Both the position numbers and the translations under genes were made by a program. 64,000 nucleotides of DNA, taken from positions 3,224,001 to 3,288,000 of the forward strand of contig NZ_CP121196.1 of the NCBI RefSeq assembly GCF_039994875.1, in the 5' to 3' direction. Source of the DNA: Telmatobacter sp. DSM 110680 (GTDB lineage Bacteria > Acidobacteriota > Terriglobia > Terriglobales > Acidobacteriaceae). Numbering within the stretch: position 1 is the stretch's first letter; each line of letters opens with the position of its first letter. Below the pieces are notes generated by a model. It did no database searches. It was given only the letters and a program-made list of their open reading frames with translations, and was not told where the DNA came from. This document shows positions 1-64,000 of the stretch, one piece after another.

Positions 1-1440
1 ATCGTCATCGACTGCGAAACCGATGTCGGAGTTGCCGGAAATTCTCTTCATCGCGTCGAGCGGACCGATCTGGCGATCGGGTAATCCAACTGACCGTTCG
101 CCGTTGATGCCGATGGAGTCGACTTGTGAGGCGGTGGGGCCGATGAGGACAACGGAGTCGAGTTCGTCGTGCTTCAGGGGAAGGACGCTGCCTTCATTCT
201 TGAGCAAGACGGCCGCGTCTTCGCCGGTCTTCTCGATGATCTTTGCATTGGCTTCGATGGACTGCGTGGTGAAGTCGTGCTTGGACTTGCCGTCGAGATA
301 GCCGAAGTGAACGATTTCGTAGAGAACGCGGCCTGCAGCACGGGTGACGGTGGCTTCAGTGACGCTGCCGTCTTTCAGGGCTTCGGGCATCTTCTTTGGG
401 TCGAGCTTGACACCGAAGTCGCCGCCCAAGCCACGAACGGGAGCAGGCTCCTCAGGAATGTGCCCGCCGAACATGGATTCGTTGAGTTCAGCTGTTTCTT
501 TAGCGTCTCGGTGCGGCGGAGGCGGGGGTGGTTGCAAGGAATCGAAGAAGGAGGGGATCATCGAGCCCATGGGGCCGGGCTGTCCGCCGGGCATCTCCAT
601 GTCGAGGCCGGCGTTGATGAAGCTGACGGCGTGCACCGCACCCCAATCAGAAGTGACGAAGCCCTTGAAGCCAATTTGATCGCGAAGGATGGTGGTAAGG
701 GAATCCTTGTTGCCGCAGGCGAAGGTGCCGTTGAGGCGGTTGTAGGAACACATGATGGAGGAGACGTCGGCGCGGCGGATGGCGGCGTCAAAGGGGGCTA
801 CATAGACCTCGTGCAGAGTTTGATCGTCTATGAAGGTGCTTCCGGCGTCGGAATCGTATCCAACATAGTGCTTGATCTGCGCCATGACATGCTGCGACTG
901 GATGCCTTTGACTTCGCCGACAGCCATTTCGCTGGTGAGGAAGGGATCTTCGCCGAAGGTGTTGTAGCCGCGGCCGAACTCAAGATCGCGATCGATGTTG
1001 ACGAAGGGCTGCAACGCGACGTCGATGCCGAGCGCGCGAGCTTCGCGACCGATGACGAGGCCGTTGTCTTCCGCATCTTTAATGCTGAATGTGGCGGCGA
1101 CGCCCATCGTGGCGGTTTCGCCCTGCGATGGATGGCGGGTAAGCACGCCGGGAGGCCCGTCAGCAAAGCGAAGACCTGGGATGTGGAGACGCGGGATGCC
1201 AGCGAGATATCCGGCCTGTCCCTGGTAGACCGATGGGTCTTCTTTTGTTCCGTGAATCAGGGTTAGCTTCTCTTCCAGAGTCATCTGGCTCAGGAGCTTG
1301 TCGACGCGGGCATCTCCGGTGACGACGGGAACAGATTGAGCGAGCGCAAAGGTTGTGGCTGTCGCGAACAACGCAGTAGCGGCTAAACCGCGAATGATCA
1401 AGCGTGAAATCTGGAATGAACCGGTGTGAAGTTGATGCAC
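1..1440 (-). CDS. Glycoside hydrolase family 3 beta-glucosidase-like enzyme, partial (3' end outside window)
   Basis: The first 480 codons of a secreted GH3 enzyme are present; the C-terminal part lies beyond the left edge. A hydrophobic signal peptide (about residues 10-35, ending ALAQS) is followed by the GH3 N-terminal barrel: DKLLSQMTLEEK, the substrate-loop motif RFADGPPGV, a KHYVGYD motif and the nucleophile motif GFVTSDWGA. The second domain begins with AAVLLKNEGSVLPL. GH3 enzymes release glucose or xylose from the non-reducing ends of beta-glucosides. The GTG start at 1440 is preceded by AAGGGGG, a strong Shine-Dalgarno sequence, and no ATG fits better. A proline-rich loop (PPPPPP) occurs about 300 residues in. 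Family assignment is firm; exact sugar specificity is not visible. Confidence 0.9.
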   Translation of the reverse strand, partial: MHQLHTGSFQISRLIIRGLAATALFATATTFALAQSVPVVTGDARVDKLLSQMTLEEKLTLIHGTKEDPSVYQGQAGYLAGIPRLHIPGLRFADGPPGVLTRHPSQGETATMGVAATFSIKDAEDNGLVIGREARALGIDVALQPFVNIDRDLEFGRGYNTFGEDPFLTSEMAVGEVKGIQSQHVMAQIKHYVGYDSDAGSTFIDDQTLHEVYVAPFDAAIRRADVSSIMCSYNRLNGTFACGNKDSLTTILRDQIGFKGFVTSDWGAVHAVSFINAGLDMEMPGGQPGPMGSMIPSFFDSLQPPPPPPHRDAKETAELNESMFGGHIPEEPAPVRGLGGDFGVKLDPKKMPEALKDGSVTEATVTRAAGRVLYEIVHFGYLDGKSKHDFTTQSIEANAKIIEKTGEDAAVLLKNEGSVLPLKHDELDSVVLIGPTASQVDSIGINGERSVGLPDRQIGPLDAMKRISGNSDIGFAVDDD

Positions 1441-1451
1441 GATTGCCCCCT

Positions 1452-1465
1452 TGAAAGCGCTTCCC
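1452..1465 (-). promoter_or_regulatory. Candidate LacI-family operator upstream of GH3 gene
   Basis: The near-palindrome TGAAAGCGCTTCCC ends 11 bases before the GTG start of the GH3 gene and abuts its ribosome-binding site. It matches the GAAAGCGCTTTC pattern with central CG used by LacI-family sugar repressors at all but the outer bases. Binding there would block initiation. No LacI-type gene lies in the window, so the regulator is unknown. Confidence 0.4.
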
Positions 1466-1576
1466 AGCCAGATAAACGATTGATCTGACCGCAGAGCCGT
1501 TACGGCAAGCAAGTGTATAGCAAGGGGGCTGGATCATGTTGTGCTCTGCAGGGGCATTACTTACTAGGTTGATGTC

Positions 1577-2203
1577 TCAGTAGCCGATGGTGAACTGTTC
1601 GCGCTCGTGGGCTGGTGTTTCAAGTTCGTCGACGAGAGCGATGGCGTAGTCCTCCATGGAGATGCGACTGTTGCCTTGTGCGTCGGCGACAAGTTTGTTG
1701 GTTTCGAGGCGGAACTTGCCGGTGCGCGTGCCGGGCTCAAAGAAGGCAGCGGGACTGAAGTAGGTCCAGTTGATATCGGAGTTCTTGAGCAGCTCAAGTG
1801 CTTTTTCGTGCGAGGTGGCGATGGGAATCCATTCAGCGGGAAGATGGCCGGATTGTAGGAGAGTCACACCGGGAGCGACTTCGAGTGATCCGGCGCCACC
1901 GACGACAATGAGACGAATGTTTTTGCCGGCTTTGCGGACGGCTTCAATCTGGCGCTCGGTCACACCGAGTAGCTGATCGGTGTCGTCCTGGGGCGGAGCG
2001 TAGGCGCTGACAATTGCGTCTGATCCGGCAATGATCCAGGCTATTTTGTTTACGTCGCTGAGGTCGTCTTTCACGCTCTTTGCGTTCGCGGGAAGGCCGA
2101 CCGGATTGCGTGCGACCGCGGTGACGCTGTGATTGCGCGAGAGGAGTTCAGTAAGAATGCGGATACCGGATTTCCCGGTGGCGCCGTAGAGCACTACGTT
2201 CAT
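1577..2203 (-). CDS. Atypical SDR / NmrA-like NAD(P)-binding protein
   Basis: A 208-residue Rossmann protein. The N-terminus VVLYGATGKSG is the glycine-rich dinucleotide-binding motif GATGxxG of atypical short-chain dehydrogenases. IRLIVVGGAGSLEV forms a later core strand, and a WTYFSPAAFFEPG segment followed by an ISMEDYAIALVDELE helix is typical of the flavin-reductase (BVR-B)/NmrA-like SDR subgroup. The catalytic YxxxK motif of classical SDRs is not evident, so the protein may be a redox sensor or a reductase. ATG at 2203 is preceded by GGAG with 6-nt spacing; the frame stays open upstream, but that part is repeat-derived and has no ribosome-binding site. Substrate unknown. Confidence 0.8.
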   Translation of the reverse strand: MNVVLYGATGKSGIRILTELLSRNHSVTAVARNPVGLPANAKSVKDDLSDVNKIAWIIAGSDAIVSAYAPPQDDTDQLLGVTERQIEAVRKAGKNIRLIVVGGAGSLEVAPGVTLLQSGHLPAEWIPIATSHEKALELLKNSDINWTYFSPAAFFEPGTRTGKFRLETNKLVADAQGNSRISMEDYAIALVDELETPAHEREQFTIGY

Positions 2204-2297
2204 TTGGGTCTCCTGACAGATGGGGTCTGCCTTCTGCTTTGATGTTGGCGAGAAAGAATCGCTTCTTGAAATCTCGATGGAGATTGGAAGATCAATA

Positions 2298-2360
2298 GCA
2301 GATCCTTCACTCCGCTTACCCCAGCTGTGTCGGGGGCCCAAGCTTCTCGCTCAGGATGAC
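2298..2360 (+). repeat. REP-like hairpin repeat, copy 1
   Basis: A degenerate copy of the repeat that recurs at 5751, 5875, 6001, 9442, 12401 and 17390. It begins GCAGATCCTTC, has a CCCCAGC/GTCGGGG hairpin in the middle and ends CTCAGGATGAC. Its last ten bases form the 3' end of the HAD gene that runs on the opposite strand. Confidence 0.8.
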
Positions 2361-3010
2361 ACCGGGTGGGTTGTGGTCAGTTCCGGCAGTGGGAGGTCTT
2401 TATCGAGGCCGGTAACGAGAAGATCTTTGCGCAGTTTTTCGATGGTGGAGAACTGGATGGCAACCATGCCGAGTGCTCGAGCCGCGTCGATGTTGGGCTG
2501 CTTGTCGTCGATGAAGAGGGATTCCCCGGGGCGCGTGCCGAGACGGTCGAGAGTTAACTGATAGATTGCAGGGTCTGGCTTGGCCATGTTGTGCTGATAG
2601 CTCCAGACGAGCACATCGAAGCGGGGGAGCCAGTCAAATTCGCGTTCAATGTTGGCAAGTACCGTATCGCCCATGTTGGAGAGGATGGCGGTGCGGATGC
2701 CGTGCTGCTTGAGCTGCTGCTGCCAGGCGAGCATGGCAGGATTTTGCGTGGTCCACATGCGCGCGTCCCAAAGGTTGAGCTCGTCGATGGCGTTGGCGTC
2801 GAGGTTGAGTTTGGCATCGCGGACAATGTTCTGCCAGAACTGTAGGCCGGTCAGTTTGCCTTCGTCGTATGCGTGGCGGTCTGCCCAGTAGATGGCTTCG
2901 AATCTATCGTGAGGCAGGCCAGTGATGCGGAGCATAGCGTCGTGCGCCGCGGCGCTCGGTTGTCCTGTTAGAACCATTCCATAGTCGAAGATGACCGCGC
3001 GCAGAGCCAA
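2351..3010 (-). CDS. HAD-superfamily hydrolase (subfamily IA, YihX-like)
   Basis: A 219-residue HAD phosphatase. Motif I is VIFDYGMVL with the nucleophilic Asp; the usual second Asp of DxD is replaced by Gly, as in YihX-type members (FDLGGVL). Motif II is AILSNM, motif III Lys lies in MAKPDPAIY and motif IV is LFIDDKQPN. A helical cap lies between motifs I and II. The start is TTG at 3010, preceded by AGGAGG with 4-nt spacing, and motif I then falls at the normal distance from the N-terminus; the frame stays open far upstream but that stretch is low-complexity and not HAD-like. The last codons and stop (VSS then TGA) come from the REP-like repeat. The substrate is probably a sugar phosphate or another small phosphate, by family only. 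Confidence 0.85.
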   Translation of the reverse strand: MALRAVIFDYGMVLTGQPSAAAHDAMLRITGLPHDRFEAIYWADRHAYDEGKLTGLQFWQNIVRDAKLNLDANAIDELNLWDARMWTTQNPAMLAWQQQLKQHGIRTAILSNMGDTVLANIEREFDWLPRFDVLVWSYQHNMAKPDPAIYQLTLDRLGTRPGESLFIDDKQPNIDAARALGMVAIQFSTIEKLRKDLLVTGLDKDLPLPELTTTHPVSS

Positions 3011-3077
3011 TGTTCCTCCTGTGTGGGCGACCTGTATTGTTGAGGGGACGCTTGCTTCTATTGTAGTGAACGTGAAA

Positions 3078-3133
3078 CAGGGAGCGGGGAGTAGGGAAAG
3101 ATGAAGCAGGGAATAGGGACCAGGGAGTAACAG
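3078..3133. repeat. Degenerate array of CAGGGA/TAGGGA words
   Basis: The spacer between the divergent HAD and aminotransferase genes holds seven or so imperfect copies of a 7-10 bp word (cagggag, cggggag, tagggaa, cagggaa, tagggac, cagggag). It is a low-complexity purine-rich tract with no coding sense. A different word array, CAGTGA, occurs at 23301-23347. Confidence 0.6.
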
Positions 3134-3145
3134 GCAAAGACAGCG

Positions 3146-4348
3146 ATGACGTTTTCTCAACGAACGAACTGGAATACAGAGGAGAGTGCGCTTGCGCGGG
3201 CGCATAGGACGCGCGTTCAAGCAGGACTGCCGGTTGCCGATCTTACGGCTTCGAACCCTACGCGATGTGGTTTTTCTTATGATGTGCAATTGCTTGCGGC
3301 TCTGACGGATGCGAAGGCTCTGGACTATGATCCGCAGCCGCTTGGGTTGCTGCACACGCGCGAGGCGGTGTGCAAATACTACGCGGACCATGGGGTGACG
3401 ATCCCTCCGGAGCGGGTAGTTCTGACGACAAGTACTAGCGAGGCGTACAGCTTTCTGTTCAAGCTGCTTTGCGATCCGGGTTCTGAGATCGTGGTGCCGT
3501 TGCCGGGTTATCCGCTGTTTGATTTTCTGGCGGTTCTGGACGATGTGCGCGTCAAGGCAGTGCGGCTGGTGTACGACCACGGATGGCAGATTGAGCCCGA
3601 AGGATTTCGCCGGGCGCTTACTCCGGAGACTCGGGCGATCGTGCTGGTACATCCGAATAATCCTACGGGCCACTTTACGAAAACATGGGAGGCCGAAGAA
3701 CTCGCGATGATGTGCCGGGAGCGAGGGATTGCGCTGATTGTGGACGAGGTTTTTCTGGACTACGCGTTTAGCGCGGAGAAGGCAGTCAGCTTTGCGGTGG
3801 GACTTGAAGGCATTGACCTGTATGTTGTGAGCGGGCTGAGCAAGATTGCGGGGTTGCCGCAGATGAAAGCTGCGTGGGTGGTGGCCACGGGGCCTAACGC
3901 GGGGCAGGCCATGGAGCGGCTGGAAGTGATTGCGGATACGTTCCTCTCGATGAATGCGCCGGTGCAGGGTGCTATCCCGAACTGGATTGCCGGACGGAAA
4001 GCGATTCAGCGGGAGATTGGGGAGCGGGTGAAGGCTAACCTGGCGGTACTGGATAAGCAGTTAGGGGCGATACCCGCAGTCCGGCGTCTGGAGGTGGAAG
4101 GTGGGTGGTATGCGGTGCTGCGGATTCCAGCGCTGCAGACGGATGAGATGACAGTGCTTAGGTTGCTGGAGCGCGGGGTTTGGGTTCATCCGGGGTATTT
4201 CTTCGGGATGGATGAGGCGGGTTGGCTGGTGATTAGTCTCCTTGGGCCTGTTGAGGAATTCAGAACAGGAGTGAGGGTGCTTGTTGACTATTTCAGAACG
4301 CATCAAGGAGATAACAATTGTCTACCTGAGGTTGAAGCGCAACTTTGA
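3146..4348 (+). CDS. Class I/II PLP-dependent aminotransferase
   Basis: A full-length 400-residue fold-type I aminotransferase. Visible landmarks are HPNNPTGH (about 169-176, the PLP-contacting Asn), VDEVFLDYAF (Asp about 200 binding the pyridine nitrogen) and SGLSKIAGLPQMKAAW, in which Lys233 should form the Schiff base. The C-terminal domain includes GGWYAVLRIP. Such enzymes transfer amino groups between amino acids and 2-oxoacids; the sequence resembles AspC/AlaT-like enzymes, but the amino-acid substrate cannot be told. ATG at 3146 has no clear Shine-Dalgarno sequence, and no in-frame alternative lies just downstream. Confidence 0.88.
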   Translation: MTFSQRTNWNTEESALARAHRTRVQAGLPVADLTASNPTRCGFSYDVQLLAALTDAKALDYDPQPLGLLHTREAVCKYYADHGVTIPPERVVLTTSTSEAYSFLFKLLCDPGSEIVVPLPGYPLFDFLAVLDDVRVKAVRLVYDHGWQIEPEGFRRALTPETRAIVLVHPNNPTGHFTKTWEAEELAMMCRERGIALIVDEVFLDYAFSAEKAVSFAVGLEGIDLYVVSGLSKIAGLPQMKAAWVVATGPNAGQAMERLEVIADTFLSMNAPVQGAIPNWIAGRKAIQREIGERVKANLAVLDKQLGAIPAVRRLEVEGGWYAVLRIPALQTDEMTVLRLLERGVWVHPGYFFGMDEAGWLVISLLGPVEEFRTGVRVLVDYFRTHQGDNNCLPEVEAQL

Positions 4349-4403
4349 TAGTCGGGCGTATATTGATGAAAATAAGTGATATTGATCTGATAGGTTGAAG
4401 TGA

Positions 4404-5030
4404 TTATTGAAGGAATGAATTAGTTCTTCGTTCGGCTCCAATAGTGGTTGCAGGGCCGTGGCCGGGAACGACTTTAGTGTCGTCTGGCAAGGTGAGCAGA
4501 CGGGAGTGGATGGAATCGATGATCTGCTCGTGATCGCCTCCGGGCAGGTCGGTTCGCCCGATGCTACCAGCGAATAAGGTGTCTCCGGCAAGGACCATCT
4601 TGAGCGGCACGAAATGAAGGCAAATAGAGCCCTGGGTGTGGCCGGGAGTGTGGATGATTTGGGCGGGATAATTCTCCAGTCCGACTCGCTGGCCCTCGTT
4701 GAGGGTTTCGTCGGGCGGAGCGGTGTCAGGTGTTTCAATGCCGAGCCACGCTGCCTGCGCAGCCATGATTTGCATAAGGGGGAGATCGTTCTCGTTGAGA
4801 TAGATGGGGGCGCCGGTGAGGGTTTTAAGCTTGAGCGCTCCGCCCACGTGATCGATATGAGCGTGGGTGATGAGGATCTGTTTGAGAGTGAGGCCGAGAG
4901 CGTTGAGACGGCGATGGATGCGGCCGATTTCGTCGCCGGGGTCAATGACGATGGCCTCGCGGGTTTCCTCGTCGCCAAGCAAGGTGCAGTTGCATTGCAG
5001 CGGGCCGACAGGAAACGTTTCGAGGATCAT
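4404..5030 (-). CDS. MBL-fold metallo-hydrolase (glyoxalase II-like)
   Basis: A 208-residue metallo-beta-lactamase-fold hydrolase. The zinc-binding motif THAHIDH (His56, His58, Asp60, His61) is complete, followed by HTPGHTQGS, LAGDTLFAGSIGRTDLPGGD and VPGHGPATT, which supply the remaining His and Asp ligands. The order and the GRTD motif match the YcbL/glyoxalase-II-like group, which cleaves thioesters such as S-lactoylglutathione; the glutathione-binding C-terminal domain of true GloB is absent. The gene is convergent with the aminotransferase, with only 55 bp between them. Substrate unproven. Confidence 0.87.
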   Translation of the reverse strand: MILETFPVGPLQCNCTLLGDEETREAIVIDPGDEIGRIHRRLNALGLTLKQILITHAHIDHVGGALKLKTLTGAPIYLNENDLPLMQIMAAQAAWLGIETPDTAPPDETLNEGQRVGLENYPAQIIHTPGHTQGSICLHFVPLKMVLAGDTLFAGSIGRTDLPGGDHEQIIDSIHSRLLTLPDDTKVVPGHGPATTIGAERRTNSFLQ

Positions 5031-5067
5031 GGGTTCATTGTAGAGCTGGGACGGTTGGGATTGAGTT

Positions 5068-5102
5068 CAAAGCAGAAGAGGCAGACCTGTTAGGTCTGCC
5101 TC
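5068..5102 (-). terminator. Rho-independent terminator of secG transcript
   Basis: Downstream of secG on the minus strand a perfect 10-bp stem, GAGGCAGACC with its complement and a 5-nt loop (5078-5102), is followed by TTCTGCTTT. A second small hairpin (GGGGC/GCCCC, 5115-5128) lies between it and the gene. Confidence 0.75.
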
Positions 5103-5176
5103 TGGATTCCCTCAGGGGCCAAAGCCCCCTTCTTCGATGTGCTGTTACAGGCGGAAGCCCGTACCCATATGATTTG

Positions 5177-5488
5177 CTACTTGCCGGGCTTGGCCGGTGC
5201 AGATGCTGGCGCGGGTTTGACGTCTTCGAGCACTGAATGCGACTTGGTGGAGCGCACGAACAGGACGGTCAACGAGAGCGATGTAATCATAAAGATGATC
5301 GCGGACCAGCTGGTGAGCCGGGTGAGTACGTTGGCCGCGGCGCGGGGTCCGAAGGCGGTCTGTGAGCCCTGGCCACCGAAGGCGCCGGCGAGATCGGCTG
5401 AGCGGCCCTGCTGCAGGAGGACAACTCCGATGAGAAACAGGCTGACGATGACATGGAGCACGACGACGAAGTAGAAGAGAATCTGCAT
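5177..5488 (-). CDS. secG: Preprotein translocase subunit SecG
   Basis: A 103-residue protein with two membrane segments (about residues 2-22 and 56-76) joined by the conserved SecG loop VVLLQQGRSADLAGAFGGQGSQTAFG. It stabilises SecYE and assists SecA-driven export across the inner membrane. The tail PAPASAPAKPGK is low-complexity, as is common in this family. ATG at 5488 gives the typical N-terminus a few residues before the first membrane helix; the frame runs on upstream through the tRNA gene, so earlier starts are excluded. It lies 53 bp downstream of tRNA-Leu on the same strand and may be co-transcribed with it. Confidence 0.92.
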   Translation of the reverse strand: MQILFYFVVVLHVIVSLFLIGVVLLQQGRSADLAGAFGGQGSQTAFGPRAAANVLTRLTSWSAIIFMITSLSLTVLFVRSTKSHSVLEDVKPAPASAPAKPGK

Positions 5489-5541
5489 TGCGAAAGCTGC
5501 TTTCAAAAGCCTTACCCGGTTGGTCCGGGCAGGAGAGTCTT

Positions 5542-5627
5542 TGGTGCGGAGGAGGGGACTTGAACCCCTATGCCTTGTGGGCGCTAGCACCTCAAGCTAG
5601 TGCGTCTGCCAATTTCGCCACCTCCGC
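5542..5627 (-). tRNA. tRNA-Leu (anticodon GAG)
   Basis: An 86-nt class II tRNA with encoded CCA. The acceptor stem is GCGGAGG/CCTCCGC with discriminator A. The anticodon stem CTAGC/GCTAG encloses the loop TTGAGGT, giving anticodon GAG for CUC/CUU leucine codons. A long variable arm (GCCCACAAGGC) and the T-loop TTCAAGT are present. It lies upstream of secG on the same strand; in E. coli the same isoacceptor (leuU) lies next to secG, but downstream. Confidence 0.96.
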
Positions 5628-5750
5628 GAGGTGAACCTATTGAGTATACCAAAAGGCAGGGGTGCGGTGAGGATGGGTCACCGACCTGAAGAGAGCAGCA
5701 AAACTGGCTCGATCCGCAGATTTGCGGTGCAGTGCGGTCGAAATGCAAAA

Positions 5751-6090
5751 GCAGATCCTTCGCTCCGCTTACCCCAACTTTGTGGGGCCCAGACTGCTCC
5801 GCTCAGGATGACGGTTCGTTGGTGGTGCGAGAGGTTGAGTTGGGTGCGATCGTCATGGATAGAGCAAAGCAAAAGCAGATCCTTCGCTCCGCTTACCCCA
5901 ACTCTGTTGGGGCCCCAAGCTGCTCCGCTCAGGATGACACTTCGTGGTGGGTGCGGGAGGTTGAGTCGGGCGCGATCGTCATGGATGGGGCGAAGTAAAA
6001 GCAGGTCCCCTTCGGCTTCGCTCAGGGCAGGCTTTCGGCTCCGCTTACCCCAACTTTGTTGGGGCCCCAAGCTGCTCCGCTCAGGATGAC
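5751..6090 (+). repeat. Tandem array of three REP-like hairpin repeats
   Basis: Three copies start at 5751, 5875 and 6001. The first two, with their flanks (a GAGGTTGAGT...GCGATCGTCATGGAT spacer), make a tandem unit of about 125 bp; the third carries an insertion (CTTCGGCTTCGCTCAGGGCAGG) of another repeat type. Cores contain CCCCAAC-TTT-GTTGGGG or a variant, and all end CTCAGGATGAC. The array fills most of the 480-bp gap between tRNA-Leu and the RbsD-like gene, just beyond the latter's stop codon. Nothing else is apparent in the gap. Confidence 0.85.
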
Positions 6091-6106
6091 ATTTCCAGTT
6101 CGTGCC

Positions 6107-6649
6107 TCAGTGCATTCTTGCGCGCATACGTTTCTCGGCGTCGGCGGACCAGTATTTGCAGTCGAGGCGGATGAAGACTGAGGAGTAAGGAATGGTCATG
6201 GTGGTTTTGAGGACGAGGACGTGGAATTCCTGGCTTGTCGCGTTGATCTGAGAGATGACGCGTTCGTGCAACATGGATTCGATGGTGTAGTCGCCGAGAA
6301 GTTCTGTGACCTGGGTGCGATAGGCCGAGGCGCCCGGAGCGTCGTCGTCCGAGACGAAGGGGAGTTCCTTATCCATGTAGATGAGCGGGCGAACATGAAT
6401 GGAATTGTTGACGGCGCCGAGTACATAGCGCAACACGTCGAGGTGCGAAGCGTTGGTTTCGATTGTCTCGACGCCGGGTGATGATTGGAGCGGGTAGGCG
6501 GAGTCAACGATGAGGATCCAGTTGCGGTGGCCCAGGAGCGGCATCGATTCATTGACTTTATTCTGCCAGCTAGCTTGTGCGTATGCGGGGACTGCAAAAA
6601 CGACTGACGCAAGAAAGATCGCGGCCAGGGCAAGAGGGCATTTACGCAT
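6107..6649 (-). CDS. Exported RbsD/FucU-like protein
   Basis: A 180-residue protein with a clear signal peptide (LALAAIFLASVVFAVPAYAQA, cut after about residue 25). The mature part resembles the RbsD/FucU mutarotase family: MPLLGHRNWILIVDSAYP parallels the LGH-x-D-x-hhh-x-DAG-h-P opening of RbsD, ETIETNASHLDVLRYVL follows, and the end has IPYSSVFIRLDCKYW in place of the family's PYxNhhL stretch. RbsD and FucU interconvert pyranose and furanose, or anomeric, forms of ribose and fucose in the cytoplasm, so an exported version is odd. The Asp after LGH is Asn here, so catalysis is uncertain. ATG at 6649 is preceded by GGGAGG. Confidence 0.6.
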   Translation of the reverse strand: MRKCPLALAAIFLASVVFAVPAYAQASWQNKVNESMPLLGHRNWILIVDSAYPLQSSPGVETIETNASHLDVLRYVLGAVNNSIHVRPLIYMDKELPFVSDDDAPGASAYRTQVTELLGDYTIESMLHERVISQINATSQEFHVLVLKTTMTIPYSSVFIRLDCKYWSADAEKRMRARMH

Positions 6650-6899
6650 GGGAACCTCCCGAAACGAAACTTAGCAACACGATCACTCTACTGCACTGAT
6701 ACGGGCGTCGATGAAGAACCCAGCGCGTTATCAGCGCATGTGTCGTGATGCTAAGATGATGACCACTTCCTCGGTACCCGTGGCTCATGCTGATTGGTTT
6801 TGAGATCGCGTCACTCTTTTCATTTCGTCCTTACTGAGCTATGGCCAGTAAAAAATCGCAATCTGATGCTGTGATCCTTTGAAGATGGAAGGGGTGCAA

Positions 6900-7616
6900 A
6901 TGAAAGCTGACCGGTTGTTTTACAGCGTGGCCGCGGTCGTTTTCCTGTTGGTGATGTTGCTCGGATTCCATCCTTTTTACACGTACGGTACCCATTTTGA
7001 CGGAAGCCCGATCAATCGCGGAATCTTCCTGTTGGTGCTGGTGCATGGAGTGTCGATCGCAGCCTGGTTTGTGCTTTTCTTTACGCAGTCGCTCCTGATC
7101 ACGGTTCGGAATCGCAAGCTCCACATGACGCTCGGATGGGCAGCGATTGCTATCGGCGTTGCGATCGCGAGCACGGGCACGCTGGTTGCGATTCGATCGG
7201 TTCAACTCACGCCGTCATTTGTCTTCTTCAACATGGAATATCCGCGGTTTTTGCTTGTGATGTTCACGGAGATGACACTGTTTACAGTTTTCATCACAGC
7301 AGGAATTCTGACACGCAAGAAGCCGAAGATTCATCGGTCGATGATGCTTCTGACGAGTCTGACGATCCTTCCCGGGGCTACCGCTCGGATTCCGATGCTG
7401 GTTCCGCTTTTTGGTCATAGCGGGTGGGTGGGTTTGTTCGGGCCTGTCTTCTGCCTGGGTGGATTATTGTTGCTGATCCGCATGGTAATGACACGCAGGT
7501 TCGATCCGTGGTTTGCGGGAGCGTATGCCGCCTGGGTTGTTGCTTACATCGGCTCGACGCAACTTTCGCTGACCGAGACATGGAGTCGGATGGCCGCTGG
7601 AATCTTGAGGTCCTGA
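6900..7616 (+). CDS. Six- to seven-helix membrane protein of unknown function
   Basis: A 238-residue inner-membrane protein. Hydrophobic segments lie at about 7-25, 45-65, 75-97, 112-132, 142-160, 172-192 and 205-222. Features include a His-rich first loop (GFHPFYTYGTHFDG) and LHMTLGWAAIAIG, KIHRSMMLLTS and a Gly-rich segment, an arrangement seen in small DUF2306/cytochrome-b561-like membrane proteins; no haem ligand set can be assigned with confidence. ATG at 6900 is chosen over a start 21 nt upstream because GGAAGGGG precedes it with 5-nt spacing. I do not recognise a function. Confidence 0.75.
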   Translation: MKADRLFYSVAAVVFLLVMLLGFHPFYTYGTHFDGSPINRGIFLLVLVHGVSIAAWFVLFFTQSLLITVRNRKLHMTLGWAAIAIGVAIASTGTLVAIRSVQLTPSFVFFNMEYPRFLLVMFTEMTLFTVFITAGILTRKKPKIHRSMMLLTSLTILPGATARIPMLVPLFGHSGWVGLFGPVFCLGGLLLLIRMVMTRRFDPWFAGAYAAWVVAYIGSTQLSLTETWSRMAAGILRS

Positions 7617-7654
7617 TACACGGCGATTTCGCGGCCTCGTCTCCATTGAGAAAA

Positions 7655-8281
7655 TCAATTCGCGATGAGGCGCTGCATCCACTGGGCTAACTGTTGCTGA
7701 TCGGGTGATCCTGCGGCGTGAGCGGCGTGGACGCTGCGGCGGTCGATCTCGGGGCGATTCTGACTGATCTTGAATTTGCCTTCGACATGAGTGATGGGTA
7801 TGCGGAAGCCTACTATGCCGGCGAGCATGGTGCGGCGAAATCCGTCGGGAAGACTGCGCCACTGCTCGGCGTAGGCGGGCTCGTTAGCCTCAATCAGGCC
7901 CGCTAGCAGGACATCTTTGGAGGCCTCGTCTTCGACAAGTTCAAGAGTGCCGCTGGCGTGGATGGCGATGTAATTCCACGTGGGGACTGACAATCGCTCG
8001 GCGTAGAGTGATGGACTGACATAGCTATGCGGACCCGGGAAGACGACGAGGGTTTCGTGGTTGGCGAGCGATTGCCAGTGAAGATTTGCCTTCGCGAAGT
8101 GGCCCTCGAGAATGCCGTGAGGGCCTTCGTCCTTGACGACGAGGGGAAGATGCGTGGCGCGATGCGGACCGGCGGATTCCGCGGAGTCGATGGGGCCAAA
8201 GAGGATGGCGAAGGAATAGGCGCGCATGGCCTCGATGAGAATGGCGCGGTCGGAGACCTGGTTGAATTTGGGTGTGTACAT
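7655..8281 (-). CDS. FMN-binding PaiB-like protein
   Basis: A 208-residue protein matching the PaiB family (split-barrel flavin-binding fold, annotated as negative transcriptional regulators of protease and sporulation genes). Family landmarks are ATHLPLVV, LEGHFAKANLHW, VVFPGPHSYVSPSLY, VPTWNYIAIHASGTLELV, and FRRTMLAGIVGFRIPITHVEGKFKISQNR divided across the C-terminal half. ATG at 8281 has AGGAG at a good distance. It is divergent from the membrane gene at 8413. The DNA-binding role is inferred from the family; the protein could equally be a flavin oxidoreductase. Confidence 0.85.
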   Translation of the reverse strand: MYTPKFNQVSDRAILIEAMRAYSFAILFGPIDSAESAGPHRATHLPLVVKDEGPHGILEGHFAKANLHWQSLANHETLVVFPGPHSYVSPSLYAERLSVPTWNYIAIHASGTLELVEDEASKDVLLAGLIEANEPAYAEQWRSLPDGFRRTMLAGIVGFRIPITHVEGKFKISQNRPEIDRRSVHAAHAAGSPDQQQLAQWMQRLIAN

Positions 8282-8412
8282 CGCGCTCCTGGCGAACTAG
8301 GGCGGTGAGGATTTCGTATTCAACCTTAATCGGGCGGATCGGTGTACGGCAAAGCGCGGACGCGAGTGCTAATCTTGCCGCCACAACATATTTCTCCGGG
8401 GGTAGAGTTCGG

Positions 8413-9432
8413 ATGGGATGGTCGGAGGCTCTTGGCGTTCATCAGCTGAGCGATTCGCAAGTCAAAAGACGAGGAATCTGGCCTGCTCTTGGGCTGGTGT
8501 TTACGGCGCCGCTGGTGGCGGAGTTTCTACTGGGGAATTTGCCAATCAAGCTGCTTCCGGCATTGATTGTGCTGGCCCCGATGTATGGGGGCGGGGCGTT
8601 GCTGATTCGCGAGGTAGTGCGGCGAACAGGACGGGGCTGGCCGAGCATTCTTTTACTGGGAATGGCGTACGGAATTTTCGAAGAGGCGTACACGACGCAG
8701 TCGTTGTTCAACCCAAATTATCTGAATCTGAATCTAGGTCTGTTGACACCGGCATATATTCGATTGCTGGGGATTGGCGGGTGGTGGACGTTGTGGATGC
8801 TGATGGTGCATGCGATCTGGAGTATCTCGACGCCGATCGCTCTCGTTGAGGCATGTGTGCCGGATCGTGCGCGGAGGCCGTGGCTGGGGCGTGTTGGGAT
8901 GTCGGTAGTGGTTGTCGTGTTCCTGCTTGGAGCTGTCGCAAACACGGCGATAGGGTACAAGCAGGATCACTATTTGGCGTCGATGGCGCAGTTCATGGGG
9001 GCTGCTGTGGTGATTGTGCTGCTGGTGATTGCGGCGCTTGCGATGCCGGTGCGTGCAAGGATCGAGGGCACGGAACCGGCTTTGTCCGCGTGGGTGGTGG
9101 GTGCTGTGACGCTGGTGTTTGGGTCCGCGGCTCTGTTCGTGCCCCAGGCTTGGGGATGGGGCGCGGTTGCGGCGCTGCTTGCGCTGGATGCAGCGATGCT
9201 GGTTCTGGTAATTCTGTGGTCGGGCGGATCGGGCTGGGGGCTTAAGCATCAGCTCGCGCTTGGAGCTGGTGCGGCGCTGGCTTATGGATGGCATGCGTTT
9301 CTGCAGCATCCTGCGGTGGGGAAGCTGGACGCTAGCGTGCGCGTGGGGAATGGGATTTTTCTTGCGGGTGCGATTGCGTTGATATGGTTTGCGGCGAGGC
9401 GCTGCAGTGTGCGTGGCGTTGACGCCAGATAA
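8413..9432 (+). CDS. Polytopic membrane protein of unknown function
   Basis: A 339-residue protein with about nine hydrophobic segments and no signal peptide. A short conserved-looking motif, GIFEEAYTTQ, follows the third segment; it recalls the EExxxR motif of CPBP intramembrane proteases, but the Arg is missing and no later H/N motifs are clear, so I do not make that call. ATG at 8413 was chosen because the frame upstream overlaps the divergent PaiB-like gene and is not hydrophobic. The gene ends 10 bp before a REP-like repeat. Confidence 0.7.
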   Translation: MGWSEALGVHQLSDSQVKRRGIWPALGLVFTAPLVAEFLLGNLPIKLLPALIVLAPMYGGGALLIREVVRRTGRGWPSILLLGMAYGIFEEAYTTQSLFNPNYLNLNLGLLTPAYIRLLGIGGWWTLWMLMVHAIWSISTPIALVEACVPDRARRPWLGRVGMSVVVVVFLLGAVANTAIGYKQDHYLASMAQFMGAAVVIVLLVIAALAMPVRARIEGTEPALSAWVVGAVTLVFGSAALFVPQAWGWGAVAALLALDAAMLVLVILWSGGSGWGLKHQLALGAGAALAYGWHAFLQHPAVGKLDASVRVGNGIFLAGAIALIWFAARRCSVRGVDAR

Positions 9433-9441
9433 GAGATAGAA

Positions 9442-9505
9442 GCGGATCCTTCGCTCCGCTTACCCCAACTTTGTTGGGGCCCCAAGCTGCTCTGCTCAGG
9501 ATGAC
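9442..9505 (+). repeat. REP-like hairpin repeat, single copy
   Basis: A near-consensus copy (GCGGATCCTTCGCTCCGCTT, then CCCCAAC-TTT-GTTGGGG, then CTCAGGATGAC) between the convergent membrane gene and ilvA. Confidence 0.85.
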
Positions 9506-9545
9506 ACTCTTTAAAGAAACATCATATCTGTCCATCCGCTTCGCT

Positions 9546-9572
9546 CCCCGGTCTCAAAAACGAGACCTGGGG
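9546..9572. repeat. Second hairpin repeat type downstream of ilvA
   Basis: CCCCGGTCTC and GAGACCTGGGG form a stem of ten pairs with one bulge around an AAAAAC loop, 18 bp beyond the ilvA stop. No T-run follows on either strand, so it resembles a palindromic repeat more than a standard terminator, though it could stabilise the ilvA 3' end. Confidence 0.5.
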
Positions 9573-9589
9573 CACCCAGCAAGAGACTA

Positions 9590-10804
9590 CTATTGGATTC
9601 TTTCGAAGCGGAAGGCGGCTTCGCGAAGGGCGTGGCTGATGGCGGTGATGTGGGTGGCGCCTCGGGTTTCTAATGTCACGTCGATGACAGTTTCGCCGAG
9701 ACTTACGCCGTAGTAGGCGCGGTTGTGGATAGTTTCGACGATGTTGGCGCGCTCACGGGCGAGGATCTGAGTGAGATGTAACAGTGCGCCGGGGCGGTCT
9801 TGCAGATATACGCGCACGCGTAGAAGCCGACCGTCTTTGACGAGGCCACGTTCGATAATCTTGGCGAGGAGGGAGACGTCAATGTTGCCTCCGCAGACGA
9901 GGACGACGGTGCGGCGATGGCGGAGGTTTGTTTTTGATTGAACGACTGCGGCAAGTGCGGCGGCTCCGGCGCCTTCTGCCAACGTCTTTTCCTGCTCTAG
10001 GAGCATGAGGATGGCGCTGGCGATTTCCTCATCGTCAACTGTTACGATTTCGTCCACGTAGCGAGAGACGAGGGGCAATGTAATGTCACCGGCGCGGCGA
10101 ACAGCGATTCCGTCAGCAATAGTCGCCTCAGCAGCGATGGTAACCGGGGCTCCAGCTTCACGTGCGCGAAGCATGGAAGGAAGCCGCTCGGGTTCGACGC
10201 CGACTACTCGAATCTTTGGGTTGGTTTCTTTCAGTGCGCAGGCGATGCCACTGATGAGGCCGCCTCCGCCGATGGGAACGACAACTGCTTCAATGTCCGG
10301 AACCTGTTCCAGGAGTTCGAGGCCGATGGTGCCCTGGCCGCAGATGACTTCAGGGTCGTCGAAGGGATGGATAAAGGTGCGACCCTCCTCGACGCGGCGA
10401 CGAAGAGCTTCTTCGCAGGCTTCGTCGTAGCTGGCGCCGTGGAGGATGACTTCTGCACCGTAGGCGCGCGTGGCGGCAACTTTGATCTGCGGAGTGGCGA
10501 GAGGCATGACGATCTGAGCACGAATTCCGCGCTGCGATGCGTGGAAGGCCACACCTTGGGCGTGATTGCCGGCGCTGGCAGCGATGACTCCGCGCTTGCG
10601 TTCGGTCTCACTGAGAGTGAGGAGCTTGTTCAGGGCGCCACGTTCTTTGAACGAGCCAGTGCGCTGGAGATTCTCGAGCTTGAGGTGCAAGGGAAGTCCT
10701 GTGAGTTCGGAGAGATGATGGGAAAACTGGCAGGGCGATACGTGGATGGAACTCTCGATGCGTGCGCGCGCGGACTGAATGCCGACTAGAGATACGGGTT
10801 CCAA
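9590..10804 (-). CDS. ilvA: Threonine ammonia-lyase (threonine dehydratase) with C-terminal ACT domain
   Basis: A 404-residue PLP enzyme that deaminates threonine to 2-oxobutyrate, the first step committed to isoleucine. The PLP lysine is Lys53 in GSFKERGA, SAGNHAQG (about 77-84) binds the substrate carboxylate and GGGG (about 179-182) holds the cofactor phosphate. A single ACT domain (about 325-404, RVYLQDRPGALLHLTQIL) replaces the paired ACT-like domains of E. coli IlvA; the length and layout match the short form found in many bacteria. TTG at 10804 is preceded by GAGGAG with 6-nt spacing. The 200-bp leader holds a candidate Ile-rich peptide and a terminator, so regulation by attenuation is likely. 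Confidence 0.93.
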   Translation of the reverse strand: MEPVSLVGIQSARARIESSIHVSPCQFSHHLSELTGLPLHLKLENLQRTGSFKERGALNKLLTLSETERKRGVIAASAGNHAQGVAFHASQRGIRAQIVMPLATPQIKVAATRAYGAEVILHGASYDEACEEALRRRVEEGRTFIHPFDDPEVICGQGTIGLELLEQVPDIEAVVVPIGGGGLISGIACALKETNPKIRVVGVEPERLPSMLRAREAGAPVTIAAEATIADGIAVRRAGDITLPLVSRYVDEIVTVDDEEIASAILMLLEQEKTLAEGAGAAALAAVVQSKTNLRHRRTVVLVCGGNIDVSLLAKIIERGLVKDGRLLRVRVYLQDRPGALLHLTQILARERANIVETIHNRAYYGVSLGETVIDVTLETRGATHITAISHALREAAFRFERIQ

Positions 10805-10830
10805 GACAAGCTCCTCGATCAGAAAAAGTG

Positions 10831-10872
10831 GGTGAAAAAGCGAAAACCACCAGCCGCATTAGCGGGTGGTGG
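10831..10872 (-). terminator. Attenuator terminator in the ilvA leader
   Basis: On the minus strand CCACCACCCGC and GCGGCTGGTGG form an 11-bp stem with one mismatch and a TAAT loop, followed by TTTTCGCTTTTT. It stands between a short Ile-rich reading frame and the ilvA ribosome-binding site, the position of an attenuator. The 5' arm (CCCGC) can alternatively pair with GCGGG inside the end of the leader frame. Confidence 0.75.
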
Positions 10873-10905
10873 CCTGTGTATTGCTGTACTACTTGATCCC
10901 GTTCG

Positions 10906-11028
10906 TCAGGCTCTTCCCGCGCACATGATGTGGTTGCTAATTCGAATCGCGGGAATGATGACGCCAGCGGGCAACGCGGGATACATAACTGCATGACCGG
11001 CGATCGCGTTGAGGCTGAGGTTGTGCAT
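10906..11028 (-). CDS. Putative ilvA leader peptide, 40 residues, Ile-rich
   Basis: A 40-codon frame upstream of the ilvA attenuator. It has six Ile, two Val and three Leu, clustered in GVIIPAIRISNHI just before the stop. In attenuation, ribosomes slowed at Ile codons would let an antiterminator form; ilvA makes the isoleucine precursor, so the logic fits. ATG at 11028 has no Shine-Dalgarno sequence but lies about 12 nt after a promoter -10 candidate (11041-11046), so the message would be almost leaderless. An internal ATG at 10986 is a shorter alternative. Small frames arise by chance, so translation is inferred. Confidence 0.5.
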   Translation of the reverse strand: MHNLSLNAIAGHAVMYPALPAGVIIPAIRISNHIMCAGRA

Positions 11029-11040
11029 GACGTTGATTGC

Positions 11041-11070
11041 AGTAGAGCAGAGGCTAACGGGATGCGTCAA
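11041..11070 (-). promoter_or_regulatory. Candidate sigma70-type promoter for the ilvA leader
   Basis: TTGACG (11065-11070) and TCTACT (11041-11046) are separated by 18 bp. The -35 box overlaps the stop codon of the upstream membrane gene. Expected transcription start is near 11034, six bases before the leader-peptide ATG. Confidence 0.45.
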
Positions 11071-11555
11071 GCTGTTACGGAGCTCTCCGGCTCGGCTGCG
11101 AAAGACTCGCGTGTCGCTTCTTTCTCTCGCGCGATGCGGTTGAGGGCGAACTGAAAGTAGACGAAAGAGAAGAAGAGGGTGAGGAACCAGTTGAGGCGAA
11201 GATTCATTGGCTCGCGACGGTTGTAATGGTCGAGCATCTCTTCACGAAGCTCAAAGATCACAACAATCCAGAGCAGCCACGAGAAGAGGAAACCGACACC
11301 TATAACGAGCGAGGCGATTGCCCAGTACAGGGAACTGGAGCTCGGTTCGATTTTGCGCACCCAAATGCAAAGGTAGGTGGGCCATGCTGCCGCGAGGGCG
11401 TAGATGGTGAAATTGCGGTAAGGCTCGGGAACGAACCAGAAGGCGAGCACCTCAGCTGCGCTGATAGATAGCAACAGGACAGCCCAATGAACCCGCGGCG
11501 GAGACGGAAAGGCTGAGCCGTGGTTCACAGCCAGCTGAGCGGGGGATTGAGGCAT
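11067..11555 (-). CDS. Small membrane protein of unknown function
   Basis: A 162-residue protein with four hydrophobic segments (about 23-42, 49-66, 75-99 and 124-140). A charged loop, REEMLDHYNRREPMNLRLN, sits before the last helix; this arrangement is seen in small DUF4234-like membrane proteins but I cannot assign a family securely. ATG at 11555 gives a proline-rich cytosolic N-terminus. The stop codon overlaps the -35 box of the ilvA leader promoter candidate. Confidence 0.7.
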   Translation of the reverse strand: MPQSPAQLAVNHGSAFPSPPRVHWAVLLLSISAAEVLAFWFVPEPYRNFTIYALAAAWPTYLCIWVRKIEPSSSSLYWAIASLVIGVGFLFSWLLWIVVIFELREEMLDHYNRREPMNLRLNWFLTLFFSFVYFQFALNRIAREKEATRESFAAEPESSVTA

Positions 11556-11583
11556 ACCATATAGTATCCCGAAGTGTGAATCC

Positions 11584-12288
11584 CTAAAAGGTTACGGATA
11601 GTTTCTGAAAGCTGTCGAGTTCGATGAGGTGTTGACCTTCGGGAGGAGTGGCAAGAGTCGCATGTTCCAGAATCCATGTGTCTTTGTGGAAGAGGAAGAC
11701 GGCATGCAGGCCAGCGGCCAAAGCCGGATTTATGTCGCTTTTGGGGCTGTTGCCAATCATCCAGCTCGAGTGGGGAGCGAGTTGGTGGCGTGCCACGACG
11801 GAGCTATAGGCGGCGGGGTCTTTTTCGGCAACGATCTCGACGGCGGCAAAATAACCGGCTAGCCCAGACCGGCGGACTTTGTCTGCCTGCTCGGCATGGT
11901 CGCCCTTGGTCATCAAGATGAGGCGATGGCGGGAGGCGAGATCGCGGAGTGTCTCTTCGACCTGAGGGAGGAGCTCGATTTCCTGCTCGGCGATGGAGCG
12001 GGCAAAGCCAACGACGCGTTGGCGTTTTTCCTCGTCCAAGGGCTCGGGGCTGAGGCGCTCGAAGGTGCTGACGAGGGAACGGGTGAAACTCGGCAGGCCG
12101 TATCCGTGCGCAAGAATGGTCTCACGCTCGACGGCATTCAGGGTCTGGCGAACTTCCGCGGGCGAGTACTCGTGATGGTTGAGATAGCTGATGAATGCTG
12201 CAATGGCGCGTTCAAAGTAAACATTGTTTTCCCATAGGGTGTCATCGGCATCGATAAGCAGCGTCTGGCCAGGAGGAAATTGGGGCAT
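11584..12288 (-). CDS. HAD-superfamily hydrolase (YjjG-like)
   Basis: A 234-residue HAD phosphatase with all four motifs: LLIDADDTLWENN (nucleophile and general acid Asp), LILMTKGD (motif II Thr), EKDPAAY (motif III Lys) and SWMIGNSPKSDINPA (motif IV, with GNSPxSD in place of GDxxxxD). A large helical cap sits between motifs I and II. The IDADDTLW and IGNSPKSD signatures match the YjjG-like nucleotidase group, which removes phosphate from nucleotides or similar compounds. It shares little sequence with the HAD gene at 2351 beyond the motifs. Confidence 0.85.
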   Translation of the reverse strand: MPQFPPGQTLLIDADDTLWENNVYFERAIAAFISYLNHHEYSPAEVRQTLNAVERETILAHGYGLPSFTRSLVSTFERLSPEPLDEEKRQRVVGFARSIAEQEIELLPQVEETLRDLASRHRLILMTKGDHAEQADKVRRSGLAGYFAAVEIVAEKDPAAYSSVVARHQLAPHSSWMIGNSPKSDINPALAAGLHAVFLFHKDTWILEHATLATPPEGQHLIELDSFQKLSVTF

Positions 12289-12400
12289 GACCTATCGTAC
12301 AAAAAAGAGGCTGAGCGGAGACGGCTTTGAAAAATGAAAGTAGGTCGTCTTTGTTGTCTGGAATTCGAGTGTCAGTTCTTGTCAAGTGGCGAAGAAAGAA

Positions 12401-12465
12401 GCAGATCCTTCGCTCCGCTTACCCCAACATTCGTCGGGGCCCCAAGCTGCTCCGCTCAGGATGAC
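12401..12465 (+). repeat. REP-like hairpin repeat, single copy
   Basis: A copy with arms CCCCAAC and GTCGGGG and loop ATTC, so one stem pair is altered to G.T/A.C relative to the consensus. It is in the same orientation as the other copies and lies beyond the stop of the DUF3224 gene. The rest of the 240-bp gap (12289-12528) shows nothing. Confidence 0.85.
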
Positions 12466-12528
12466 AGCTCGAGGTTAGTTGGAAGATATTCTGCCAGTGG
12501 AATCGATTGTACAGGGATGAAAATGCGC

Positions 12529-13053
12529 CTACTTTGTTGCGGCGGGCAGCTCGTAGTCGAACTGATAGGAGTGTTTTCCGCTGACTATTTTGATGATCAT
12601 GGTTCCGGAGATACCGGATAGAGCATCTGTCCCGGAGCCGGGGACGACTTTCACGACGAGTTCAAACTTATTGTCGACCATGGTACCGAAATGCTGGAGG
12701 GCGAAGGAGCCTGCGCGTCCGTGAAGGGTGCCGGTGACCTGCTCGATGGCAACATAGCCCGCGGTGCCGGTGGCAGGATTGCCGGCTCCGAGCATCTCCC
12801 CTTTACTGGCGGCTTCAAGATCGCCGTGGAACTGCTTGTCGAGACCGTAACGGCCGATTGCGGTTCCGGCTAGCGCTTCGTCCGCCGTCAGCGGCGCATT
12901 TTTCACATCGAATGTTCCTTCAGCGTGCATGGAAATCGGGCCACCCTTTTCACTGGTCTGGAAGTGGAGATTCTGTGCTTTAACAAGAGTCGGCATGATG
13001 GACCATCCTGTAAGGAATAGGAAAATAAGGATACCGATATTCGTTCGACGCAC
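12529..13053 (-). CDS. DUF3224 domain protein, probably exported
   Basis: A 174-residue protein. A hydrophobic N-terminus (GILIFLFLTGWSIMPTLVKAQ) is a likely signal peptide; the rest is one DUF3224 beta-barrel. Its landmarks are GTFDVKNAPL, IGRYGLDKQFHGDLEAASKGEML, GYVAIEQVTGTLHGRAGSFALQH and GTDALSGISGTMIIKI followed by HSYQFDY, in several blocks. The family is structurally related to allene-oxide-cyclase-like barrels but has no established biochemical role. GTG at 13053 is chosen because AGGAGAG precedes it with good spacing and the signal peptide then starts correctly. Confidence 0.85.
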   Translation of the reverse strand: MRRTNIGILIFLFLTGWSIMPTLVKAQNLHFQTSEKGGPISMHAEGTFDVKNAPLTADEALAGTAIGRYGLDKQFHGDLEAASKGEMLGAGNPATGTAGYVAIEQVTGTLHGRAGSFALQHFGTMVDNKFELVVKVVPGSGTDALSGISGTMIIKIVSGKHSYQFDYELPAATK

Positions 13054-13128
13054 AATCTCTCCTTCGGTTAACGAAGAAATTGTACGTTGAGAACATCGCA
13101 CACAAGATAAACAAATCGACGGAGAGGC

Positions 13129-13914
13129 TTATTCATCAAGTTTGAATATCCGGATCTGCACAAGTTTGGCGATGGTGAGATTTTTCAAACCTCGTTCCTG
13201 CATGCGGTGGACGAACTCCGGTGTGATCTTGAAGATGCGGATCTGAATCAATTCGTCGAGCGTGGGCTGGAAGCCTAGAGCGCGAATCTGCTTTACTTCG
13301 TCGGTGTTAACACCCTGAACTTTGAGACCGATGAGTTTGTCGGCATCGGGCTGCTCGTAGCCCATGGAAGGAAAGCTCTGAGCATATGCAGGATCGACGT
13401 TGAAAATACGCAGGGCAATGAGATTGTCGGTGTTGACACCTCGGATGTGGGCCTCCTGGAGCGAATGAGCGTAGTCGGATGTGACGTTGACAAAGGTGTA
13501 GGATTCGAGCTTTCTCGAGTCGAATCCGCGAAAGCCCAGCTTGTCCATGCGGTCGACGAATGAGGCGTCGGGTGTGAAGAGCGAATCGCCGACGAGTTCG
13601 TTTGCATGCACGATGCCGGTGCACGTAAGAGTACCGGACTCAGCAGAGAGCTTTGCGGTAAGCTCCGCGCCTTCGCGATCGAGGTCGGCGATAGTGAAGC
13701 CGGTGAAGCGGTTCAGGCTTTCATTGCTGAAGTTAGAACCGCAATGACGATCGGCGGAGCAGTCGCTGTCTTCATTGATATGAAGGCTGATTTTTCCGGC
13801 ATCTTCCCCGCGGCCTATCACGCATTTGGCGTGAATCGGTGCGAGCGACTGCGCCGGAAGCGTGAGAGTCGTGGAAGCCATCGCGAGAATGAGAGTGGCG
13901 AATTGAATACGCAT
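13129..13914 (-). CDS. Secreted protein with 28-residue repeats like those of the adjacent M56 peptidase
   Basis: A 261-residue exported protein (signal peptide IQFATLILAMASTTLTLPAQS). Residues about 30-115 contain four cysteines and may form a small beta-domain. The C-terminal half has about five copies of a roughly 28-residue repeat of the form [YF]-x4-G[FY]-x5-DxLIxLRIFxV, for example DNLIALRIFNVDPAYAQS and DELIQIRIFKITPEFVHRM. The same repeat ends the neighbouring M56 protein. ATG at 13914 is preceded by GGAG. It lies downstream of the BlaI-M56 pair on the same strand and is probably in the same regulon. Function unknown; it may be the partner or ligand-sensing counterpart of the M56 protein. 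Confidence 0.75.
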   Translation of the reverse strand: MRIQFATLILAMASTTLTLPAQSLAPIHAKCVIGRGEDAGKISLHINEDSDCSADRHCGSNFSNESLNRFTGFTIADLDREGAELTAKLSAESGTLTCTGIVHANELVGDSLFTPDASFVDRMDKLGFRGFDSRKLESYTFVNVTSDYAHSLQEAHIRGVNTDNLIALRIFNVDPAYAQSFPSMGYEQPDADKLIGLKVQGVNTDEVKQIRALGFQPTLDELIQIRIFKITPEFVHRMQERGLKNLTIAKLVQIRIFKLDE

Positions 13915-13998
13915 CGAAATCTCCTCAAAGCCCAATTGAAAACGAGGGTCTCCTCTCCCGTGTGAGCGGGCGTGAAAAAGCTAGTGAGCGTTTCGGCG

Positions 13999-15780
13999 CT
14001 ATTCCTTTACGGATTCGTCGTCGAGCAACCCGGAGATGCGCAACTGGACGAGTTTGTCGAACGGCAAATTGGTGAAGCCGTGTTTGGCAGCTTGCGCCAT
14101 GAACTCGTCATCGATGCGGAAGATACGGGCTTTGACGAGATCGTCTGCGGTGACTTTGGGGAATTTCTGTTTGAGTTGCCGAGCGTATTCGGGCGTCACT
14201 CCCTGGACACGCATGGCAATCAATTGTTTGGAATCGAGGTTTTCAAAGCCCGCGGCTTTCATTCCAGAGATGAACTCGGGCGTGACCTGGAAGATGCGGA
14301 AGGAGATGGCATCGTGGACATTGTTGATCTCCAGTCCCTGCTTTTTCATCTCTGCGATGGCTTCGGGCGTTACTCCCTGAATCTTGCTGGCGATCAGATC
14401 GTCCGCGCTGAGTTTTCCAAAGCCTGCCTGTGCCATCGCCTGCGCGTATTCAGGGGTGACATTCTGAATCTTCATTGCGATGAGCTTGTCGAGATCGACA
14501 TCGTATCCGGCTGCCTTCATCTGATCGATGTAGTCGCTGTGCGGCTGCGCGGAGGATTTCGGAGTTGCATCGGATTGCGAGGAAGGCCGGGGAGTGGGCG
14601 CCGGTTCAGCTGATGCGATTGCGGGGGAACTGGGGGCTGGATCGGCGATGTGCAAGGCGACTTCAGTTGCGATAACTGGCGCGGCGATCGGCGCAGTCGT
14701 GGTTGCAATTGAAACTGTGGCCTTAGCGTCAGCCTGCTTTGCGGGGCTGAGGCTGGCCAGCAGATGTGGCACCGGGAAACAAAGGACGACCAGGCCGGTG
14801 AAGGCTGCGGCAAGAGAGAAGGGGCGAAGGCGACGGCTGGGAATACGAGTCATGGGTTCACCTAGGATGCGCGCAACGCGCGTGAGAAGGGTTAGATGGG
14901 ATTGATGGCCATCGAGTGCCAGGGCAAGACGCAGGTGGCGCGAGCGCTGCTCTTCAAGCCGCACGAGCGCGTTCGCATAGGCGAAGGGGTTGGGGCAGAT
15001 TTCGAGAGCGAGATCGTCGCAGCAGAGTTCGCGCTCGTGACGGATGCGGGAGCTGATCCACCACACGGCGGGGTGAAAGAAGAAGAGCGTTTCTGCGATT
15101 GTTTGAAGGATGTTCCAGAAGAAATCGGCGCGGCGCACATGAGCCAACTCGTGGGCGAGAACGACTTCGAGTTCGTCGGGGCCAAGTGAAGTTACCGCAC
15201 TGAGCGGCAGCAGCACGATGGCTCGCAGCGTGCCCATGGTCATTGGGCTATCGATTGCCTCGGTCAGGCGGAGAGTGATGGACCGATGCAGCCCCAAGGT
15301 CGCGGAGATGCGCTGAAACGCCGCTCGCACCGCAGACGGAGCTTCAGTGGTGGAGGCGAGGCGAAGACGGCGGAGATACCACCAACCGCCCAGACTGCGC
15401 ACGGACAGCGCAAAGACGCCGATGAGCCAGAGGCCGTCGATCCAGGGAAGCACTATGGCAAGCATGAACGGCTCGCGTGGCTCAGTGGTTGCAGGCCCTG
15501 AGGTTTCCGTGCTCTGCAAGTCGGCAGCGATGGTAGCGCGGAGGTTTGAAGTGGAGTCGACAATCGAGATCGGAGTACCGTCAGAACGCATCTCCCACGC
15601 GAACGTCCCGGCCGCGCAGACGAGCATAAGAAGGAGACCAGATAGGGCTGCGAGATAACGGGTCTGGCTCGACTTTCGTGCGATGACAGCGCTGATGACG
15701 CGATAGGCAAGGGCGATGGCGGCGGCTTGCCAGCAGAAGTGAATCAGGGTCCAGGCGATGGCTTGGGGAATTTGGGTCAT
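13999..15780 (-). CDS. BlaR1/MecR1-like M56 metallopeptidase with C-terminal repeats
   Basis: A 593-residue membrane protein. Helices at about 10-30, 44-62 and 107-127 precede the cytosolic zinc metallopeptidase domain with HELAH at 210-214 and the downstream HERELCCDD (about 249-256). A further membrane segment lies at about 320-344. BlaR1-type proteins sense a signal outside the cell and cleave, or cause cleavage of, the partner repressor BlaI. The penicillin-binding sensor domain of BlaR1 is absent. Instead, a Pro/Ser/Ala-rich linker leads to six repeats of about 29 residues (415-593), such as YAQAMAQAGFGKLSADDLIA. The gene overlaps the repressor gene by 4 bp. Confidence 0.88.
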   Translation of the reverse strand: MTQIPQAIAWTLIHFCWQAAAIALAYRVISAVIARKSSQTRYLAALSGLLLMLVCAAGTFAWEMRSDGTPISIVDSTSNLRATIAADLQSTETSGPATTEPREPFMLAIVLPWIDGLWLIGVFALSVRSLGGWWYLRRLRLASTTEAPSAVRAAFQRISATLGLHRSITLRLTEAIDSPMTMGTLRAIVLLPLSAVTSLGPDELEVVLAHELAHVRRADFFWNILQTIAETLFFFHPAVWWISSRIRHERELCCDDLALEICPNPFAYANALVRLEEQRSRHLRLALALDGHQSHLTLLTRVARILGEPMTRIPSRRLRPFSLAAAFTGLVVLCFPVPHLLASLSPAKQADAKATVSIATTTAPIAAPVIATEVALHIADPAPSSPAIASAEPAPTPRPSSQSDATPKSSAQPHSDYIDQMKAAGYDVDLDKLIAMKIQNVTPEYAQAMAQAGFGKLSADDLIASKIQGVTPEAIAEMKKQGLEINNVHDAISFRIFQVTPEFISGMKAAGFENLDSKQLIAMRVQGVTPEYARQLKQKFPKVTADDLVKARIFRIDDEFMAQAAKHGFTNLPFDKLVQLRISGLLDDESVKE

Positions 15781-16229
15781 GGCCGGTCCTTTCTGGAATC
15801 GTTCGGGAGTCTGGAATGTTTTGCGGAGTGGTGGCCTGAGTTATCAGTATTGCGTCTGCGCTCGATGAGTGCGCGGATCTCTGCCAGTTCGTTTTCGCTT
15901 GCCGGTTCCATCGAGAGGGCATGCAGAGCCAGTTGCGCAGCGGATCCCGCGAAGAGGCGCTTGCTCAGGTCTTTGAGGATTTTGCTCTGCATCAGGTCCT
16001 GGCTGAGGGCGGCGCGATAAACGTGGGCGCGGTTGGCTTCGTCGCGGACGACGAGGCCTTTGCCAGTCATGATCTGAAGCATCTTGAGAACGGTGGTGTA
16101 GCCGGAGGGGCGATCCTGATTGAGAGCGTCGTGAATCTCGCGCACCGTGGCCGGCTGCTTCTCCCAGAGGATCTGAAGGAGTTCGAGTTCGGATTCGGTG
16201 GGGCGGGGAATGGTGGTGCCGTGTTCCAT
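15777..16229 (-). CDS. BlaI/MecI-family transcriptional repressor
   Basis: A 150-residue winged-helix repressor. PTESELELLQILWEKQPATV, the ALNQDRPSGYTTVLKMLQIM recognition region and KGLVVRDEANRAHVYRA wing are characteristic of BlaI/MecI; the C-terminal helices mediate dimerisation and contain the usual site for proteolytic inactivation. Translation is coupled to the M56 peptidase by an ATGA overlap (15777-15780). Two inverted repeats and a strong promoter lie directly upstream, so it should repress its own operon. The ATG at 16229 has no Shine-Dalgarno sequence; the promoter position predicts an almost leaderless mRNA. The inducing signal is unknown. Confidence 0.92.
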   Translation of the reverse strand: MEHGTTIPRPTESELELLQILWEKQPATVREIHDALNQDRPSGYTTVLKMLQIMTGKGLVVRDEANRAHVYRAALSQDLMQSKILKDLSKRLFAGSAAQLALHALSMEPASENELAEIRALIERRRNTDNSGHHSAKHSRLPNDSRKDRP

Positions 16230-16238
16230 GATTCGGAC

Positions 16239-16266
16239 GTTATACGAAGGGCTTCGTAATTGTCAA
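16239..16266 (-). promoter_or_regulatory. Sigma70-type promoter of the BlaI-M56 operon
   Basis: TTGACA (16261-16266, minus strand) and TATAAC (16239-16244) are separated by 16 bp. Transcription should begin about 3-4 nt before the ATG at 16229. A BlaI-type inverted repeat fills the spacer. Confidence 0.75.
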
Positions 16267-16280
16267 CGAAAATCTTCGTA
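16243..16280. promoter_or_regulatory. Two BlaI-type operators
   Basis: TACGAA-GGGC-TTCGTA at 16243-16258 and AACGAA-AATC-TTCGTA at 16265-16280 are near-identical inverted repeats with centres 22 bp apart, two helical turns. The first lies between the -35 and -10 boxes and the second covers the -35 box, so bound repressor would exclude RNA polymerase. The rest of the gap to 16399 holds nothing obvious. Confidence 0.75.
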
Positions 16281-16399
16281 GATGGGAAGGGGAGCCTCAA
16301 AAATGGTCTTTGTTCCGCACAACACAATCATGAAGAATCATTTGTGAGGCTAAGCGGAATGCACAAATGAATGGATAAATGAGAACTCTGTGGTGAGAC

Positions 16400-17326
16400 T
16401 TATTGGCAGATAGTACTTACATCTGTACTGGGCTTAGGACGCGCGGGCAGGGTGAGACCGCGAGTATGCATCGCGCCTTCCAGACTGTCTGGTTGATCGG
16501 GAAGGGAGGGATCGAGTGCTCCGGCGTAGAACGGGTCGGTTTCCGCTTCATGAAGAGTGATAAACGTGAATCCCTTGTCACGATAGAGCTTGAGAAGTTG
16601 CGGCAACATGCGGGCATCGAAAGCGCCAACGTGCATCAACAGGACATAGGGAATGTCGTGGCCGAAGAGAGCTTTCGACATGGCACGGCGGAAGTCAGCA
16701 TCATCGCCAGCGGCCTGAAGATAAGTTGATTCGAGTAGCGCGATGGAAGCGGCGTCGTTCTTGGCGACACAACGGGCATAGGGTTCGTTCCACATGTAGT
16801 CGCCGAAGCTCATCGTGACGGCAGCAATCTTGTATCCGTGGATGCCGAGAAATCCGCGAATTGCAGTGCGTTTCTCAGGGGTGTCGCCTTCGGCGAGGAA
16901 GGGATAGCGGAGCCAGTGCCAGTCGCTGCTACTCGAATACTTTTCGAGGACTAATTCATTTTTCTCCAGGTCAGCAAGCCAGTCAGCAACGGAACTGGTG
17001 TTGAGGTTCAGGTGCGACCAGGTGTGATTGCCGAGTAAGAAACCTGCATCGCGCCAGTCTTTGAGCATGGGGGCGGCGGCGGGTTCGCGTTCGATGGCCA
17101 CGCCGTTGACGAATCCGTATGCGGGAGGGATGTGGGCATCTTTCATTGCGGCGATAAGTTTGTGGCCGATTTCTATGCGAGTTTCGCCTTGAGGTAACGC
17201 GCTGTGGGCGGGGAGGTCGTCCCATGTGAAGGCGATTTGCTGAGCTATTGCGGATGGAATTGCAGCAAGTGCAAGGGCGGCGATAAGTAGCGAGCGCATA
17301 CCGCACTGATTCTTCATGGGGTCCAT
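16400..17326 (-). CDS. Secreted polysaccharide deacetylase (carbohydrate esterase 4-like)
   Basis: A 308-residue exported protein with signal peptide LLIAALALAAIPSAIAQQ. The NodB-homology fold is visible: IAFTWDDLPAH has the catalytic Asp pair, LLGNHTWSHLNLN gives the HxxxH metal site, WLRYPFLAEG corresponds to motif 3 (RxPY-like), and VLLMHVGAFDARML near the end carries the H of motif 5. Family members remove acetyl groups from chitin, peptidoglycan or other N-acetylated glycans. ATG at 17326 or at 17317 are both possible; neither has a good ribosome-binding site. Substrate not deducible. Confidence 0.88.
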   Translation of the reverse strand: MDPMKNQCGMRSLLIAALALAAIPSAIAQQIAFTWDDLPAHSALPQGETRIEIGHKLIAAMKDAHIPPAYGFVNGVAIEREPAAAPMLKDWRDAGFLLGNHTWSHLNLNTSSVADWLADLEKNELVLEKYSSSSDWHWLRYPFLAEGDTPEKRTAIRGFLGIHGYKIAAVTMSFGDYMWNEPYARCVAKNDAASIALLESTYLQAAGDDADFRRAMSKALFGHDIPYVLLMHVGAFDARMLPQLLKLYRDKGFTFITLHEAETDPFYAGALDPSLPDQPDSLEGAMHTRGLTLPARPKPSTDVSTICQ

Positions 17327-17389
17327 TATCTATTCGGAATCTGCGAGGTTAGAAATCTGGTCAGATTTTTGTTGGCGTAGTTAGCAAAA

Positions 17390-17461
17390 GCACATTCTTC
17401 GCTCCGCTTACTCCACGAAGGATTCATTCGCGGGTCCCCCGGCCGCTCCGCCCAGGATGAC
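17390..17461 (+). repeat. REP-like hairpin repeat, diverged copy
   Basis: A diverged copy: TTCTTCGCTCCGCTTACTCC at the left, a rearranged centre (ATTCGCGGGTCCCCCGGCC) and CCCAGGATGAC at the right. It sits beyond the stop of the amidohydrolase, in the same orientation as the other copies. Confidence 0.65.
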
Positions 17462-17499
17462 ACCCGTTGTTGATTGAAACGACATGCATCGAATCCGAT

Positions 17500-18831
17500 T
17501 TACTTGACGTGGATTACGGGGTTGCGGTCGGGGTGGGCGGGGTCTTTGATGATGCGGCCGCCTTGCATGACGAACGCAACATGCTCCATGACAGTGATGT
17601 CGGCGAGGGGATCGCCTTGGACGGCCACGATGTCGGCGAAGCGGCCGGGCTCGAGGGTGCCGACGTCTTTGTCTTTTTCGAGCATGGTTGCGGCGTTGAT
17701 GGTGGCGGCTTGCAGGGCGCCGAGCGGGGAGAGGCCGCCGCGAACTAATGCGCCGAATTCTTTAGAGACGGATTCATCGACGTCGGCATCATCAACCCCG
17801 TAGACAATGCGGATGTGGTGGGCGAGGGCGAGTTTGAATGCGGGCCCCTGCGCAGCCATGATCTCGACACCTTTGGCGTAGGAGTCGGGATCGCGGCCTT
17901 TGCTGAGTCCGGTTTCCATGTCGTGCTGGAAGCAATAGAGGGTGGGGACGAGCCAGGTGTGATGCTGCTCCATTAACTGCGCGCCTTCTTCGTCGAGCAT
18001 GGTGCCGTGCTCAATGGAGTCGACACCGGCGCGGACTGCGGCCTTGATGCCGACGGCACCTTCCGCATGGGCCATCACTTTCTTTCCAGCGCGATGCGCA
18101 ATTTCTACGGCGGCAGCCATCTGTTCTTCGCTTAACTCCTGCACGTGGTAATCAGAGATCGGATCCATGACGCCGCCGGTAGCCATCAGTTTGATCCAAT
18201 CGGCTCCATATTTGATGTCGCGGCGGACAACGTGGGCGATGTCGTCTACGGTATCGGCTACATTCTGACCGCGGGGAATCTGCATGTCAGGCGAGAAGGG
18301 AGATCCGTCGCCGTGACCGCCGGTAAGGGAGACGCAACTGCCAGCGGCGGTGATGCGCGGGCCGAGGATGATTCCGCGCTTGACTGAGTCGCGGAGTGCG
18401 AATTGCGGATAGTCGGCCGGACCTTCGCATGCGTCGCGTAGGGAAGTGAATCCATGATCGAGCCAGAGACGAAGGTTGTAGGTTCCCCACAGTGTCGCTT
18501 GCGGAATAGAGGTGCGAAGATGCGCGGCAATGTTCTGCGTTGTGGGGTTGGAGAGTGTGTGTGCGTGCGCATCGATGAGGCCCGGAAGAACGGTATAAGC
18601 GGAGAGATCGGTGACGGGAACGCTGGGTGGAGCGGCCTCGGTGATGGACTGGACCCTATCGCCGGCAATGAGGATGTAGGCGTGGGAGCGTACGGCGCCG
18701 GTGCGCACATCGATGAGTTTCCCGGCGAGAACTGCCTGGGTAATCGGAAGCTTGGCGGGTTCTTGGGCTTCGAGCCTGCAAACAAGGACAAAAAGGCCTG
18801 CGAGAGCGATGGAGCAGCGGGTGCGGGTCAT
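17500..18831 (-). CDS. Secreted amidohydrolase (prolidase/imidazolonepropionase-like)
   Basis: A 443-residue metal-dependent hydrolase with a signal peptide (SIALAGLFVLVCRLEAQ). The amidohydrolase fold begins with VLPGLIDAHAHTL (metal-binding HxH). The barrel includes DWIKLMATGG (probable carbamylated Lys), KKVMAHAEG, GVDSIEHGTMLDEEG and YGVDDADVDES, giving the later His and Asp ligands. The C-terminal beta-sandwich ends EPGRFADIVAVQGDPL. This pattern fits the group of Xaa-Pro dipeptidase-like amidohydrolases commonly exported by Acidobacteriota, but the actual substrate could be a dipeptide or another amide. Start ATG at 18831. Confidence 0.87.
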   Translation of the reverse strand: MTRTRCSIALAGLFVLVCRLEAQEPAKLPITQAVLAGKLIDVRTGAVRSHAYILIAGDRVQSITEAAPPSVPVTDLSAYTVLPGLIDAHAHTLSNPTTQNIAAHLRTSIPQATLWGTYNLRLWLDHGFTSLRDACEGPADYPQFALRDSVKRGIILGPRITAAGSCVSLTGGHGDGSPFSPDMQIPRGQNVADTVDDIAHVVRRDIKYGADWIKLMATGGVMDPISDYHVQELSEEQMAAAVEIAHRAGKKVMAHAEGAVGIKAAVRAGVDSIEHGTMLDEEGAQLMEQHHTWLVPTLYCFQHDMETGLSKGRDPDSYAKGVEIMAAQGPAFKLALAHHIRIVYGVDDADVDESVSKEFGALVRGGLSPLGALQAATINAATMLEKDKDVGTLEPGRFADIVAVQGDPLADITVMEHVAFVMQGGRIIKDPAHPDRNPVIHVK

Positions 18832-18995
18832 CTTGGGTTGAAGGTAACATCCCGACTGATACGGGCAAAATGAAAACTATTGTGACGCTTGCGATTGAAC
18901 GACTTGAGAAGTTGCTACTTGCAGGGGCACTACCGTTTTGGTAGAACAGCCACAGTCTCTATCGCCGTTCTGGCTGAGTCGAGAAACGAGGGTAC

Positions 18996-19853
18996 ATGAA
19001 TTCGATCACTTCCCAGGCGCAACCTCTAGCCCAATTGGACCAGTGGGATGACTTCGTCGAAGGACGGTACAAAGAAGGAAAGTCCAAAGAAGAATTCCGG
19101 ATCTATGACGCGTCGGCTACGCCGGGCGTGGCGGAGTTTTACCGGCTGAATCACGAAGGTCAGACAGTTGAGTATGTCCTCGGTAAAGAGAAGGAGTACT
19201 TCGGCCTGAAGAAAGGCATGAAGTCGATTTGGGAAGCTGCGGACTTTTTGAATTCGCTGGTTGACGACAGCGACCCCGACACCGATCTCACCCAGACCGA
19301 ACATCTGCTGCAAACGTCGGAAGCGATCCGGCGCGATGGACATCCGCGTTGGATGGTGCTGACGGGCTTCCTGCATGATCTTGGAAAATGTCTTTGCCTT
19401 TACGGCGAGCCGCAGTGGGGTGTTGTAGGCGATACGTTCCCGGTGGGATGCGCTTGGTCAGAGGCGATTGTGTTTCACGAGTATTTTGCGAACAACCCCG
19501 ATCGGCTCCGGGCCGAGTATCAGACGAAGTTCGGGATATACGAGCCAAATTGCGGCCTCGAAAATGTTCATATGTCTTTCGGGCATGACGGGTACATCGC
19601 AGAGGTGATGAAACCGTATATGCCGATCGAGTCGCTCTACATGTTGCGATTCCATTCTTTCTATCCGTGGCATCGTCATGGTGCGTACGATCACCTGGCC
19701 AACGATCAAGATCGCGCGATGCTGGAGTGGGTACTGAAATTCAATCAGTACGATCTTTATTCGAAGGGGCATGCGAAGCCAGACATTAGGGAACTGAAGC
19801 CTTATTACGACGACCTGTTTGCGGAGTTTTTGCCGGCGAAAGTTGCCTGGTAA
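18996..19853 (+). CDS. Inositol oxygenase (myo-inositol to D-glucuronate)
   Basis: A full-length 285-residue myo-inositol oxygenase, a non-haem di-iron enzyme that cleaves the inositol ring with O2 to give D-glucuronate (EC 1.13.99.1). Landmarks follow the eukaryotic family closely: EFYRLNHEGQTVEYV, MSIWEAADFLNSLVDDSDPDTD-like block (about 76-97), TEHLLQTSEAIRRDGHPRW with the first His ligand, TGFLHDLGKCL with the HD pair (127-128), SFGHDGYI, LRFHSFYPWHRHGAY and NDQDRAMLEWV. The gene stands alone with its own terminator; no inositol transporter or uronate catabolic genes are adjacent. Bacterial copies are far less common than eukaryotic ones. Confidence 0.95.
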   Translation: MNSITSQAQPLAQLDQWDDFVEGRYKEGKSKEEFRIYDASATPGVAEFYRLNHEGQTVEYVLGKEKEYFGLKKGMKSIWEAADFLNSLVDDSDPDTDLTQTEHLLQTSEAIRRDGHPRWMVLTGFLHDLGKCLCLYGEPQWGVVGDTFPVGCAWSEAIVFHEYFANNPDRLRAEYQTKFGIYEPNCGLENVHMSFGHDGYIAEVMKPYMPIESLYMLRFHSFYPWHRHGAYDHLANDQDRAMLEWVLKFNQYDLYSKGHAKPDIRELKPYYDDLFAEFLPAKVAW

Positions 19854-19863
19854 GGAAAGTTCA

Positions 19864-19910
19864 AAAAACGAAGGCCGCCGGGCGATTGCCAGGCGGCCTT
19901 TGATATTTTG
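19864..19910. terminator. Bidirectional rho-independent terminator
   Basis: A 7-bp stem (GGCCGCC/GGCGGCC, 19873-19879 and 19892-19898) lies between the convergent inositol oxygenase and M1 peptidase genes. TTTGATATTTT follows on the plus strand and TTCGTTTTTT on the minus strand, so it can serve both. Confidence 0.8.
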
Positions 19911-19919
19911 CGCGAAAAC

Positions 19920-22565
19920 TCAGTGTGCCGTTTCGGCTCCCGATGCCCTGGGCTGAGTGGCTAGCCAAGTCTTCAACTGTGGTTCCTGCAGGTTGCGCAG
20001 TTCGATGCATCCATTGATGCGTTCGATGGCATGCTTCAGTTCCTGATCGGCATCGGGAACCGTGTGCGATGCAAAGAACTGCGACACGTCGTCGCGTGCT
20101 GACTCGGAGCAGAAAGTGCTGGTGGCTCCAACGAGGACGTTTCCCATCTCGGGTGTGAATTCTTTCTTCACATCATCCCAATGATCCTGGATGAACCTCC
20201 AGGCGAGATCGCGATTCTTTTCGTTGTCGAGCGAGATGGCGAGTTGAAGAGCTGCGTCCTGATTACGGACTTTGTCGGAGACCGCGTACTGAAGCGCACG
20301 CTGGGCTAGCTCTGGATTTTCAAACATGGCCAGAAGCCGGAGCGCACCGATTTGGATTTCTGGATTTGTAGAGGTTTCAAAGATCTTCTGCAATTGATCA
20401 AAGAGAGCCGCGTCGCCGTTGCGAGCGGTGATCTGGAGGGCAGTCTGTGCGAGGTTGGGGTCAGTTGAGTTTGCATCCGCGAGGTATTTGGCGCTGATAT
20501 CGCGCGCTTCGGCGAGGATCCGAGGATCCTTGGCGTCGCCGAGTTCGGCAAAGAGCAAAGCGCGTAGTTGCTTTTTGTTCGGCGAATCACTTTGGGAAGG
20601 CGCGCCGAGCTTGGCGTATTCCGGAGCAAACGTCTGCCTGACCCAGCTATCGAGTGCTGCTTTCTCCTCTGGAGTGGCAGCGATGCGAGAATCGATGGCG
20701 CCAAGTCCGTTGAGTGCTGTGGACACGACATTTGCACTCGCATCTGATTTGACGGCTTCGACGAGGTTCATATATTGGCCGACGATAGCCTTGTTCGCGC
20801 GGACCTGTGCCCACTCATCGCCAATGAGGCTGATGCGTTCAGAAGGCGTTAGATCGTCTTCAACATGGGAAGCGAGAGCGGCGTAGTCGGACGGGGCGTA
20901 AGAGGTGCGGTAATAGCCCTTGCCATTTGCATTGGCAAAGAAGAGTCCGTTTTGCGGGACGTTCAGAAACGTTGATTCGGGTGTAAGGAGCTGGCAGTCT
21001 TGCTTGCCGTCGCTTTTGAAGCAAACAGGCAGCGTCCATTTTTGAGCTTCGTCTGGCTGGACGCTTGGCGTTAAATAGAAGCGCTTTTGCGAGACCTCGA
21101 CTTTGCCGTCGTGCGGCTGGCCGAAGGTTAGGAGTGGCACACCCGCCTGGGCTACGAGACTCTCCATAATCTTGTCGACCGGCTTGTGACTCGTTGAGGT
21201 CTGGGCATTCCAGAAATCTTCAGCCGTGGCATTGCCGTAGAGATGCGCGGCGAGATAGTTATGCACGCCTTGGCGAAAGGTTTCCGGGCCGAGGTAATTT
21301 TCAACGCTGAGGAGAACATTGCCGGCCTTGCCGTAGGAGATGCCGTCGAACATCTGCTCAATTTCCGCGGGAGTGTCGGCGCGGGCGCGAATGGCACGGG
21401 TGGTGGGCTGAGCGTCGAGGTTCAGCGTCGCATCCAGACCGGCGGCGACGGCTTGATCGATATTCCATTCAGGATGCATCGCGGCGACTGGCTTGTTTTC
21501 CATCCATGTGGCGAAACCTTCGTTTAGCCAGATGTTGTCCCACCACTGCATAGTGACAAGATCGCCGAACCACTGGTGCGCCATTTCGTGAGCGATGACC
21601 AGGGCGACTTCAGTCTTGGCGTTGATGGATGCTGTTTTGGGATCGACGAGCAGGGCGGTCTCGCGATACGTAATCGCGCCAAAATTCTCCATCGCGCCGG
21701 CTTCAAAGTCGGGCAGACCGATGAGGTCGAGCTTCTTCAGCGGATAGGGAATTCCGAAGTAGTTGTTGTAGTAGTGCAACACGTACTTCGCGACATCAAC
21801 GCCGTACTTGGTCAGGGCGACCTTGTCGGGTGTTGCGCACGTGCGGATAGCTACGCCGTCCTGTTCGCCGGAAGAGCACTGGAAATCACCCACAAGGAAG
21901 GCCACAAGATAGGTAGACATCTTAGGCGTGGTGAGGAACTTGAGAGTGTGTTTATCCGCAGCGGGGCCCGGCGTATCGCTGACGATGGGACCGTTTGAGA
22001 TGCCGGTGTCGCCTCTGTCTACGACCAGCGAGATGTCGTATGTGGCCTTGAACGCCGGCTCATCGAACGAAGGAAAAGCGCGCCGAGCATCGGTGGATTC
22101 GAACTGCGTGACGGCATAGTTGCGGCGAGCCGTTTTGGAAAGATAGAAGCCGCGAAGTTGGCCGTTGAGGATGCCGCTGTATCGGATGATCAGCTTCGCT
22201 TTTCCTGCGGCAAGCTTGTCACGCACCGTGAAGGTGGCTTGTTCCTTCTCTTGATCAAGAGAGACGGTTGCCGTTTGTTTTTTGCCTGCCGTTTCGATCT
22301 CGACAGATTCGAAGGTGAGATCGTGGGCGTTGAGAGTGATGGAGTTTGCCGGCTCGGCCAGGGTGACGTCAATGGTCTCGGAACCGGTGAAAGTCGCGGC
22401 TTTGAGATCAGGGGAGAGTGTCAGCGTGTAGTGCACTGGGCGAACCGTTGTGGTGAGACGTTGAGCTTGAAGTAATCCCGAAAAAGCGATTGTCAAAGCG
22501 GAAAGTAAAGAACAAACAAAGGAAAGGCGCGACTCGCGCCAGGGGGAAGGGCGACCGATCTTCAT
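19920..22565 (-). CDS. Secreted M1-family aminopeptidase
   Basis: An 881-residue zinc aminopeptidase with an N-terminal signal peptide (LSALTIAFSGLLQAQ). The M1 exopeptidase motif GAMEN is at 290-294, HEMAH at 326-330 and the third zinc ligand at Glu349 in NEGFATW. Residues about 540-881 form the helical ERAP1-like C-terminal domain found in aminopeptidase N relatives. The enzyme trims N-terminal residues from peptides, here probably in the periplasm, for nutrition. ATG at 22565 has GAGGTGAA directly upstream. It is convergent with inositol oxygenase. Confidence 0.93.
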   Translation of the reverse strand: MKIGRPSPWRESRLSFVCSLLSALTIAFSGLLQAQRLTTTVRPVHYTLTLSPDLKAATFTGSETIDVTLAEPANSITLNAHDLTFESVEIETAGKKQTATVSLDQEKEQATFTVRDKLAAGKAKLIIRYSGILNGQLRGFYLSKTARRNYAVTQFESTDARRAFPSFDEPAFKATYDISLVVDRGDTGISNGPIVSDTPGPAADKHTLKFLTTPKMSTYLVAFLVGDFQCSSGEQDGVAIRTCATPDKVALTKYGVDVAKYVLHYYNNYFGIPYPLKKLDLIGLPDFEAGAMENFGAITYRETALLVDPKTASINAKTEVALVIAHEMAHQWFGDLVTMQWWDNIWLNEGFATWMENKPVAAMHPEWNIDQAVAAGLDATLNLDAQPTTRAIRARADTPAEIEQMFDGISYGKAGNVLLSVENYLGPETFRQGVHNYLAAHLYGNATAEDFWNAQTSTSHKPVDKIMESLVAQAGVPLLTFGQPHDGKVEVSQKRFYLTPSVQPDEAQKWTLPVCFKSDGKQDCQLLTPESTFLNVPQNGLFFANANGKGYYRTSYAPSDYAALASHVEDDLTPSERISLIGDEWAQVRANKAIVGQYMNLVEAVKSDASANVVSTALNGLGAIDSRIAATPEEKAALDSWVRQTFAPEYAKLGAPSQSDSPNKKQLRALLFAELGDAKDPRILAEARDISAKYLADANSTDPNLAQTALQITARNGDAALFDQLQKIFETSTNPEIQIGALRLLAMFENPELAQRALQYAVSDKVRNQDAALQLAISLDNEKNRDLAWRFIQDHWDDVKKEFTPEMGNVLVGATSTFCSESARDDVSQFFASHTVPDADQELKHAIERINGCIELRNLQEPQLKTWLATQPRASGAETAH

Positions 22566-22688
22566 TTCACCTCGTAACAGTCTGTAGACGTTTACGCGTC
22601 CGTATTGTGCTTTTAAACTTGCGGCTCAAAAATGACGCAGTGGACATTAGGCAGCCCTTCGAAAGGGTGCTTTAACGCCTAAATTATT

Positions 22689-22759
22689 TTAGGGTACTAG
22701 CCGCACAAAGGTAACTACGAAATGTGACCAAACGTAGTTCCCTTGTGAGAAAGCCCTAA
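22689..22759. repeat. Nested 71-bp inverted repeat next to lspA
   Basis: Three nested complementary pairs flank one centre: TTAGGG/CCCTAA (outer), CACAA/TTGTG (middle) and AACTACG/CGTAGTT (inner). The element ends one base from the lspA stop codon. There is no T-run, so it may be a processed 3' hairpin or a miniature repeat rather than a classical terminator. Confidence 0.55.
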
Positions 22760-22760
22760 C

Positions 22761-23285
22761 TTAATGAGTTTCAGTTGTGATGACGGGATCAGCTGATCTT
22801 GCGGGAAGAAGGGAATCGAGCAGCAGGAGGCATGCTCCGATAACGATGGAGCTGTCGGCTACGTTGAAGTCGGGCCAGTGATAGCCGAAGATGTGGACCT
22901 CGATGAAGTCGACGACGGAGCCGTAGACGACGCGATCGTGCAGATTACCGAGGGCTCCGCCGAGTACCAGAGCAAGGGCCACAGTCGCAAAAGTGATCCG
23001 GCTGCCGAGTCGGACCAGGGCGATGACAACAGCGATTGCGGCGACTGCGGAGAAGGCGATGAGTCCCCAACGGACGGCATTGGGGGAGGCAGAGTCAGCG
23101 AAGAGCGAAAAGGCTGCGCCCTCATTGAGCCAATGGGTGATGCGCAAGAATCCGGGGATCACGGTGGTGCCTTCGCCAAGGGGAACGTGGGAGGCAACCA
23201 CGGTTTTTGTAACGCGATCGGCAACGATGACGAACGCGGAGATGAGGAGGAGCCAGGGGAGTTTGTGAGGCGCAGGAAAACTCAA
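22761..23285 (-). CDS. lspA: Lipoprotein signal peptidase (signal peptidase II)
   Basis: A 174-residue inner-membrane aspartyl protease that removes signal peptides from diacylglyceryl-modified prolipoproteins. Four hydrophobic segments are present. ALGNLHDRVVYGSVVDFI contains one catalytic Asp (117) and FNVADSSIVIG the other (144); VADRVTK and WLNEGAAFS are further family blocks. The start is taken as TTG at 23285 because GGAGG precedes it with 7-nt spacing and the protein then has the usual length. The frame is open up to 23423, but that part reads through a CAGTGA word array and overlaps ileS. The ileS-lspA order is conserved in many bacteria. Confidence 0.92.
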   Translation of the reverse strand: MSFPAPHKLPWLLLISAFVIVADRVTKTVVASHVPLGEGTTVIPGFLRITHWLNEGAAFSLFADSASPNAVRWGLIAFSAVAAIAVVIALVRLGSRITFATVALALVLGGALGNLHDRVVYGSVVDFIEVHIFGYHWPDFNVADSSIVIGACLLLLDSLLPARSADPVITTETH

Positions 23286-23300
23286 TGGGCTGCCTCCGAC

Positions 23301-23347
23301 GACAGTGAACAGTGACCAGTGGTCAGTGGACAGTGACTGGACTGTGC
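23301..23347. repeat. Degenerate array of CAGTGA words
   Basis: The 70-bp spacer between ileS and lspA consists largely of overlapping variants of CAGTGA/CAGTGG (gacagtgaa, cagtgacc, agtggt, cagtgga, cagtgact). It includes the palindrome ACCAGTGGT. Similar in style to the CAGGGA array at 3078-3133. Confidence 0.6.
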
Positions 23348-23355
23348 TGTGGTGA

Positions 23356-26331
23356 TCACGCTGCGACCTCCGGTGGCGCAATTCCCATCTCTTTGAGGGC
23401 GTTGTGGCAGCGGGTGCAGACATTTTGCCAGATTCCGTAGTCGGAGACTACGGGCATGAAGTTCCAGCAACGAGCGCATTTATGGCCGCTGGCGGGCAGT
23501 ACGAATGCTTGAAGATCGGCGATGCCAGTCAGTACTTCCTTTGCGTCTTTTGTCTCGTTAGATTCTGCGCGAGTCAATTTGAAATCATTGACTAGCGTAA
23601 CCTTTGAGACATTCAGAAACTCTTTGAGACTAACGAGATTCTTTCGAAGAATCTCTAAGGAGACTTCTTGGGCGTAAAGTTTGACTTCGGCCTCTGTTGC
23701 CTTGCCGATAACTTTGTTCTGACGAAGCTCTTCGAGGGAACGGAGTACGCTCTCCCGCAAGGCAAATAGGACCTTCCATTCCCCCAAAAGATAGAGTGAG
23801 TTCTCCGAAAAAATCTCTTCGGGTTTGGGGAACAAGGCGAGGTGCACGCTGGCTTCGCGGTTCTCGATGATGGGCAGGTATTCCCAGACTTCGTCGGCAG
23901 TGAAGCTGACAATCGGTGCTACCAGACGGACGAGAGCCTCGGTGATCTGCCAAAGCACGGTTTGCGCGGAGCGCCGTTCGTGGCTGGTGGGCGCAAAAGT
24001 GTACATGCGGTCTTTGAGGATGTCGAGATAGAACGAGCTCAAATCGACGATGGCGAAATCGTTGACGGCCTGGTAGACGCGATGAAATTCAAAGTCTGCG
24101 TACCAGCCGAGGATTTTCTCTGTGAGCTCGCGGGTGCGGGCGAGCATGTACTGGTCGAGAGGCAGAAGGTCTGCTTCGGCGATCCGGTCGCGCATGGGAT
24201 CGAATCCGTTGAGATTGCCGAGCAGAAAACGGAAGGTGTTGCGCAGCTTGCGGTAGAGTTCTGCGCAGCGAGCCATGAGGTTCTCGCTTGCAGCCATGTC
24301 TTCGCGAAAGTCGATGGAGGCTACCCAGAGGCGCACGATCTCCCCGCCCATACGTTCGGCGATATCAACGGGATCAACGCCGTTGCCGAGAGACTTGGAC
24401 ATGGCGCGGCCTTGCTCGTCGAGCGTCCATCCAGCGGTGGCCACGTGCGAATATGGCGCACGGCCGCGGAGCGCAACGGATGTAAGCAGCGATGAGTGGA
24501 ACCAGCCGCGATGCTGATCTCCGCCTTCAAGATAGAGGCACTCGGCTCCTTTGCTCTCCTGGAAGTTCTTGTAGATGTCCTTTAAATCGGCGTCGGATTC
24601 GCAGACGGCGAACCAACTGGTGCCGGAGTCGAACCAGACGTCGAGGATGTCCGTCTCCTTGCGGAAGGTGACTCCTTCGCAATGAGAGCATTTTGTTCCG
24701 GCAGGCAGTAGGTCGGCGATTGGCGTGGTGTGCCACGCATCTGCACCGTCGCGCTCGAAGAGGGTGATGATTTTGCGATCGAGTGCCGGGTCGATGATTG
24801 GCTTGTCGCAACCCTCGCACATAAACACCGCGATGGGCACGCCCCAGATGCGCTGGCGGCTTATGCACCAATCGGGGCGGGTGGCGATCATGTTGGTGAT
24901 GCGCTCCTTGCCCCATGAGGGATCCCACACGACCTTGTCGATCTCCTCGATCGATAGCTGGCGATAAGTAGTTTCTGATCCATCGGCGCGTTTCATCGGG
25001 GTTTCGAGAGAGATGAACCACTGCTCGGTAGCGCGGAAGATCACCGGGTGATGGCAGCGCCAGCAATGCGGATAGGAGTGCTCAAGATCCGAGACAGCCA
25101 GCAGAGCGCGGTACTCCTCAAGCATGGCGACGACGATGGGGTTGGCGGCCCAGACTCTCTTCCCTTCGAACGCGGGAAGTGATGCATGAGGCCACGCATC
25201 GGGATCGACGTGAAGATGGCCGGATGCATCGACGCGACATGTCTGATCAAGGTCGTAGCGCTGGCCGGTGTAGAAGTCGTCTGCACCATGCGAGGGAGCG
25301 GTGTGGACGGCTCCGGTGCCTTGGTCGGCGGTGACGTAGGTTGCGAGCACGCCGAGAATGCTTCGGTCAAGGAAAGGGTGCTTGAAGGTGGTGTGCTCTA
25401 GCTGGTCTCCCTTAAAGCGGGCAAGTTCCGCAGTTGTGCCGAGTTTGCAGGCAGCGATGACGGCAGGCGCAAGTTCGGCAGCGACGATGTACACCGGATC
25501 AGCCAGCGACCCGGGTAATTTTGGGTCTCCACTTGCCGAGAATGCGACGTATTCGAAATCGGGATGGAAGGCGACAGCCATGGACGCGGGTATGGTCCAG
25601 GGAGTCGTGGTCCAGATGATTGTGTAGACCTGGCGGCCGGCAAGCGCGGGATCGAGCTTCTCCGGAGCCGAGGTCAGTTTGTAGCGCACATATATTGATG
25701 GGCTGGTGTGAGCGTCGTACTCCACCTCAGCTTCGGCGAGGGCCGTGCGGTCGTGGATGCACCAGTAGACGGGCTTGAGCCCGCGATAGACGAAGCCCTT
25801 TTCAAGGAAGCCGTAGAAGGCTTCGAGGGTGCGGGCCTCGTAGTCTCGTGCCATCGTCATGTAGGGTTTTTCCCAGCGGCCAAAGCATCCGATGCGTTCG
25901 AACTGGGATGTCTGAAGGTCAACGTACTTCTGGGCGTAGGCGCGGCAGGCGGCGAGGACCTCCGGAACCGGCATTTCCAGCTTTTTGCGGCCAAGCTGCT
26001 CGTCGACCTTGATCTCAATGGGAAGGCCGTGGCAATCGTAGCCGGGGACGTAGGGGGAGTCGAATCCAGCCATGGTCTTCGACTTGACGACAAAGTCTTT
26101 CAATCCCTTATTGAGGGCGTGACCGAGATGGATGGGCCCATTGGCATAGGGAGGTCCGTCGTGGAGAAGATAAGGAGGCCTTCCGGCGCAACTTTCGCGC
26201 AGTTTTTCGTAAAGTCGAAGCTCCGCCCACTTTTTCAGCCGAAGAGGCTCATTCTGAGGTAGATTGGCCTTCATCGGAAAAGTGGTTTGCGGCAAGGTTA
26301 AGGTCGCCTTCAACTCCGGCGTTGGAGACAT
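23356..26331 (-). CDS. ileS: Isoleucyl-tRNA synthetase
   Basis: A full-length 991-residue class I synthetase that charges tRNA-Ile. The HIGH signature appears as GPIHLGH (about 65-71), the KMSKS signature as AMSKSLGN, the editing domain contains WTTTPWTIPASMAV and GTGAVHTAPSHGADDF, and the C-terminus has a zinc finger with CARC and CTRC. This corresponds to the bacterial type with C-terminal zinc site. The start ATG at 26331 leaves about 25 residues before the conserved LPQNEP block. The gene is divergent from the TonB-like gene with 99 bp between; no T-box is apparent. Confidence 0.96.
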   Translation of the reverse strand: MSPTPELKATLTLPQTTFPMKANLPQNEPLRLKKWAELRLYEKLRESCAGRPPYLLHDGPPYANGPIHLGHALNKGLKDFVVKSKTMAGFDSPYVPGYDCHGLPIEIKVDEQLGRKKLEMPVPEVLAACRAYAQKYVDLQTSQFERIGCFGRWEKPYMTMARDYEARTLEAFYGFLEKGFVYRGLKPVYWCIHDRTALAEAEVEYDAHTSPSIYVRYKLTSAPEKLDPALAGRQVYTIIWTTTPWTIPASMAVAFHPDFEYVAFSASGDPKLPGSLADPVYIVAAELAPAVIAACKLGTTAELARFKGDQLEHTTFKHPFLDRSILGVLATYVTADQGTGAVHTAPSHGADDFYTGQRYDLDQTCRVDASGHLHVDPDAWPHASLPAFEGKRVWAANPIVVAMLEEYRALLAVSDLEHSYPHCWRCHHPVIFRATEQWFISLETPMKRADGSETTYRQLSIEEIDKVVWDPSWGKERITNMIATRPDWCISRQRIWGVPIAVFMCEGCDKPIIDPALDRKIITLFERDGADAWHTTPIADLLPAGTKCSHCEGVTFRKETDILDVWFDSGTSWFAVCESDADLKDIYKNFQESKGAECLYLEGGDQHRGWFHSSLLTSVALRGRAPYSHVATAGWTLDEQGRAMSKSLGNGVDPVDIAERMGGEIVRLWVASIDFREDMAASENLMARCAELYRKLRNTFRFLLGNLNGFDPMRDRIAEADLLPLDQYMLARTRELTEKILGWYADFEFHRVYQAVNDFAIVDLSSFYLDILKDRMYTFAPTSHERRSAQTVLWQITEALVRLVAPIVSFTADEVWEYLPIIENREASVHLALFPKPEEIFSENSLYLLGEWKVLFALRESVLRSLEELRQNKVIGKATEAEVKLYAQEVSLEILRKNLVSLKEFLNVSKVTLVNDFKLTRAESNETKDAKEVLTGIADLQAFVLPASGHKCARCWNFMPVVSDYGIWQNVCTRCHNALKEMGIAPPEVAA

Positions 26332-26430
26332 TGGAACTCCCTGAAACGGTAAGAAGATCGTGAATGTTTAGTGTAAAGGAGCGGGAAAGATTTTTAGGTA
26401 ACAACTGCTCACGGGGGGCGTCTATCGTTT

Positions 26431-27636
26431 ATGGGAGCCTTCACTTCGGAGAAATACGGGTCTCTGGAGAAATTCGAGACTTTGGATAATACGACAACCC
26501 AATCGCCTGCGTCTGCTCATCTAAAGACAAGCGCAGGCAATGTCGAGCATAATGGAGAGAAGGACCGGAAAGCGGGCGATAGCCAACCAGGGCAGTCGCA
26601 GCCAATGGGGCCAGTATCGGCAATTATGGCAAATGACGTTTTAATTCAGCCGGATGCGGAGACCAAGAGCGACTTGCCCTCGATGGAAGGTCACGAGCTT
26701 GACTCGTTCCTCGGGAAGGCGTTCGACGAAAAGCCGATCTGGAAAGACCTTTACGAGAATATTCACGACGTTTTCTTTCCTCCAAAGCTTCCTCCGCTTG
26801 TGCTTACGTCAAGGCCGATCCCGGTTGTGGATCGCATGGCGGTCAAGGCGAATCCTTGGGCTATCGGAACATCGAGCGCGGTGAATCTGGCGATTTTGGC
26901 CGTCGTGATCTGGCTCGGAATCACAATCATTCATGCGCCTGCTAAACCGAAACTGAATGTGTCGAATGTGGATGTGAGTGACATTCTGAAGGCGCCCAAG
27001 TTGACTACCCCGGCAGGTGGCGGTGGTGGCGGCGGATCGCACGACATTGTAGATCCGATGAAGGGCAAACTTCCTCCGCGCATGAAGGATCCGATCGTGC
27101 CTCCGATGGTGCCGATCCTGGAGAAGCCAAAGCTGGCCTTTACGCCTGCCATCAATGTTCAAAAGGACATCACTCTGCCCGATAATCCGCAGATGGTGAA
27201 CTTTGGCGTCAAGAACTCCTCTAACGTGCAATTAGCCTCGAATGGATCTGGTGGCGGCGGTGGCATGGGCAGCGGGTACGGTGGCGGCCTCGGTTCGGGC
27301 AACGGCAACGGATACGGTCCGGGCAGCGGCGGCAATACCGGCGGCGGCGTTTATCACATCGGTGGGGGTGTATCGGCGCCAATTCCGATTTTTACGCCGG
27401 AGGCTGAGTTCTCCGATGAGGCGCGACGTGCGAAGTACCAAGGTGTGTGTCTGATTTCGCTGATCGTGGATGCCCAGGGCAATCCGCAGAATCCGCGGGT
27501 CGTTCGTCCGTTGGGTATGGGCCTGGACGAAAAGGCTCTGGAAGCAGTGCGGAAGTATAAGTTTAAGCCAGCCATGAAGGGCGGAACGCCAGTGCCGGTG
27601 ATGATGAGCATCGAGGTCAACTTCCGGCTGTACTAA
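26431..27636 (+). CDS. TonB-family energy-transducing protein
   Basis: A 401-residue protein. The first 145 residues are hydrophilic and presumably cytoplasmic, an unusually long N-terminus for TonB. A single membrane helix (about 148-170, AVNLAILAVVIWLGITII) is followed by a periplasmic spacer with two Gly-rich tracts (about 195-202 and 272-310) and the C-terminal TonB domain (about 318-401, PEAEFSDEARRAKYQGVCL and NPRVVRPLGMGLDEKALEAV). TonB couples the proton-motive force to outer-membrane transporters; ExbB/ExbD are not adjacent. ATG at 26431 is preceded by GGGGGG at a rather long distance; later in-frame ATGs at 26605 and 26626 are possible. It has its own terminator. Confidence 0.85.
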   Translation: MGAFTSEKYGSLEKFETLDNTTTQSPASAHLKTSAGNVEHNGEKDRKAGDSQPGQSQPMGPVSAIMANDVLIQPDAETKSDLPSMEGHELDSFLGKAFDEKPIWKDLYENIHDVFFPPKLPPLVLTSRPIPVVDRMAVKANPWAIGTSSAVNLAILAVVIWLGITIIHAPAKPKLNVSNVDVSDILKAPKLTTPAGGGGGGGSHDIVDPMKGKLPPRMKDPIVPPMVPILEKPKLAFTPAINVQKDITLPDNPQMVNFGVKNSSNVQLASNGSGGGGGMGSGYGGGLGSGNGNGYGPGSGGNTGGGVYHIGGGVSAPIPIFTPEAEFSDEARRAKYQGVCLISLIVDAQGNPQNPRVVRPLGMGLDEKALEAVRKYKFKPAMKGGTPVPVMMSIEVNFRLY

Positions 27637-27675
27637 AAGCCAGATTAGGCAAAAGGCTCTCAGAAATAGAAGCAG

Positions 27676-27709
27676 GAGCGAGGCGCAATGAGCGCTTCGC
27701 TCTTTTTTT
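27676..27709 (+). terminator. Rho-independent terminator after TonB-family gene
   Basis: GAGCGAGGCGC and GCGCTTCGCTC pair over 11 bp (one G.T) around a 5-nt loop, followed by seven T residues. Confidence 0.88.
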
Positions 27710-27816
27710 GGGGCGAAAAGACTAAAGCAGTCTGTGGATCGCATCAATCGATTTACTCAAAGCGTTCTGACTTCTGACGTGGTAATCTTCGGTGTTCGTT
27801 CCGGGGAGGAATTGGC

Positions 27817-30024
27817 ATGCGTCAATCTTTGAGCAAAGGTGCGATTTGGGTGTTGGGAATGGGGCTGATGTTTGGGCTGGTTTCAGCGATTAAGGCCCAG
27901 GAGAAGTTTCCGTTTCGGGATACGTCACTCTCGGATAGTGCGCGTATCCAGGATTTATTGGGGCGATTGACGCTCGACGAGAAAGTGCAATTGATGTCGG
28001 ACCATCCCAAGATTCCCCGGATCGGGATTGCGTTCTCGGGACAGGTGGAAGGGCTGCACGGGTTGGCCCTCGGTGGTCCCGGCGGATGGGGCGGACGGGG
28101 CCGCCAGCCGGTACCGACGACAACATTTCCGCAGGAGAAGGGCCTCGGTGCGACGTGGGATCCCGAGTTGCTGAAGAAGATCGGGTCACTTGAAGGAAAC
28201 GAGGCGCGGTACTACTACCAGAATCCTGTGTTTGATCGCGGCGGAGTGGTGGTGCGTGCGCCCAATGCCGATCTGAGCCGCGATCCTCGGTGGGGTCGCA
28301 CCGAAGAGTCGATGGGCGAAGATCCGTACCTGGTCGGCACGATGACGGTGGCGTTTGCGCAGGGGTTGCAAGGGCCTGATCCTAAGCATTGGCAGGCAGC
28401 GTCATTAATGAAGCACTTCCTGGCAAATGAGAATGAGGATGGACGCACTCACACGTCTTCGGATTTTGATGAGCGGCTGTTTCGCGAATATTATTCGGTT
28501 CCGTTTCGGATGGGATTCGAAGAGGGTGGATCGCGCGCGGTGATGGCCGCATACAACTCGTGGAACGGCACACCCATGATGATTCATCCAGTGCTGAAAG
28601 ACGTGATGATCAAGGAGTGGGGTAATGATGGGCTTATCTGTACCGATGGCGGCGCTCTGGGATTGCTAATTAGTTCGCACAAGAGATTTCCGGATAAGGA
28701 ACAAGGGTCGGCAGCAGCGGTAAAGGCGGGGATCAATCATTTTCTCGATGTCTACAAACCTGATCTTACGAAAGCTCTGAAGGACAGTCTGCTGACCGAA
28801 GCGGATATGGACGCGGCGCTAAAGAATTTGCTGACTGTCTATCTGAAGCTCGGAGAGATGGACCCGGAGGGAGTCGATCCTTACGCCAAGATTGGCGTTG
28901 AAACGGGCGGCCAGTTGCCACCGTGGGAGCGCGAAAACAGCAAAGAACTGGCGCGGCAGGCTACGGATGAATCGATTGTGTTGCTGAAGAACGACGGCAA
29001 CACGCTGCCCCTCGACAAGACAAAGTTGAAAACGATTGCGGTGATTGGTCCGTGGATCGATCAGGTTTTGCAGGACTGGTACAGCGGGACATGGCCGTAT
29101 TCCGTGACGATTCTCGACGGCATACGCGAGGCAGCGGGCAGAAATGCAAAAGTAATCTTTGCGGATGGCTCGAATCTGGAAGAGGCGGCTTCGCTGGCAA
29201 AGAAAGTCGATGTGGCAATCGTGGTGGTGGGCAATCATCCGGAGTGCAATGCTGGATGGGATCAGTGTCCGACCCCCTCGAACGGAAAAGAAGATGTGGA
29301 CCGCAAGACAATCGTCTTGGAGCAGGAAGAGCTGGTGAAGAGAGTCTTCGCCGCGAATCCAAAAACGATCGAGGTATTGCGATCGAGTTTTCCATACGCG
29401 ATTGCCTGGAGCCAGCAAAATGTGCCAGCGATTGTGCACATCACGCACAACAGCCAGGAAGAAGGACATGGGCTTGCGGACGTATTGTTTGGGGACTACT
29501 CGCCGGCGGGGCGACTGACGCAGACGTGGCCAACGGGAGATGATCAGCTGCAGCCCATTCTGGACTACAACCTGCTGGATGGCGAGACCTACCTCTACAG
29601 CAAGAAGAAGCCGCTTTACCCATTTGGATTCGGGCTGAGTTATACAACATTTGATTATAAAAGTCTGGCGCCAAGCGCTTCGAACATGAATGCTGACGGC
29701 AGCGTGCAGGTGCACATCAAGGTGAAGAACACAGGCAAGCGCGCAAGTGATGAAGTAGTACAGATGTATGTGCAACATGTGGGGTCCGCAGTCACGCGAC
29801 CGCAATTGGAACTCAAGGGATTCAAGCGGGTGCGGATCGAGGCTGGCGCTGAGAAAGATGTTGCGATGGAATTGAAAGCGCGCGACCTGGCGTACTGGGA
29901 CGCACCGGGACATGTGTGGCGCGTGGAAAAAGAAAAGGTTCGCGTGCTTGCGGGCGGTTCGAGCGACAAGTTGCCGGTGCAGACTGTCGTTGATGTGACG
30001 GGAGCGAAAGACTACAAGCCCTAA
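27817..30024 (+). CDS. Secreted glycoside hydrolase family 3 beta-glucosidase/xylosidase
   Basis: A complete 735-residue GH3 enzyme with signal peptide (IWVLGMGLMFGLVSAIKAQ). The barrel carries MKHFLANENEDGRTH (KH motif) and GLICTDGGALG, in which Asp is the expected nucleophile; the usual SDW is TDG here. The second domain starts DESIVLLKNDGNTLPL, and a fibronectin type III-like domain closes the protein (about 635-720, VQVHIKVKNTGKRASDEVVQMYV). The enzyme releases sugars from beta-linked oligosaccharides. ATG at 27817 follows GGGGAGGAATTGGC. The DNA ligase gene converges on it with a single base between stop codons. It is only distantly similar to the GH3 gene at the left edge. Confidence 0.93.
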   Translation: MRQSLSKGAIWVLGMGLMFGLVSAIKAQEKFPFRDTSLSDSARIQDLLGRLTLDEKVQLMSDHPKIPRIGIAFSGQVEGLHGLALGGPGGWGGRGRQPVPTTTFPQEKGLGATWDPELLKKIGSLEGNEARYYYQNPVFDRGGVVVRAPNADLSRDPRWGRTEESMGEDPYLVGTMTVAFAQGLQGPDPKHWQAASLMKHFLANENEDGRTHTSSDFDERLFREYYSVPFRMGFEEGGSRAVMAAYNSWNGTPMMIHPVLKDVMIKEWGNDGLICTDGGALGLLISSHKRFPDKEQGSAAAVKAGINHFLDVYKPDLTKALKDSLLTEADMDAALKNLLTVYLKLGEMDPEGVDPYAKIGVETGGQLPPWERENSKELARQATDESIVLLKNDGNTLPLDKTKLKTIAVIGPWIDQVLQDWYSGTWPYSVTILDGIREAAGRNAKVIFADGSNLEEAASLAKKVDVAIVVVGNHPECNAGWDQCPTPSNGKEDVDRKTIVLEQEELVKRVFAANPKTIEVLRSSFPYAIAWSQQNVPAIVHITHNSQEEGHGLADVLFGDYSPAGRLTQTWPTGDDQLQPILDYNLLDGETYLYSKKKPLYPFGFGLSYTTFDYKSLAPSASNMNADGSVQVHIKVKNTGKRASDEVVQMYVQHVGSAVTRPQLELKGFKRVRIEAGAEKDVAMELKARDLAYWDAPGHVWRVEKEKVRVLAGGSSDKLPVQTVVDVTGAKDYKP

Positions 30025-30025
30025 A

Positions 30026-31114
30026 CTATCGGCCGTTGGCGAAGATAGTTTTCAATTCTTCGGGCGGGACGACCTCCAGTTGAGCGAAGGTACAAGTGGC
30101 TGGCTTGCGATCATTGCGCCAGTGTCGAAAATGGGCCATGTGGCGGAAGCGGCCACTCTGCATGTGCTCGTAAGAAACCTCGACAACGAGTTCGGGACGA
30201 AGCGGTTCCCAGGAAAGGTCCTTTCCCTGGCTCCATCGGCTTTTGCCGCCGGGCATGCGATGCTCGGCGGAATCGTTCTGTACGGCTGGGTTTTCCCAAC
30301 TCTTCCAAGGGTGATCGTCCAGAGCATTTTTTCGATAGGGTGTGAGGAAATCGAGAAGTTCGCGGCGCTTTTCGGCGGTAAAGCTCGAACATACACCAAC
30401 ATGCTGCAGGGCTTTAGCGTCATCGTATAAGCCGAGCAGTAACGAGCCAATCTCTCTTCCTGCGGCCTGCTTGTACCATCGGAAGCCTGCGACGACGCAG
30501 TCGCAATCGCGTTCGTGTTTTATCTTCAGCATCACTCGTTTGTCGGGCTGGTAGGAAAGATCGACGGGTTTGGCAATTACGCCGTCGAGCCCAGCACCTT
30601 CAAAACGGCGAAACCAATCGAGTGCAGTTTTGCGATCTTCGGTTGCAGGCGTGATGTGGAGCGGCGGTTCCCCAGACTTCAACAGCGATTCCAATCCAAC
30701 GCGGCGTTCGCGAAAGGGAAGGGATCGAAGATCGCGTGTGCCTTCGGAGAGCAGATCGAAAAATATGCACGACGCAGGAGACTGAGACGCGAGAAGTTTT
30801 ACGCGCGATGCTGCCGGGTGGATGCGAAGCTGTAATGCGTCGAAGTCGAGGCGGCCGTCGGTCGCAATGACGAGTTCGCCGTCAAGCACGCATTTCAAAG
30901 GCAGTTGCTTGCGGAGTGGATCAATCATTTCGGGAAAGTAGCGGTTCAGCGACTTTTCATCGCGACTCTGAATTAGAACCTCATCGCCGTCGCGAAATAT
31001 CAGAACGCGAAAACCATCCCACTTTGGTTCAAATATCCACTTACCTTCAGCCGGGATCTCGTCTACGCGTTTGGCGAGCATGGGAAGTATTGGCGGATTC
31101 ACGACGAGATTCAT
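30026..31114 (-). CDS. ATP-dependent DNA ligase (LigC/LigD ligase-domain type)
   Basis: A 362-residue ATP-dependent ligase. The nucleotidyltransferase motif I is EPKWDGFRVLI, with Lys as the AMP-carrying residue; VLDGELV (motif III), DGVIAKP (motif IV) and MLKIKHERDCDCVVAG (motif V) follow, and the remaining 140 residues form the OB domain ending near motif VI (RPELVVEVSYEHMQSGRFRH split over its length). Such stand-alone ligases take part in NHEJ-like or base-excision repair. No ku or LigD polymerase gene is present in the window. Confidence 0.9.
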   Translation of the reverse strand: MNLVVNPPILPMLAKRVDEIPAEGKWIFEPKWDGFRVLIFRDGDEVLIQSRDEKSLNRYFPEMIDPLRKQLPLKCVLDGELVIATDGRLDFDALQLRIHPAASRVKLLASQSPASCIFFDLLSEGTRDLRSLPFRERRVGLESLLKSGEPPLHITPATEDRKTALDWFRRFEGAGLDGVIAKPVDLSYQPDKRVMLKIKHERDCDCVVAGFRWYKQAAGREIGSLLLGLYDDAKALQHVGVCSSFTAEKRRELLDFLTPYRKNALDDHPWKSWENPAVQNDSAEHRMPGGKSRWSQGKDLSWEPLRPELVVEVSYEHMQSGRFRHMAHFRHWRNDRKPATCTFAQLEVVPPEELKTIFANGR

Positions 31115-31231
31115 GGTTTGAGATCACCTTCAAGTCGCAATGATAAGCGGTGCGATCACTTAAGTGGATGCATCTGCGGGCGAGTGCTGTTGTCCGTTCT
31201 GTTCGGCTAGGTTCGGTAGAATCCGGAAAGT

Positions 31232-32140
31232 ATGGAACACGCCGTCATTGACGCTCTGAATGAACGATTCTCAATCCCTGGAATCGCGCAGATCATTCGT
31301 GGGAACGGTGATTTGCCGAAAATCCTTGTCGAAACGAAGTCGGCGAGTGCGGAAATCTATCTCTACGGAGCGCAGGTAACCTCCTGGATACCAACGGGTC
31401 GGGACGAGGTTCTATTTCTGAGCAAGAAGTCGTATTGGGAGGCGGGTCGCGCGATTCGGGGCGGAATTCCTGTGTGTTTTCCTTGGTTCCGTGCCAAGAC
31501 GGACGATCCTCATGCTCCCTCGCATGGTTTCGTTCGCATCAGGGAGTGGCGGGTCCAGTCGATCGCGCAGGTGTCTGAGGATTCGGTTTGCGCTTGTCTT
31601 TCAACCGAAAGCGACGAGGCTAGTCGACGTTGGTGGCCGTATGAATTTCGTTTGGAATATCGCATCACTGTCGGGGCAAGCCTCCAGCTTAGGTTAAAGA
31701 TGGAAAATCTCGGGCAATCGACCTTGCGATTTGAGGAAGCTTTGCACACCTACTTCAAAGTAGGTGATGTGAAGCAAGCAAAAGTCCGCGGTCTTGATGG
31801 CGTAGCTTATCTGGATAATCGAGATGGAAATCGCGAGAAGATGCAATCTGGAGATCTGACGCTCTCAGGTCAAACCGATAACGCTTATAAGAACGCACAG
31901 TACAACATACAAATAGTTGATCCCGTGTTGTCCAGAACGATGATTACTGAGAAGCAAGGGTCTGCTTCATCGATCGTGTGGAATCCCTGGAGTGAAGGCG
32001 CTTCTTCATTGGCGGATATGGACAACGAAGAGTGGCGAGAGATGCTGTGTGTCGAGGGCGGCAATATTTTGTCATCCGCCGTGGAAGTGGCTCCGCATAA
32101 AAATCACACAATGACTATCACGTTAAGTGTTGACGAGTAG
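31232..32140 (+). CDS. D-hexose-6-phosphate mutarotase-like aldose epimerase (YeaD-type)
   Basis: A 302-residue protein with the galactose-mutarotase fold. Landmarks of the YeaD group are AEIYLYGAQVTSWIP, DEVLFLSKKSYWEAGRAIRGG split around the active site, GIPVCFPWF, HGFVRIREW (catalytic His), LRFEEALHTYFKVGD and VWNPWSEGA near the end, with Glu in the block MLCVEGGN. The enzyme interconverts alpha and beta anomers of glucose-6-phosphate and related sugars. Similar proteins accompany sugar metabolism in many bacteria. Start ATG at 31232; the 250-bp gap after the gene holds nothing I can identify. Confidence 0.88.
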   Translation: MEHAVIDALNERFSIPGIAQIIRGNGDLPKILVETKSASAEIYLYGAQVTSWIPTGRDEVLFLSKKSYWEAGRAIRGGIPVCFPWFRAKTDDPHAPSHGFVRIREWRVQSIAQVSEDSVCACLSTESDEASRRWWPYEFRLEYRITVGASLQLRLKMENLGQSTLRFEEALHTYFKVGDVKQAKVRGLDGVAYLDNRDGNREKMQSGDLTLSGQTDNAYKNAQYNIQIVDPVLSRTMITEKQGSASSIVWNPWSEGASSLADMDNEEWREMLCVEGGNILSSAVEVAPHKNHTMTITLSVDE

Positions 32141-32390
32141 TCCCGATTCGGTCCAACATACTTATCAAATTCTGAGTAGGTGCTGCGACAATTTATTTCT
32201 CGCCAACTTGAATCAATTAATGGGCATCTGAGGTTATTGGGGTGGTGGTAGTAACTCGGGGCCGATAATCTGAAAGTCGACAAAGATAGGTCATTTGGTC
32301 TCCGCCTTCCGTTGAAAAAGCAGCTCTGAACTTTTGCTTCAGTTTGACTCTTGCTTCAAATTCAACAATGAACGACTCAAGGGGTGGGCC

Positions 32391-35300
32391 ATGGGGACTC
32401 TCGTGTTGACGCGGATCCAGTCTGCGTTTATTTCTCTTCTGAATACTCTGCTCAGTCTGCACGCGAATGCGACATCTCTTTTCTCCTTCCGCAAATGGCA
32501 AACTTCGCGGGCCGTTCTTGCCACCGCGATCTGCCTTCTGTCGCCGGTCGCACTGCTGGCACAGGTTTCCGTGTCACCGTCGACACTGAATTGGGTATCA
32601 GTGCAGCTTGGCCAGACCGGCGCAGCGAAGGTCGTTACGCTTACGAACAGCGGAGGCGCCGCGATCACGATCAGCAGCGTCACTCTCGGCGGAACGAATC
32701 CAGCCGACTTCGCAATTCGCAGTAAAACCTGCGGCACGTCGCTGGCCGCATCTTCCAGCTGCACCGCGAGCATTGTGTTTGCTCCGAAGGCGACGGGTGC
32801 GCGATCAGCCACATTGAGTTTCAACGATTCGGCCAGTGGCAGCCCCCAGACCATGACGCTCACGGGCATGGGGACATCGCCCAGCGGTACAGTGTCGGCG
32901 AGCCCTGCCAGCCTGACGTTTGCGAGCACCAATGTTGGATCGAGCAGCGCTTCCCAGACAGCGACGTTGTCAAATGGTCAGAGTACGTCGATCACTATCA
33001 GCAACGTTGCCATATCGGGCACGAATCCAGGTGACTTCAGCATCGCCAACCAGACCTGCGGCACGAGTCTTGCAGCAGCAAGTTCCTGCACGGCCTCGGT
33101 CGTGTTCAATCCGACGGCGAGCGGCGCGCGAAGTGCCACACTCACCTTTACAGATTCAGCGACGAATAGTCCACAATCTGTAACGCTGAACGGAACGGGG
33201 GCGGCAACTGGTTCTGGGAGCGCATCGGTAAGCCCGACAACACTGAACTGGGTCTATGTAGCGGTTGGAAACAGAGGCGCGGCAAAAGCAATTACGCTGA
33301 CGAACACTGGGACGTCGTCACTTACGATTAGCAGCATCACGCTTACGGGCACGAATCCTGGAGATTTCACAATCGCCAGTAAGACTTGTGGAACTTCACT
33401 TGCGGCGTCAGCGACGTGTACGGCGAGCATTGCTTTCGCTCCGACAGCCACCGGGGAGCGCTACGCGACGTTGAATTTCAACGACTCGGCGACGAGCAGT
33501 CCGCAGACTGTGGCATTGAGCGGCGATGGAACAGCGGCATCAGGAACGGTTACAGCGAGTCCATCGAGTTTGACATTTGCAAGCACGACAGTAGGTTCGA
33601 GCAGCGCGGGACAGACGGCAACCCTTTCCAATGGTCTAAGCTCGTCGATCACGATCAGCAGCGTTGCAATTTCCGGCACAAATGCCGGTGACTTCAACAT
33701 CGCGAGCCAGACTTGCGGGACGAGTCTGGCAACTTCTGCGAATTGCACTGCGTCGATCGTCTTCACGCCAACATCGACAGGTACGCGTACGGCGATGTTG
33801 AGCTTTACGGACTCAGCCACAAACAGTCCGCAAAATATTTCGCTCACGGGTACAGGCACGACGACGGCGCTGACCATTTCGCCAACGAATCCGACTGTGA
33901 CTGTCAATGGCACTTTGCAGTTCACAGCGAGTGCTGGCGCTACCTGGACTGCGACTTGTGGAACGATCGGGAGCGGCACGGGGCTATACACGGCTCCGGC
34001 AACCGCTGAGTCCTGCCAAGTGACTGCGACAGCGACGAGTGGGGGGGCAACTGCCTCGACGACCGTGACAGTTACGGCGAACTCGGGAACATTGACGATC
34101 ACGCCCTCATCAGTTGCAGTTCACGCCATCGGACAAACGCAGTTCACGGCGAATCAATCGGTGACTTGGTCGACGACGTGTGGCTCCATCAGTAGCAGCG
34201 GACTGTTTACTGCGCCTGCGGCTGCAGAGACATGCACCATTAAGGGTGTATCTACTACAAACTCGAGTAACACTGCCACGGCTACAGCAAACGTGACAGT
34301 GGTGAACTACACAACTCGCAAGAACGGCACCGATGGAACGGGTGTTCAGTCAAACGAGCTGGTGCTTACACCGTCGAGTGTGAGTGGCGGCAAGTTTGGG
34401 CAGCTATGGGCAGTCGGTTTGGATGGCACCATCTGGGGACAGCCTCTATATATGAATGGCCTCACGGTAGGCGGCAAAGTACGCAATGTGGTGTATGTAA
34501 CCACGTCGAACGATAGCGTGTACGCGCTGGATGCCGATTCGGGCACCGTTCTGTGGCACAAGAACTTCCTTTCTACCGGTGTGACATCGGTTCCTGGAAC
34601 CGTGACAAAAATCTCCAATACGACGGGAATCCTGAGTACGCCGGTGATCGATCCGGTAAAACAGGCGATTTTTGTGGTGGCAGAGACTTCAGAAAACAAT
34701 GCAACCTATTTCCCGCACCGGCTGCACGCGCTGAGCTTGATTACGGGAGCTGAACTCACACCTGATCCCGAACTCATTACGGATCCGGATCTCGAGCCAA
34801 TCATGAAGTTCCAGCGTCCCGGATTGCTGCTGGCAAACGGGATGGTCTATATCGCGTTCGGTTCCATCGAAGACCGGTCGCCCTACCATGGACTGTTGTT
34901 TGCTTTCGACGAAAACACGCTAGAGCAGAAGGCGCTGTTCAATGTAACTCCGACCGGCAGCCAAGGAGGGCTATGGATGTCGGGAGCTTCACCCGAGGCC
35001 GACAGCGAAGGGAATATCTACCTTTCGACGGGCAACGGCAGCGTTGGAACGAATAACTTTGGCGAGAGCATCGTCAAGCTAAGTCCCACGCTGCAGGAAC
35101 TGGATTACTTCACTCCGTACAACTACGCAAACTACGACACGAACGATCTCGACATGGGTTCGGGAAGCATGATTCTCGCACCCGATCAGAACGGGCCGTA
35201 TCCGCACCTGATCATTGCGTGCGGGAAGCCAACGCCGATATATGTGATCAATCGCGACGCATTCGGAGGGCGCGGTACGACCAGCGATAACATCTTACAG

Positions 35301-35729
35301 CGGCTGGACCACCAAATTGGTGGTAACGGCACGGGTGTCCGGGACGGAGGCCAGCCGTGCTACAACTCACCGGCGATGTGGCAGGAGAACGTCTACTTCG
35401 CACCGAATTATGACGTTTTGAAGATGTTTACTCTCAACCCCAACACAGGATTGCTGAGCGTGACACCTACCTCGAAGGGGACCTTCCTCTACAACTGGCC
35501 GGGCGCTGATCCGGTGGTTTCATCGAACGGAAATACGAACGGTATCGTATGGACGATCGATCTGAGCACCAGCACTCTGCACGCGAACGATGCAACGGAT
35601 GTGAGCAAGTCGCTCTACACCAGCCCGAGTTTGGGCAGTGCGGGACGATGGGTTCCGCCGACGGTGGTGAACGGGCATGTCTACGTCACCGCATCGGGCA
35701 AAATCATTGCTTACGGTTTGACGAAGTAG
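32391..35729 (+). CDS. Large secreted choice-of-anchor (ASPM/SPD-2/Hydin-like) protein with beta-propeller
   Basis: A 1112-residue exported protein. A long signal region ends near residue 58 (LLSPVALLAQ). Four Ig-like ASH/choice-of-anchor repeats of about 109 residues follow (about 60-495), each with CGTSL...C and FxPTxxGxRxAxLxFxDSA. Two bacterial Ig-like domains (about 497-645) come next, with paired cysteines (TCGTIGSG, TCGSISSS). The final 450 residues resemble a PQQ-type beta-propeller (VVYVTTSNDSVYALDADSGT). ATG at 32391 is preceded by AAGGGG. The repeat pairs 1+2 and 3+4 are a duplicated unit. Probable surface adhesin or scaffold; no enzyme motif seen. Confidence 0.82.
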   Translation: MGTLVLTRIQSAFISLLNTLLSLHANATSLFSFRKWQTSRAVLATAICLLSPVALLAQVSVSPSTLNWVSVQLGQTGAAKVVTLTNSGGAAITISSVTLGGTNPADFAIRSKTCGTSLAASSSCTASIVFAPKATGARSATLSFNDSASGSPQTMTLTGMGTSPSGTVSASPASLTFASTNVGSSSASQTATLSNGQSTSITISNVAISGTNPGDFSIANQTCGTSLAAASSCTASVVFNPTASGARSATLTFTDSATNSPQSVTLNGTGAATGSGSASVSPTTLNWVYVAVGNRGAAKAITLTNTGTSSLTISSITLTGTNPGDFTIASKTCGTSLAASATCTASIAFAPTATGERYATLNFNDSATSSPQTVALSGDGTAASGTVTASPSSLTFASTTVGSSSAGQTATLSNGLSSSITISSVAISGTNAGDFNIASQTCGTSLATSANCTASIVFTPTSTGTRTAMLSFTDSATNSPQNISLTGTGTTTALTISPTNPTVTVNGTLQFTASAGATWTATCGTIGSGTGLYTAPATAESCQVTATATSGGATASTTVTVTANSGTLTITPSSVAVHAIGQTQFTANQSVTWSTTCGSISSSGLFTAPAAAETCTIKGVSTTNSSNTATATANVTVVNYTTRKNGTDGTGVQSNELVLTPSSVSGGKFGQLWAVGLDGTIWGQPLYMNGLTVGGKVRNVVYVTTSNDSVYALDADSGTVLWHKNFLSTGVTSVPGTVTKISNTTGILSTPVIDPVKQAIFVVAETSENNATYFPHRLHALSLITGAELTPDPELITDPDLEPIMKFQRPGLLLANGMVYIAFGSIEDRSPYHGLLFAFDENTLEQKALFNVTPTGSQGGLWMSGASPEADSEGNIYLSTGNGSVGTNNFGESIVKLSPTLQELDYFTPYNYANYDTNDLDMGSGSMILAPDQNGPYPHLIIACGKPTPIYVINRDAFGGRGTTSDNILQRLDHQIGGNGTGVRDGGQPCYNSPAMWQENVYFAPNYDVLKMFTLNPNTGLLSVTPTSKGTFLYNWPGADPVVSSNGNTNGIVWTIDLSTSTLHANDATDVSKSLYTSPSLGSAGRWVPPTVVNGHVYVTASGKIIAYGLTK
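32571..33884 (+). repeat. Two tandem 657-bp units inside the choice-of-anchor gene
   Basis: Repeats 1 and 3 begin with a TLNWV block (32571 and 33228) and repeats 2 and 4 with an SLTFAST block (32892 and 33549). Both pairs are offset by exactly 657 bp, showing that a two-domain unit of 219 codons was duplicated as a whole. Confidence 0.8.
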
Positions 35730-36243
35730 TGCCGGACAGTCGTCGCCCAGGATGGCGGGAGTTGCCACCCTGGGTAACCTGTCTCATCTTCTCCGATTGC
35801 CAGGATGTAACTCTAACTTGCGATGAGTGAGCGCCATGGCAAACATCCGCGATGTGGTGTCGATAAACCATTGAAATTAAAAACCTGACGGGTAATCGGC
35901 ACTGCTGGGTGTTACCAAAGTGTGATTGACTCCACGGAAGGTCTATCCTACAGTTACTACTCCAATTCGACATGGGAACGTTTAAGCAAAGGGCCCATTT
36001 TTCAAGTCAGCATTGTCGTGTCCGTTGAGAAGGAAATTCCAATCAACGGTACCGTCTTTAATCCCTTTGAGGTTTCGGGCGCGTTTCGGCCTCCTCATCT
36101 TCAGATTTGCCTTCCAGGCTGACGTCATCTGAGGTTCTTGCTGGGGACATTTTGCAAAAGCGTTTGCTCGCGTCACCAGCCTGATTCAATAGGTGAGTGA
36201 CGGAAAACTGTTTGCTTTTGAAGGATTTTCGCTCAGGTGCCTT
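35730..36243. other. Intergenic region upstream of the EPS-locus regulator
   Basis: About 510 bp without a convincing gene. A weak sigma70-type promoter, TTGACT (35926-35931) and TACAGT (35949-35954) with 17-bp spacing, points towards the regulator gene. No sigma54-type element with correct spacing was found here. Confidence 0.4.
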
Positions 36244-37710
36244 GTGAAACCAACGTTGCTGATTCTGTCCGTTCTGCGATCTGCTGACACTCGTACGATC
36301 CTGGATGGTTTTCTCAAGACATCGGGTCATAGAGCGGTTCACGCATCCAGCTGCGAGCAAGCTTCGATCCTCCTTGCCAATGCCCTTGACCCCGATTTGG
36401 TGATTATCGAGTCGTCACTTGAGATGGATTCTGGTGTTCTTTATAGAACATTGCAGGCCGCTTCGGGATCGGCGGTTTGTCTCGTTTATGGCGCAGGCGA
36501 GCAGCATTACAAAAACCAAGCGGCCAAGGCGGGGATCGAGTTTTTTATTCAGCGGCCGTTTTCTCGCTGCGATCTCGGCAAGATGTTTGAACAACTCTGC
36601 ATCGCAAACTCTGACGATATGGAATGCGGTCATGAGGGGGCACCTGCGTTAGAGCCAATTCGCAGCAGCGCAACTCATGCGGATCATGTCCTGGAAGAAC
36701 TTGGAGAGGGCCGTTACTTTTTTGCAGGCGCGCCCTCCATGCTTAAGATCTATCGACAGATACAGCTTCTCGCCGAAGTCGACGCTCCGGTCTTGATTCT
36801 CGGTGAAAGCGGCACCGGTAAGGAAGTGATTGCGCACCTCATCCACAAACATTCGCGCCGTTCGCAGCATAGTTTTGTCAACGTGAACTGTGCGGCATTG
36901 CCGTCGGATCTTCTTGAGAGCGAGCTTTTCGGGTATCAGCAGGGCGCATTCACAGGCGCAATCAAGGACAAGCCGGGCAAGTTTGAGCAGGCAAATCGCG
37001 GTACATTGCTGCTGGATGAGATTGGCGAAATGAGTGCGCCGATGCAAGCTAAATTGCTGCATGTCCTTCAGGATGGGCAGTTTACCCGTCTGGGGGCGCG
37101 CGAAAGCAGTAAGGTTGACGTGCGTGTGCTGGCGGCCACCAATATTCAGATCGAGAGCGCGTTGGTGGGTAAGTCGTTTCGCGAAGACCTTTTCTACCGA
37201 TTGAACGTTTTCACGATCTCGGTACCACCGCTGCGCGAGCGCCGCGAGGAAATTCCATTCCTCATCGAGGAGACGATTCGCAGATCGCCTGAGTCGCTCA
37301 GGAACGGGAGTGAGTTTGTTTTTTCATCCCGCCTACTCGACGCAGCCCTGCTTTGCGATTGGCGCGGGAATGTGCGTGAACTTAGGAATTTTGTCACCAG
37401 GACCATGACAATGCGCGATTCCGATGCGGCGATTCGTGAATTGGAGGCGAAGGTCGTCGCAACGACACAGGTTGTGTCGGCGATGTCTTCTCCAGAGCAG
37501 CACTCTGAACACACTGGTATGCGCTCTGTGGTGCGCGATATGAAAGATCGAGCTGAGGCTCAGATGATTCAGGAGGCACTTGAAGTTTCAGGCTGGAATC
37601 GGCGGCATGCAGCCAAGTACCTCAACATCAGTTATCGCGGTCTGCTTTACAAGATTCAGCAGCTACAGCTTTCACCTCGGTCGTCCTCTCGACCGCACGC
37701 AAGGGTCTGA
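36244..37710 (+). CDS. Sigma54-dependent NtrC-family regulator with a degenerate receiver domain
   Basis: A 488-residue activator. Residues 1-115 have the receiver fold but lack the expected residues: the phosphorylated Asp is Glu56 in LVIIESSLE, the acidic pair after the first strand is absent (LILSVLRS) and the conserved Lys is Arg in IQRPF. The AAA+ domain is intact with Walker A GESGTGKE (187-194), the sigma54-contact loop GAFTGA (234-239) and Walker B TLLLDE (254-259). A Fis-type helix-turn-helix (HAAKYLNISYRGLLYKI) ends the protein. GTG at 36244 gives a normal receiver start; GTG at 36193 is an alternative. It opens the EPS locus and probably activates its sigma54 promoters without phosphorylation. 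Confidence 0.87.
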   Translation: MKPTLLILSVLRSADTRTILDGFLKTSGHRAVHASSCEQASILLANALDPDLVIIESSLEMDSGVLYRTLQAASGSAVCLVYGAGEQHYKNQAAKAGIEFFIQRPFSRCDLGKMFEQLCIANSDDMECGHEGAPALEPIRSSATHADHVLEELGEGRYFFAGAPSMLKIYRQIQLLAEVDAPVLILGESGTGKEVIAHLIHKHSRRSQHSFVNVNCAALPSDLLESELFGYQQGAFTGAIKDKPGKFEQANRGTLLLDEIGEMSAPMQAKLLHVLQDGQFTRLGARESSKVDVRVLAATNIQIESALVGKSFREDLFYRLNVFTISVPPLRERREEIPFLIEETIRRSPESLRNGSEFVFSSRLLDAALLCDWRGNVRELRNFVTRTMTMRDSDAAIRELEAKVVATTQVVSAMSSPEQHSEHTGMRSVVRDMKDRAEAQMIQEALEVSGWNRRHAAKYLNISYRGLLYKIQQLQLSPRSSSRPHARV

Positions 37711-37771
37711 GCAAACTCTTCTTCTTGCTCGTGCCTGGATCCTCAGCCGTATCCGCGAGAAATGGCAGCCA

Positions 37772-37813
37772 TTTGCATACTCTGGGGTAATAGTATGCAA
37801 AAGTTTGCATACT
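37772..37813. promoter_or_regulatory. Three-part inverted repeat, likely activator-binding site
   Basis: TTTGCATACT occurs at 37772-37781 and 37804-37813, and its exact reverse complement AGTATGCAAA at 37792-37801. Each neighbouring pair makes a perfect 10-bp inverted repeat, with spacers of 10 and 2 bp. The block lies about 100-140 bp upstream of a sigma54 promoter candidate, the normal distance for an NtrC-type enhancer site. Confidence 0.65.
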
Positions 37814-37908
37814 TCAGACAGCGGGAGTTCAAGCCTCTTCCAATCCCGATCAATTTCATGGAAAAAGAGCTAAAAACAAGTGATATGTTCACGGATTGTT
37901 CCGCACTA

Positions 37909-37926
37909 TTGGTCATGCATTTGCTA
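37909..37926 (+). promoter_or_regulatory. Candidate sigma54 promoter
   Basis: TTGGTCATGCATTTGCTA has GG at 37911-37912 and GC at 37923-37924, ten bases apart as sigma54 requires, with TTGCT at -12. Transcription would start near 37936, about 13 nt before the ATG of the next gene. Confidence 0.6.
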
Positions 37927-37948
37927 ATGGGTTAGTACACGAGCCCAT

Positions 37949-38821
37949 ATGCCTGCACAGACTTATAACGAGACTCGACTTCCTGAACTACCGCAGCCGG
38001 AGTTCATCTTCGGGGCCACGTCAGGGATGCGGGAAATACGCGCGAAAATCGAGCGAGCGGCACACGACAATTTACCTGTACTGATTCAGGGAGAGAGCGG
38101 AACGGGTAAGGAAATACTCTGCCGCTTTCTACATGAGAACCAGGGGTGTGGAGACAAGCCCTTTCTAAAGCTCAACTGCGGAGCGACTTTGGCGAGCTTG
38201 GCGGAAGGCGAGATCTTTGGGATTGAGAAGACAAAGGCCATGAAAGGGCAGGAAAACAAGGGCGGCCTGATCAACTTTGCTTCGGGCGGTACGCTCTTTC
38301 TGGACGAAATTGATTGTATGGACGTCTCACTACAGCGGAAAGTGGCCCACACGCTCGAGTCAGGTCGATATCGACAGATCGACGGCAGGGAGGACCTGGC
38401 GGTAGACGCCCGATTCGTATGCGCCACGAGTATCGATATGGAGGTGGAATTGAGGAATCGCGTTGTCGATGAGTTGTTGGGATGTTTCGTTCATCGCGTA
38501 CGACTGCTCCCACTTCGCGATCGCAGGGAAGACATACCGCAACTTTGCGAATATCTGCTCGCAAAGTTTGCCAGTGAGTTTGGCCGTCCAGTCCCACATC
38601 TCAGTTCGCGCGCCGTGGAAGCGTTTCAGCAGTGGAAGTGGCCGGGAAACATTCGCGAATTGGAGAATTGGGTTGCACGAATAGTGATTTTTGGTGCCGA
38701 GGAAGTTGTGGGCCTTGAATTCAGGCGTCAACTAGCCTCCGGAGAAAACACTGTGGCGAAGTACCATCACGTCTCTCGTCCAAGATCTGCGGGTATGAGG
38801 CGTCCGCGAAGTCACAGGTGA
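37949..38821 (+). CDS. Stand-alone sigma54-activator-like AAA+ protein without GAFTGA loop or DNA-binding domain
   Basis: A 290-residue protein that consists of little more than the NtrC-type AAA+ domain. Walker A GESGTGKE (48-55), Walker B GGTLFLDE (113-120), LLPLRDRREDI and WPGNIRELEN (231-240) are preserved. The GAFTGA loop that grips sigma54 is replaced by KTKAMKG (94-100), there is no N-terminal sensor domain, and the tail after residue 262 is short and basic (RPRSAGMRRPRSHR) with no helix-turn-helix. It probably cannot open sigma54 promoters by itself; it may form mixed rings with, or restrain, the preceding regulator. It has its own candidate sigma54 promoter. The 13-nt expected leader has only a weak GAG element. 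Confidence 0.82.
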   Translation: MPAQTYNETRLPELPQPEFIFGATSGMREIRAKIERAAHDNLPVLIQGESGTGKEILCRFLHENQGCGDKPFLKLNCGATLASLAEGEIFGIEKTKAMKGQENKGGLINFASGGTLFLDEIDCMDVSLQRKVAHTLESGRYRQIDGREDLAVDARFVCATSIDMEVELRNRVVDELLGCFVHRVRLLPLRDRREDIPQLCEYLLAKFASEFGRPVPHLSSRAVEAFQQWKWPGNIRELENWVARIVIFGAEEVVGLEFRRQLASGENTVAKYHHVSRPRSAGMRRPRSHR

Positions 38822-39214
38822 GGGAAGGAACGGGCAGACTGGGGTAAGCAGGTCGTTGACCCGAAAGTAACCTTTGATTGTTTCTTGGCATTCGAATTGA
38901 AATAGGATGTATTTGTCGGAAAATGACTTTGTAATGAGAAATTTAGGTTTCAAAGCCGCAAGGATCGTGGCTGTTACTGTGGCGGCGACAGAAAGGTTAC
39001 CGCAGAGGTACTTCCGCAACCCTAATAGGTCATTGTGGAACCGTTGCCGGTAATCGACTATTGGACTGGGTTTCTTCGCGGCTCCAGGTACGGTTCCTTG
39101 TTGATGAGTTGTGAGGAGATCGGGCGTCCGACGGGGTTTTTGAAAGTGTTCCATGTAACTCACAGGGCGAAGCTATGCCCGAATCGTTACTAGCAACAGA
39201 AGGGTGATGCGAAC
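38822..39214. other. Intergenic region before the EPS operon
   Basis: About 390 bp. TTGGCATTCGAATTGA (38885-38900) resembles a sigma54 element but has GA where -12 GC is expected. A 39-codon plus-strand frame at 38934-39053 lacks a ribosome-binding site and is not called. No terminator is evident. The promoter for the nusG-like gene probably lies here. Confidence 0.35.
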
Positions 39215-39823
39215 GTGGCTACGCTGCAAAGTATTGAAACACGGGCTCAAAAGAGCGTTCCATGGTGCGCTGTCTACACTCGCCATCAGCACGAGAAGTC
39301 GATTAGCGAGATGTTGGAAACGAAGGGATTCGAGGTATTCCTGCCGCTGTATGAATCTACGCGTCGATGGAAAGACAGGCAGAAGATCCTGTCCCTGCCG
39401 CTGTTTCCTTGCTATGTTTTTGTACGAGGAGCTCACGAGCGACGTCTCCCGGTTTTGACCACTCCGGGAGTGCACATGATTATCAGCCGCGGGGAGCGTG
39501 TGGCCACCGTACCCGACGAAGAGATTGAAGCAATTCGCAGGACGGTCGAAGGTCCGTTTTCCGTTGAGCCTCATCCGTTCCTTCACTGCGGCGAGCGTGT
39601 TCGAGTAATTCGCGGCTCTCTGGAAGGTGTGGAAGGAATTCTGACGCGGAAGAAGAACCTATACAGACTGGTTCTGTCGGTAGAGATGCTGTCTCAGTCA
39701 GTGGCTGTTGAGATCGACGCTTTAGACGTTGTGCCGGTGGTTAAGAGCGCAATGGTCGTACCGAATCGGGATGGAAACCGTGATTCAAACGCCCTGCGGA
39801 GAGGTGTATTCACCGGAAACTGA
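39215..39823 (+). CDS. Specialised NusG paralogue (RfaH/UpxY/LoaP-like antiterminator)
   Basis: A 202-residue NusG-family protein. The NGN domain is clear (PWCAVYTRHQHEKSISEML, then FEVFLPLYESTRRWKDRQK, LPLFPCYVFVRG and TTPGVHMIIS), followed by the KOW domain (about 123-175, CGERVRVIRGSLEGVEGIL). It begins an EPS operon of more than a dozen genes, the usual setting of paralogues that load onto RNA polymerase and prevent early termination in long polysaccharide operons. GTG at 39215 is preceded by AAGGGTG at a somewhat long distance. A candidate recruitment element was not identified with certainty. Confidence 0.88.
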   Translation: MATLQSIETRAQKSVPWCAVYTRHQHEKSISEMLETKGFEVFLPLYESTRRWKDRQKILSLPLFPCYVFVRGAHERRLPVLTTPGVHMIISRGERVATVPDEEIEAIRRTVEGPFSVEPHPFLHCGERVRVIRGSLEGVEGILTRKKNLYRLVLSVEMLSQSVAVEIDALDVVPVVKSAMVVPNRDGNRDSNALRRGVFTGN

Positions 39824-39959
39824 GGATACGTTAACCGACGGAGCAGAATCGCTTCGGTTTGGGTGCTCCGATGGTCCGTGGCCGCTGGCATGTGACGAAG
39901 GGCGTTGGAGAATCGGGATGAGCGCAATGGGAAACCGAAGGCGATCGAATGGAGTGGCT

Positions 39960-40592
39960 ATGAAGTGCAGTGCCTTGCAAGCGGTTGTTCTGAGCCTTGG
40001 CTTAGCGGCAGCGAGTTCTGTATCCGGACAGACACAGTCTGCCGGTCAACCGATCGGGGATCGAACACCAAGCGCGCAGCCCGATGCGAACAAGACGGCT
40101 CACGACGACAGTTTTGTAATCGGCAATGATGATGTATTAGCCATCAGCGTTTGGAAGGAACCCGAATTAACGAAGTCGATCCCTGTCCGCTCTGACGGCA
40201 AAATCTCGTTGCCGCTCGTAGGTGAAATGATGGCTGCTGGCCAAACGCCACTTCAGCTTGAGCGCGAGATCACGGAAAAACTGAAGAACTTTATCACGTC
40301 GCCGGAAGTGACAGTGATCGTGGAGAAGGTCTACAGCAGGAAATACAACATTCTAGGCGAAGTAACCAAGCCAGGTTCTTACCTGCTGACGGCCGACACG
40401 ACGATTATGGACGCCATTGCTGCAGCTGGAGGCTTTCGTGATTTCGCCAAAAAGACAGGCGTCTATGTTTTACGCAAGAGCACTGACGGGCATGAGACGA
40501 ACCTGAAGTTCAACTACAAGGAATTTCTTAAGGGTAAGAATTCCGCTCAGAATGTGAAGCTCCAACCAAACGACACAATCATTGTTCCGTAA
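39960..40592 (+). CDS. Polysaccharide export protein (Wza/EpsA-like, SLBB domain)
   Basis: A 210-residue exported protein. After a signal peptide (LQAVVLSLGLAAASSVSGQ) come the Poly_export domain (about 58-130: FVIGNDDVLAISVWKEPELT and VRSDGKISLPLVGEMMAAG) and one SLBB domain (about 135-205: KYNILGEVTKPGSYLLTADTTIMD split by strands). No lipobox Cys follows the signal peptide, unlike Wza. It should form the periplasmic or outer-membrane channel for the polymer. ATG at 39960 has GGAG five bases upstream; the frame is open further upstream but is not protein-like. The gap of 136 bp after the NusG-like gene holds no clear signal. Confidence 0.9.
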   Translation: MKCSALQAVVLSLGLAAASSVSGQTQSAGQPIGDRTPSAQPDANKTAHDDSFVIGNDDVLAISVWKEPELTKSIPVRSDGKISLPLVGEMMAAGQTPLQLEREITEKLKNFITSPEVTVIVEKVYSRKYNILGEVTKPGSYLLTADTTIMDAIAAAGGFRDFAKKTGVYVLRKSTDGHETNLKFNYKEFLKGKNSAQNVKLQPNDTIIVP

Positions 40593-40602
40593 GGTGCATG
40601 TC

Positions 40603-41931
40603 ATGCTGAAAATTGCCTGTTGCTGCATCGTCCTCTCCGCGGGAACGTTGCTTTGGTCGCAAGTCGAGCCCAGTGCGACAGGCGGTGGGTCTCTGGGTGA
40701 CACCCAGATGATGACCCCGCCGCCGGTGAGTCAAGATAATTATCCGGTAATGGTGGGAGAAGAATCGCGTTCTAATTATCTTGACGGCGGCTTTGTATTC
40801 ACAGCCTCTTATGTTGACAATCTTTTGGGTATCCAGAATGGGAAGCCGATAGGTGATGAAACTTACTCATTTATGCCTACAATCAGTTTGGACCGCCAGA
40901 CCCCGAGGCAAGGTGAATCGGTGGATTACACTGCGGGCTTCAACTTGTATCACAATTCCAGTCAGCTCAATGGGGTAAACCAGGACGGAATTGCTGACTA
41001 CAGACTCCATTTAAGTAAATACGCAGTTCTGGTTTTAAGTGACACGATTTTACAGAACTCGAACCTGTACAGCCAGGCCAATCCGTTTGTGACGGGAGGC
41101 GGTTCGACATCTGCGGGATCATCGAATTCGGTGCAAATTGCACCCTATGCAAACCAGCTTGAAAATTGGAGTACCGCCGCAATCAATTACCAGTACGCGC
41201 GGAATGCCATGGTCGGCGGGAGTGGGTCCTACGCTTTTTCGCATTATTCAAATGCTTCAAAACAAGCGGGCCTTAACAACACTGGCGCGGCTGGCTTCAG
41301 TGCCTTTTACAGCAGAAGAATGTCTTCATCTCAATATTTTGGTTTGACCTACCAATTTGAAAAATTTGTGAGCCACCCAATTGACACTTACACGGTGTCC
41401 AATACGTTGTTTGTGTTTTACACGCACTATTTCACAAAGAGCTTTTCATTTTCGATCCTGGCTGGTCCGGAGCAGTACACATCCTGGCGTCCTGACGTTG
41501 CAAAGCTGGCCCATTGGGCACCGGCGGTGCAGGGAAGCGTTGGATGGCAGAAACTTCGCACGAACCTGACAGCTAGCTACGCTTACACAGTGAGCGGAGC
41601 ACCAGGTCTGGCTGGGGCATACCAGTCAAACATGGCCGATTTGGATGGACGGCTGATGTTTTCGCGCCGGTGGAGCGCCGGCGTCGATGCGAAGTATTCC
41701 TACCTGAACAGCATCGATGCCAAATCGGCTCAGATTGCATTTACCTCGGGAGGTCGCACGATCTCCGCTGGAGTTGATGTGCAGCATACGCTTACCCAAA
41801 GGATCGCTGTGGTAGCTGGGTATCAACGCATTCATGAAGCGTATGACATCCCGGCTGTCTCATCCTTTCCCGATTCGAACCGAGCGTACTTTTCGTTGAA
41901 TTACGGTTTTCACCGTCCTTTAGGAAGATAA
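40603..41931 (+). CDS. Outer-membrane beta-barrel protein of the EPS locus
   Basis: A 442-residue exported protein with signal peptide (IACCCIVLSAGTLLWSQ). After a Pro/Gly-rich linker the sequence alternates polar and hydrophobic residues in many amphipathic strands with Tyr/Phe girdles (for example FVFTASYVDNLLGI and YFSLNYGFHRP at the end), the pattern of a large beta-barrel. It sits between the export protein and the chain-length regulator, the place of the hypothetical outer-membrane protein of exosortase-associated EPS loci. It may be the outer pore. ATG at 40603 follows AAGGTG. Confidence 0.75.
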   Translation: MLKIACCCIVLSAGTLLWSQVEPSATGGGSLGDTQMMTPPPVSQDNYPVMVGEESRSNYLDGGFVFTASYVDNLLGIQNGKPIGDETYSFMPTISLDRQTPRQGESVDYTAGFNLYHNSSQLNGVNQDGIADYRLHLSKYAVLVLSDTILQNSNLYSQANPFVTGGGSTSAGSSNSVQIAPYANQLENWSTAAINYQYARNAMVGGSGSYAFSHYSNASKQAGLNNTGAAGFSAFYSRRMSSSQYFGLTYQFEKFVSHPIDTYTVSNTLFVFYTHYFTKSFSFSILAGPEQYTSWRPDVAKLAHWAPAVQGSVGWQKLRTNLTASYAYTVSGAPGLAGAYQSNMADLDGRLMFSRRWSAGVDAKYSYLNSIDAKSAQIAFTSGGRTISAGVDVQHTLTQRIAVVAGYQRIHEAYDIPAVSSFPDSNRAYFSLNYGFHRPLGR

Positions 41932-41933
41932 AA

Positions 41934-43505
41934 ATGCCGGATATCATTGAAGAACAGGAATTGACTCAATTTGATGCCGAGCGGTATGTCGATCTCGTGC
42001 GTCGCCGGCACATCCATTTTCTGGTGCCGGCATTTGTGGGCTGGTTAGTGGTGTGGGGAGTCAGCTGGGTACTGCCAGCGACTTACAAGTCGAGCACCTT
42101 AATTCTGGTCGAACAGCCGACGATGCCGGAAAGCTATGTCGCTCCCAATGTGAACGAGAATCTGCAGGATCGCATGCAAAGTATCTCTCAGCAGATTCTC
42201 AGCCGTACGCGCCTCCTCATGATCGTCGATAAGCTTAACCTTTATGCAGGCGCCAAGAAGCCCATGTCTCCTGACGACAAGGTTGAGGCTCTGCGGAAAA
42301 ACATCAGCATCGATCTCGTGCGCAACGGTCCTCAAAATGAGATTACTGCCTTCAAAGTGAACTTCACATCCCATAGTCCAGCTCTGGCTCAGAAGGTCAC
42401 GAACGAATTGACTCAGCTTTTCATTGACGAGAATCTAAAAGTCCGGGAAAGAGAGTCTCAGGGAACCACGCAATTTATTGAGAAGCAGCTAGAAGATGCG
42501 CGGGCGATCCTCGCCGATCAGGAAGCCAAAGTGCGCCAGTTCCAAGCAATGCATGAGGGAGCGTTGCCGTCCCAGCAAAGCAGCAATCTCCAGATTCTCG
42601 CGGGACTTCAGGGACAATTGCAAAACCAGCAGGATACTTTGAATACTGCGAAACAGCAGCGGGTTTATTTTCAAACATTGATCGAGCAATACAAGAATCT
42701 TCATGCAAGTGGGCGCACAGTAGACGGATCTCCGTCTGAAATGGCCACAATAGATCAAGAATTGGCGAAGCTCAGATCCCAACTTACTGATCTCAGTTCG
42801 AGGTACACCGATTCCTACCCGGACGTAGTCAAGCTAAAAGCCCAGATTGCCAGAACCGAAAAGCAGAGACAAGATTTACTTGCCGCTCCAAAAAATGGTT
42901 CTAAGCAGTCAAATGATCCGGAGTCGACACCGCTCCTACAGTTGCAAAGTCAGCTCCAAGCCAACCAGCTTGAGATTGCCAGCCGCGAGCGGGCAATTTC
43001 TGGTCTCGAGGCTCGTATTAATGAGTACCAAGGGCGATTGAATTCGCAGCCCGCCACCGAGCAGCAACTCGCTGAGTTGACCCGCGGCTATGAACAATCG
43101 AAGGCGAACTACGATGATCTCTTGAAAAAGAAAAATCAATCGGTGATGGCCACCAGCATGGAACAGATGCAGCAGGGTGAGCGGTTTACTATGCTCGACC
43201 CTCCGAGCCTGCCGACCAAGCCCGACTTTCCTAACCGTCTGAAATTCTGCGGGATGGGCCTGGGGGCCGGTCTTGCATTGGGATGCCTGGTTGTATTCCT
43301 GTTCGAGTTCCTTGATGACCGTATGCACGGGGAGAAAGAGATAAAGGAACTTCTTCCGATCGCAATTATTGCGGAAGTTCCCGAGATTCAGAGCACGCTC
43401 GACGAGGAAAAGCAGAAGCGGCGATTGGTATTGGGTTGGTCAACCGCAGCAGTCATTGGTGCAGTCATCGTAGTTGGATCGGCCATCAGCTACTTGCGAG
43501 GATAG
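41934..43505 (+). CDS. Wzz-type polysaccharide chain-length/co-polymerase protein
   Basis: A 523-residue inner-membrane protein. The Wzz domain starts with a membrane helix (about 27-50, FLVPAFVGWLVVWGVSWVLP) and SSTLILVEQPTMPESYV. A long coiled-coil region (about 165-400, rich in Gln, Leu and Arg) follows, then the Pro-rich motif PPSLPTKPDFPNRLKF and a second helix (about 437-460), and a third near the end (about 496-520). The third helix and long coiled coil match the XrtA/EpsF-type subgroup. It works with the BY-kinase encoded two genes on to set polymer length. Starts 2 bp after the barrel gene. Confidence 0.9.
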   Translation: MPDIIEEQELTQFDAERYVDLVRRRHIHFLVPAFVGWLVVWGVSWVLPATYKSSTLILVEQPTMPESYVAPNVNENLQDRMQSISQQILSRTRLLMIVDKLNLYAGAKKPMSPDDKVEALRKNISIDLVRNGPQNEITAFKVNFTSHSPALAQKVTNELTQLFIDENLKVRERESQGTTQFIEKQLEDARAILADQEAKVRQFQAMHEGALPSQQSSNLQILAGLQGQLQNQQDTLNTAKQQRVYFQTLIEQYKNLHASGRTVDGSPSEMATIDQELAKLRSQLTDLSSRYTDSYPDVVKLKAQIARTEKQRQDLLAAPKNGSKQSNDPESTPLLQLQSQLQANQLEIASRERAISGLEARINEYQGRLNSQPATEQQLAELTRGYEQSKANYDDLLKKKNQSVMATSMEQMQQGERFTMLDPPSLPTKPDFPNRLKFCGMGLGAGLALGCLVVFLFEFLDDRMHGEKEIKELLPIAIIAEVPEIQSTLDEEKQKRRLVLGWSTAAVIGAVIVVGSAISYLRG

Positions 43506-43518
43506 TGCAGAAGACTTC

Positions 43519-44511
43519 ATGTATAAGAATTTTTACAACTTGACTCGAAATCCATTCGACCTCACGCCTGATCCGACGTGCTTTGTCGCGACGGCCAGAC
43601 ACAATGAGGCGTTGGCGGCGCTCTACTATGGAATCGTCCGGCACAAAGGCGTCGTGGTGGTTACAGGAGAAGTGGGGACGGGCAAGACCTTGTTGCTCCG
43701 GTGCCTGCTGCAACTGTTCAAGTCCAGTAGCGAGATTTCGTACGCTTACTTGTTCAACTGCCGCTTGTCGCCAATGGAGTTCCTGCATTACACGGCTTCT
43801 GACTTTGGACTGAACGCCAATGGACAGCAGAGCAAAAGCACGCTCCTGCTGGAGCTAAGCAAATACGTTACCTCGCGTGGACTGCAGGGCCTCACCACAG
43901 TACTCATCGTGGACGAGGCGCACAATCTCTCGATGGAATTGCTAGAGGAAATTCGTCTTCTCTCCAACCTCGAGACCAACGACGATAAGCTTCTTCAGAT
44001 CGTGCTCGTTGGCCAGCCCGAACTCGACTTGAAACTAGACTCTTTCGAACTCCGGCCCTTGAAGCAGAGGATTGCTTTACGCGCTCACCTCGCTCCTCTC
44101 GATGAACAAGATACGGATAAGTACATCATGGAGCGGCTGACAATTGCCGGGGCAGCCAGCCGAACAGAGCCATTGTTCTCTTCGGAGTCCGTGAAGGCAA
44201 TTCATCAATACTCACGAGGTTTTCCAAGGCTGATCAACACTATCTGCGAAAACGCCCTGATTACAGGATATGCGCGACGATTACCAGTCATTTCGCCGGA
44301 TGTGATCCTTGGAGTTGCCAAAGATTTCCACTTGAGCACCAATGGCACCAAGCTAGGCAAAAGAGCGCAAGGCGACGAAGACATGGACTTGGAACGGGCT
44401 AAGAACTTTTTCCTCGACCTGTATGCCACGATGCAACGGCCAAATGGATCCGATTCGGATTCGAATCAACCGATTTCAGTTGAAGCGGGGGAGCATGAGT
44501 CAGATATTTGA
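43519..44511 (+). CDS. ExeA-like AAA ATPase of EPS locus (XrtA-associated type)
   Basis: A 330-residue AAA ATPase. The N-terminal signature YKNFYNLTRNPFDLTPDP is typical of the ExeA/GspA group; Walker A is GEVGTGKT (50-57), Walker B VLIVDEAHN and an LPRLINTICENALITGYA-like sensor region (GFPRLINTI) follows. In exosortase-associated EPS loci an ATPase of this type lies directly before the tyrosine kinase, as here; it may energise assembly or export. ATG at 43519 is preceded by GAAG. Its 3' end overlaps the kinase gene by 17 bp, indicating coupled translation. Confidence 0.88.
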   Translation: MYKNFYNLTRNPFDLTPDPTCFVATARHNEALAALYYGIVRHKGVVVVTGEVGTGKTLLLRCLLQLFKSSSEISYAYLFNCRLSPMEFLHYTASDFGLNANGQQSKSTLLLELSKYVTSRGLQGLTTVLIVDEAHNLSMELLEEIRLLSNLETNDDKLLQIVLVGQPELDLKLDSFELRPLKQRIALRAHLAPLDEQDTDKYIMERLTIAGAASRTEPLFSSESVKAIHQYSRGFPRLINTICENALITGYARRLPVISPDVILGVAKDFHLSTNGTKLGKRAQGDEDMDLERAKNFFLDLYATMQRPNGSDSDSNQPISVEAGEHESDI

Positions 44512-45466
44512 CGCACTGCAACGTTCAGAAGCAGAGCGTAGCGGCAAAAATTCGCCAGTAGCTCCACATGCAATCGAGCTATTGCAGCGCGCCGAGAGCC
44601 AGGCTTCTGCGCATCGGTCAGCCGCCGACGTCCCAGATTCCCGAACGACGACGGTGGTTTCAGCGACCGCTGTGGCTGCCCTCGATCCAGATGGGGAGGC
44701 CCAGATTCCCTCTGCAACGGTTGGGGATCGGTCAGACAGCCCCATGCAGTGTGAAGTTCTGAATGTTTCCGTATCGCCCGAGAGCCACTTAGTATCTCTG
44801 CCCGACAGTACCAACCCCGCCAGTGAGGCTTTTCACCTTCTCGGCGTTCGTCTGCGACACCTTCGCCGCCAGCGCCCCCTCAAAAAGGTCCTTGTCACCA
44901 GCACCATTCCTCAGGAAGGCAAAAGCGTAGTTGCCGCCAACCTCGCATGTACCCTGGCTTTGCATACTCGACAGAAGGTGCTGCTGCTTGAGGGCGATGT
45001 CCGGCGCCCTACGCAGTCGAAGATCTTCGGAATTGCGAACAGGCCGGGGATTTGCGAGTGGTTGAACGGTGATAGGGCGCTGAGCAGCAGTATGTATCGG
45101 TTGGAGAGACCGGGAATTTGGATATTCCCGGCGGGGGCGGGAACCGGGAACGCCCTGGAATTGCTCCAATCCGGTGGCGCGACAGCAATGATGGAACAAG
45201 TCATGAGCTGGTTTGACTGGGTCGTGATTGATTCTCCTCCGATTCTTCCCATGGCTGACACAAGCGTGTGGACCAACCTGGCGGACGGGATCCTGATCGT
45301 GACCCGACAGGGGATTACGGAAAAGCGCCAATTGAAGCGGGGGCTGGAAGCCCTCGGTACTCAGAAGCTGATCGGAGCGGTCCTGAACAGCGCTCGAAGC
45401 GTGGCGAACTCGGATTATTACTATCGCCCAACGAATCGGTTACCAACCGACGATGCGGAAGCTTGA
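44495..45466 (+). CDS. BY-kinase (CpsD/CapB-like protein tyrosine kinase)
   Basis: A 323-residue cytoplasmic kinase. SQIFDALQRSEAER is the N-terminal helix typical of the XrtA-associated type. Walker A is TSTIPQEGKS (135-144), Walker A' is VLLLEGDVRRPTQSKIFGI with Glu in place of the usual first Asp, and Walker B is WVVIDSPPILPMAD. Near the C-terminus NSDYYYRPTNR offers a small tyrosine cluster for autophosphorylation. The membrane activator is probably the Wzz-type protein three genes upstream. ATG at 44495 is preceded by GGGGAG. Cyclic phosphorylation of such kinases controls polymer length. Confidence 0.9.
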   Translation: MSQIFDALQRSEAERSGKNSPVAPHAIELLQRAESQASAHRSAADVPDSRTTTVVSATAVAALDPDGEAQIPSATVGDRSDSPMQCEVLNVSVSPESHLVSLPDSTNPASEAFHLLGVRLRHLRRQRPLKKVLVTSTIPQEGKSVVAANLACTLALHTRQKVLLLEGDVRRPTQSKIFGIANRPGICEWLNGDRALSSSMYRLERPGIWIFPAGAGTGNALELLQSGGATAMMEQVMSWFDWVVIDSPPILPMADTSVWTNLADGILIVTRQGITEKRQLKRGLEALGTQKLIGAVLNSARSVANSDYYYRPTNRLPTDDAEA

Positions 45467-45559
45467 TTGTTGTGGGTAATCTAAGCGCAGGTTGAGTATT
45501 CTCACGTGCAAGAGCTGAATTTTAACTAGCAACACTTTCAAATACCCGAAGCCTCTACC

Positions 45560-45600
45560 GTTCCAGTGAAGCGGAACTAAGGCAAACTTATACGGTTTGC
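45560..45600 (+). promoter_or_regulatory. Pair of small hairpins before the sugar-transferase gene
   Basis: GTTCC/GGAAC (45560-45577) and GCAAAC/GTTTGC (45582-45600) can form adjacent stem-loops in the leader of the next gene. They are not followed by a T-run. They could be RNA elements for the locus's NusG paralogue; that is a guess. Confidence 0.3.
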
Positions 45601-45636
45601 GTAGAAGTCAGGGGTTATGTGCCTTGGGAGGACGCG

Positions 45637-46773
45637 GTGAACACGGTACGTCAAGGTAGACAAAAAGCTCTTATTGATCTAAACGAACCAACTTTAGATC
45701 GCAAGGCCCTGGATGAGGACACTTTCAGACGGGTAATCGCGGTGGAGCGCAAGCGTACTGAGCGTTCCAAGTCGCCGTTCGTCCTCATGCTTCTCGAAGT
45801 TGATGACCAACATGTTGCCAAGGCAATTCGGGCCCTGGATTCTGGCATGGCCGTTTTGCTCGCGACCAGTCGGGACACCGACCTGGTGGGTTGGTACGAG
45901 TCAAAGCATACGATCGGGGTGCTGTTCACCGGCCTGATGCCTGGAGACAAGAGCTTAATTCTTACTACGATTTTGAGCCGTGTCACCAAGACTCTTCGCG
46001 AAGAGCTAACGTTTGAGCAGTTTAACCTCGTCAAGATTTCCTTGCATTACTATCCCGATGATTGGGTTGAAAAGGGACCAGGGCGACCGAGTAATCCTGC
46101 TTTGTATCCGGATATTTCAAGCCGCGATAAAGGTAAACAGCCGATGCTCATTCTTAAGCGAGCGATCGATGTCATTGGGGGCGTGGTTCTTGCGCTGATT
46201 TGTCTGCCCTTCTGCTTCATCATCGCGGCTGCCATCAAGGCAACTTCAAAGGGCCCCATTTTGTTTCGCCAGATGCGTGTGGGGCAACACGGAAGGCAGT
46301 TCACCTTTCTGAAGTTCCGCTCCATGTATGTGGGTAATGACTACAGCGTTCACCGCGAGTTTGTCACGAAACTGATCAACAAAGGGGTAGCAAGCGAAAC
46401 CCCAGAGCAAGGGAACATCTACAAGATCGTCGGCGATAAGCGGATCACGCCGATAGGCAGGTTCCTGCGCAAAACCAGCCTCGACGAATTGCCGCAGTTG
46501 ATAAATGTTCTGCTTGGCGACATGTCGCTGGTTGGTCCCCGCCCTCCGATTCCGTACGAACTTGCCGCGTATCAAACGTGGCATCGTCGCAGACTGCTCG
46601 AAGTAAAGCCGGGAATTACTGGATTGTGGCAGGTTACGGGGAGAAGCACCGTTGACTTTGATGCGATGGTGAGACTGGACCTGAGATATGCCACGTCATG
46701 GAACCCGTGGCTTGACATCAAGATTCTGCTCCGCACCCCTCTCGCCGTGATCCGAGGGTCAGGCGCCTACTGA
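45637..46773 (+). CDS. Polyprenyl-phosphate sugar phosphotransferase with N-terminal GGDEF-like domain
   Basis: A 378-residue protein that should start polymer synthesis by placing a sugar-1-phosphate on undecaprenyl phosphate. The C-terminal 200 residues are the bacterial sugar transferase domain: a membrane helix ([19 protein letters not shown]), [48 protein letters not shown] in two blocks, [14 protein letters not shown] and [17 protein letters not shown]. The first 160 residues lack the four helices of WbaP-like enzymes and instead recall a GGDEF-type alpha/beta fold ([28 protein letters not shown]) without the GGDEF motif. GTG at 45637 follows GGGAGG; GTG at 45619 is an alternative. Confidence 0.9.
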
Positions 46774-46893
46774 GGGCGTTTCTTCTACAATCCAACTTCG
46801 TTTCAACTGGCAGAAATCAAGACTGATCCAGGCAGCATTCCTGCGTATGTCGTCCCCCAACCAATCGGTACTTTTGCAGAAAGACGGCGAATT

Positions 46894-47892
46894 ATGAAGT
46901 TCGGTGTAATTGGTTACGGCTACTGGGGTCCAAATATTGTCAGAAACCTCATGAACCTTGATGGAGTTGAGGTTCGCGCGATCGCAGAAATCAGTCCAGC
47001 TGCTCGAATTCGGGCCCAAAAGGCGTATCCCGGGCTTACGGTAACGAGCAGCGCTGAAGAGGTGCTGACCTCACCAGAAATTGATGTTGTAGCGGTTATC
47101 TCTCCGGTCTGGACCCACTATGAACTTGCCAAGGCAGCTCTAGAGAACGGCAAGCACGTATTCGTCGAAAAGCCATTTACCAGCAAGTCCTGCCAAGGGC
47201 AAGAACTGATCGAACTAGCCGAGCGGAAGAACCTCAAAATCATGGTCGATCACACCTTTCTCTTTACGGGTGCGGTGCGCAAGATCAAGCAGCTTCTGGA
47301 TGAGGGCGCGCTGGGCAATCTGTATTACTACGATTCCACCCGGGTCAACCTTGGCCTCTTCCAACACGACTGCAATGTACTTTGGGACCTTGCTCCACAC
47401 GACCTTTCCATCATGGATTACCTGATTAAGGCAGACCCTGAAGCGATCGTGGCGACAGGCCAGGGACATTTAAACGGACATGAAGATGTTGCCTATATGA
47501 CTTTGTATTTTCCTGAGAAGGTCATCGCACATATCAATGTGAACTGGCTTTCCCCCGTTAAGGTGAGGACTACGCTAATCGGTGGCGAGAAGCGGATGGT
47601 CGTCTGGAACGACCTTGAAGCAGACGAGAAGGTCAAGATCTACGACAAGGGCGTGAACATCAGCACAAGAGAAGGATTGTATGAACTGCTGGTAAGTTAT
47701 CGTTCGGGGGATATGTGGTCCCCGCAACTGGAGCAGGCGGAGGCTCTCCGTCACGAGCTTGCGTATTTTGTCGAATGCATCTCGAACGGGCAACAGCCGT
47801 TCAATAACGGTCAAGCTGGTCTGCGGGTTGTGAAAATGCTGGAAGCAGCGAGCGAATCGCTGAAGAAGAGAGGGGCATTGATCGAGCTATGA
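46894..47892 (+). CDS. Gfo/Idh/MocA-family sugar dehydrogenase (WbpB-like)
   Basis: A 332-residue NAD(P)-dependent oxidoreductase. The Rossmann start is FGVIGYGYWGPNIVRN, followed by VFVEKPFTSKS with the family EKP motif and the substrate-domain motif LWDLAPHDLSIMDYL, in which His is near the active site. With the acetyltransferase and aminotransferase that follow, it matches the WbpB/WbpD/WbpE set that converts UDP-N-acetyl-glucosaminuronic acid to the 2,3-diacetamido sugar; a 3-oxidation role would fit. This pathway role is an inference. The stop overlaps the next start by 4 bp (ATGA). Confidence 0.88.
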   Translation: MKFGVIGYGYWGPNIVRNLMNLDGVEVRAIAEISPAARIRAQKAYPGLTVTSSAEEVLTSPEIDVVAVISPVWTHYELAKAALENGKHVFVEKPFTSKSCQGQELIELAERKNLKIMVDHTFLFTGAVRKIKQLLDEGALGNLYYYDSTRVNLGLFQHDCNVLWDLAPHDLSIMDYLIKADPEAIVATGQGHLNGHEDVAYMTLYFPEKVIAHINVNWLSPVKVRTTLIGGEKRMVVWNDLEADEKVKIYDKGVNISTREGLYELLVSYRSGDMWSPQLEQAEALRHELAYFVECISNGQQPFNNGQAGLRVVKMLEAASESLKKRGALIEL

Positions 47893-48380
47893 ATGAATTC
47901 AATGCAATCTCAAACGACGTGAAGCTCGGAGAGAATGTCCGCCTTTCCAAGTTTATTAATTTATATGGATGCGAGATCGGCGACGATACAAAGATTGGTG
48001 CATTCGTTGAGATTCAAAAGAACGCAAAGGTTGGTCGCCGCTGCAAGATATCGAGCCACACGTTTATCTGCGAAGGCGTCACGATTGAGGACAATGTGTT
48101 CATCGGCCATGGTGTCATGTTCACCAACGATACCTACCCCCGCGCCACAACTTCCGATGGGACGCTTCAAACAGAAGCAAATTGGAAAGTGGAAAAAACA
48201 GTGGTCAAACGGGGCGCATCGATTGGGACAGGCGCCACAATTCTTCCGAACACGTCAATTGGTGAAAACGCTGTGGTTGGAGCCGGAAGCGTAGTGACCA
48301 AGGATGTCCCGGCAAATGCGATCATCGCAGGCAATCCTGCGAAAGTGCTGCGCTATCTGGATGGCCTCAAAAAGGCTTAG
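47889..48380 (+). CDS. Left-handed beta-helix N-acetyltransferase (WbpD-like)
   Basis: A 163-residue hexapeptide-repeat acyltransferase. About six turns of [LIV]-G-x4 repeats can be read (GENVRLSKFINLYGCEIGDD, IGAFVEIQKNAKVGRRCKI, IGHGVMFTNDTYPRA, IGTGATILPNTSIGENAVVG), closed by VPANAIIAGNPAKVLR. GHGVMFTND resembles the acetyl-CoA-binding turn of sugar N-acetyltransferases such as WbpD and WlbB, whose substrate is a UDP-3-amino-uronic acid. Such a substrate would be made by the neighbouring dehydrogenase and aminotransferase. Translationally coupled to the gene before. Confidence 0.88.
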   Translation: MNEFNAISNDVKLGENVRLSKFINLYGCEIGDDTKIGAFVEIQKNAKVGRRCKISSHTFICEGVTIEDNVFIGHGVMFTNDTYPRATTSDGTLQTEANWKVEKTVVKRGASIGTGATILPNTSIGENAVVGAGSVVTKDVPANAIIAGNPAKVLRYLDGLKKA

Positions 48381-48491
48381 GCAGCTGACGGTCGGCAGAA
48401 AGCTCGCAATCCAAAGAAATGTTTAAAGCCGGCATTGAGCGCGGCACCTCACTTCACGCAAAGATTCGAAGAGTTTAAGTCAGGAGAGACG

Positions 48492-49733
48492 ATGAATACT
48501 GACGCAGCAATCCCATTTCTCGATTTGGTCACTCCGCATGTAGAACTTGAGGAAGAACTCACTGCCTTGTTCCGCCGTGTTCTTCATTCTGCCGGATTTA
48601 TTGGCGGTCCGATGGTAGAGAACTTCGAAACCGCGTTTGCCGAATTTTGCGACGTGCGTCATGCCGTCGCCGTAAATAGCGGCACGGATGCCCTGCGGTT
48701 CGCAATCATGGCCAGCGGTGTGCAAAGCGGCGATGTTGTGCTGACCGTTCCAAATACTTTTATTGCTACGACCGAAGCTATTTCGCAGGCTCGGGCGATT
48801 CCGGAATTTGTAGACGTGGACGAGCACACCTACAACATGTCGCCGTTAATGCTTCAGCGCTATTTGAGAAATAAATGCATTCGCGACAAAGCTGGACGGC
48901 TTATTAGCCTTCGCAGCGGCCGTCAAGTCACGGCCATCGTCCCGGTGCATCTGTATGGGCAGATGGCCGACATGGATAGCATTTTGGATTTGGCCGCGGA
49001 GTATGGCCTGATTGTGATCGAAGATGCGTGCCAGGCACATGGAGCCGAGTACTTTTCAAAGAAGAACAATCGCTGGATGAAAGCGGGTTCGATGGGGCGG
49101 GCGGCAGCCTTCAGTTTTTATCCGGGAAAGAATCTCGGTGCCTGCGGCGAAGCTGGCGCAATCACGACCAATGATTCTGCCATGGCCGCGAATATGAAGA
49201 TGTTGCGCGATCACGGCCAGAGCCGCAAGTATTATCACGACATTGAAGGCTACAATGGCCGCCTGGATGCTTTGCAAGCGGGAATTCTGCACACGAAATT
49301 GTCACATCTGACATCGTGGAACGAGCAGCGCCGATCGAAGGCTGCTGAATACAACCGGTTGCTCTCAAAGAGCGATGCCGTGGGTCTGCCTTTTGAGCCG
49401 TCGTGGTCACGCGGTGTCTACCATCTCTATGTGATTCGGACGAGTGACAGAGAGGGGCTCATGAGTCACCTGAAAGAAGCTGGAATAGGGTCAGGAATTC
49501 ATTATCCGGTGCCCCTTCACTTTCAGAAGGCATATGTATCGCTCAATTACAGCGCCGGCGATTTCCCTGTATCGGAAAGTGCGGCGGGCGAGATACTCTC
49601 CTTGCCCATGTATCCCCAGCTCGCCTCAGAACAGCAGGAAAGAGTAGCTGCTGAAGTTACTGCTTTCGTGGCTAAATGCAGACCTGGCGCCGCGGAATTG
49701 AACACCCTGGTTTCAGTAGAGAGGGTCGGATAG
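48492..49733 (+). CDS. DegT/DnrJ/EryC1-family sugar aminotransferase (WbpE-like)
   Basis: A 413-residue PLP aminotransferase acting on nucleotide-linked keto-sugars. AVNSGTDALRFAIMASGV binds the cofactor phosphate, VPNTFIATTEAI follows, IVIEDACQAHGAEY has the Asp that contacts the pyridine nitrogen, and FSFYPGKNLGACGEAGAI includes the internal-aldimine Lys. The C-terminal DHGQSRKYYHDIEGYNGRLD block shapes the sugar pocket. ATG at 48492 is preceded by AGGAGAG; a start at 48435 is less likely. With the two genes before it, it would install the 3-amino group of a diacetamido-uronic acid or a related amino sugar. Confidence 0.9.
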   Translation: MNTDAAIPFLDLVTPHVELEEELTALFRRVLHSAGFIGGPMVENFETAFAEFCDVRHAVAVNSGTDALRFAIMASGVQSGDVVLTVPNTFIATTEAISQARAIPEFVDVDEHTYNMSPLMLQRYLRNKCIRDKAGRLISLRSGRQVTAIVPVHLYGQMADMDSILDLAAEYGLIVIEDACQAHGAEYFSKKNNRWMKAGSMGRAAAFSFYPGKNLGACGEAGAITTNDSAMAANMKMLRDHGQSRKYYHDIEGYNGRLDALQAGILHTKLSHLTSWNEQRRSKAAEYNRLLSKSDAVGLPFEPSWSRGVYHLYVIRTSDREGLMSHLKEAGIGSGIHYPVPLHFQKAYVSLNYSAGDFPVSESAAGEILSLPMYPQLASEQQERVAAEVTAFVAKCRPGAAELNTLVSVERVG

Positions 49734-49780
49734 CACTGAGATTATTGATTGCACACTCGCCTAAAACTACTCAATTGACG

Positions 49781-50722
49781 ATGTCGACACTACCTAAATA
49801 CGTTCTCATCACGCCGGCGCGGAACGAGGCCCAATTCATTGAGGTCACGCTGAAGTCCGTCGTGGCGCAGACCATTCTTCCTCTGAGGTGGGTGATCGTA
49901 AGCGACGGATCGACCGACGGAACCGACGAGATCGTTCGCAGCTACGCTGATAGGTATCCGTGGATTGAATTGTTGCGAATGCCGGAACGCGCTGAGCGAA
50001 ACTTCGCAGGTAAGGTCTTCGCTTTCAATGCCGGCTACGCCAAAGTAAGCGGTCTCGAATACGGCGTGATTGTAAGCCTTGATGGGGACATTTCGTTCGA
50101 ACCGGATTATTTCCAGTTTCTGCTTCAGAAGCTGACTGAGGACGAAAAACTGGGATTGACCGGAACCCCTTTTCAGGAACTCTCGGGCCGAGTGTATGAC
50201 TACCGGTTCGTCAGCGTCGAACATGTTTCGGGCGCATGTCAGGTGTTTCGTCGTGAGTGCTTCGAAGCGATCGGCGGATACTTGCCCGTAAAAGGCGGCT
50301 CGATCGATCACATCGCAGTGATCAGTGCGCGGATGAAGGGGTGGAGAACGCGGACGTACACGGAAAAGGTATGTCTGCATCATCGCGAGATGGGATCGGC
50401 CCAGCAAACGGCACTTAACACAAAGTTCAAGTACGGGATTAAGGATTACGTTGTCGGCAACCATCCCTTATGGGAGCTATTTCGCTCTGTCTATCAGATG
50501 TCGCAGCCGCCGTTGTGCCTGGGGGGCCTATCGCTCGGTGCGGGATATTTGTCGGCAATGCTGCGTCGCGTTGAGCGTCCGGTGCCGCGTGAACTGATTA
50601 CCTTTCACCGCCGCGAACAGATCCAACGCCTGAAGAAGCTGTTCCTCCTGGGTGGCGGACGAACGAACACTCCCGTAACCGGGCCGTCTGATCCCCGCTT
50701 GGGGCCGCGGGCAGTCCAGTAG
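49781..50722 (+). CDS. Family 2 glycosyltransferase
   Basis: A 313-residue GT-A enzyme with no membrane helix of certain length. VLITPARNEAQFIEVTLKSV is the nucleotide-binding start, WVIVSDGSTDGTDEIV the second block, VIVSLDGDISFEPDYF the metal-binding DxD, and HVSGACQVFRRECFEAIGGY the acceptor region. A Pro- and Arg-rich tail ends the protein. It adds one sugar to the growing repeat unit. ATG at 49781 has no strong ribosome-binding site; the frame continues upstream into the end of the aminotransferase gene, so translation may be partly coupled. Confidence 0.87.
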   Translation: MSTLPKYVLITPARNEAQFIEVTLKSVVAQTILPLRWVIVSDGSTDGTDEIVRSYADRYPWIELLRMPERAERNFAGKVFAFNAGYAKVSGLEYGVIVSLDGDISFEPDYFQFLLQKLTEDEKLGLTGTPFQELSGRVYDYRFVSVEHVSGACQVFRRECFEAIGGYLPVKGGSIDHIAVISARMKGWRTRTYTEKVCLHHREMGSAQQTALNTKFKYGIKDYVVGNHPLWELFRSVYQMSQPPLCLGGLSLGAGYLSAMLRRVERPVPRELITFHRREQIQRLKKLFLLGGGRTNTPVTGPSDPRLGPRAVQ

Positions 50723-50726
50723 ACAC

Positions 50727-51602
50727 GTGTCCACCGCTCATCAAACGTCGGTTAAAGATTCTCTTTTGACGAACCATCCAGCCGAAACCGTGACTGCGGG
50801 ATTGCAGAGTCCTGTTGCCAGCACTTTGATCGTCAATGCAGACGATTGGGGGCGGGATGTCGAGACCACCGATCGGATCTTCGAATGCATAGCCATCAAC
50901 ACCGTCTCGTCGACCAGTGCAATGGTGTTCATGGAGGATTCAGAGCGAGCGGCGGGAATAGCACTAGAACAAGGTGTCGATTGTGGACTGCATCTGAATT
51001 TCACAACCCCATTTTCTGCTCAAGGATGTTCCTCTGGATTGGCGGAACAGCAGCAAAGGATTACGCGGTACCTGCGGGGAAGTCGGTTGGCGCAGGCGAT
51101 ATATCATCCGGGACTGGCCTCGTCGTTCAAGTACGTTGTTGCGGCGCAGATTGAGGAGTACGAGAGAAACTTCGGACATGCACCTCGAAGAATTGACGGG
51201 CATCATCACATGCACCTTTGTGCGAACGTGCTTTTCGGCAACCTACTTCCCGCCGGCACAATCGTGCGAAAGAATTTTTCATTCAGGCCAGGTGAAAAGA
51301 GCGGCGTGAACCGGCAATATCGAAAAGTTATCGACCGGGTTCTGGCAAAGAGACATCAGGTGACGGACTACTTCTTTTCTCTCCCACCTTTGGAACCGCC
51401 GAGTCGCATTGACGAAATCTTTTCGATCGCCCGGGTATCGATTGTCGAAATTGAGACGCATCCTGTGAACCTTGAAGAGTACAAGTTTTTAACTACCGGC
51501 GAGATTTTACGCAGAACCGGCAACCTTCAGATTGCCCGAGGCTATATCCATCCGGCATGGACCGGAGCAACCAATTCGGCTACAGGTAGTCGAAGGAAAT
51601 AG
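50727..51602 (+). CDS. YdjC/ChbG-family carbohydrate deacetylase-like protein
   Basis: A 291-residue protein of the ChbG/HpnK (YdjC) family. The metal-binding set is visible: LIVNADDWGR at about 33-42, CGLHLNFT, and RIDGHHHMHLCANV at about 152-165; a later IETHPVNLEEYKFL supplies the C-terminal His. Relatives remove acetyl groups from chitooligosaccharides or sugar lipids, so in this locus it may de-N-acetylate a residue of the polymer or a lipid-linked intermediate. GTG at 50727 starts 5 bp after the preceding stop, indicating an operon. It occupies the place held by a different deacetylase in exosortase-associated loci. Confidence 0.85.
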   Translation: MSTAHQTSVKDSLLTNHPAETVTAGLQSPVASTLIVNADDWGRDVETTDRIFECIAINTVSSTSAMVFMEDSERAAGIALEQGVDCGLHLNFTTPFSAQGCSSGLAEQQQRITRYLRGSRLAQAIYHPGLASSFKYVVAAQIEEYERNFGHAPRRIDGHHHMHLCANVLFGNLLPAGTIVRKNFSFRPGEKSGVNRQYRKVIDRVLAKRHQVTDYFFSLPPLEPPSRIDEIFSIARVSIVEIETHPVNLEEYKFLTTGEILRRTGNLQIARGYIHPAWTGATNSATGSRRK

Positions 51603-51608
51603 ACAACG

Positions 51609-52613
51609 ATGAGTGAATCTGCGGGAAGCTCGTTGGAGGCCATGGATCCAGGTATGACCCAGTCAAGTAGGCCAGCTGAAATGAGGGTGAAGGGGCGCTG
51701 GGTTTCGGTTCCTGTCATGGAAGTGAACGGCGACCAGCTCACTACCCGAGGAAAATGGCTAAGGATCGCGCGGATTCGCGGCGAGGAGATGAGAGAGAAA
51801 GAACTCGAAAACCCTGAAGCATATCTAACCGCGCTGAGAAATGATAAAGATCGCATACTAAAGGCGGACATTTTTAGCTTTGCTCAGAAGATTCCGGCGA
51901 CTCAGCCGAAATATCCGTACCCAGTCGAATGGGAAAGTGTCGCAGCGATCCCCCTTGCGAGTTTCAAACAATGGTGGGAGGGTCTGCCGCAGGAATCCCG
52001 GAAAAATGTAAGGCGCGCTCAGAAGCGCGGCGTGGTCATCAAGGTTGAGGAGTTTGACGAGAAGCTCATTGAAGGCATTCGCGGAGTAAACGACGATTCC
52101 CCGATGCGCCAGGGCATGAAGAATGCCTATTTCGGATTGACCGCGGACGAAACGAGGAAGCGCTACGACGAATTCGTTGGCAGGTGTGACTTTATCTGCG
52201 CGTTTGTGGGCGAAGAGATGATTGGATTCCTGCATCTTGTGTATCGCGGCGACGTAGCCGCAATCCTGAATCTGACGCCAAAACCGAGCCATTTTGACAA
52301 GAGGCCATCCAATGCATTGATGGCCAAGGCAGTGGAGATTTGTGAATCGCGGGGCATCACCCATATCACTTACGGGCTTTATAATTACGGAAACAAGCGC
52401 GACAGCCCATTGCGCGAGTTCAAGATCCGCAACGGGTTCAAGGAAATTTTGCTCCCCAGGTATTTTGTGCCTATCACTAACTGGGGAAGGCTCTGTATGA
52501 AGGCTAAGCTTCATCGGGGCCTTATCGGCAACCTGCCTTCTTCGGTTATCAGTGCCGGAGTTCGTGCGCGTTCGCTGTGGTTCGAGTTCAAAAATTCTCA
52601 AACGCCGGTGTAG
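51609..52613 (+). CDS. FemAB/GNAT-like acyl- or aminoacyltransferase
   Basis: A 334-residue protein. The central part (about 120-290) has the GNAT-like fold seen in FemAB-type proteins: SFKQWWEGLPQESRKNVRRAQK, DSPMRQGMKNAYFGLT, DFICAFVGEEMIGFLHLVY and SNALMAKAVEICESRGITHITYGLY in separate blocks. FemAB-like proteins occur in exosortase-associated EPS loci and may attach amino acids or acyl groups to amino sugars. The C-terminus (from GNLPSSVISAGVRA) is basic. ATG at 51609 follows AAGGAAA. The last ten bases of the gene lie within a degenerate tRNA sequence, so the natural end of the protein may have been altered. Confidence 0.72.
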   Translation: MSESAGSSLEAMDPGMTQSSRPAEMRVKGRWVSVPVMEVNGDQLTTRGKWLRIARIRGEEMREKELENPEAYLTALRNDKDRILKADIFSFAQKIPATQPKYPYPVEWESVAAIPLASFKQWWEGLPQESRKNVRRAQKRGVVIKVEEFDEKLIEGIRGVNDDSPMRQGMKNAYFGLTADETRKRYDEFVGRCDFICAFVGEEMIGFLHLVYRGDVAAILNLTPKPSHFDKRPSNALMAKAVEICESRGITHITYGLYNYGNKRDSPLREFKIRNGFKEILLPRYFVPITNWGRLCMKAKLHRGLIGNLPSSVISAGVRARSLWFEFKNSQTPV

Positions 52614-52678
52614 CTCAATGTTAGAGCGGCCGAATTGTGATCGGCAGACGGAGCGTTCAATTCCTCCCGCCGGCTCCA
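52604..52678 (+). pseudogene. Degenerate tRNA-Thr-like sequence (anticodon position TGT)
   Basis: A 75-nt sequence with acceptor stem GCCGGTG/CGCCGGC, discriminator T and encoded CCA, as in bacterial tRNA-Thr. D-stem GCTC/GAGC and anticodon stem GCCGA/TCGGC are intact, with loop ATTGTGA (anticodon position TGT). The D-loop lacks the GG pair (ATGTTA), and the T-stem GAGCG/CCTCC has two mismatches, so folding is impaired. It overlaps the stop codon of the preceding gene. It may be a pseudogene left by integration or duplication, or an unusual active tRNA. A GTG (His) reading would break the anticodon stem. Confidence 0.55.
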
Positions 52679-52762
52679 TCCTCTTAAGGGATGAGCCTCT
52701 TCCCCTCAAAAGTTTCCGCACTCTCACCTAACCTCTCCGCACTCAAAGTCAGGTCCTGAATC

Positions 52763-54613
52763 ATGCCAGGAATTACAGGTTTAATTACCAAACGACCCCG
52801 TAGCTGGGCTGAGCCGCAGCTCCTTAAAATGGTGCAGGCACTTCGGCACGAGTCGTTTTATCGCGTTGGGACATGGATCGACGAATCGCTCGGCGTGTAC
52901 GTGGGCTGGACGGTGATCGAAGACTCCTTTGCCGATGGCATGCCGCTACGGGACAGCCAACGTGATCTGACATTGATTTTCTCCGGAGAGGAGTACGGTC
53001 ACCGGAGTGCAGCCGAGAAAGGGGATCAGAGCCAGGCCGCTTTTCTATTACGCCTCGCTGCCAGCGATCAAAACTTTGCATCGCGACTCAACGGGCTGTT
53101 TCACGGTCTTCTGGCGGACTCTATCGAGCAAACGGTCACGCTTTTTAATGACAGATATGGCATGCACCGGCTCTGCTACCACGAGTCAAAGGAGGCCTTC
53201 TATTTCGCGGCTGAAGCAAAGGCAATCTTGGCGGCTCGTCCGGATTTACGCGTGCCGTCTCCGCAGGGATTGGGCGAATTTCTGGCCTGTAGCTGCGTAC
53301 TTGAAAACCGAACCATCTTCAGAGACATCGCCGTTATCCCCGCAGCTTCGCGCTGGATATTTCGCAATGGAGAGTTGAAGCAACGGGAGACGTACTTCGA
53401 TCCGAAAGAGTGGGAGGAACAAGCATCGGTTGATGCGGAGTCCTACTATCAAGGACTGCGCGCATCGCTAGAGAAAGAACTTCCCAGCTACTTTGACGGG
53501 CCGCAGCAAACCGGAGTCGCGCTGACCGGGGGAATGGATACTCGCGTAATCCTGGCACAGTATCGGGCTGCTGCCGGATCGCTGCCGACGTACACCTTCG
53601 GCGGCATGTTTCGGGACTGCCGGGATGTTCAGATTGCTCGCAAGGTTGCGGAAGTCTGCAATCAAACTCACCAGGTGATCACGGTTGGCGACGAGTTCCT
53701 TAAGCGATTCCCGCACTATGCAGAGCGGACCGTTTATCTGACTGAAGGAGGCGTGGATGTCTATCGCGCTTCGGATCTTTATGTCAGTGAAAAGGCCCGA
53801 CATATCGCGCCGGCGAAAGTCGTGGGCACGTACGGCAGCGAGATTGTGCGTCATGCAGTGATGTTCAAGCCCATGCTGCCGGCGGACGGACTTTTTCGCG
53901 GCGAATTGATTTCCAGCGTTCGTCAGGCATATGAGACTTATGCTGAAATTCGTCGCTGCCACCCGGTAACCTTCGCAGCTTTCCGGCAGTCGCCGTGGTA
54001 TCACCACGGAGTATTGGCTCTCGAGCAGACGCAACTGACAGTGCGCTCGCCGTTTTTGGACAATGACTTCGTGGCCGCAGTTTATCGTGCGCCCGCTACC
54101 ATGTCGCCGAACGAGGACGTGCGGCTTCGGCTCATCGCGGACGGCAGCGCAGCGTTGCGTCGAATTCCCTCCGATCGTGGAGTGGGCGGAACTCTCGGTC
54201 CGATGTCGTCTGCTCTCGCGCGAGCTTATTTTGAGTTCACCTTCAAGGCGGAATACGCCTGTGACTACGGTATGCCGCAACTGGCAGCCCGTATGAATTC
54301 CTGGGTTGCGCCCCTGCATCTCGAGAGAATTTTCCTGGGTCGCCACAAGTTCCTTCACTACCGAGTTTGGTATCGCGACAAGCTCGCGAAATACGTACAG
54401 GAGATTCTGCTAGATCCGCGCACGCTTTCGCGGCCATTCCTGGATAGCAAGAATGTTGAGGCGATGGTTACGGGGCACGTACGCGGAAATCGCAACTCGA
54501 CAACTGCAATCCATAAGTTGCTGACGACTGAGTTGCTGTTCCGGCAGTTCTTCGACGCGCAATCGATCGAAAGTTCAGATGCGGAGCTAAACGCCACCGC
54601 ACAGGCTCTTTGA
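52763..54613 (+). CDS. Asparagine-synthetase-like protein lacking the glutaminase cysteine
   Basis: A 616-residue protein with the two-domain layout of class II asparagine synthetases. The N-terminus is MPGITGLI: the catalytic Cys2 is Pro, so it cannot hydrolyse glutamine by the usual route, although FNDRYGMHRLCYHES and AAEAKAIL of that domain remain. The synthetase domain has GVALTGGMDTRVILA in place of the usual SGGxDS ATP-pyrophosphatase loop, and later HHGVLALEQTQLTVRSPFLDNDFV resembles AsnB. In EPS loci such proteins may amidate uronic acids or use free ammonia. ATG at 52763 starts 85 bp after the tRNA-like sequence. The gene overlaps the following gene by one base. Confidence 0.85.
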   Translation: MPGITGLITKRPRSWAEPQLLKMVQALRHESFYRVGTWIDESLGVYVGWTVIEDSFADGMPLRDSQRDLTLIFSGEEYGHRSAAEKGDQSQAAFLLRLAASDQNFASRLNGLFHGLLADSIEQTVTLFNDRYGMHRLCYHESKEAFYFAAEAKAILAARPDLRVPSPQGLGEFLACSCVLENRTIFRDIAVIPAASRWIFRNGELKQRETYFDPKEWEEQASVDAESYYQGLRASLEKELPSYFDGPQQTGVALTGGMDTRVILAQYRAAAGSLPTYTFGGMFRDCRDVQIARKVAEVCNQTHQVITVGDEFLKRFPHYAERTVYLTEGGVDVYRASDLYVSEKARHIAPAKVVGTYGSEIVRHAVMFKPMLPADGLFRGELISSVRQAYETYAEIRRCHPVTFAAFRQSPWYHHGVLALEQTQLTVRSPFLDNDFVAAVYRAPATMSPNEDVRLRLIADGSAALRRIPSDRGVGGTLGPMSSALARAYFEFTFKAEYACDYGMPQLAARMNSWVAPLHLERIFLGRHKFLHYRVWYRDKLAKYVQEILLDPRTLSRPFLDSKNVEAMVTGHVRGNRNSTTAIHKLLTTELLFRQFFDAQSIESSDAELNATAQAL

Positions 54614-55899
54614 TGCAGACTTTACAAGACAAAAGGGGAGCAGAAGAAGCTGCAGTTCGCGGGCCCGTGTCTGAAGGCCATGAGAAATTCCCATCGAATG
54701 TGCCGACGCGTCTGACACCGCTGAATGTTGCGCTGCTGACCGGCGGCCAGGACCGTCACTACGCGGTAGGTTTGGCAACTGCGTTGATGGAACAGGATGT
54801 ACATCTCGAAGTGATCGGCAGCGATGAAGTAGACGGTCCCGAATTTCAAGGAAATCCACGTGTGCGGTTTTGTAATCTTCACGGCAGCCAGACAACGGCG
54901 AGCCTAGCTCGTAGGGTCGAGAGAATCGTTTTCTTTTATGCCCGGCTCATTCATTATGCAGCGACGGCGAAGCCAAGAATATTCCACATCCTCTGGAACA
55001 ACAAACTGCCGGTGTTCGATAGAACGCTGCTGATGTTGATCTATAAGTTATTGGGAAAGAAAGTCCTGTTTACGGCCCATAATGTCAATGCCGGACGGCG
55101 CGATAGGAAAGACTCATGGCTGAACCGCGCCACTCTGAAATTCCAGTACAAGCTTTTGGATCATCTCTTCGTTCATACAGAGAAGATGAAGGACGAATTG
55201 ATAGGCGAGTTCGGAGTCAAAGCCGAGAAGATTACCATCATTCCTTACGGTGTCAACAACGCCGTTCCTTTTACGGAGCTTACTCGAGAAGAGGCTCGGC
55301 GAAAACTCGGACTGAGAAATGACGAGAAGACGATCCTGTTTTTCGGAGCCATCAAGCAGTACAAAGGGCTCGAGTATCTAGTGGCCGCGTTTCAGCAGAT
55401 TGCAGCGCAGGGAGATTACCGGCTGATCATTGCAGGCGAGCGCAAAAAGGGTTGCGAGGAATACTGGCGATCCATTCAGCAGACGATCGATCAGCACCCC
55501 ACCAGGGACAAAATCCTGCAGAGGATCGAGTTTATTCCGGATATTGAGACGGAGACCTATTTCAAAGCTGCGGATGTCGCCGTTTTGCCGTATACCGAAA
55601 TCTTCCAGAGCGGAATTCTGTTCCTGTCGTATTCATTTGGCCTGCCAGTGATCGCAACAGACGTCGGTTCCTTTGCGGATGATGTCATCGAGGGCAGAAA
55701 CGGTTTCATTTGCAGACCCCGAGATCCAGATGATTTAGCAACGGCCCTTCGGCAATATTTTGGGTCTGAACTCTACGAGAACTTGAATACGCGTCAGCAG
55801 GAAATTCGCGATTTGGTCCAGACCGAGCACACTTGGGACCCTGTGGGGGCAATCACAAGAAACACTTACCGACAGCTACTTGACAGTACCGGCCCATAA
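54613..55899 (+). CDS. Family 4 glycosyltransferase
   Basis: A 428-residue GT-B enzyme. The N-terminal domain has LNVALLTGGQDRHYAVGLATAL, and KKVLFTAHNVNAGRRDRKDS; the C-terminal domain has KTILFFGAIKQYKGLEYLVAAF, DYRLIIAGERKKG, and ADVAVLPYTEIFQSGILFLSYSFGLPVIATDVG in blocks, the last containing the E(x7)E-like nucleotide-sugar site. It should add a hexose to the lipid-linked repeat. Translation is coupled to the preceding gene through TGATG (54611-54615). Confidence 0.9.
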   Translation: MQTLQDKRGAEEAAVRGPVSEGHEKFPSNVPTRLTPLNVALLTGGQDRHYAVGLATALMEQDVHLEVIGSDEVDGPEFQGNPRVRFCNLHGSQTTASLARRVERIVFFYARLIHYAATAKPRIFHILWNNKLPVFDRTLLMLIYKLLGKKVLFTAHNVNAGRRDRKDSWLNRATLKFQYKLLDHLFVHTEKMKDELIGEFGVKAEKITIIPYGVNNAVPFTELTREEARRKLGLRNDEKTILFFGAIKQYKGLEYLVAAFQQIAAQGDYRLIIAGERKKGCEEYWRSIQQTIDQHPTRDKILQRIEFIPDIETETYFKAADVAVLPYTEIFQSGILFLSYSFGLPVIATDVGSFADDVIEGRNGFICRPRDPDDLATALRQYFGSELYENLNTRQQEIRDLVQTEHTWDPVGAITRNTYRQLLDSTGP

Positions 55900-56270
55900 C
55901 GGGACATTTGTTACCCGGCTGAGACATGCGGCCATACAGACAGACCAACTGCGTGTATTTTCGTCTAGTAGTGCGTAAAAATTACAACTTGGAGGGAGGC
56001 AATGGCTCGCTAACATGATGAGATAGAGGGGGTTAGTGTTTGGAACTCCAAGTGCCACTCATACAAGAAAATGTCAACGGATAGATCGTCGATGACCTTC
56101 TAGTTCCACTCGCAAACTCAGGGCCAGGCGGTTGCAGCAGCCAAAACCTTAGTTTGGGAAGAGATGGTTACTTTGGTCGCGTATGGCGGTTACCAAATGG
56201 GCACTTTTCTGCTAGAGTGGGCTTTCCATTAGTCTAGCGGCTCAAGAATTCTGAAACGGAGTAGTTCAAG
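55900..56270. other. Intergenic region between GT4 and beta-helix genes
   Basis: About 370 bp with no convincing frame on either strand. A sigma54 promoter candidate (56198-56213) lies near the right end. No terminator hairpin with a T-run was found after the GT4 gene. Confidence 0.4.
56198..56213 (+). promoter_or_regulatory. Candidate sigma54 promoter
   Basis: TGGGCACTTTTCTGCT has GG at 56199-56200 and GC at 56211-56212, separated by ten bases, with GCAC after the GG. Start would be near 56224, giving a 47-nt leader containing the ACGGAG ribosome-binding site. Confidence 0.6.
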
Positions 56271-58292
56271 ATGAAGTTTGTACGTCGCCATTTTCGTAGT
56301 CTTCTTTTTTCCGCCCTTATATTAGTTCTGAATGCAACTGCAAGCGTTTCGCATGCACAGCAACCGTGGTCTGGCATTCTCAGCCCGAGCCGTGCCGTAA
56401 ATTGGTCAAACGTGGGTGCGGCGATCCCCACAAACAGGACGCAATGTGGTTCGACGGTAGCAGCGGGGACTTCTGCGGCCACCATCAATTCAGATTTGTC
56501 TGGGTGTGCATCGGGAACCTATTTACTTCTGGGTTCGGGCACGTTCAATCTAAGCGCCGGTCTGGTGCTGCCAGCGAATGTAACCCTACGAGGGAGCGGA
56601 GCGAAAAGCACATTTCTGGTGTTCTCCAGCGGGTTTAATTGCCGTGGCCAGAACGTGAATATCTGTGCGGCATCTGCAGACACGAACTATTGGGGTGGCC
56701 CCTCGAACTCGGCAACGTGGCGAGGTGCCAGTACAAGTAGCACTGTGAATTCTGGGACCTATACGCAGGGTGGCTCCTATATTTCGCTCTCTAGCGTAAC
56801 CAACCTTCAAATAGGAAAACCGCTGATTCTTGACCAGATTGACGATCAATCCGACAACGGCGGCCTGTATGTTGGTTGCGAATATCCAGACGGCTCGGCA
56901 ACCTGCTATTCGCAGGCAGGCCCCAACGGGTTCGAGCGCGGATCGGGGTCACTCTCAACGATTCGCGGGCAGCAGCAGATGGTGAAGGTAACCAGCATCT
57001 CAGGAAGCGGACCGTACACCGTGGGTATCACGCCTGGAATTTATGCTGCAAATTGGCGTTCGAGCCAATCCCCGCAGGCCTGGTGGGCGACCAGTCCGAT
57101 CGAGAACGTAGGAATTGAAAACCTCTCTATCGACTCAACTGGCGATCTCAACGATGCAGTTCTTTTCTTTAACTGCCAGAATTGCTGGGTGAAGGGAGTT
57201 CGCAGTGTCGTGACCTCCGGGACTGTTGGCACAGGGTGGTTCCACGTGGGCATGTGGTTAAGCAATCACGTCACTGTTCGGGATTCGTATTTCTACGGAA
57301 CTGGAGGCGATTCCTACGTTGTTTCGGTTGGAATCGGCAGCGACAATCTGGTGGAGAACAACATTATGCAGTACCCGAGTTACTACCAGCTTTACAACTC
57401 GGACTGCGAAGGCTGTGTCGCTGGATATAACTTCTCCGCATCAACGCTCTTTCAAACAGGAAACTCAAATTGGCTGGAGCAGCCAAGCGGGTTTCATGGA
57501 ACGGTCCTCTATTCACTCTCTGAAGGGAATATCAGCGCAGGCCATTACGGAGACAGCTTTCACGGCACGCACGATCTCGATACCTTCTTCCGCAACAGAA
57601 TGGATGGACGAGAACAGGACGGCGGGACAGCGACAACTTCAAACACTCTGCCGGTAATCATCTTCCCTGGTTCGCGCTATTACAACCTAGTCGGAAACGT
57701 TCTGGGCACGGTTGGATATAACACGGCTTATAAGTGCGGCTCAAGTTGCCCCAGTTTCGAAACATCGATCTACGACTTCGGCCAAGGCTACAGCATGAGC
57801 GATCCTCTGTCAGCATCTACAACGCTGCTGTGGGGTAATTGGGACTCGGCGAACAACGGCGTTCAGTGGAACTCTTCGGAAGTTCCCAGCAACCTATCTT
57901 CCTACGGCAACGCGGTTCCATCCAGCCATACGCTACCTGCATCGTTCTACTACTCTTCCACGCCGTCGTGGTGGCCTTCAGGAAAGGTATGGCCTCCCAT
58001 AGGCCCTGATGTCACCAGCGGCAATGTAGGGCAATGCAGCGGCGGAACAAATGATTCAAACGAAGTGATTTCTTCAAAGTCGGGGCAGTGCTCAGGCGGA
58101 TCATTTAAGGCTCTTGCCACTGTGACCAGCAACCCGGCAATGGATTGCTACTTTAATAACATGAGCGGTGTCGCGAATGGTATGGGCGGCCCGCTTAGCT
58201 TCGATCCGAGTGCCTGTTATGGAAGCGGATCGGGAAGTGGCTCCAATAATCAACCTGGAGCTCCGATCGCGCTCTCAGCGTCAGTTCAGTAG
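56271..58292 (+). CDS. Secreted right-handed beta-helix protein (polysaccharide lyase-like)
   Basis: A 673-residue exported protein with signal peptide (SLLFSALILVLNATASVSHAQ). The mature part begins WSNVGAAIPTNRTQCGS and ATINSDLSGCASGTYLLL, a beta-helix cap like that of pectate-lyase-superfamily proteins. Repeated short strands with Asn/Gly/Ser turns continue to about residue 480 (ENVGIENLSIDSTGDLNDA, NHVTVRDSYFYGTGG, NLVENNIMQYPSYY, GCVAGYNF). The Cys- and Ser-rich C-terminus (GQCSGG twice) ends without any PEP-CTERM or lipobox signal. Proteins of this type in EPS loci may trim the polymer. No catalytic residues can be named. ATG at 56271 follows ACGGAG. Confidence 0.78.
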   Translation: MKFVRRHFRSLLFSALILVLNATASVSHAQQPWSGILSPSRAVNWSNVGAAIPTNRTQCGSTVAAGTSAATINSDLSGCASGTYLLLGSGTFNLSAGLVLPANVTLRGSGAKSTFLVFSSGFNCRGQNVNICAASADTNYWGGPSNSATWRGASTSSTVNSGTYTQGGSYISLSSVTNLQIGKPLILDQIDDQSDNGGLYVGCEYPDGSATCYSQAGPNGFERGSGSLSTIRGQQQMVKVTSISGSGPYTVGITPGIYAANWRSSQSPQAWWATSPIENVGIENLSIDSTGDLNDAVLFFNCQNCWVKGVRSVVTSGTVGTGWFHVGMWLSNHVTVRDSYFYGTGGDSYVVSVGIGSDNLVENNIMQYPSYYQLYNSDCEGCVAGYNFSASTLFQTGNSNWLEQPSGFHGTVLYSLSEGNISAGHYGDSFHGTHDLDTFFRNRMDGREQDGGTATTSNTLPVIIFPGSRYYNLVGNVLGTVGYNTAYKCGSSCPSFETSIYDFGQGYSMSDPLSASTTLLWGNWDSANNGVQWNSSEVPSNLSSYGNAVPSSHTLPASFYYSSTPSWWPSGKVWPPIGPDVTSGNVGQCSGGTNDSNEVISSKSGQCSGGSFKALATVTSNPAMDCYFNNMSGVANGMGGPLSFDPSACYGSGSGSGSNNQPGAPIALSASVQ

Positions 58293-58307
58293 TCTTCCGA
58301 TGACTTT

Positions 58308-58335
58308 CCTGGATGCGCGCTCTCGCGCGTCCAGG
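58308..58335. terminator. Hairpin after the beta-helix gene
   Basis: CCTGGA and TCCAGG with inner GCGCGC/GCGCG around TCTC form a strong stem of about 11 pairs. There is no T-run, so it may be a rho-linked or RNA-stabilising hairpin instead of an intrinsic terminator. Confidence 0.5.
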
Positions 58336-58534
58336 ACCACTTCTTGGATCAATTAGTCGATCAAACTCACACACGTCTCTCGCGGTGGATGGGAATATTG
58401 GTAGTTTATGCCGCGGCAGGTTTGCCTGCATCGCGACGCCTCACATCAGCATTTTTAACTGTCGAATTCCAACGGAATACCTTGAAACCGCTAGACTCCC
58501 GGGTAACCGGTGGCCCTGTTGGCCTTGCACACAG

Positions 58535-58549
58535 TGGCATGGAGACAGC
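58535..58549 (+). promoter_or_regulatory. Weaker candidate sigma54 promoter
   Basis: TGGCATGGAGACAGC has GG at 58536-58537 and GC at 58548-58549 with ten bases between. The -24 half is good (TGGCA), but ACAGC replaces the usual TTGC-type -12 half. It points towards the acyltransferase gene about 110 bp on. Confidence 0.35.
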
Positions 58550-58661
58550 AGACTAATCCTCGCTCACTGAGCGTCGCCGAAAGCATTCGCCCATTCTCCA
58601 TACATAAGCTGAAAAATGCCATCTCAAACGTCGGTAGCTGACTCTTGGGAACGCTATTGAG

Positions 58662-59759
58662 ATGCGCTCCAGCCAGAGTATTGCAATCATGAAAAGCATC
58701 AGCGACAGCACGCGCGTGGAAGGAATTGAACGGAAGGCTGCGATTGGGTTGGCCGGGCCAACACGCATCGACGCGCTCGATTTCACAAAGGGTGCGCTTG
58801 TCCTTTTTATGGTTTTGTACCATTGGATTAACTACTTCATCGGACCGGGATGGCCGTACTATCGCTATCTGCGATTTCTGACCCCATCTTTCATCTTCAT
58901 TACCGGATTCATGATTTCAAGTGTTTATCTGACGAAGTATGATGCTAGAGATCCTCGCCTCTGGAAGAGGCTCTCTATTAGGGGAATCAAGCTTCTTTTC
59001 ATATTTATCGCCCTTAACGTGATTCGAGAGTGTATTTTGACCCTATCGTCCACGAGCGTAATCTGGGCAAATCTCACGAAATCCTCAAACCTCTCGGCAA
59101 TCTTCCTCGTAGGGGATTCCACCAGTAAGATCATTGCCTTTTATATCCTGATTCCTATCTCTTATCTGCTTATAGTTTCCGGAATTCTTTTGTTTGTGCA
59201 ACGAACGTTTAAGAGTAAGCATGTGTTTTTCTCAGCTTGCCTTTTAATGGTGGCAGTGCCGATCGGGTTGGCTTTCGTCGACATCAAAGCTCAGAATATG
59301 GAGATCGTCAGCATTGGTGCTCTTGGCATTCTTTCTGGCTTTCTGCCCCTAGCTGACATCAATACAGCGACTAAACATTTCCCGCTGATTGTATTAGCGT
59401 ATCTGCTGTACATTGGCGCGATTACGCTCTGGAATGTTCCCTATCTGCTCGAGGTCGCTGGTACAGTGCTAAGCGTGATGATGCTCTACAGCATTGGCAA
59501 CCGAGAGCTCCCCGTTAAAAGAATCGCAGCAGGTGTCATTCTCCTAGGCAAATACTCGCTATTCGGATACATTTCGCAAATTGCGATCTTGCAAGTGCTG
59601 CAGATACTTTCGCATCGTCTAAGAGTAATGACGCTTCCGTGGATGCTTGTGTCGTTTGCTGCCGCTTTCGCGTTGACGTTTTTCAGCGTGAAGGCATTGG
59701 ACCGCGTCAGGAGAACCAGCGTTACTGCAAACGGACTATATAAGGCGGTGTTCAATTGA
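58662..59759 (+). CDS. OpgC/HGSNAT-like membrane acyltransferase
   Basis: A 365-residue membrane protein with about nine to ten helices. The opening RIDALDFTKGALVLFMVLYHW with its Asp-Lys and His, then TPSFIFITGFMIS, is the signature of the heparan-glucosaminide N-acetyltransferase/OpgC group, which transfers acyl groups across the membrane to sugars. A likely role here is acetylation or succinylation of the polymer on the periplasmic side. ATG at 58662 has no clear ribosome-binding site; ATG at 58689 is an alternative. AT content rises here relative to the earlier genes. Confidence 0.8.
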   Translation: MRSSQSIAIMKSISDSTRVEGIERKAAIGLAGPTRIDALDFTKGALVLFMVLYHWINYFIGPGWPYYRYLRFLTPSFIFITGFMISSVYLTKYDARDPRLWKRLSIRGIKLLFIFIALNVIRECILTLSSTSVIWANLTKSSNLSAIFLVGDSTSKIIAFYILIPISYLLIVSGILLFVQRTFKSKHVFFSACLLMVAVPIGLAFVDIKAQNMEIVSIGALGILSGFLPLADINTATKHFPLIVLAYLLYIGAITLWNVPYLLEVAGTVLSVMMLYSIGNRELPVKRIAAGVILLGKYSLFGYISQIAILQVLQILSHRLRVMTLPWMLVSFAAAFALTFFSVKALDRVRRTSVTANGLYKAVFN

Positions 59760-59880
59760 ACGTGTGCAGAGAGATCTTGGTGTGGTGCGGATCGCAATCC
59801 TGTATGGAGGATGCCGAGCATTTTAACTCCGAAATGCTTAGTCGATGCCATCGGTGGTGTCTTTTGAGGAGTTGCACTCG

Positions 59881-61341
59881 ATGAGCGCGCAGGTAGCTAT
59901 ATTTCTTTGCTGTGTTGGAGTCGGGGGACTCTTTTATCTCAACCGCGATCCGTCGACACGCAATTCGAAAGCACTTTGGATTCCAATCACTTGGATCTTG
60001 CTAGCTGGGTCAAGATCTGTGACGGATTGGTTTGGACTTGGGCATCCTGATGGTCTTGCAGGAACTCTGGAAGGAAGTCCAGTTGATGCAGCCGTGTTTG
60101 CAGCTCTTGAGGCCGCGGGGATCTTCGTTCTTATAAGTCGCAAAGGCAAAGCGAAGGCCTATCTGCTTCTTATTCTTCCTTTGTTAGCTTATTCAGCGTA
60201 CTGCCTTATCAGTGCATCCTGGTCCCCATTCCCAGTTCCTGCAGTTAAGCGCTGGACGAAGGATGTGGGAGATATGGCAATGGTGCTGGTTGTGCTTACA
60301 GATCCCAGACCGGTAGCGGCGATCCGACGGGTATTTTCAACAGTCGGCTTCATTCTTCTTCCGTTCTCGATCGTGTTGATCCGCTACACGATGTTAGGCC
60401 GTACCTGGGATGCTGACGGAGCTTTAGCCATCGTCGGCGTCACGGATAACAAGAATGCACTCGGACTCATCGTCTACCTTGTATCCCTTGGAACCGTGTG
60501 GACCGTCTTGAGCCTAATGGCGAACAAAAGCGTACGGAATAGGAACCGAAAGCTTCTCGCGCAGGGTGTGCTGCTATTGTGCGGATTGATGATTCTGGGA
60601 ACTGCACATTGTTCAACTGCCATTGCGTGTTTCATCCTCGGTGGAAGTGTTCTACTCGTAACTCGACTGCGGGCGATCAGCCACCATCCCCTTCGGATAC
60701 ACGTGCTGGCCTTAGCCCTCTTTGCGTGCGGAGGAGCCACACTGTTTGGAGGAAGAGATGAGGTTGCGAGTACCCTCGGAAGGGCCTCTACCCTTACAGG
60801 TCGAACCGACATCTGGCATGCACTTCTCCCAGCAGTATCAAATCCAATAATGGGTGTTGGTTTCGACAGTTTCTGGACCAGCCCCAATGCCACGCTCTTC
60901 CATCAAAACCTCAACTTGCTGCACTGGTACCACGCCGAGTACATAAACGAGGCCCATAACGGGTACCTTGAGGTCTACTTGAATCTGGGATGGATAGGTA
61001 TTGTTTTGATGTCCACGATTCTAATCGGCGGATATTTGCGCGCGAATAAGGCGTTTCGACGCGACCCAATCGTCGGCAGTCTCTTTTTGGCGTTCATTAT
61101 CAGCGGAGCATTCTACTGCATAACCGAGGTTGGGTTCAGGACGCTCAGCCCGATGTGGATATTCCTGCTGCTCTCGTATGTAGGGGCTAGTGGAGCACAA
61201 GCGGGACTTTTCGGCGCGGAGACAAAGAAGAGCGCCGTGATTCCTGGCGCCCGAACGGGTCTTCGACCGAGCATCTTCGATTGGAAACCAGAGAAGCAAG
61301 TAGCGAAGCCGGCTGAAACAACTCATGCCGCGTCAAACTGA
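59881..61341 (+). CDS. O-antigen ligase/polymerase-like membrane protein (WaaL/Wzy-type)
   Basis: A 486-residue membrane protein with about eleven to twelve helices. The large periplasmic loop contains LTGRTDIWHALLPAVSNPIMGVGFDSFW and HNGYLEVYLNLGWIGIVLM, in two blocks; the TGRxxxW and HN(G/S)xLE motifs are typical of the O-antigen ligase family, in which they bind the lipid-linked glycan. In a locus with a Wzz-type protein it most likely polymerises repeat units; ligation to a lipid or protein is the alternative. ATG at 59881 follows GGAG with 9-nt spacing. Confidence 0.88.
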   Translation: MSAQVAIFLCCVGVGGLFYLNRDPSTRNSKALWIPITWILLAGSRSVTDWFGLGHPDGLAGTLEGSPVDAAVFAALEAAGIFVLISRKGKAKAYLLLILPLLAYSAYCLISASWSPFPVPAVKRWTKDVGDMAMVLVVLTDPRPVAAIRRVFSTVGFILLPFSIVLIRYTMLGRTWDADGALAIVGVTDNKNALGLIVYLVSLGTVWTVLSLMANKSVRNRNRKLLAQGVLLLCGLMILGTAHCSTAIACFILGGSVLLVTRLRAISHHPLRIHVLALALFACGGATLFGGRDEVASTLGRASTLTGRTDIWHALLPAVSNPIMGVGFDSFWTSPNATLFHQNLNLLHWYHAEYINEAHNGYLEVYLNLGWIGIVLMSTILIGGYLRANKAFRRDPIVGSLFLAFIISGAFYCITEVGFRTLSPMWIFLLLSYVGASGAQAGLFGAETKKSAVIPGARTGLRPSIFDWKPEKQVAKPAETTHAASN

Positions 61342-61416
61342 AGGTCGTCGGCCTTTTGCTTCTTTCTTTACAACTGAACACAAGTTCAAATCCTTTGTAA
61401 TTGATTGAGTTAGTTG

Positions 61417-63171
61417 ATGGCCTGGCAAAGCAACATCGTTGCACCGGATCCGGCGTGTAGCTCTGTTCACATGGAGGCAGAAGAGAAGGTGCGAGTGAAC
61501 TTGCTGAATCCGCTAAAACCCCGATCAACGCATGGGTTTGGCAGGCTTGAGGCGATGAGTCTCATCGTATACAGCGTAATCCTTATATGGGCAGTTTCTC
61601 ATCACGCAGCCTGGTACGATGAGGCGCAAGCATGGCTTCTTGCACGCTCTTGTACGCTCGCAGATCTTTTCTATCAACGCCTCCACTATGAAGGGCACCC
61701 GGGACTCTGGTATTTGTTGCTATGGGTCGAGGCTCGATTGCATGCTTCATACCAGTGGATGCAGTACATTGCCGTCTTTATTGCCGTATCTGGCATGTAC
61801 GTCTGGCTGCGATTCAACCCGCTTCCTCGAGTCTTGTCGCTTCTTCTTCCCTTTACGTTCTTCTTTCTATATCAATATGCAGTGATTGCACGGAGCTACG
61901 TCCTACTCCCTTTACTGGCCTTTAGCCTGATGGCGCTTTATCAGAATAGGCAAAGCAGCCCCTGGTTGTTTTGTATCGTCGCCAGCCTTCTAGCCAATTG
62001 TCAATTGCACATGCTCGCTGTAGCAGTCGGGCTTGCCGGATTGTATGGTTACGACCGATGGAAACTGTTGAGACAGCGTGAAACTCCATTCGCCGCGCGT
62101 CAATTTGCAGCGCCCCTTCTCTGCATGCTGCTTTCTGTTGGAATCGCCACAGCAACGGCTTGGCCGGCATTCGATGGGAGCGCCGCGTCTGGACCTGTGG
62201 TCGACTTGCTCCGTGGTCATGCAGCGACACCGGTGCAAACCGCACCCGAACTCTCAGATTCTCAATCTTCTTTGAAAGCGCGCTTCGTTCGGCGCATTCT
62301 CGCCAATCACCCGCGGGAAGCTAAATGGATGGAAGGCCGCCTCAGTTCCCGAGGTTTGACCACACAGGCATTATTAGAAGATTTGCTCGAGAGAGCGGAG
62401 GCCTTGGTTATTGGGATCACTGTCCCCGTCTCGACCTCAAACGCTCTAGCGGTGATCTTTCTTCTATTACTCGCGGTCAATTTGTGGGCTGAGCGGCTCT
62501 TGATCGCTCTTTTGCCATGGGCGCTTGTGCTTCTTGCTTTCTTCGTCATTTGGGGTAGGTCGCATCACACGGGAGTCGTATGGGTCGCCATTGTTTGTTC
62601 GCTGTGGATGATCTCACTGCGGCCAGTACCCAACGACTGGGTCTCACATCTGCGGACGTCATTGTATGCGTTCTCACTTCTACTCTTTGTGCTCCAGATT
62701 GGTTGGACTGTCCATTGTCTTTCTTCTGAAATTCATTCACCCTATTCTCCTGACAAAGACACTGCAAGATATCTAGAGCAGCTTCCGAAGGGAGCGCGCG
62801 TTGCCGCATTTGATTACGACTCGGTCACGGTAAATGCGTGGCTTCCGCGGTCGCTCTATGTCAACCATCATTTTGATTACGCCTTGTCAAATAGGAACAC
62901 TGAATTAATATCGAACATGAACCGCACCCTTACAACACGCCCTGATTATGTAACGATCGCTGAATACATCGAAACGGCACCGCCATACAACACATCGACT
63001 CGTACAACAGCGCCAAGAGTGACAAGATACGATCCTCCAGATATGCCTAATAAACTGGAGGAGCTTGGATATCGCGAAACCAATCGGTTCTGCGGGGAGC
63101 ATGTATTCCGTAACTATTCTGAATTTACTGAATGCCGATTGATCTACAGGTTGGAAAACGCGGGTCTTTAG
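61417..63171 (+). CDS. ArnT/PMT-like GT-C membrane glycosyltransferase
   Basis: A 584-residue integral membrane protein with about ten helices in the first 400 residues. The first periplasmic loop has HHAAWYDEAQAWLLA with the Asp-Glu catalytic pair and HYEGHPGLWYLLLW, both typical of lipid-phosphate-sugar-dependent GT-C enzymes (PMT/ArnT group). The C-terminal 140 residues form a soluble periplasmic domain (GARVAAFDYDSVTVNAWLP). It would add a sugar from polyprenyl-phosphate-sugar on the outer face. Start ATG at 61417 is uncertain; ATG at 61471 also fits. Confidence 0.83.
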   Translation: MAWQSNIVAPDPACSSVHMEAEEKVRVNLLNPLKPRSTHGFGRLEAMSLIVYSVILIWAVSHHAAWYDEAQAWLLARSCTLADLFYQRLHYEGHPGLWYLLLWVEARLHASYQWMQYIAVFIAVSGMYVWLRFNPLPRVLSLLLPFTFFFLYQYAVIARSYVLLPLLAFSLMALYQNRQSSPWLFCIVASLLANCQLHMLAVAVGLAGLYGYDRWKLLRQRETPFAARQFAAPLLCMLLSVGIATATAWPAFDGSAASGPVVDLLRGHAATPVQTAPELSDSQSSLKARFVRRILANHPREAKWMEGRLSSRGLTTQALLEDLLERAEALVIGITVPVSTSNALAVIFLLLLAVNLWAERLLIALLPWALVLLAFFVIWGRSHHTGVVWVAIVCSLWMISLRPVPNDWVSHLRTSLYAFSLLLFVLQIGWTVHCLSSEIHSPYSPDKDTARYLEQLPKGARVAAFDYDSVTVNAWLPRSLYVNHHFDYALSNRNTELISNMNRTLTTRPDYVTIAEYIETAPPYNTSTRTTAPRVTRYDPPDMPNKLEELGYRETNRFCGEHVFRNYSEFTECRLIYRLENAGL

Positions 63172-63300
63172 CTGAAGTCGTAACTAAACGACTTTTGATT
63201 CGAATTGAGGGCGTATTTTTTGCTCGACTCGGCCAAAAATGGTAGTAGTCGCTCCGTGATACTCGAAGATGTGCGCGACTTCACATCGGGAAAAGTCCGC

Positions 63301-64000
63301 GTGAACTCGGGCCCCAAAGAGCTGAAATCGCTTGATTCGCCGGTTTCTACTTCGAAGCGTCTGTCGTCACTTGACGGGATTCGTGCGATCTCAATTGCTC
63401 TTGTGATTGGACGACACCTTGCCGCCCCGCGCGGATGGTGGAAGTCTGCTCAATTCTTGATTGGAGACTATGGTCGCCTCGGCGTGGTCGTATTCTTCGT
63501 AGTTTCCGGGTTTCTGATTACATCCTTGCTAATCTCAGAGTATGAGCTCAATGGCAGTGTTTCGCTCAAGCTGTTTTATGCTCGAAGAGCCCTGCGAATT
63601 TTTCCAGCGTCTTACAGTTATCTATTAGTTGTCACTGCCATGTGGTTTGCGGGCTTCATTCATCTGACAAAGGCAGATTTCTGGTGCGCCGTAACTTATA
63701 CGATGAACTACTTGCCGGGCAGATCTTGGCAGGTCGGCCATTTATGGTCACTATCAGTTGAAGAACAGTTCTATCTACTCTGGCCTGTGACATTCGTGCT
63801 CCTGAAACGGCGAAGATCGACTTGGGTTGCAGGGAGCATGATCTTGGTGGCAGTTGTCGCCCGTGCCGCAAGTCGACTCTTTCTAAAGGGCACAGTATTC
63901 TACGAGCTTGAGATGTTTCCGATGGTGGCCGATAGCCTTGCTGTAGGTTGTGTGTTGGCACTGTTAAGAGGATGGCTAGAAGATCAACGATGGTATCTAG
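63301..64000 (+). CDS. Acyltransferase 3 (OafA/YrhL-like), partial (3' end outside window)
   Basis: The first 233 codons of an acyltransferase-3 membrane protein, cut by the right edge. SLDGIRAISIALVIGRHL contains the family's opening Arg and His, RLGVVVFFVVSGFLIT follows, and LWSLSVEEQFYLLWP is the hallmark SVExQFYL motif. These proteins O-acetylate surface polysaccharides from acetyl-CoA across the membrane. The start is uncertain: GTG at 63301 follows GGGAAA, while in-frame GTG codons at 63271 and 63256 would add 10 or 15 residues. Second acyltransferase of the locus. Confidence 0.88.
   Translation, partial: MNSGPKELKSLDSPVSTSKRLSSLDGIRAISIALVIGRHLAAPRGWWKSAQFLIGDYGRLGVVVFFVVSGFLITSLLISEYELNGSVSLKLFYARRALRIFPASYSYLLVVTAMWFAGFIHLTKADFWCAVTYTMNYLPGRSWQVGHLWSLSVEEQFYLLWPVTFVLLKRRRSTWVAGSMILVAVVARAASRLFLKGTVFYELEMFPMVADSLAVGCVLALLRGWLEDQRWYL

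Follow-up and report, generated by a model that had tools for sequence, protein, structure and literature searches.

What can a protein of the sigma54-activator family do once it has lost both the loop that contacts sigma54 and the domain that binds DNA? The question is raised by T, a degenerate sigma54-activator AAA+ protein of 290 aa encoded at 37949..38821 on the forward strand of the window, i.e. the whole stretch of 64,000 nucleotides from Telmatobacter sp. DSM 110680 analysed here. T follows the gene of an activator, R (36193..37710, forward strand), and the next gene after it encodes a NusG/UpxY-family antiterminator (39215..39823, forward strand; 125.9 bits with NF033644, cut-off 100). 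An EPS set also lies downstream of T; the UpxY, XrtA chain-length and general EPS tyrosine-autokinase models scored above their cut-offs, and the remaining XrtA-type models gave matches under theirs. The comparisons below point, tentatively and with a confidence somewhat short of even, to T being an operon-encoded, non-activating accessory of R that may enter the ring formed by R and damp it.

Domains and motifs of T and R

The Pfam scan of T found Sigma54_activat (128.5 bits) and AAA_lid_14 (73.2 bits), no further recognisable domain and no match to HTH_8, and the best HTH match anywhere between the start of T and nusG in the window had an E value of 0.95. Alignment with relatives showed that Walker A (GESGTGKE, 38090..38113, forward strand) and Walker B (GTLFLDEI) are intact. 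The L1 loop of T reads EIFGIEKTKAMKGQ where intact relatives have ELFGYxxGAFTGA; within its stretch KTKAMKGQ, residues 95-100 (TKAMKG, codons 38231..38248, forward strand) occupy the place of GAFTGA when T is aligned with GAFTGA-bearing relatives and with R. The initial annotation, made from the letters of the DNA, had described a minimal sigma54-AAA+ protein with ATPase motifs retained, GAFTGA replaced by KTKAMKG and the DNA-binding domain absent, and the open frame, the domain scan and the alignment bear out each of these points. Its further statement that the sensor parts were lost was mostly wrong, since sensor II (WPGNIRELEN) is unaltered and the only change in sensor I is from ATN to ATS. 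Neither position aligned with the arginine fingers (FREDLFYR in relatives) holds an Arg in T, with a two-residue alignment gap there that makes the register uncertain. The fingers are unrecognisable in T, a loss that had been overlooked. Since sigma54 contact, DNA binding and fingers are all missing from it, the T of the window has no means of activation by the known route.

The C-terminal tail of T is basic. An AlphaFold2 model built from a ten-sequence alignment had a mean pLDDT of 77.6, with residues 1-9 and 268-290 below 50, and the best 50 Foldseek matches of this model were sigma54-activator-type domains, among them NtrC1, DmpR, FleQ and PspF, at query-normalised TM scores of 0.65-0.73. 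T and R are 33% identical, and R is only ninth among the other matches of T in the genome, eight places scoring better.

R has a worn receiver, an AAA+ domain with GAFTGA, and HTH_8 (a later in-frame start, GTG, lies at 36244). GAFTGA, both fingers and the HTH are all kept in the R of the window, and every listed motif was kept in 26/26 aligned R sequences. That a complete activator precedes T is therefore correct, except that its receiver, which has Glu at the phospho-acceptor place, scored 24.1 bits against a Pfam cut-off of 30.2. The phospho-acceptor Asp was lost in 12 of the 17 T-linked R with an aligned receiver (Glu in 9), and the Lys before the conserved Pro in 15/17 (for the R of the window, the stretch concerned is 36193-36650). 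Some R without T had also lost these residues, and four distant solo R retained the Asp. Judging from these residues, R is probably not under phosphorylation control. G198 has a strongly eroded T, and the R that precedes it (L153, 12419-14086, minus strand) is broken into two frames (338 and 193 aa), possibly through decay of the whole R-T pair or an assembly error.

Orthologues of T in EPS loci

As a sigma54 activator matching T at E 1e-30 was present in 99/99 related genomes, orthologues were recognised from their score, their place and the tree. Strong T matches and EPS loci located via the chain-length gene supplied the regions, and those of 20 R matches among 398 family genomes (of which 118 match at E 1e-105) were fetched as well. 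Scanning genome contigs with the T of the window alone as query recovered no relative, and the NusG alignment as query succeeded; named contigs were thus reached via nusG and 80 loci were kept, of which 51 (L052-L102) were annotated and L103-L131 were not counted.

In total 18 full T orthologues were found, all in EPS loci of Acidobacteriaceae-type genomes (14 plus G256, G198, G429 and G164); the T of G029, cut by a contig end, was excluded from the counts. The nine named contigs with T are assigned to Acidobacteriaceae, Acidobacteriales or Acidobacteria. R was located 0.2-2.5 kb upstream of T in 17/18 loci, the contig of the remaining one (G058) ending 1.2 kb upstream of T, so that the gene pair, whose recurrence in other genomes had been proposed as a check, is indeed found elsewhere. 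A NusG/UpxY gene followed directly in 16/18 loci, the exceptions being G048 (contig end) and G164 (other genes). T without R was not seen among the loci where absence of R could be shown, R without T nearby was common, and so was nusG without T.

Five further stretches of the same genus (L137, L138, L141, L142 and L143) carry an intact T-like activator with GAFTGA and HTH, divergent from an R-like activator, and two (L139 and L140) have a T-like gene with no R beside it; the pairing of activators may be more widespread here.

Repeated loss of motifs in a maintained gene

The P-loop was present in all 18 T, sensor II Arg and the first arginine finger in 14 each, the Walker B DE in 12, the HTH in 12, the second finger in 9 and a GAFTGA-like loop in 2, i.e. 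16 T had lost GAFTGA. HTH_8 was detected by Pfam in 0/6 HTH-less T and in 5/5 HTH-bearing T scanned, and in the six loci whose T has no HTH, a search of the sequence running from T as far as nusG found no convincing HTH remnant (best E 0.017, in G008, on the opposite strand).

A tree of T was built without the loop and HTH columns. In this tree the T of G164 (GSFTGA, HTH) is sister (97/91) to the remaining 17 T (100/98), and the T of G429 (GSYTGA, HTH) groups with G012 (GSFAGA) and G037 (GARDGA) with support 100/99. A single clade was rejected both for the 16 loop-lost T (AU test, p = 0.0007) and for the six HTH-less T (p = 0.0025), both groups having been defined after the tree was viewed. 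The fewest changes on the tree are two for the loop and four for the HTH. For the loop the rejection implies either more than one loss or one loss and one regain; for the HTH, these tree comparisons show loss more than once in T lineages.

In close pairs the dN/dS of T is like that of R. Over the same seven orthologue pairs it ranged from 0.109 to 0.168 in T and from 0.093 to 0.169 in R; several of these pairs share taxa, all their members keep the HTH, the dS of T is up to 2.0, and two pairs with the protein of the window were saturated. For the three closest pairs sharing no genome, dN/dS of T was 0.118-0.146. On each of seven T branches 5.3-15.8 nonsense changes would be expected without constraint and none was observed. 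Likewise, a six-frame search that reads through stops found no stop inside 14 T matches, and no T fragments of at least 90 aa were seen in the annotated T-less loci. Low dN/dS and the absence of nonsense changes indicate that T is maintained, and by these codon comparisons the frame of T is shown to be under selection. A decaying pseudogene, one of the outcomes named beforehand as overturning the tuning role, is rejected by the intact frames and by dN/dS values far from 1, the latter measured in HTH-bearing pairs.

A conserved palindrome and candidate promoter before T

A palindrome, TATGCAAAAGTTTGCATA (37794..37811, not assigned to a strand), lies before T and is a candidate enhancer. Sites resembling TRTGCAAAnnTTTGCAYA were present before T in 18/18 loci, with 14-18 of 18 positions agreeing, two of these being free. 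Compared with shuffled sequences, at most 4/100 were as good in 16 loci, 12/100 in G164 and 9/100 in G198. The palindrome of the window is the sole perfect copy in the genome, where one further site lies within two mismatches, and no second palindrome within three mismatches was found in the 64-kb window.

A candidate sigma54 -24/-12 promoter, TTGGTCATGCATTTGCT (37909..37925, forward strand), follows. A GG-N10-GC site was found 98-143 bases after the palindrome start and near the T start in 18/18 loci; the regular expression was written after the sites had been viewed, and the chance expectation of 0.03-0.09 per region is therefore flattering, and the start of the searched stretch was picked by hand for G012, G429, G058, G164 and G198. 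The site of the window is weak when taken singly, 13/100 shuffles being equal to it (p = 0.13). With a weight matrix based on the GG-N10-GC consensus, shuffle p values of at most 0.05 were obtained in 7/18 regions before T, 1/17 before R and 2/16 before nusG, and the best matrix site was the conserved site in 13/18 of the regions before T. Given that single sites are weak, the evidence lies in the fixed place of palindrome and promoter and not in the score of any one site. The initial proposal that T has its own sigma54 promoter at 37909 is thus strengthened by position and left weak by the individual score; the second promoter proposed, at 56198, has the GG-N10-GC spacing. Several contigs have a first possible start codon that overlaps with the site, and the T annotated in these contigs is probably too long.

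In T-less EPS loci the palindrome was found before nusG in 5/14 (L055, L059, L070, L071 and L072). An R homologue (E 1e-85 or better) was present in 5/5 of the palindrome-bearing T-less genomes compared with 1/9 of those without palindrome (Fisher's Exact Test, p = 0.003); this search followed the scoring of the palindromes, and homologues at E 1e-85 may include paralogues. Among these homologues a match across almost the full length (52%) was confined to the one of G467. The single R-bearing genome without palindrome is that of L052, and L067 has a promoter-like site with neither palindrome nor R. Palindrome and R were both absent from L063, L134 and L075, which were added later and are outside the Fisher test. 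A clear promoter was found in only two of the five palindrome-bearing loci, L055 and L070, and in L072 the two elements are 384 bases apart. As the palindrome tracks the R homologue where T is missing, R is probably its owner. By the same comparison of loci, the promoter before T probably serves the nusG-EPS operon, with T as an optional first gene, and T has the appearance of an accessory to R that is expressed from the promoter of R.

Shifted constraint and co-variation with R

In a T that continues to bind ATP and partners without touching sigma54, one would expect the lid and the P-loop to be kept and the loop to be unconserved. The lid was more identical than the core in 13/15 pairs of HTH-less T and 35/45 pairs of HTH-bearing, loop-lost T, compared with just 7/171 pairs of intact relatives and 0/21 pairs of R; the pairs are related, so that these counts are descriptive and not a test, and O_G085 was omitted because its loop region aligns badly. 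No new conserved motif was seen in the loop of T, where mean identity was 13-33% across three T groups. The last 18 residues hold 4-8 Lys/Arg in 17 T of the clade and 0-5 in 20 outgroup relatives, and the basic tail persists in HTH-less T.

At the protein level T changes faster than R (mean distance 0.76 versus 0.54). In 14 genomes the distances of T and R co-vary (partial r = 0.70, p = 0.0005) beyond what is shared with three other genes (nusG, export and OMP), and for the AAA+ and HTH part of R alone the value was 0.39 (p = 0.012). Co-variation with T was seen for the OMP gene as well (0.42, p = 0.013), and this together with the weaker correlation for the AAA+/HTH part of R suggests that adjacency or linkage may explain part of the T-R link.

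Proposed mechanism and alternatives

How could a protein of this kind act? In the mechanism that we propose, R would bind the palindromic enhancer and, together with sigma54 polymerase, fire the -24/-12 promoter driving T and, probably on a shared transcript, nusG and the EPS genes. T, with ATP binding and lid kept, would then enter as a blank subunit, either into the ring of R or into the dimer that precedes the ring, and a ring holding subunits without L1 contacts would activate poorly. As T accumulates the operon would be damped, presumably giving a negative feedback that caps EPS expression. Linked PspF dimers in which wild type alternates with the GAFTGA mutant T86A were insufficient for activation, and alternating hydrolysis mutants were tolerated (PMC4132715). 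By the result with the GAFTGA mutant, T mixed into a ring of R should inhibit, and given that T would be made from R's promoter, such inhibition amounts to feedback. Inactive subunits of clamp loaders are comparable to the proposed blank subunit. Against this reading, R is not the nearest relative of T in the genome, T seems dispensable given that some R-bearing loci lack it, and the single promoter sites are weak. A broader evolutionary form seems to us possible but doubtful: in one bacterial group a second activator would repeatedly have lost its sigma54 contact, its DNA-binding part and some catalytic residues, ending as a self-regulated blank AAA+ subunit that binds ATP, holds to the ring through its lid, is made from the promoter activated by its partner, and poisons or paces the ring of that partner.

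An alternative that we consider unlikely is that T acts without R, as an ATP-bound, basic-tailed protein that would meet some other target (the NusG-like antiterminator, a nucleic acid or a second messenger, for example) and so control EPS expression at a different step. Its position just before nusG in 16/18 loci and the retention of the basic tail even in HTH-less T would fit, and TyrR, HupR, DhaR, VpsR and YplP are listed as having an AAA+ domain that is still recognisable with the sigma54 motif gone, VpsR, DhaR and YplP, which lack GAFTGA, being judged non-sigma54 activators (PMC3162934). However, proteins of the VpsR and TyrR kind bind DNA whereas 6/18 T have no HTH, and T was never seen lacking R where this could be checked, whereas nusG lacking T is common. 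GAFTGA-less relatives of this kind (TyrR, HupR, DhaR, VpsR and YplP) act as DNA-binding regulators, and the T of the window has no such domain.

It is rather improbable that T is instead a positive partner of the FleT type, which would join R and widen or shift the range of usable promoters rather than damp it. The gene logic is the same: in Rhodobacter (Cereibacter) sphaeroides, FleT is a second activator without DNA-binding domain, encoded in a sigma54 operon driven by FleQ, inactive as an activator alone and forming hetero-oligomers with FleQ (PMC7277832, PMC11999139). As far as sequence can tell, T resembles it in having no DNA-binding domain and in lying behind an enhancer and a candidate sigma54 promoter near a full activator. 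The system differs in being flagellar and not EPS, and the FleQ-FleT hetero-oligomer is known whereas contact between R and T is proposed here from comparison. FleT, compared here by its description, is listed as a type Ic sigma54 activator (PMC3162934), whereas the sigma54 contact motif is missing from the T of the window and from 16/18 T altogether. T lacks the sigma54 contact, and alternating GAFTGA-mutant subunits were insufficient in the PspF experiment; with the palindrome of the window and one site within two mismatches in the genome a second class of promoters is not evident.

Competition for the enhancer, with HTH-bearing T occupying the palindrome of R and blocking R, is very improbable as a general explanation; a Fis-type HTH is found in 12/18 T and several resemble that of R (SYRALLYK in both), but the idea is inapplicable to the T of the window and several lineages dropped the HTH yet kept T. 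Least probable of all, slow decay of a redundant activator kept temporarily agrees with the progressive disappearance of the loop, the fingers and the HTH and with the faster change of T, and is opposed by close-pair dN/dS similar to that of R, by the lack of stops in 14 T matches and of T fragments of at least 90 aa, and by the specific conservation of lid and P-loop.

Inhibition of R from within a mixed ring, the reading that we prefer, has relatives among known activator pairs. HrpR and HrpS of Pseudomonas syringae are a pair of activators that form a mixed hexamer (PMC7057263); both retain all motifs and are co-dependent, whereas R occurs without T. For VnfA1, VnfA2 and VnfA3 of Azotobacter vinelandii it is reported that the paralogues interact in two-hybrid and pull-down assays and that expression of paralogues partly needs the first activator (PMC9542535), as is proposed for T, but the VnfA proteins carry sensory parts at the N-terminus as well as DNA-binding determinants, and the T of the window has neither. 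The initial annotation had regarded control by mixed hexamers as undescribed for EPS loci. In the literature searched, which largely excluded subscription papers, no description was found of an EPS locus whose partner activator lacks GAFTGA, and a search there joining GAFTGA with words beginning Acidobacteri- found no paper; mixed oligomers of paired activators as such are already described elsewhere (FleQ/FleT, HrpR/HrpS, VnfA1/VnfA3). PrsR/PrsK of the PEP-CTERM/XrtA systems are similar to R in that a sigma54 activator and a conserved sigma54 motif are tied to EPS-associated genes (PMC1569441). Identity with PrsR was rejected, as TIGR02915 gave 270.8 bits for R and 179.1 bits for T against a cut-off of 502.6 and T has no receiver.

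If the preferred reading is true, it would be a natural case of subunit-poisoning feedback in sigma54 transcription: poisoning of sigma54 activators by subunits is known from engineered PspF, and nature may use it here. The T proteins form a series from nearly intact (GSYTGA and HTH) to stripped (the T of the window) beside an unchanged R, so that the role of each part of the ring could be tested with natural variants. Enhancer, promoter, activator, tuner and antiterminator together would make up a candidate EPS switch in Acidobacteriaceae.

A leader element near nusG

No Rfam match was found in 37700-39400, which includes the leader region between T and nusG. This region contains a leader element, CACAGGGCGAAGCT (39161..39174, forward strand), that was found near nusG across loci, with and without T. 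An element of the form CACAGGGCGrAGCT, matching at least 11/15 positions of GGGCGAAGCTATGCC, was present near the nusG start in 28/29 loci, at positions ranging from 78 bases before to 134 bases after the first possible start. We take it to resemble the ops element of RfaH-type antiterminators. TGT and CACAGGGCG-AGCT were invariant among 18 aligned copies, and the genome contains one exact copy.
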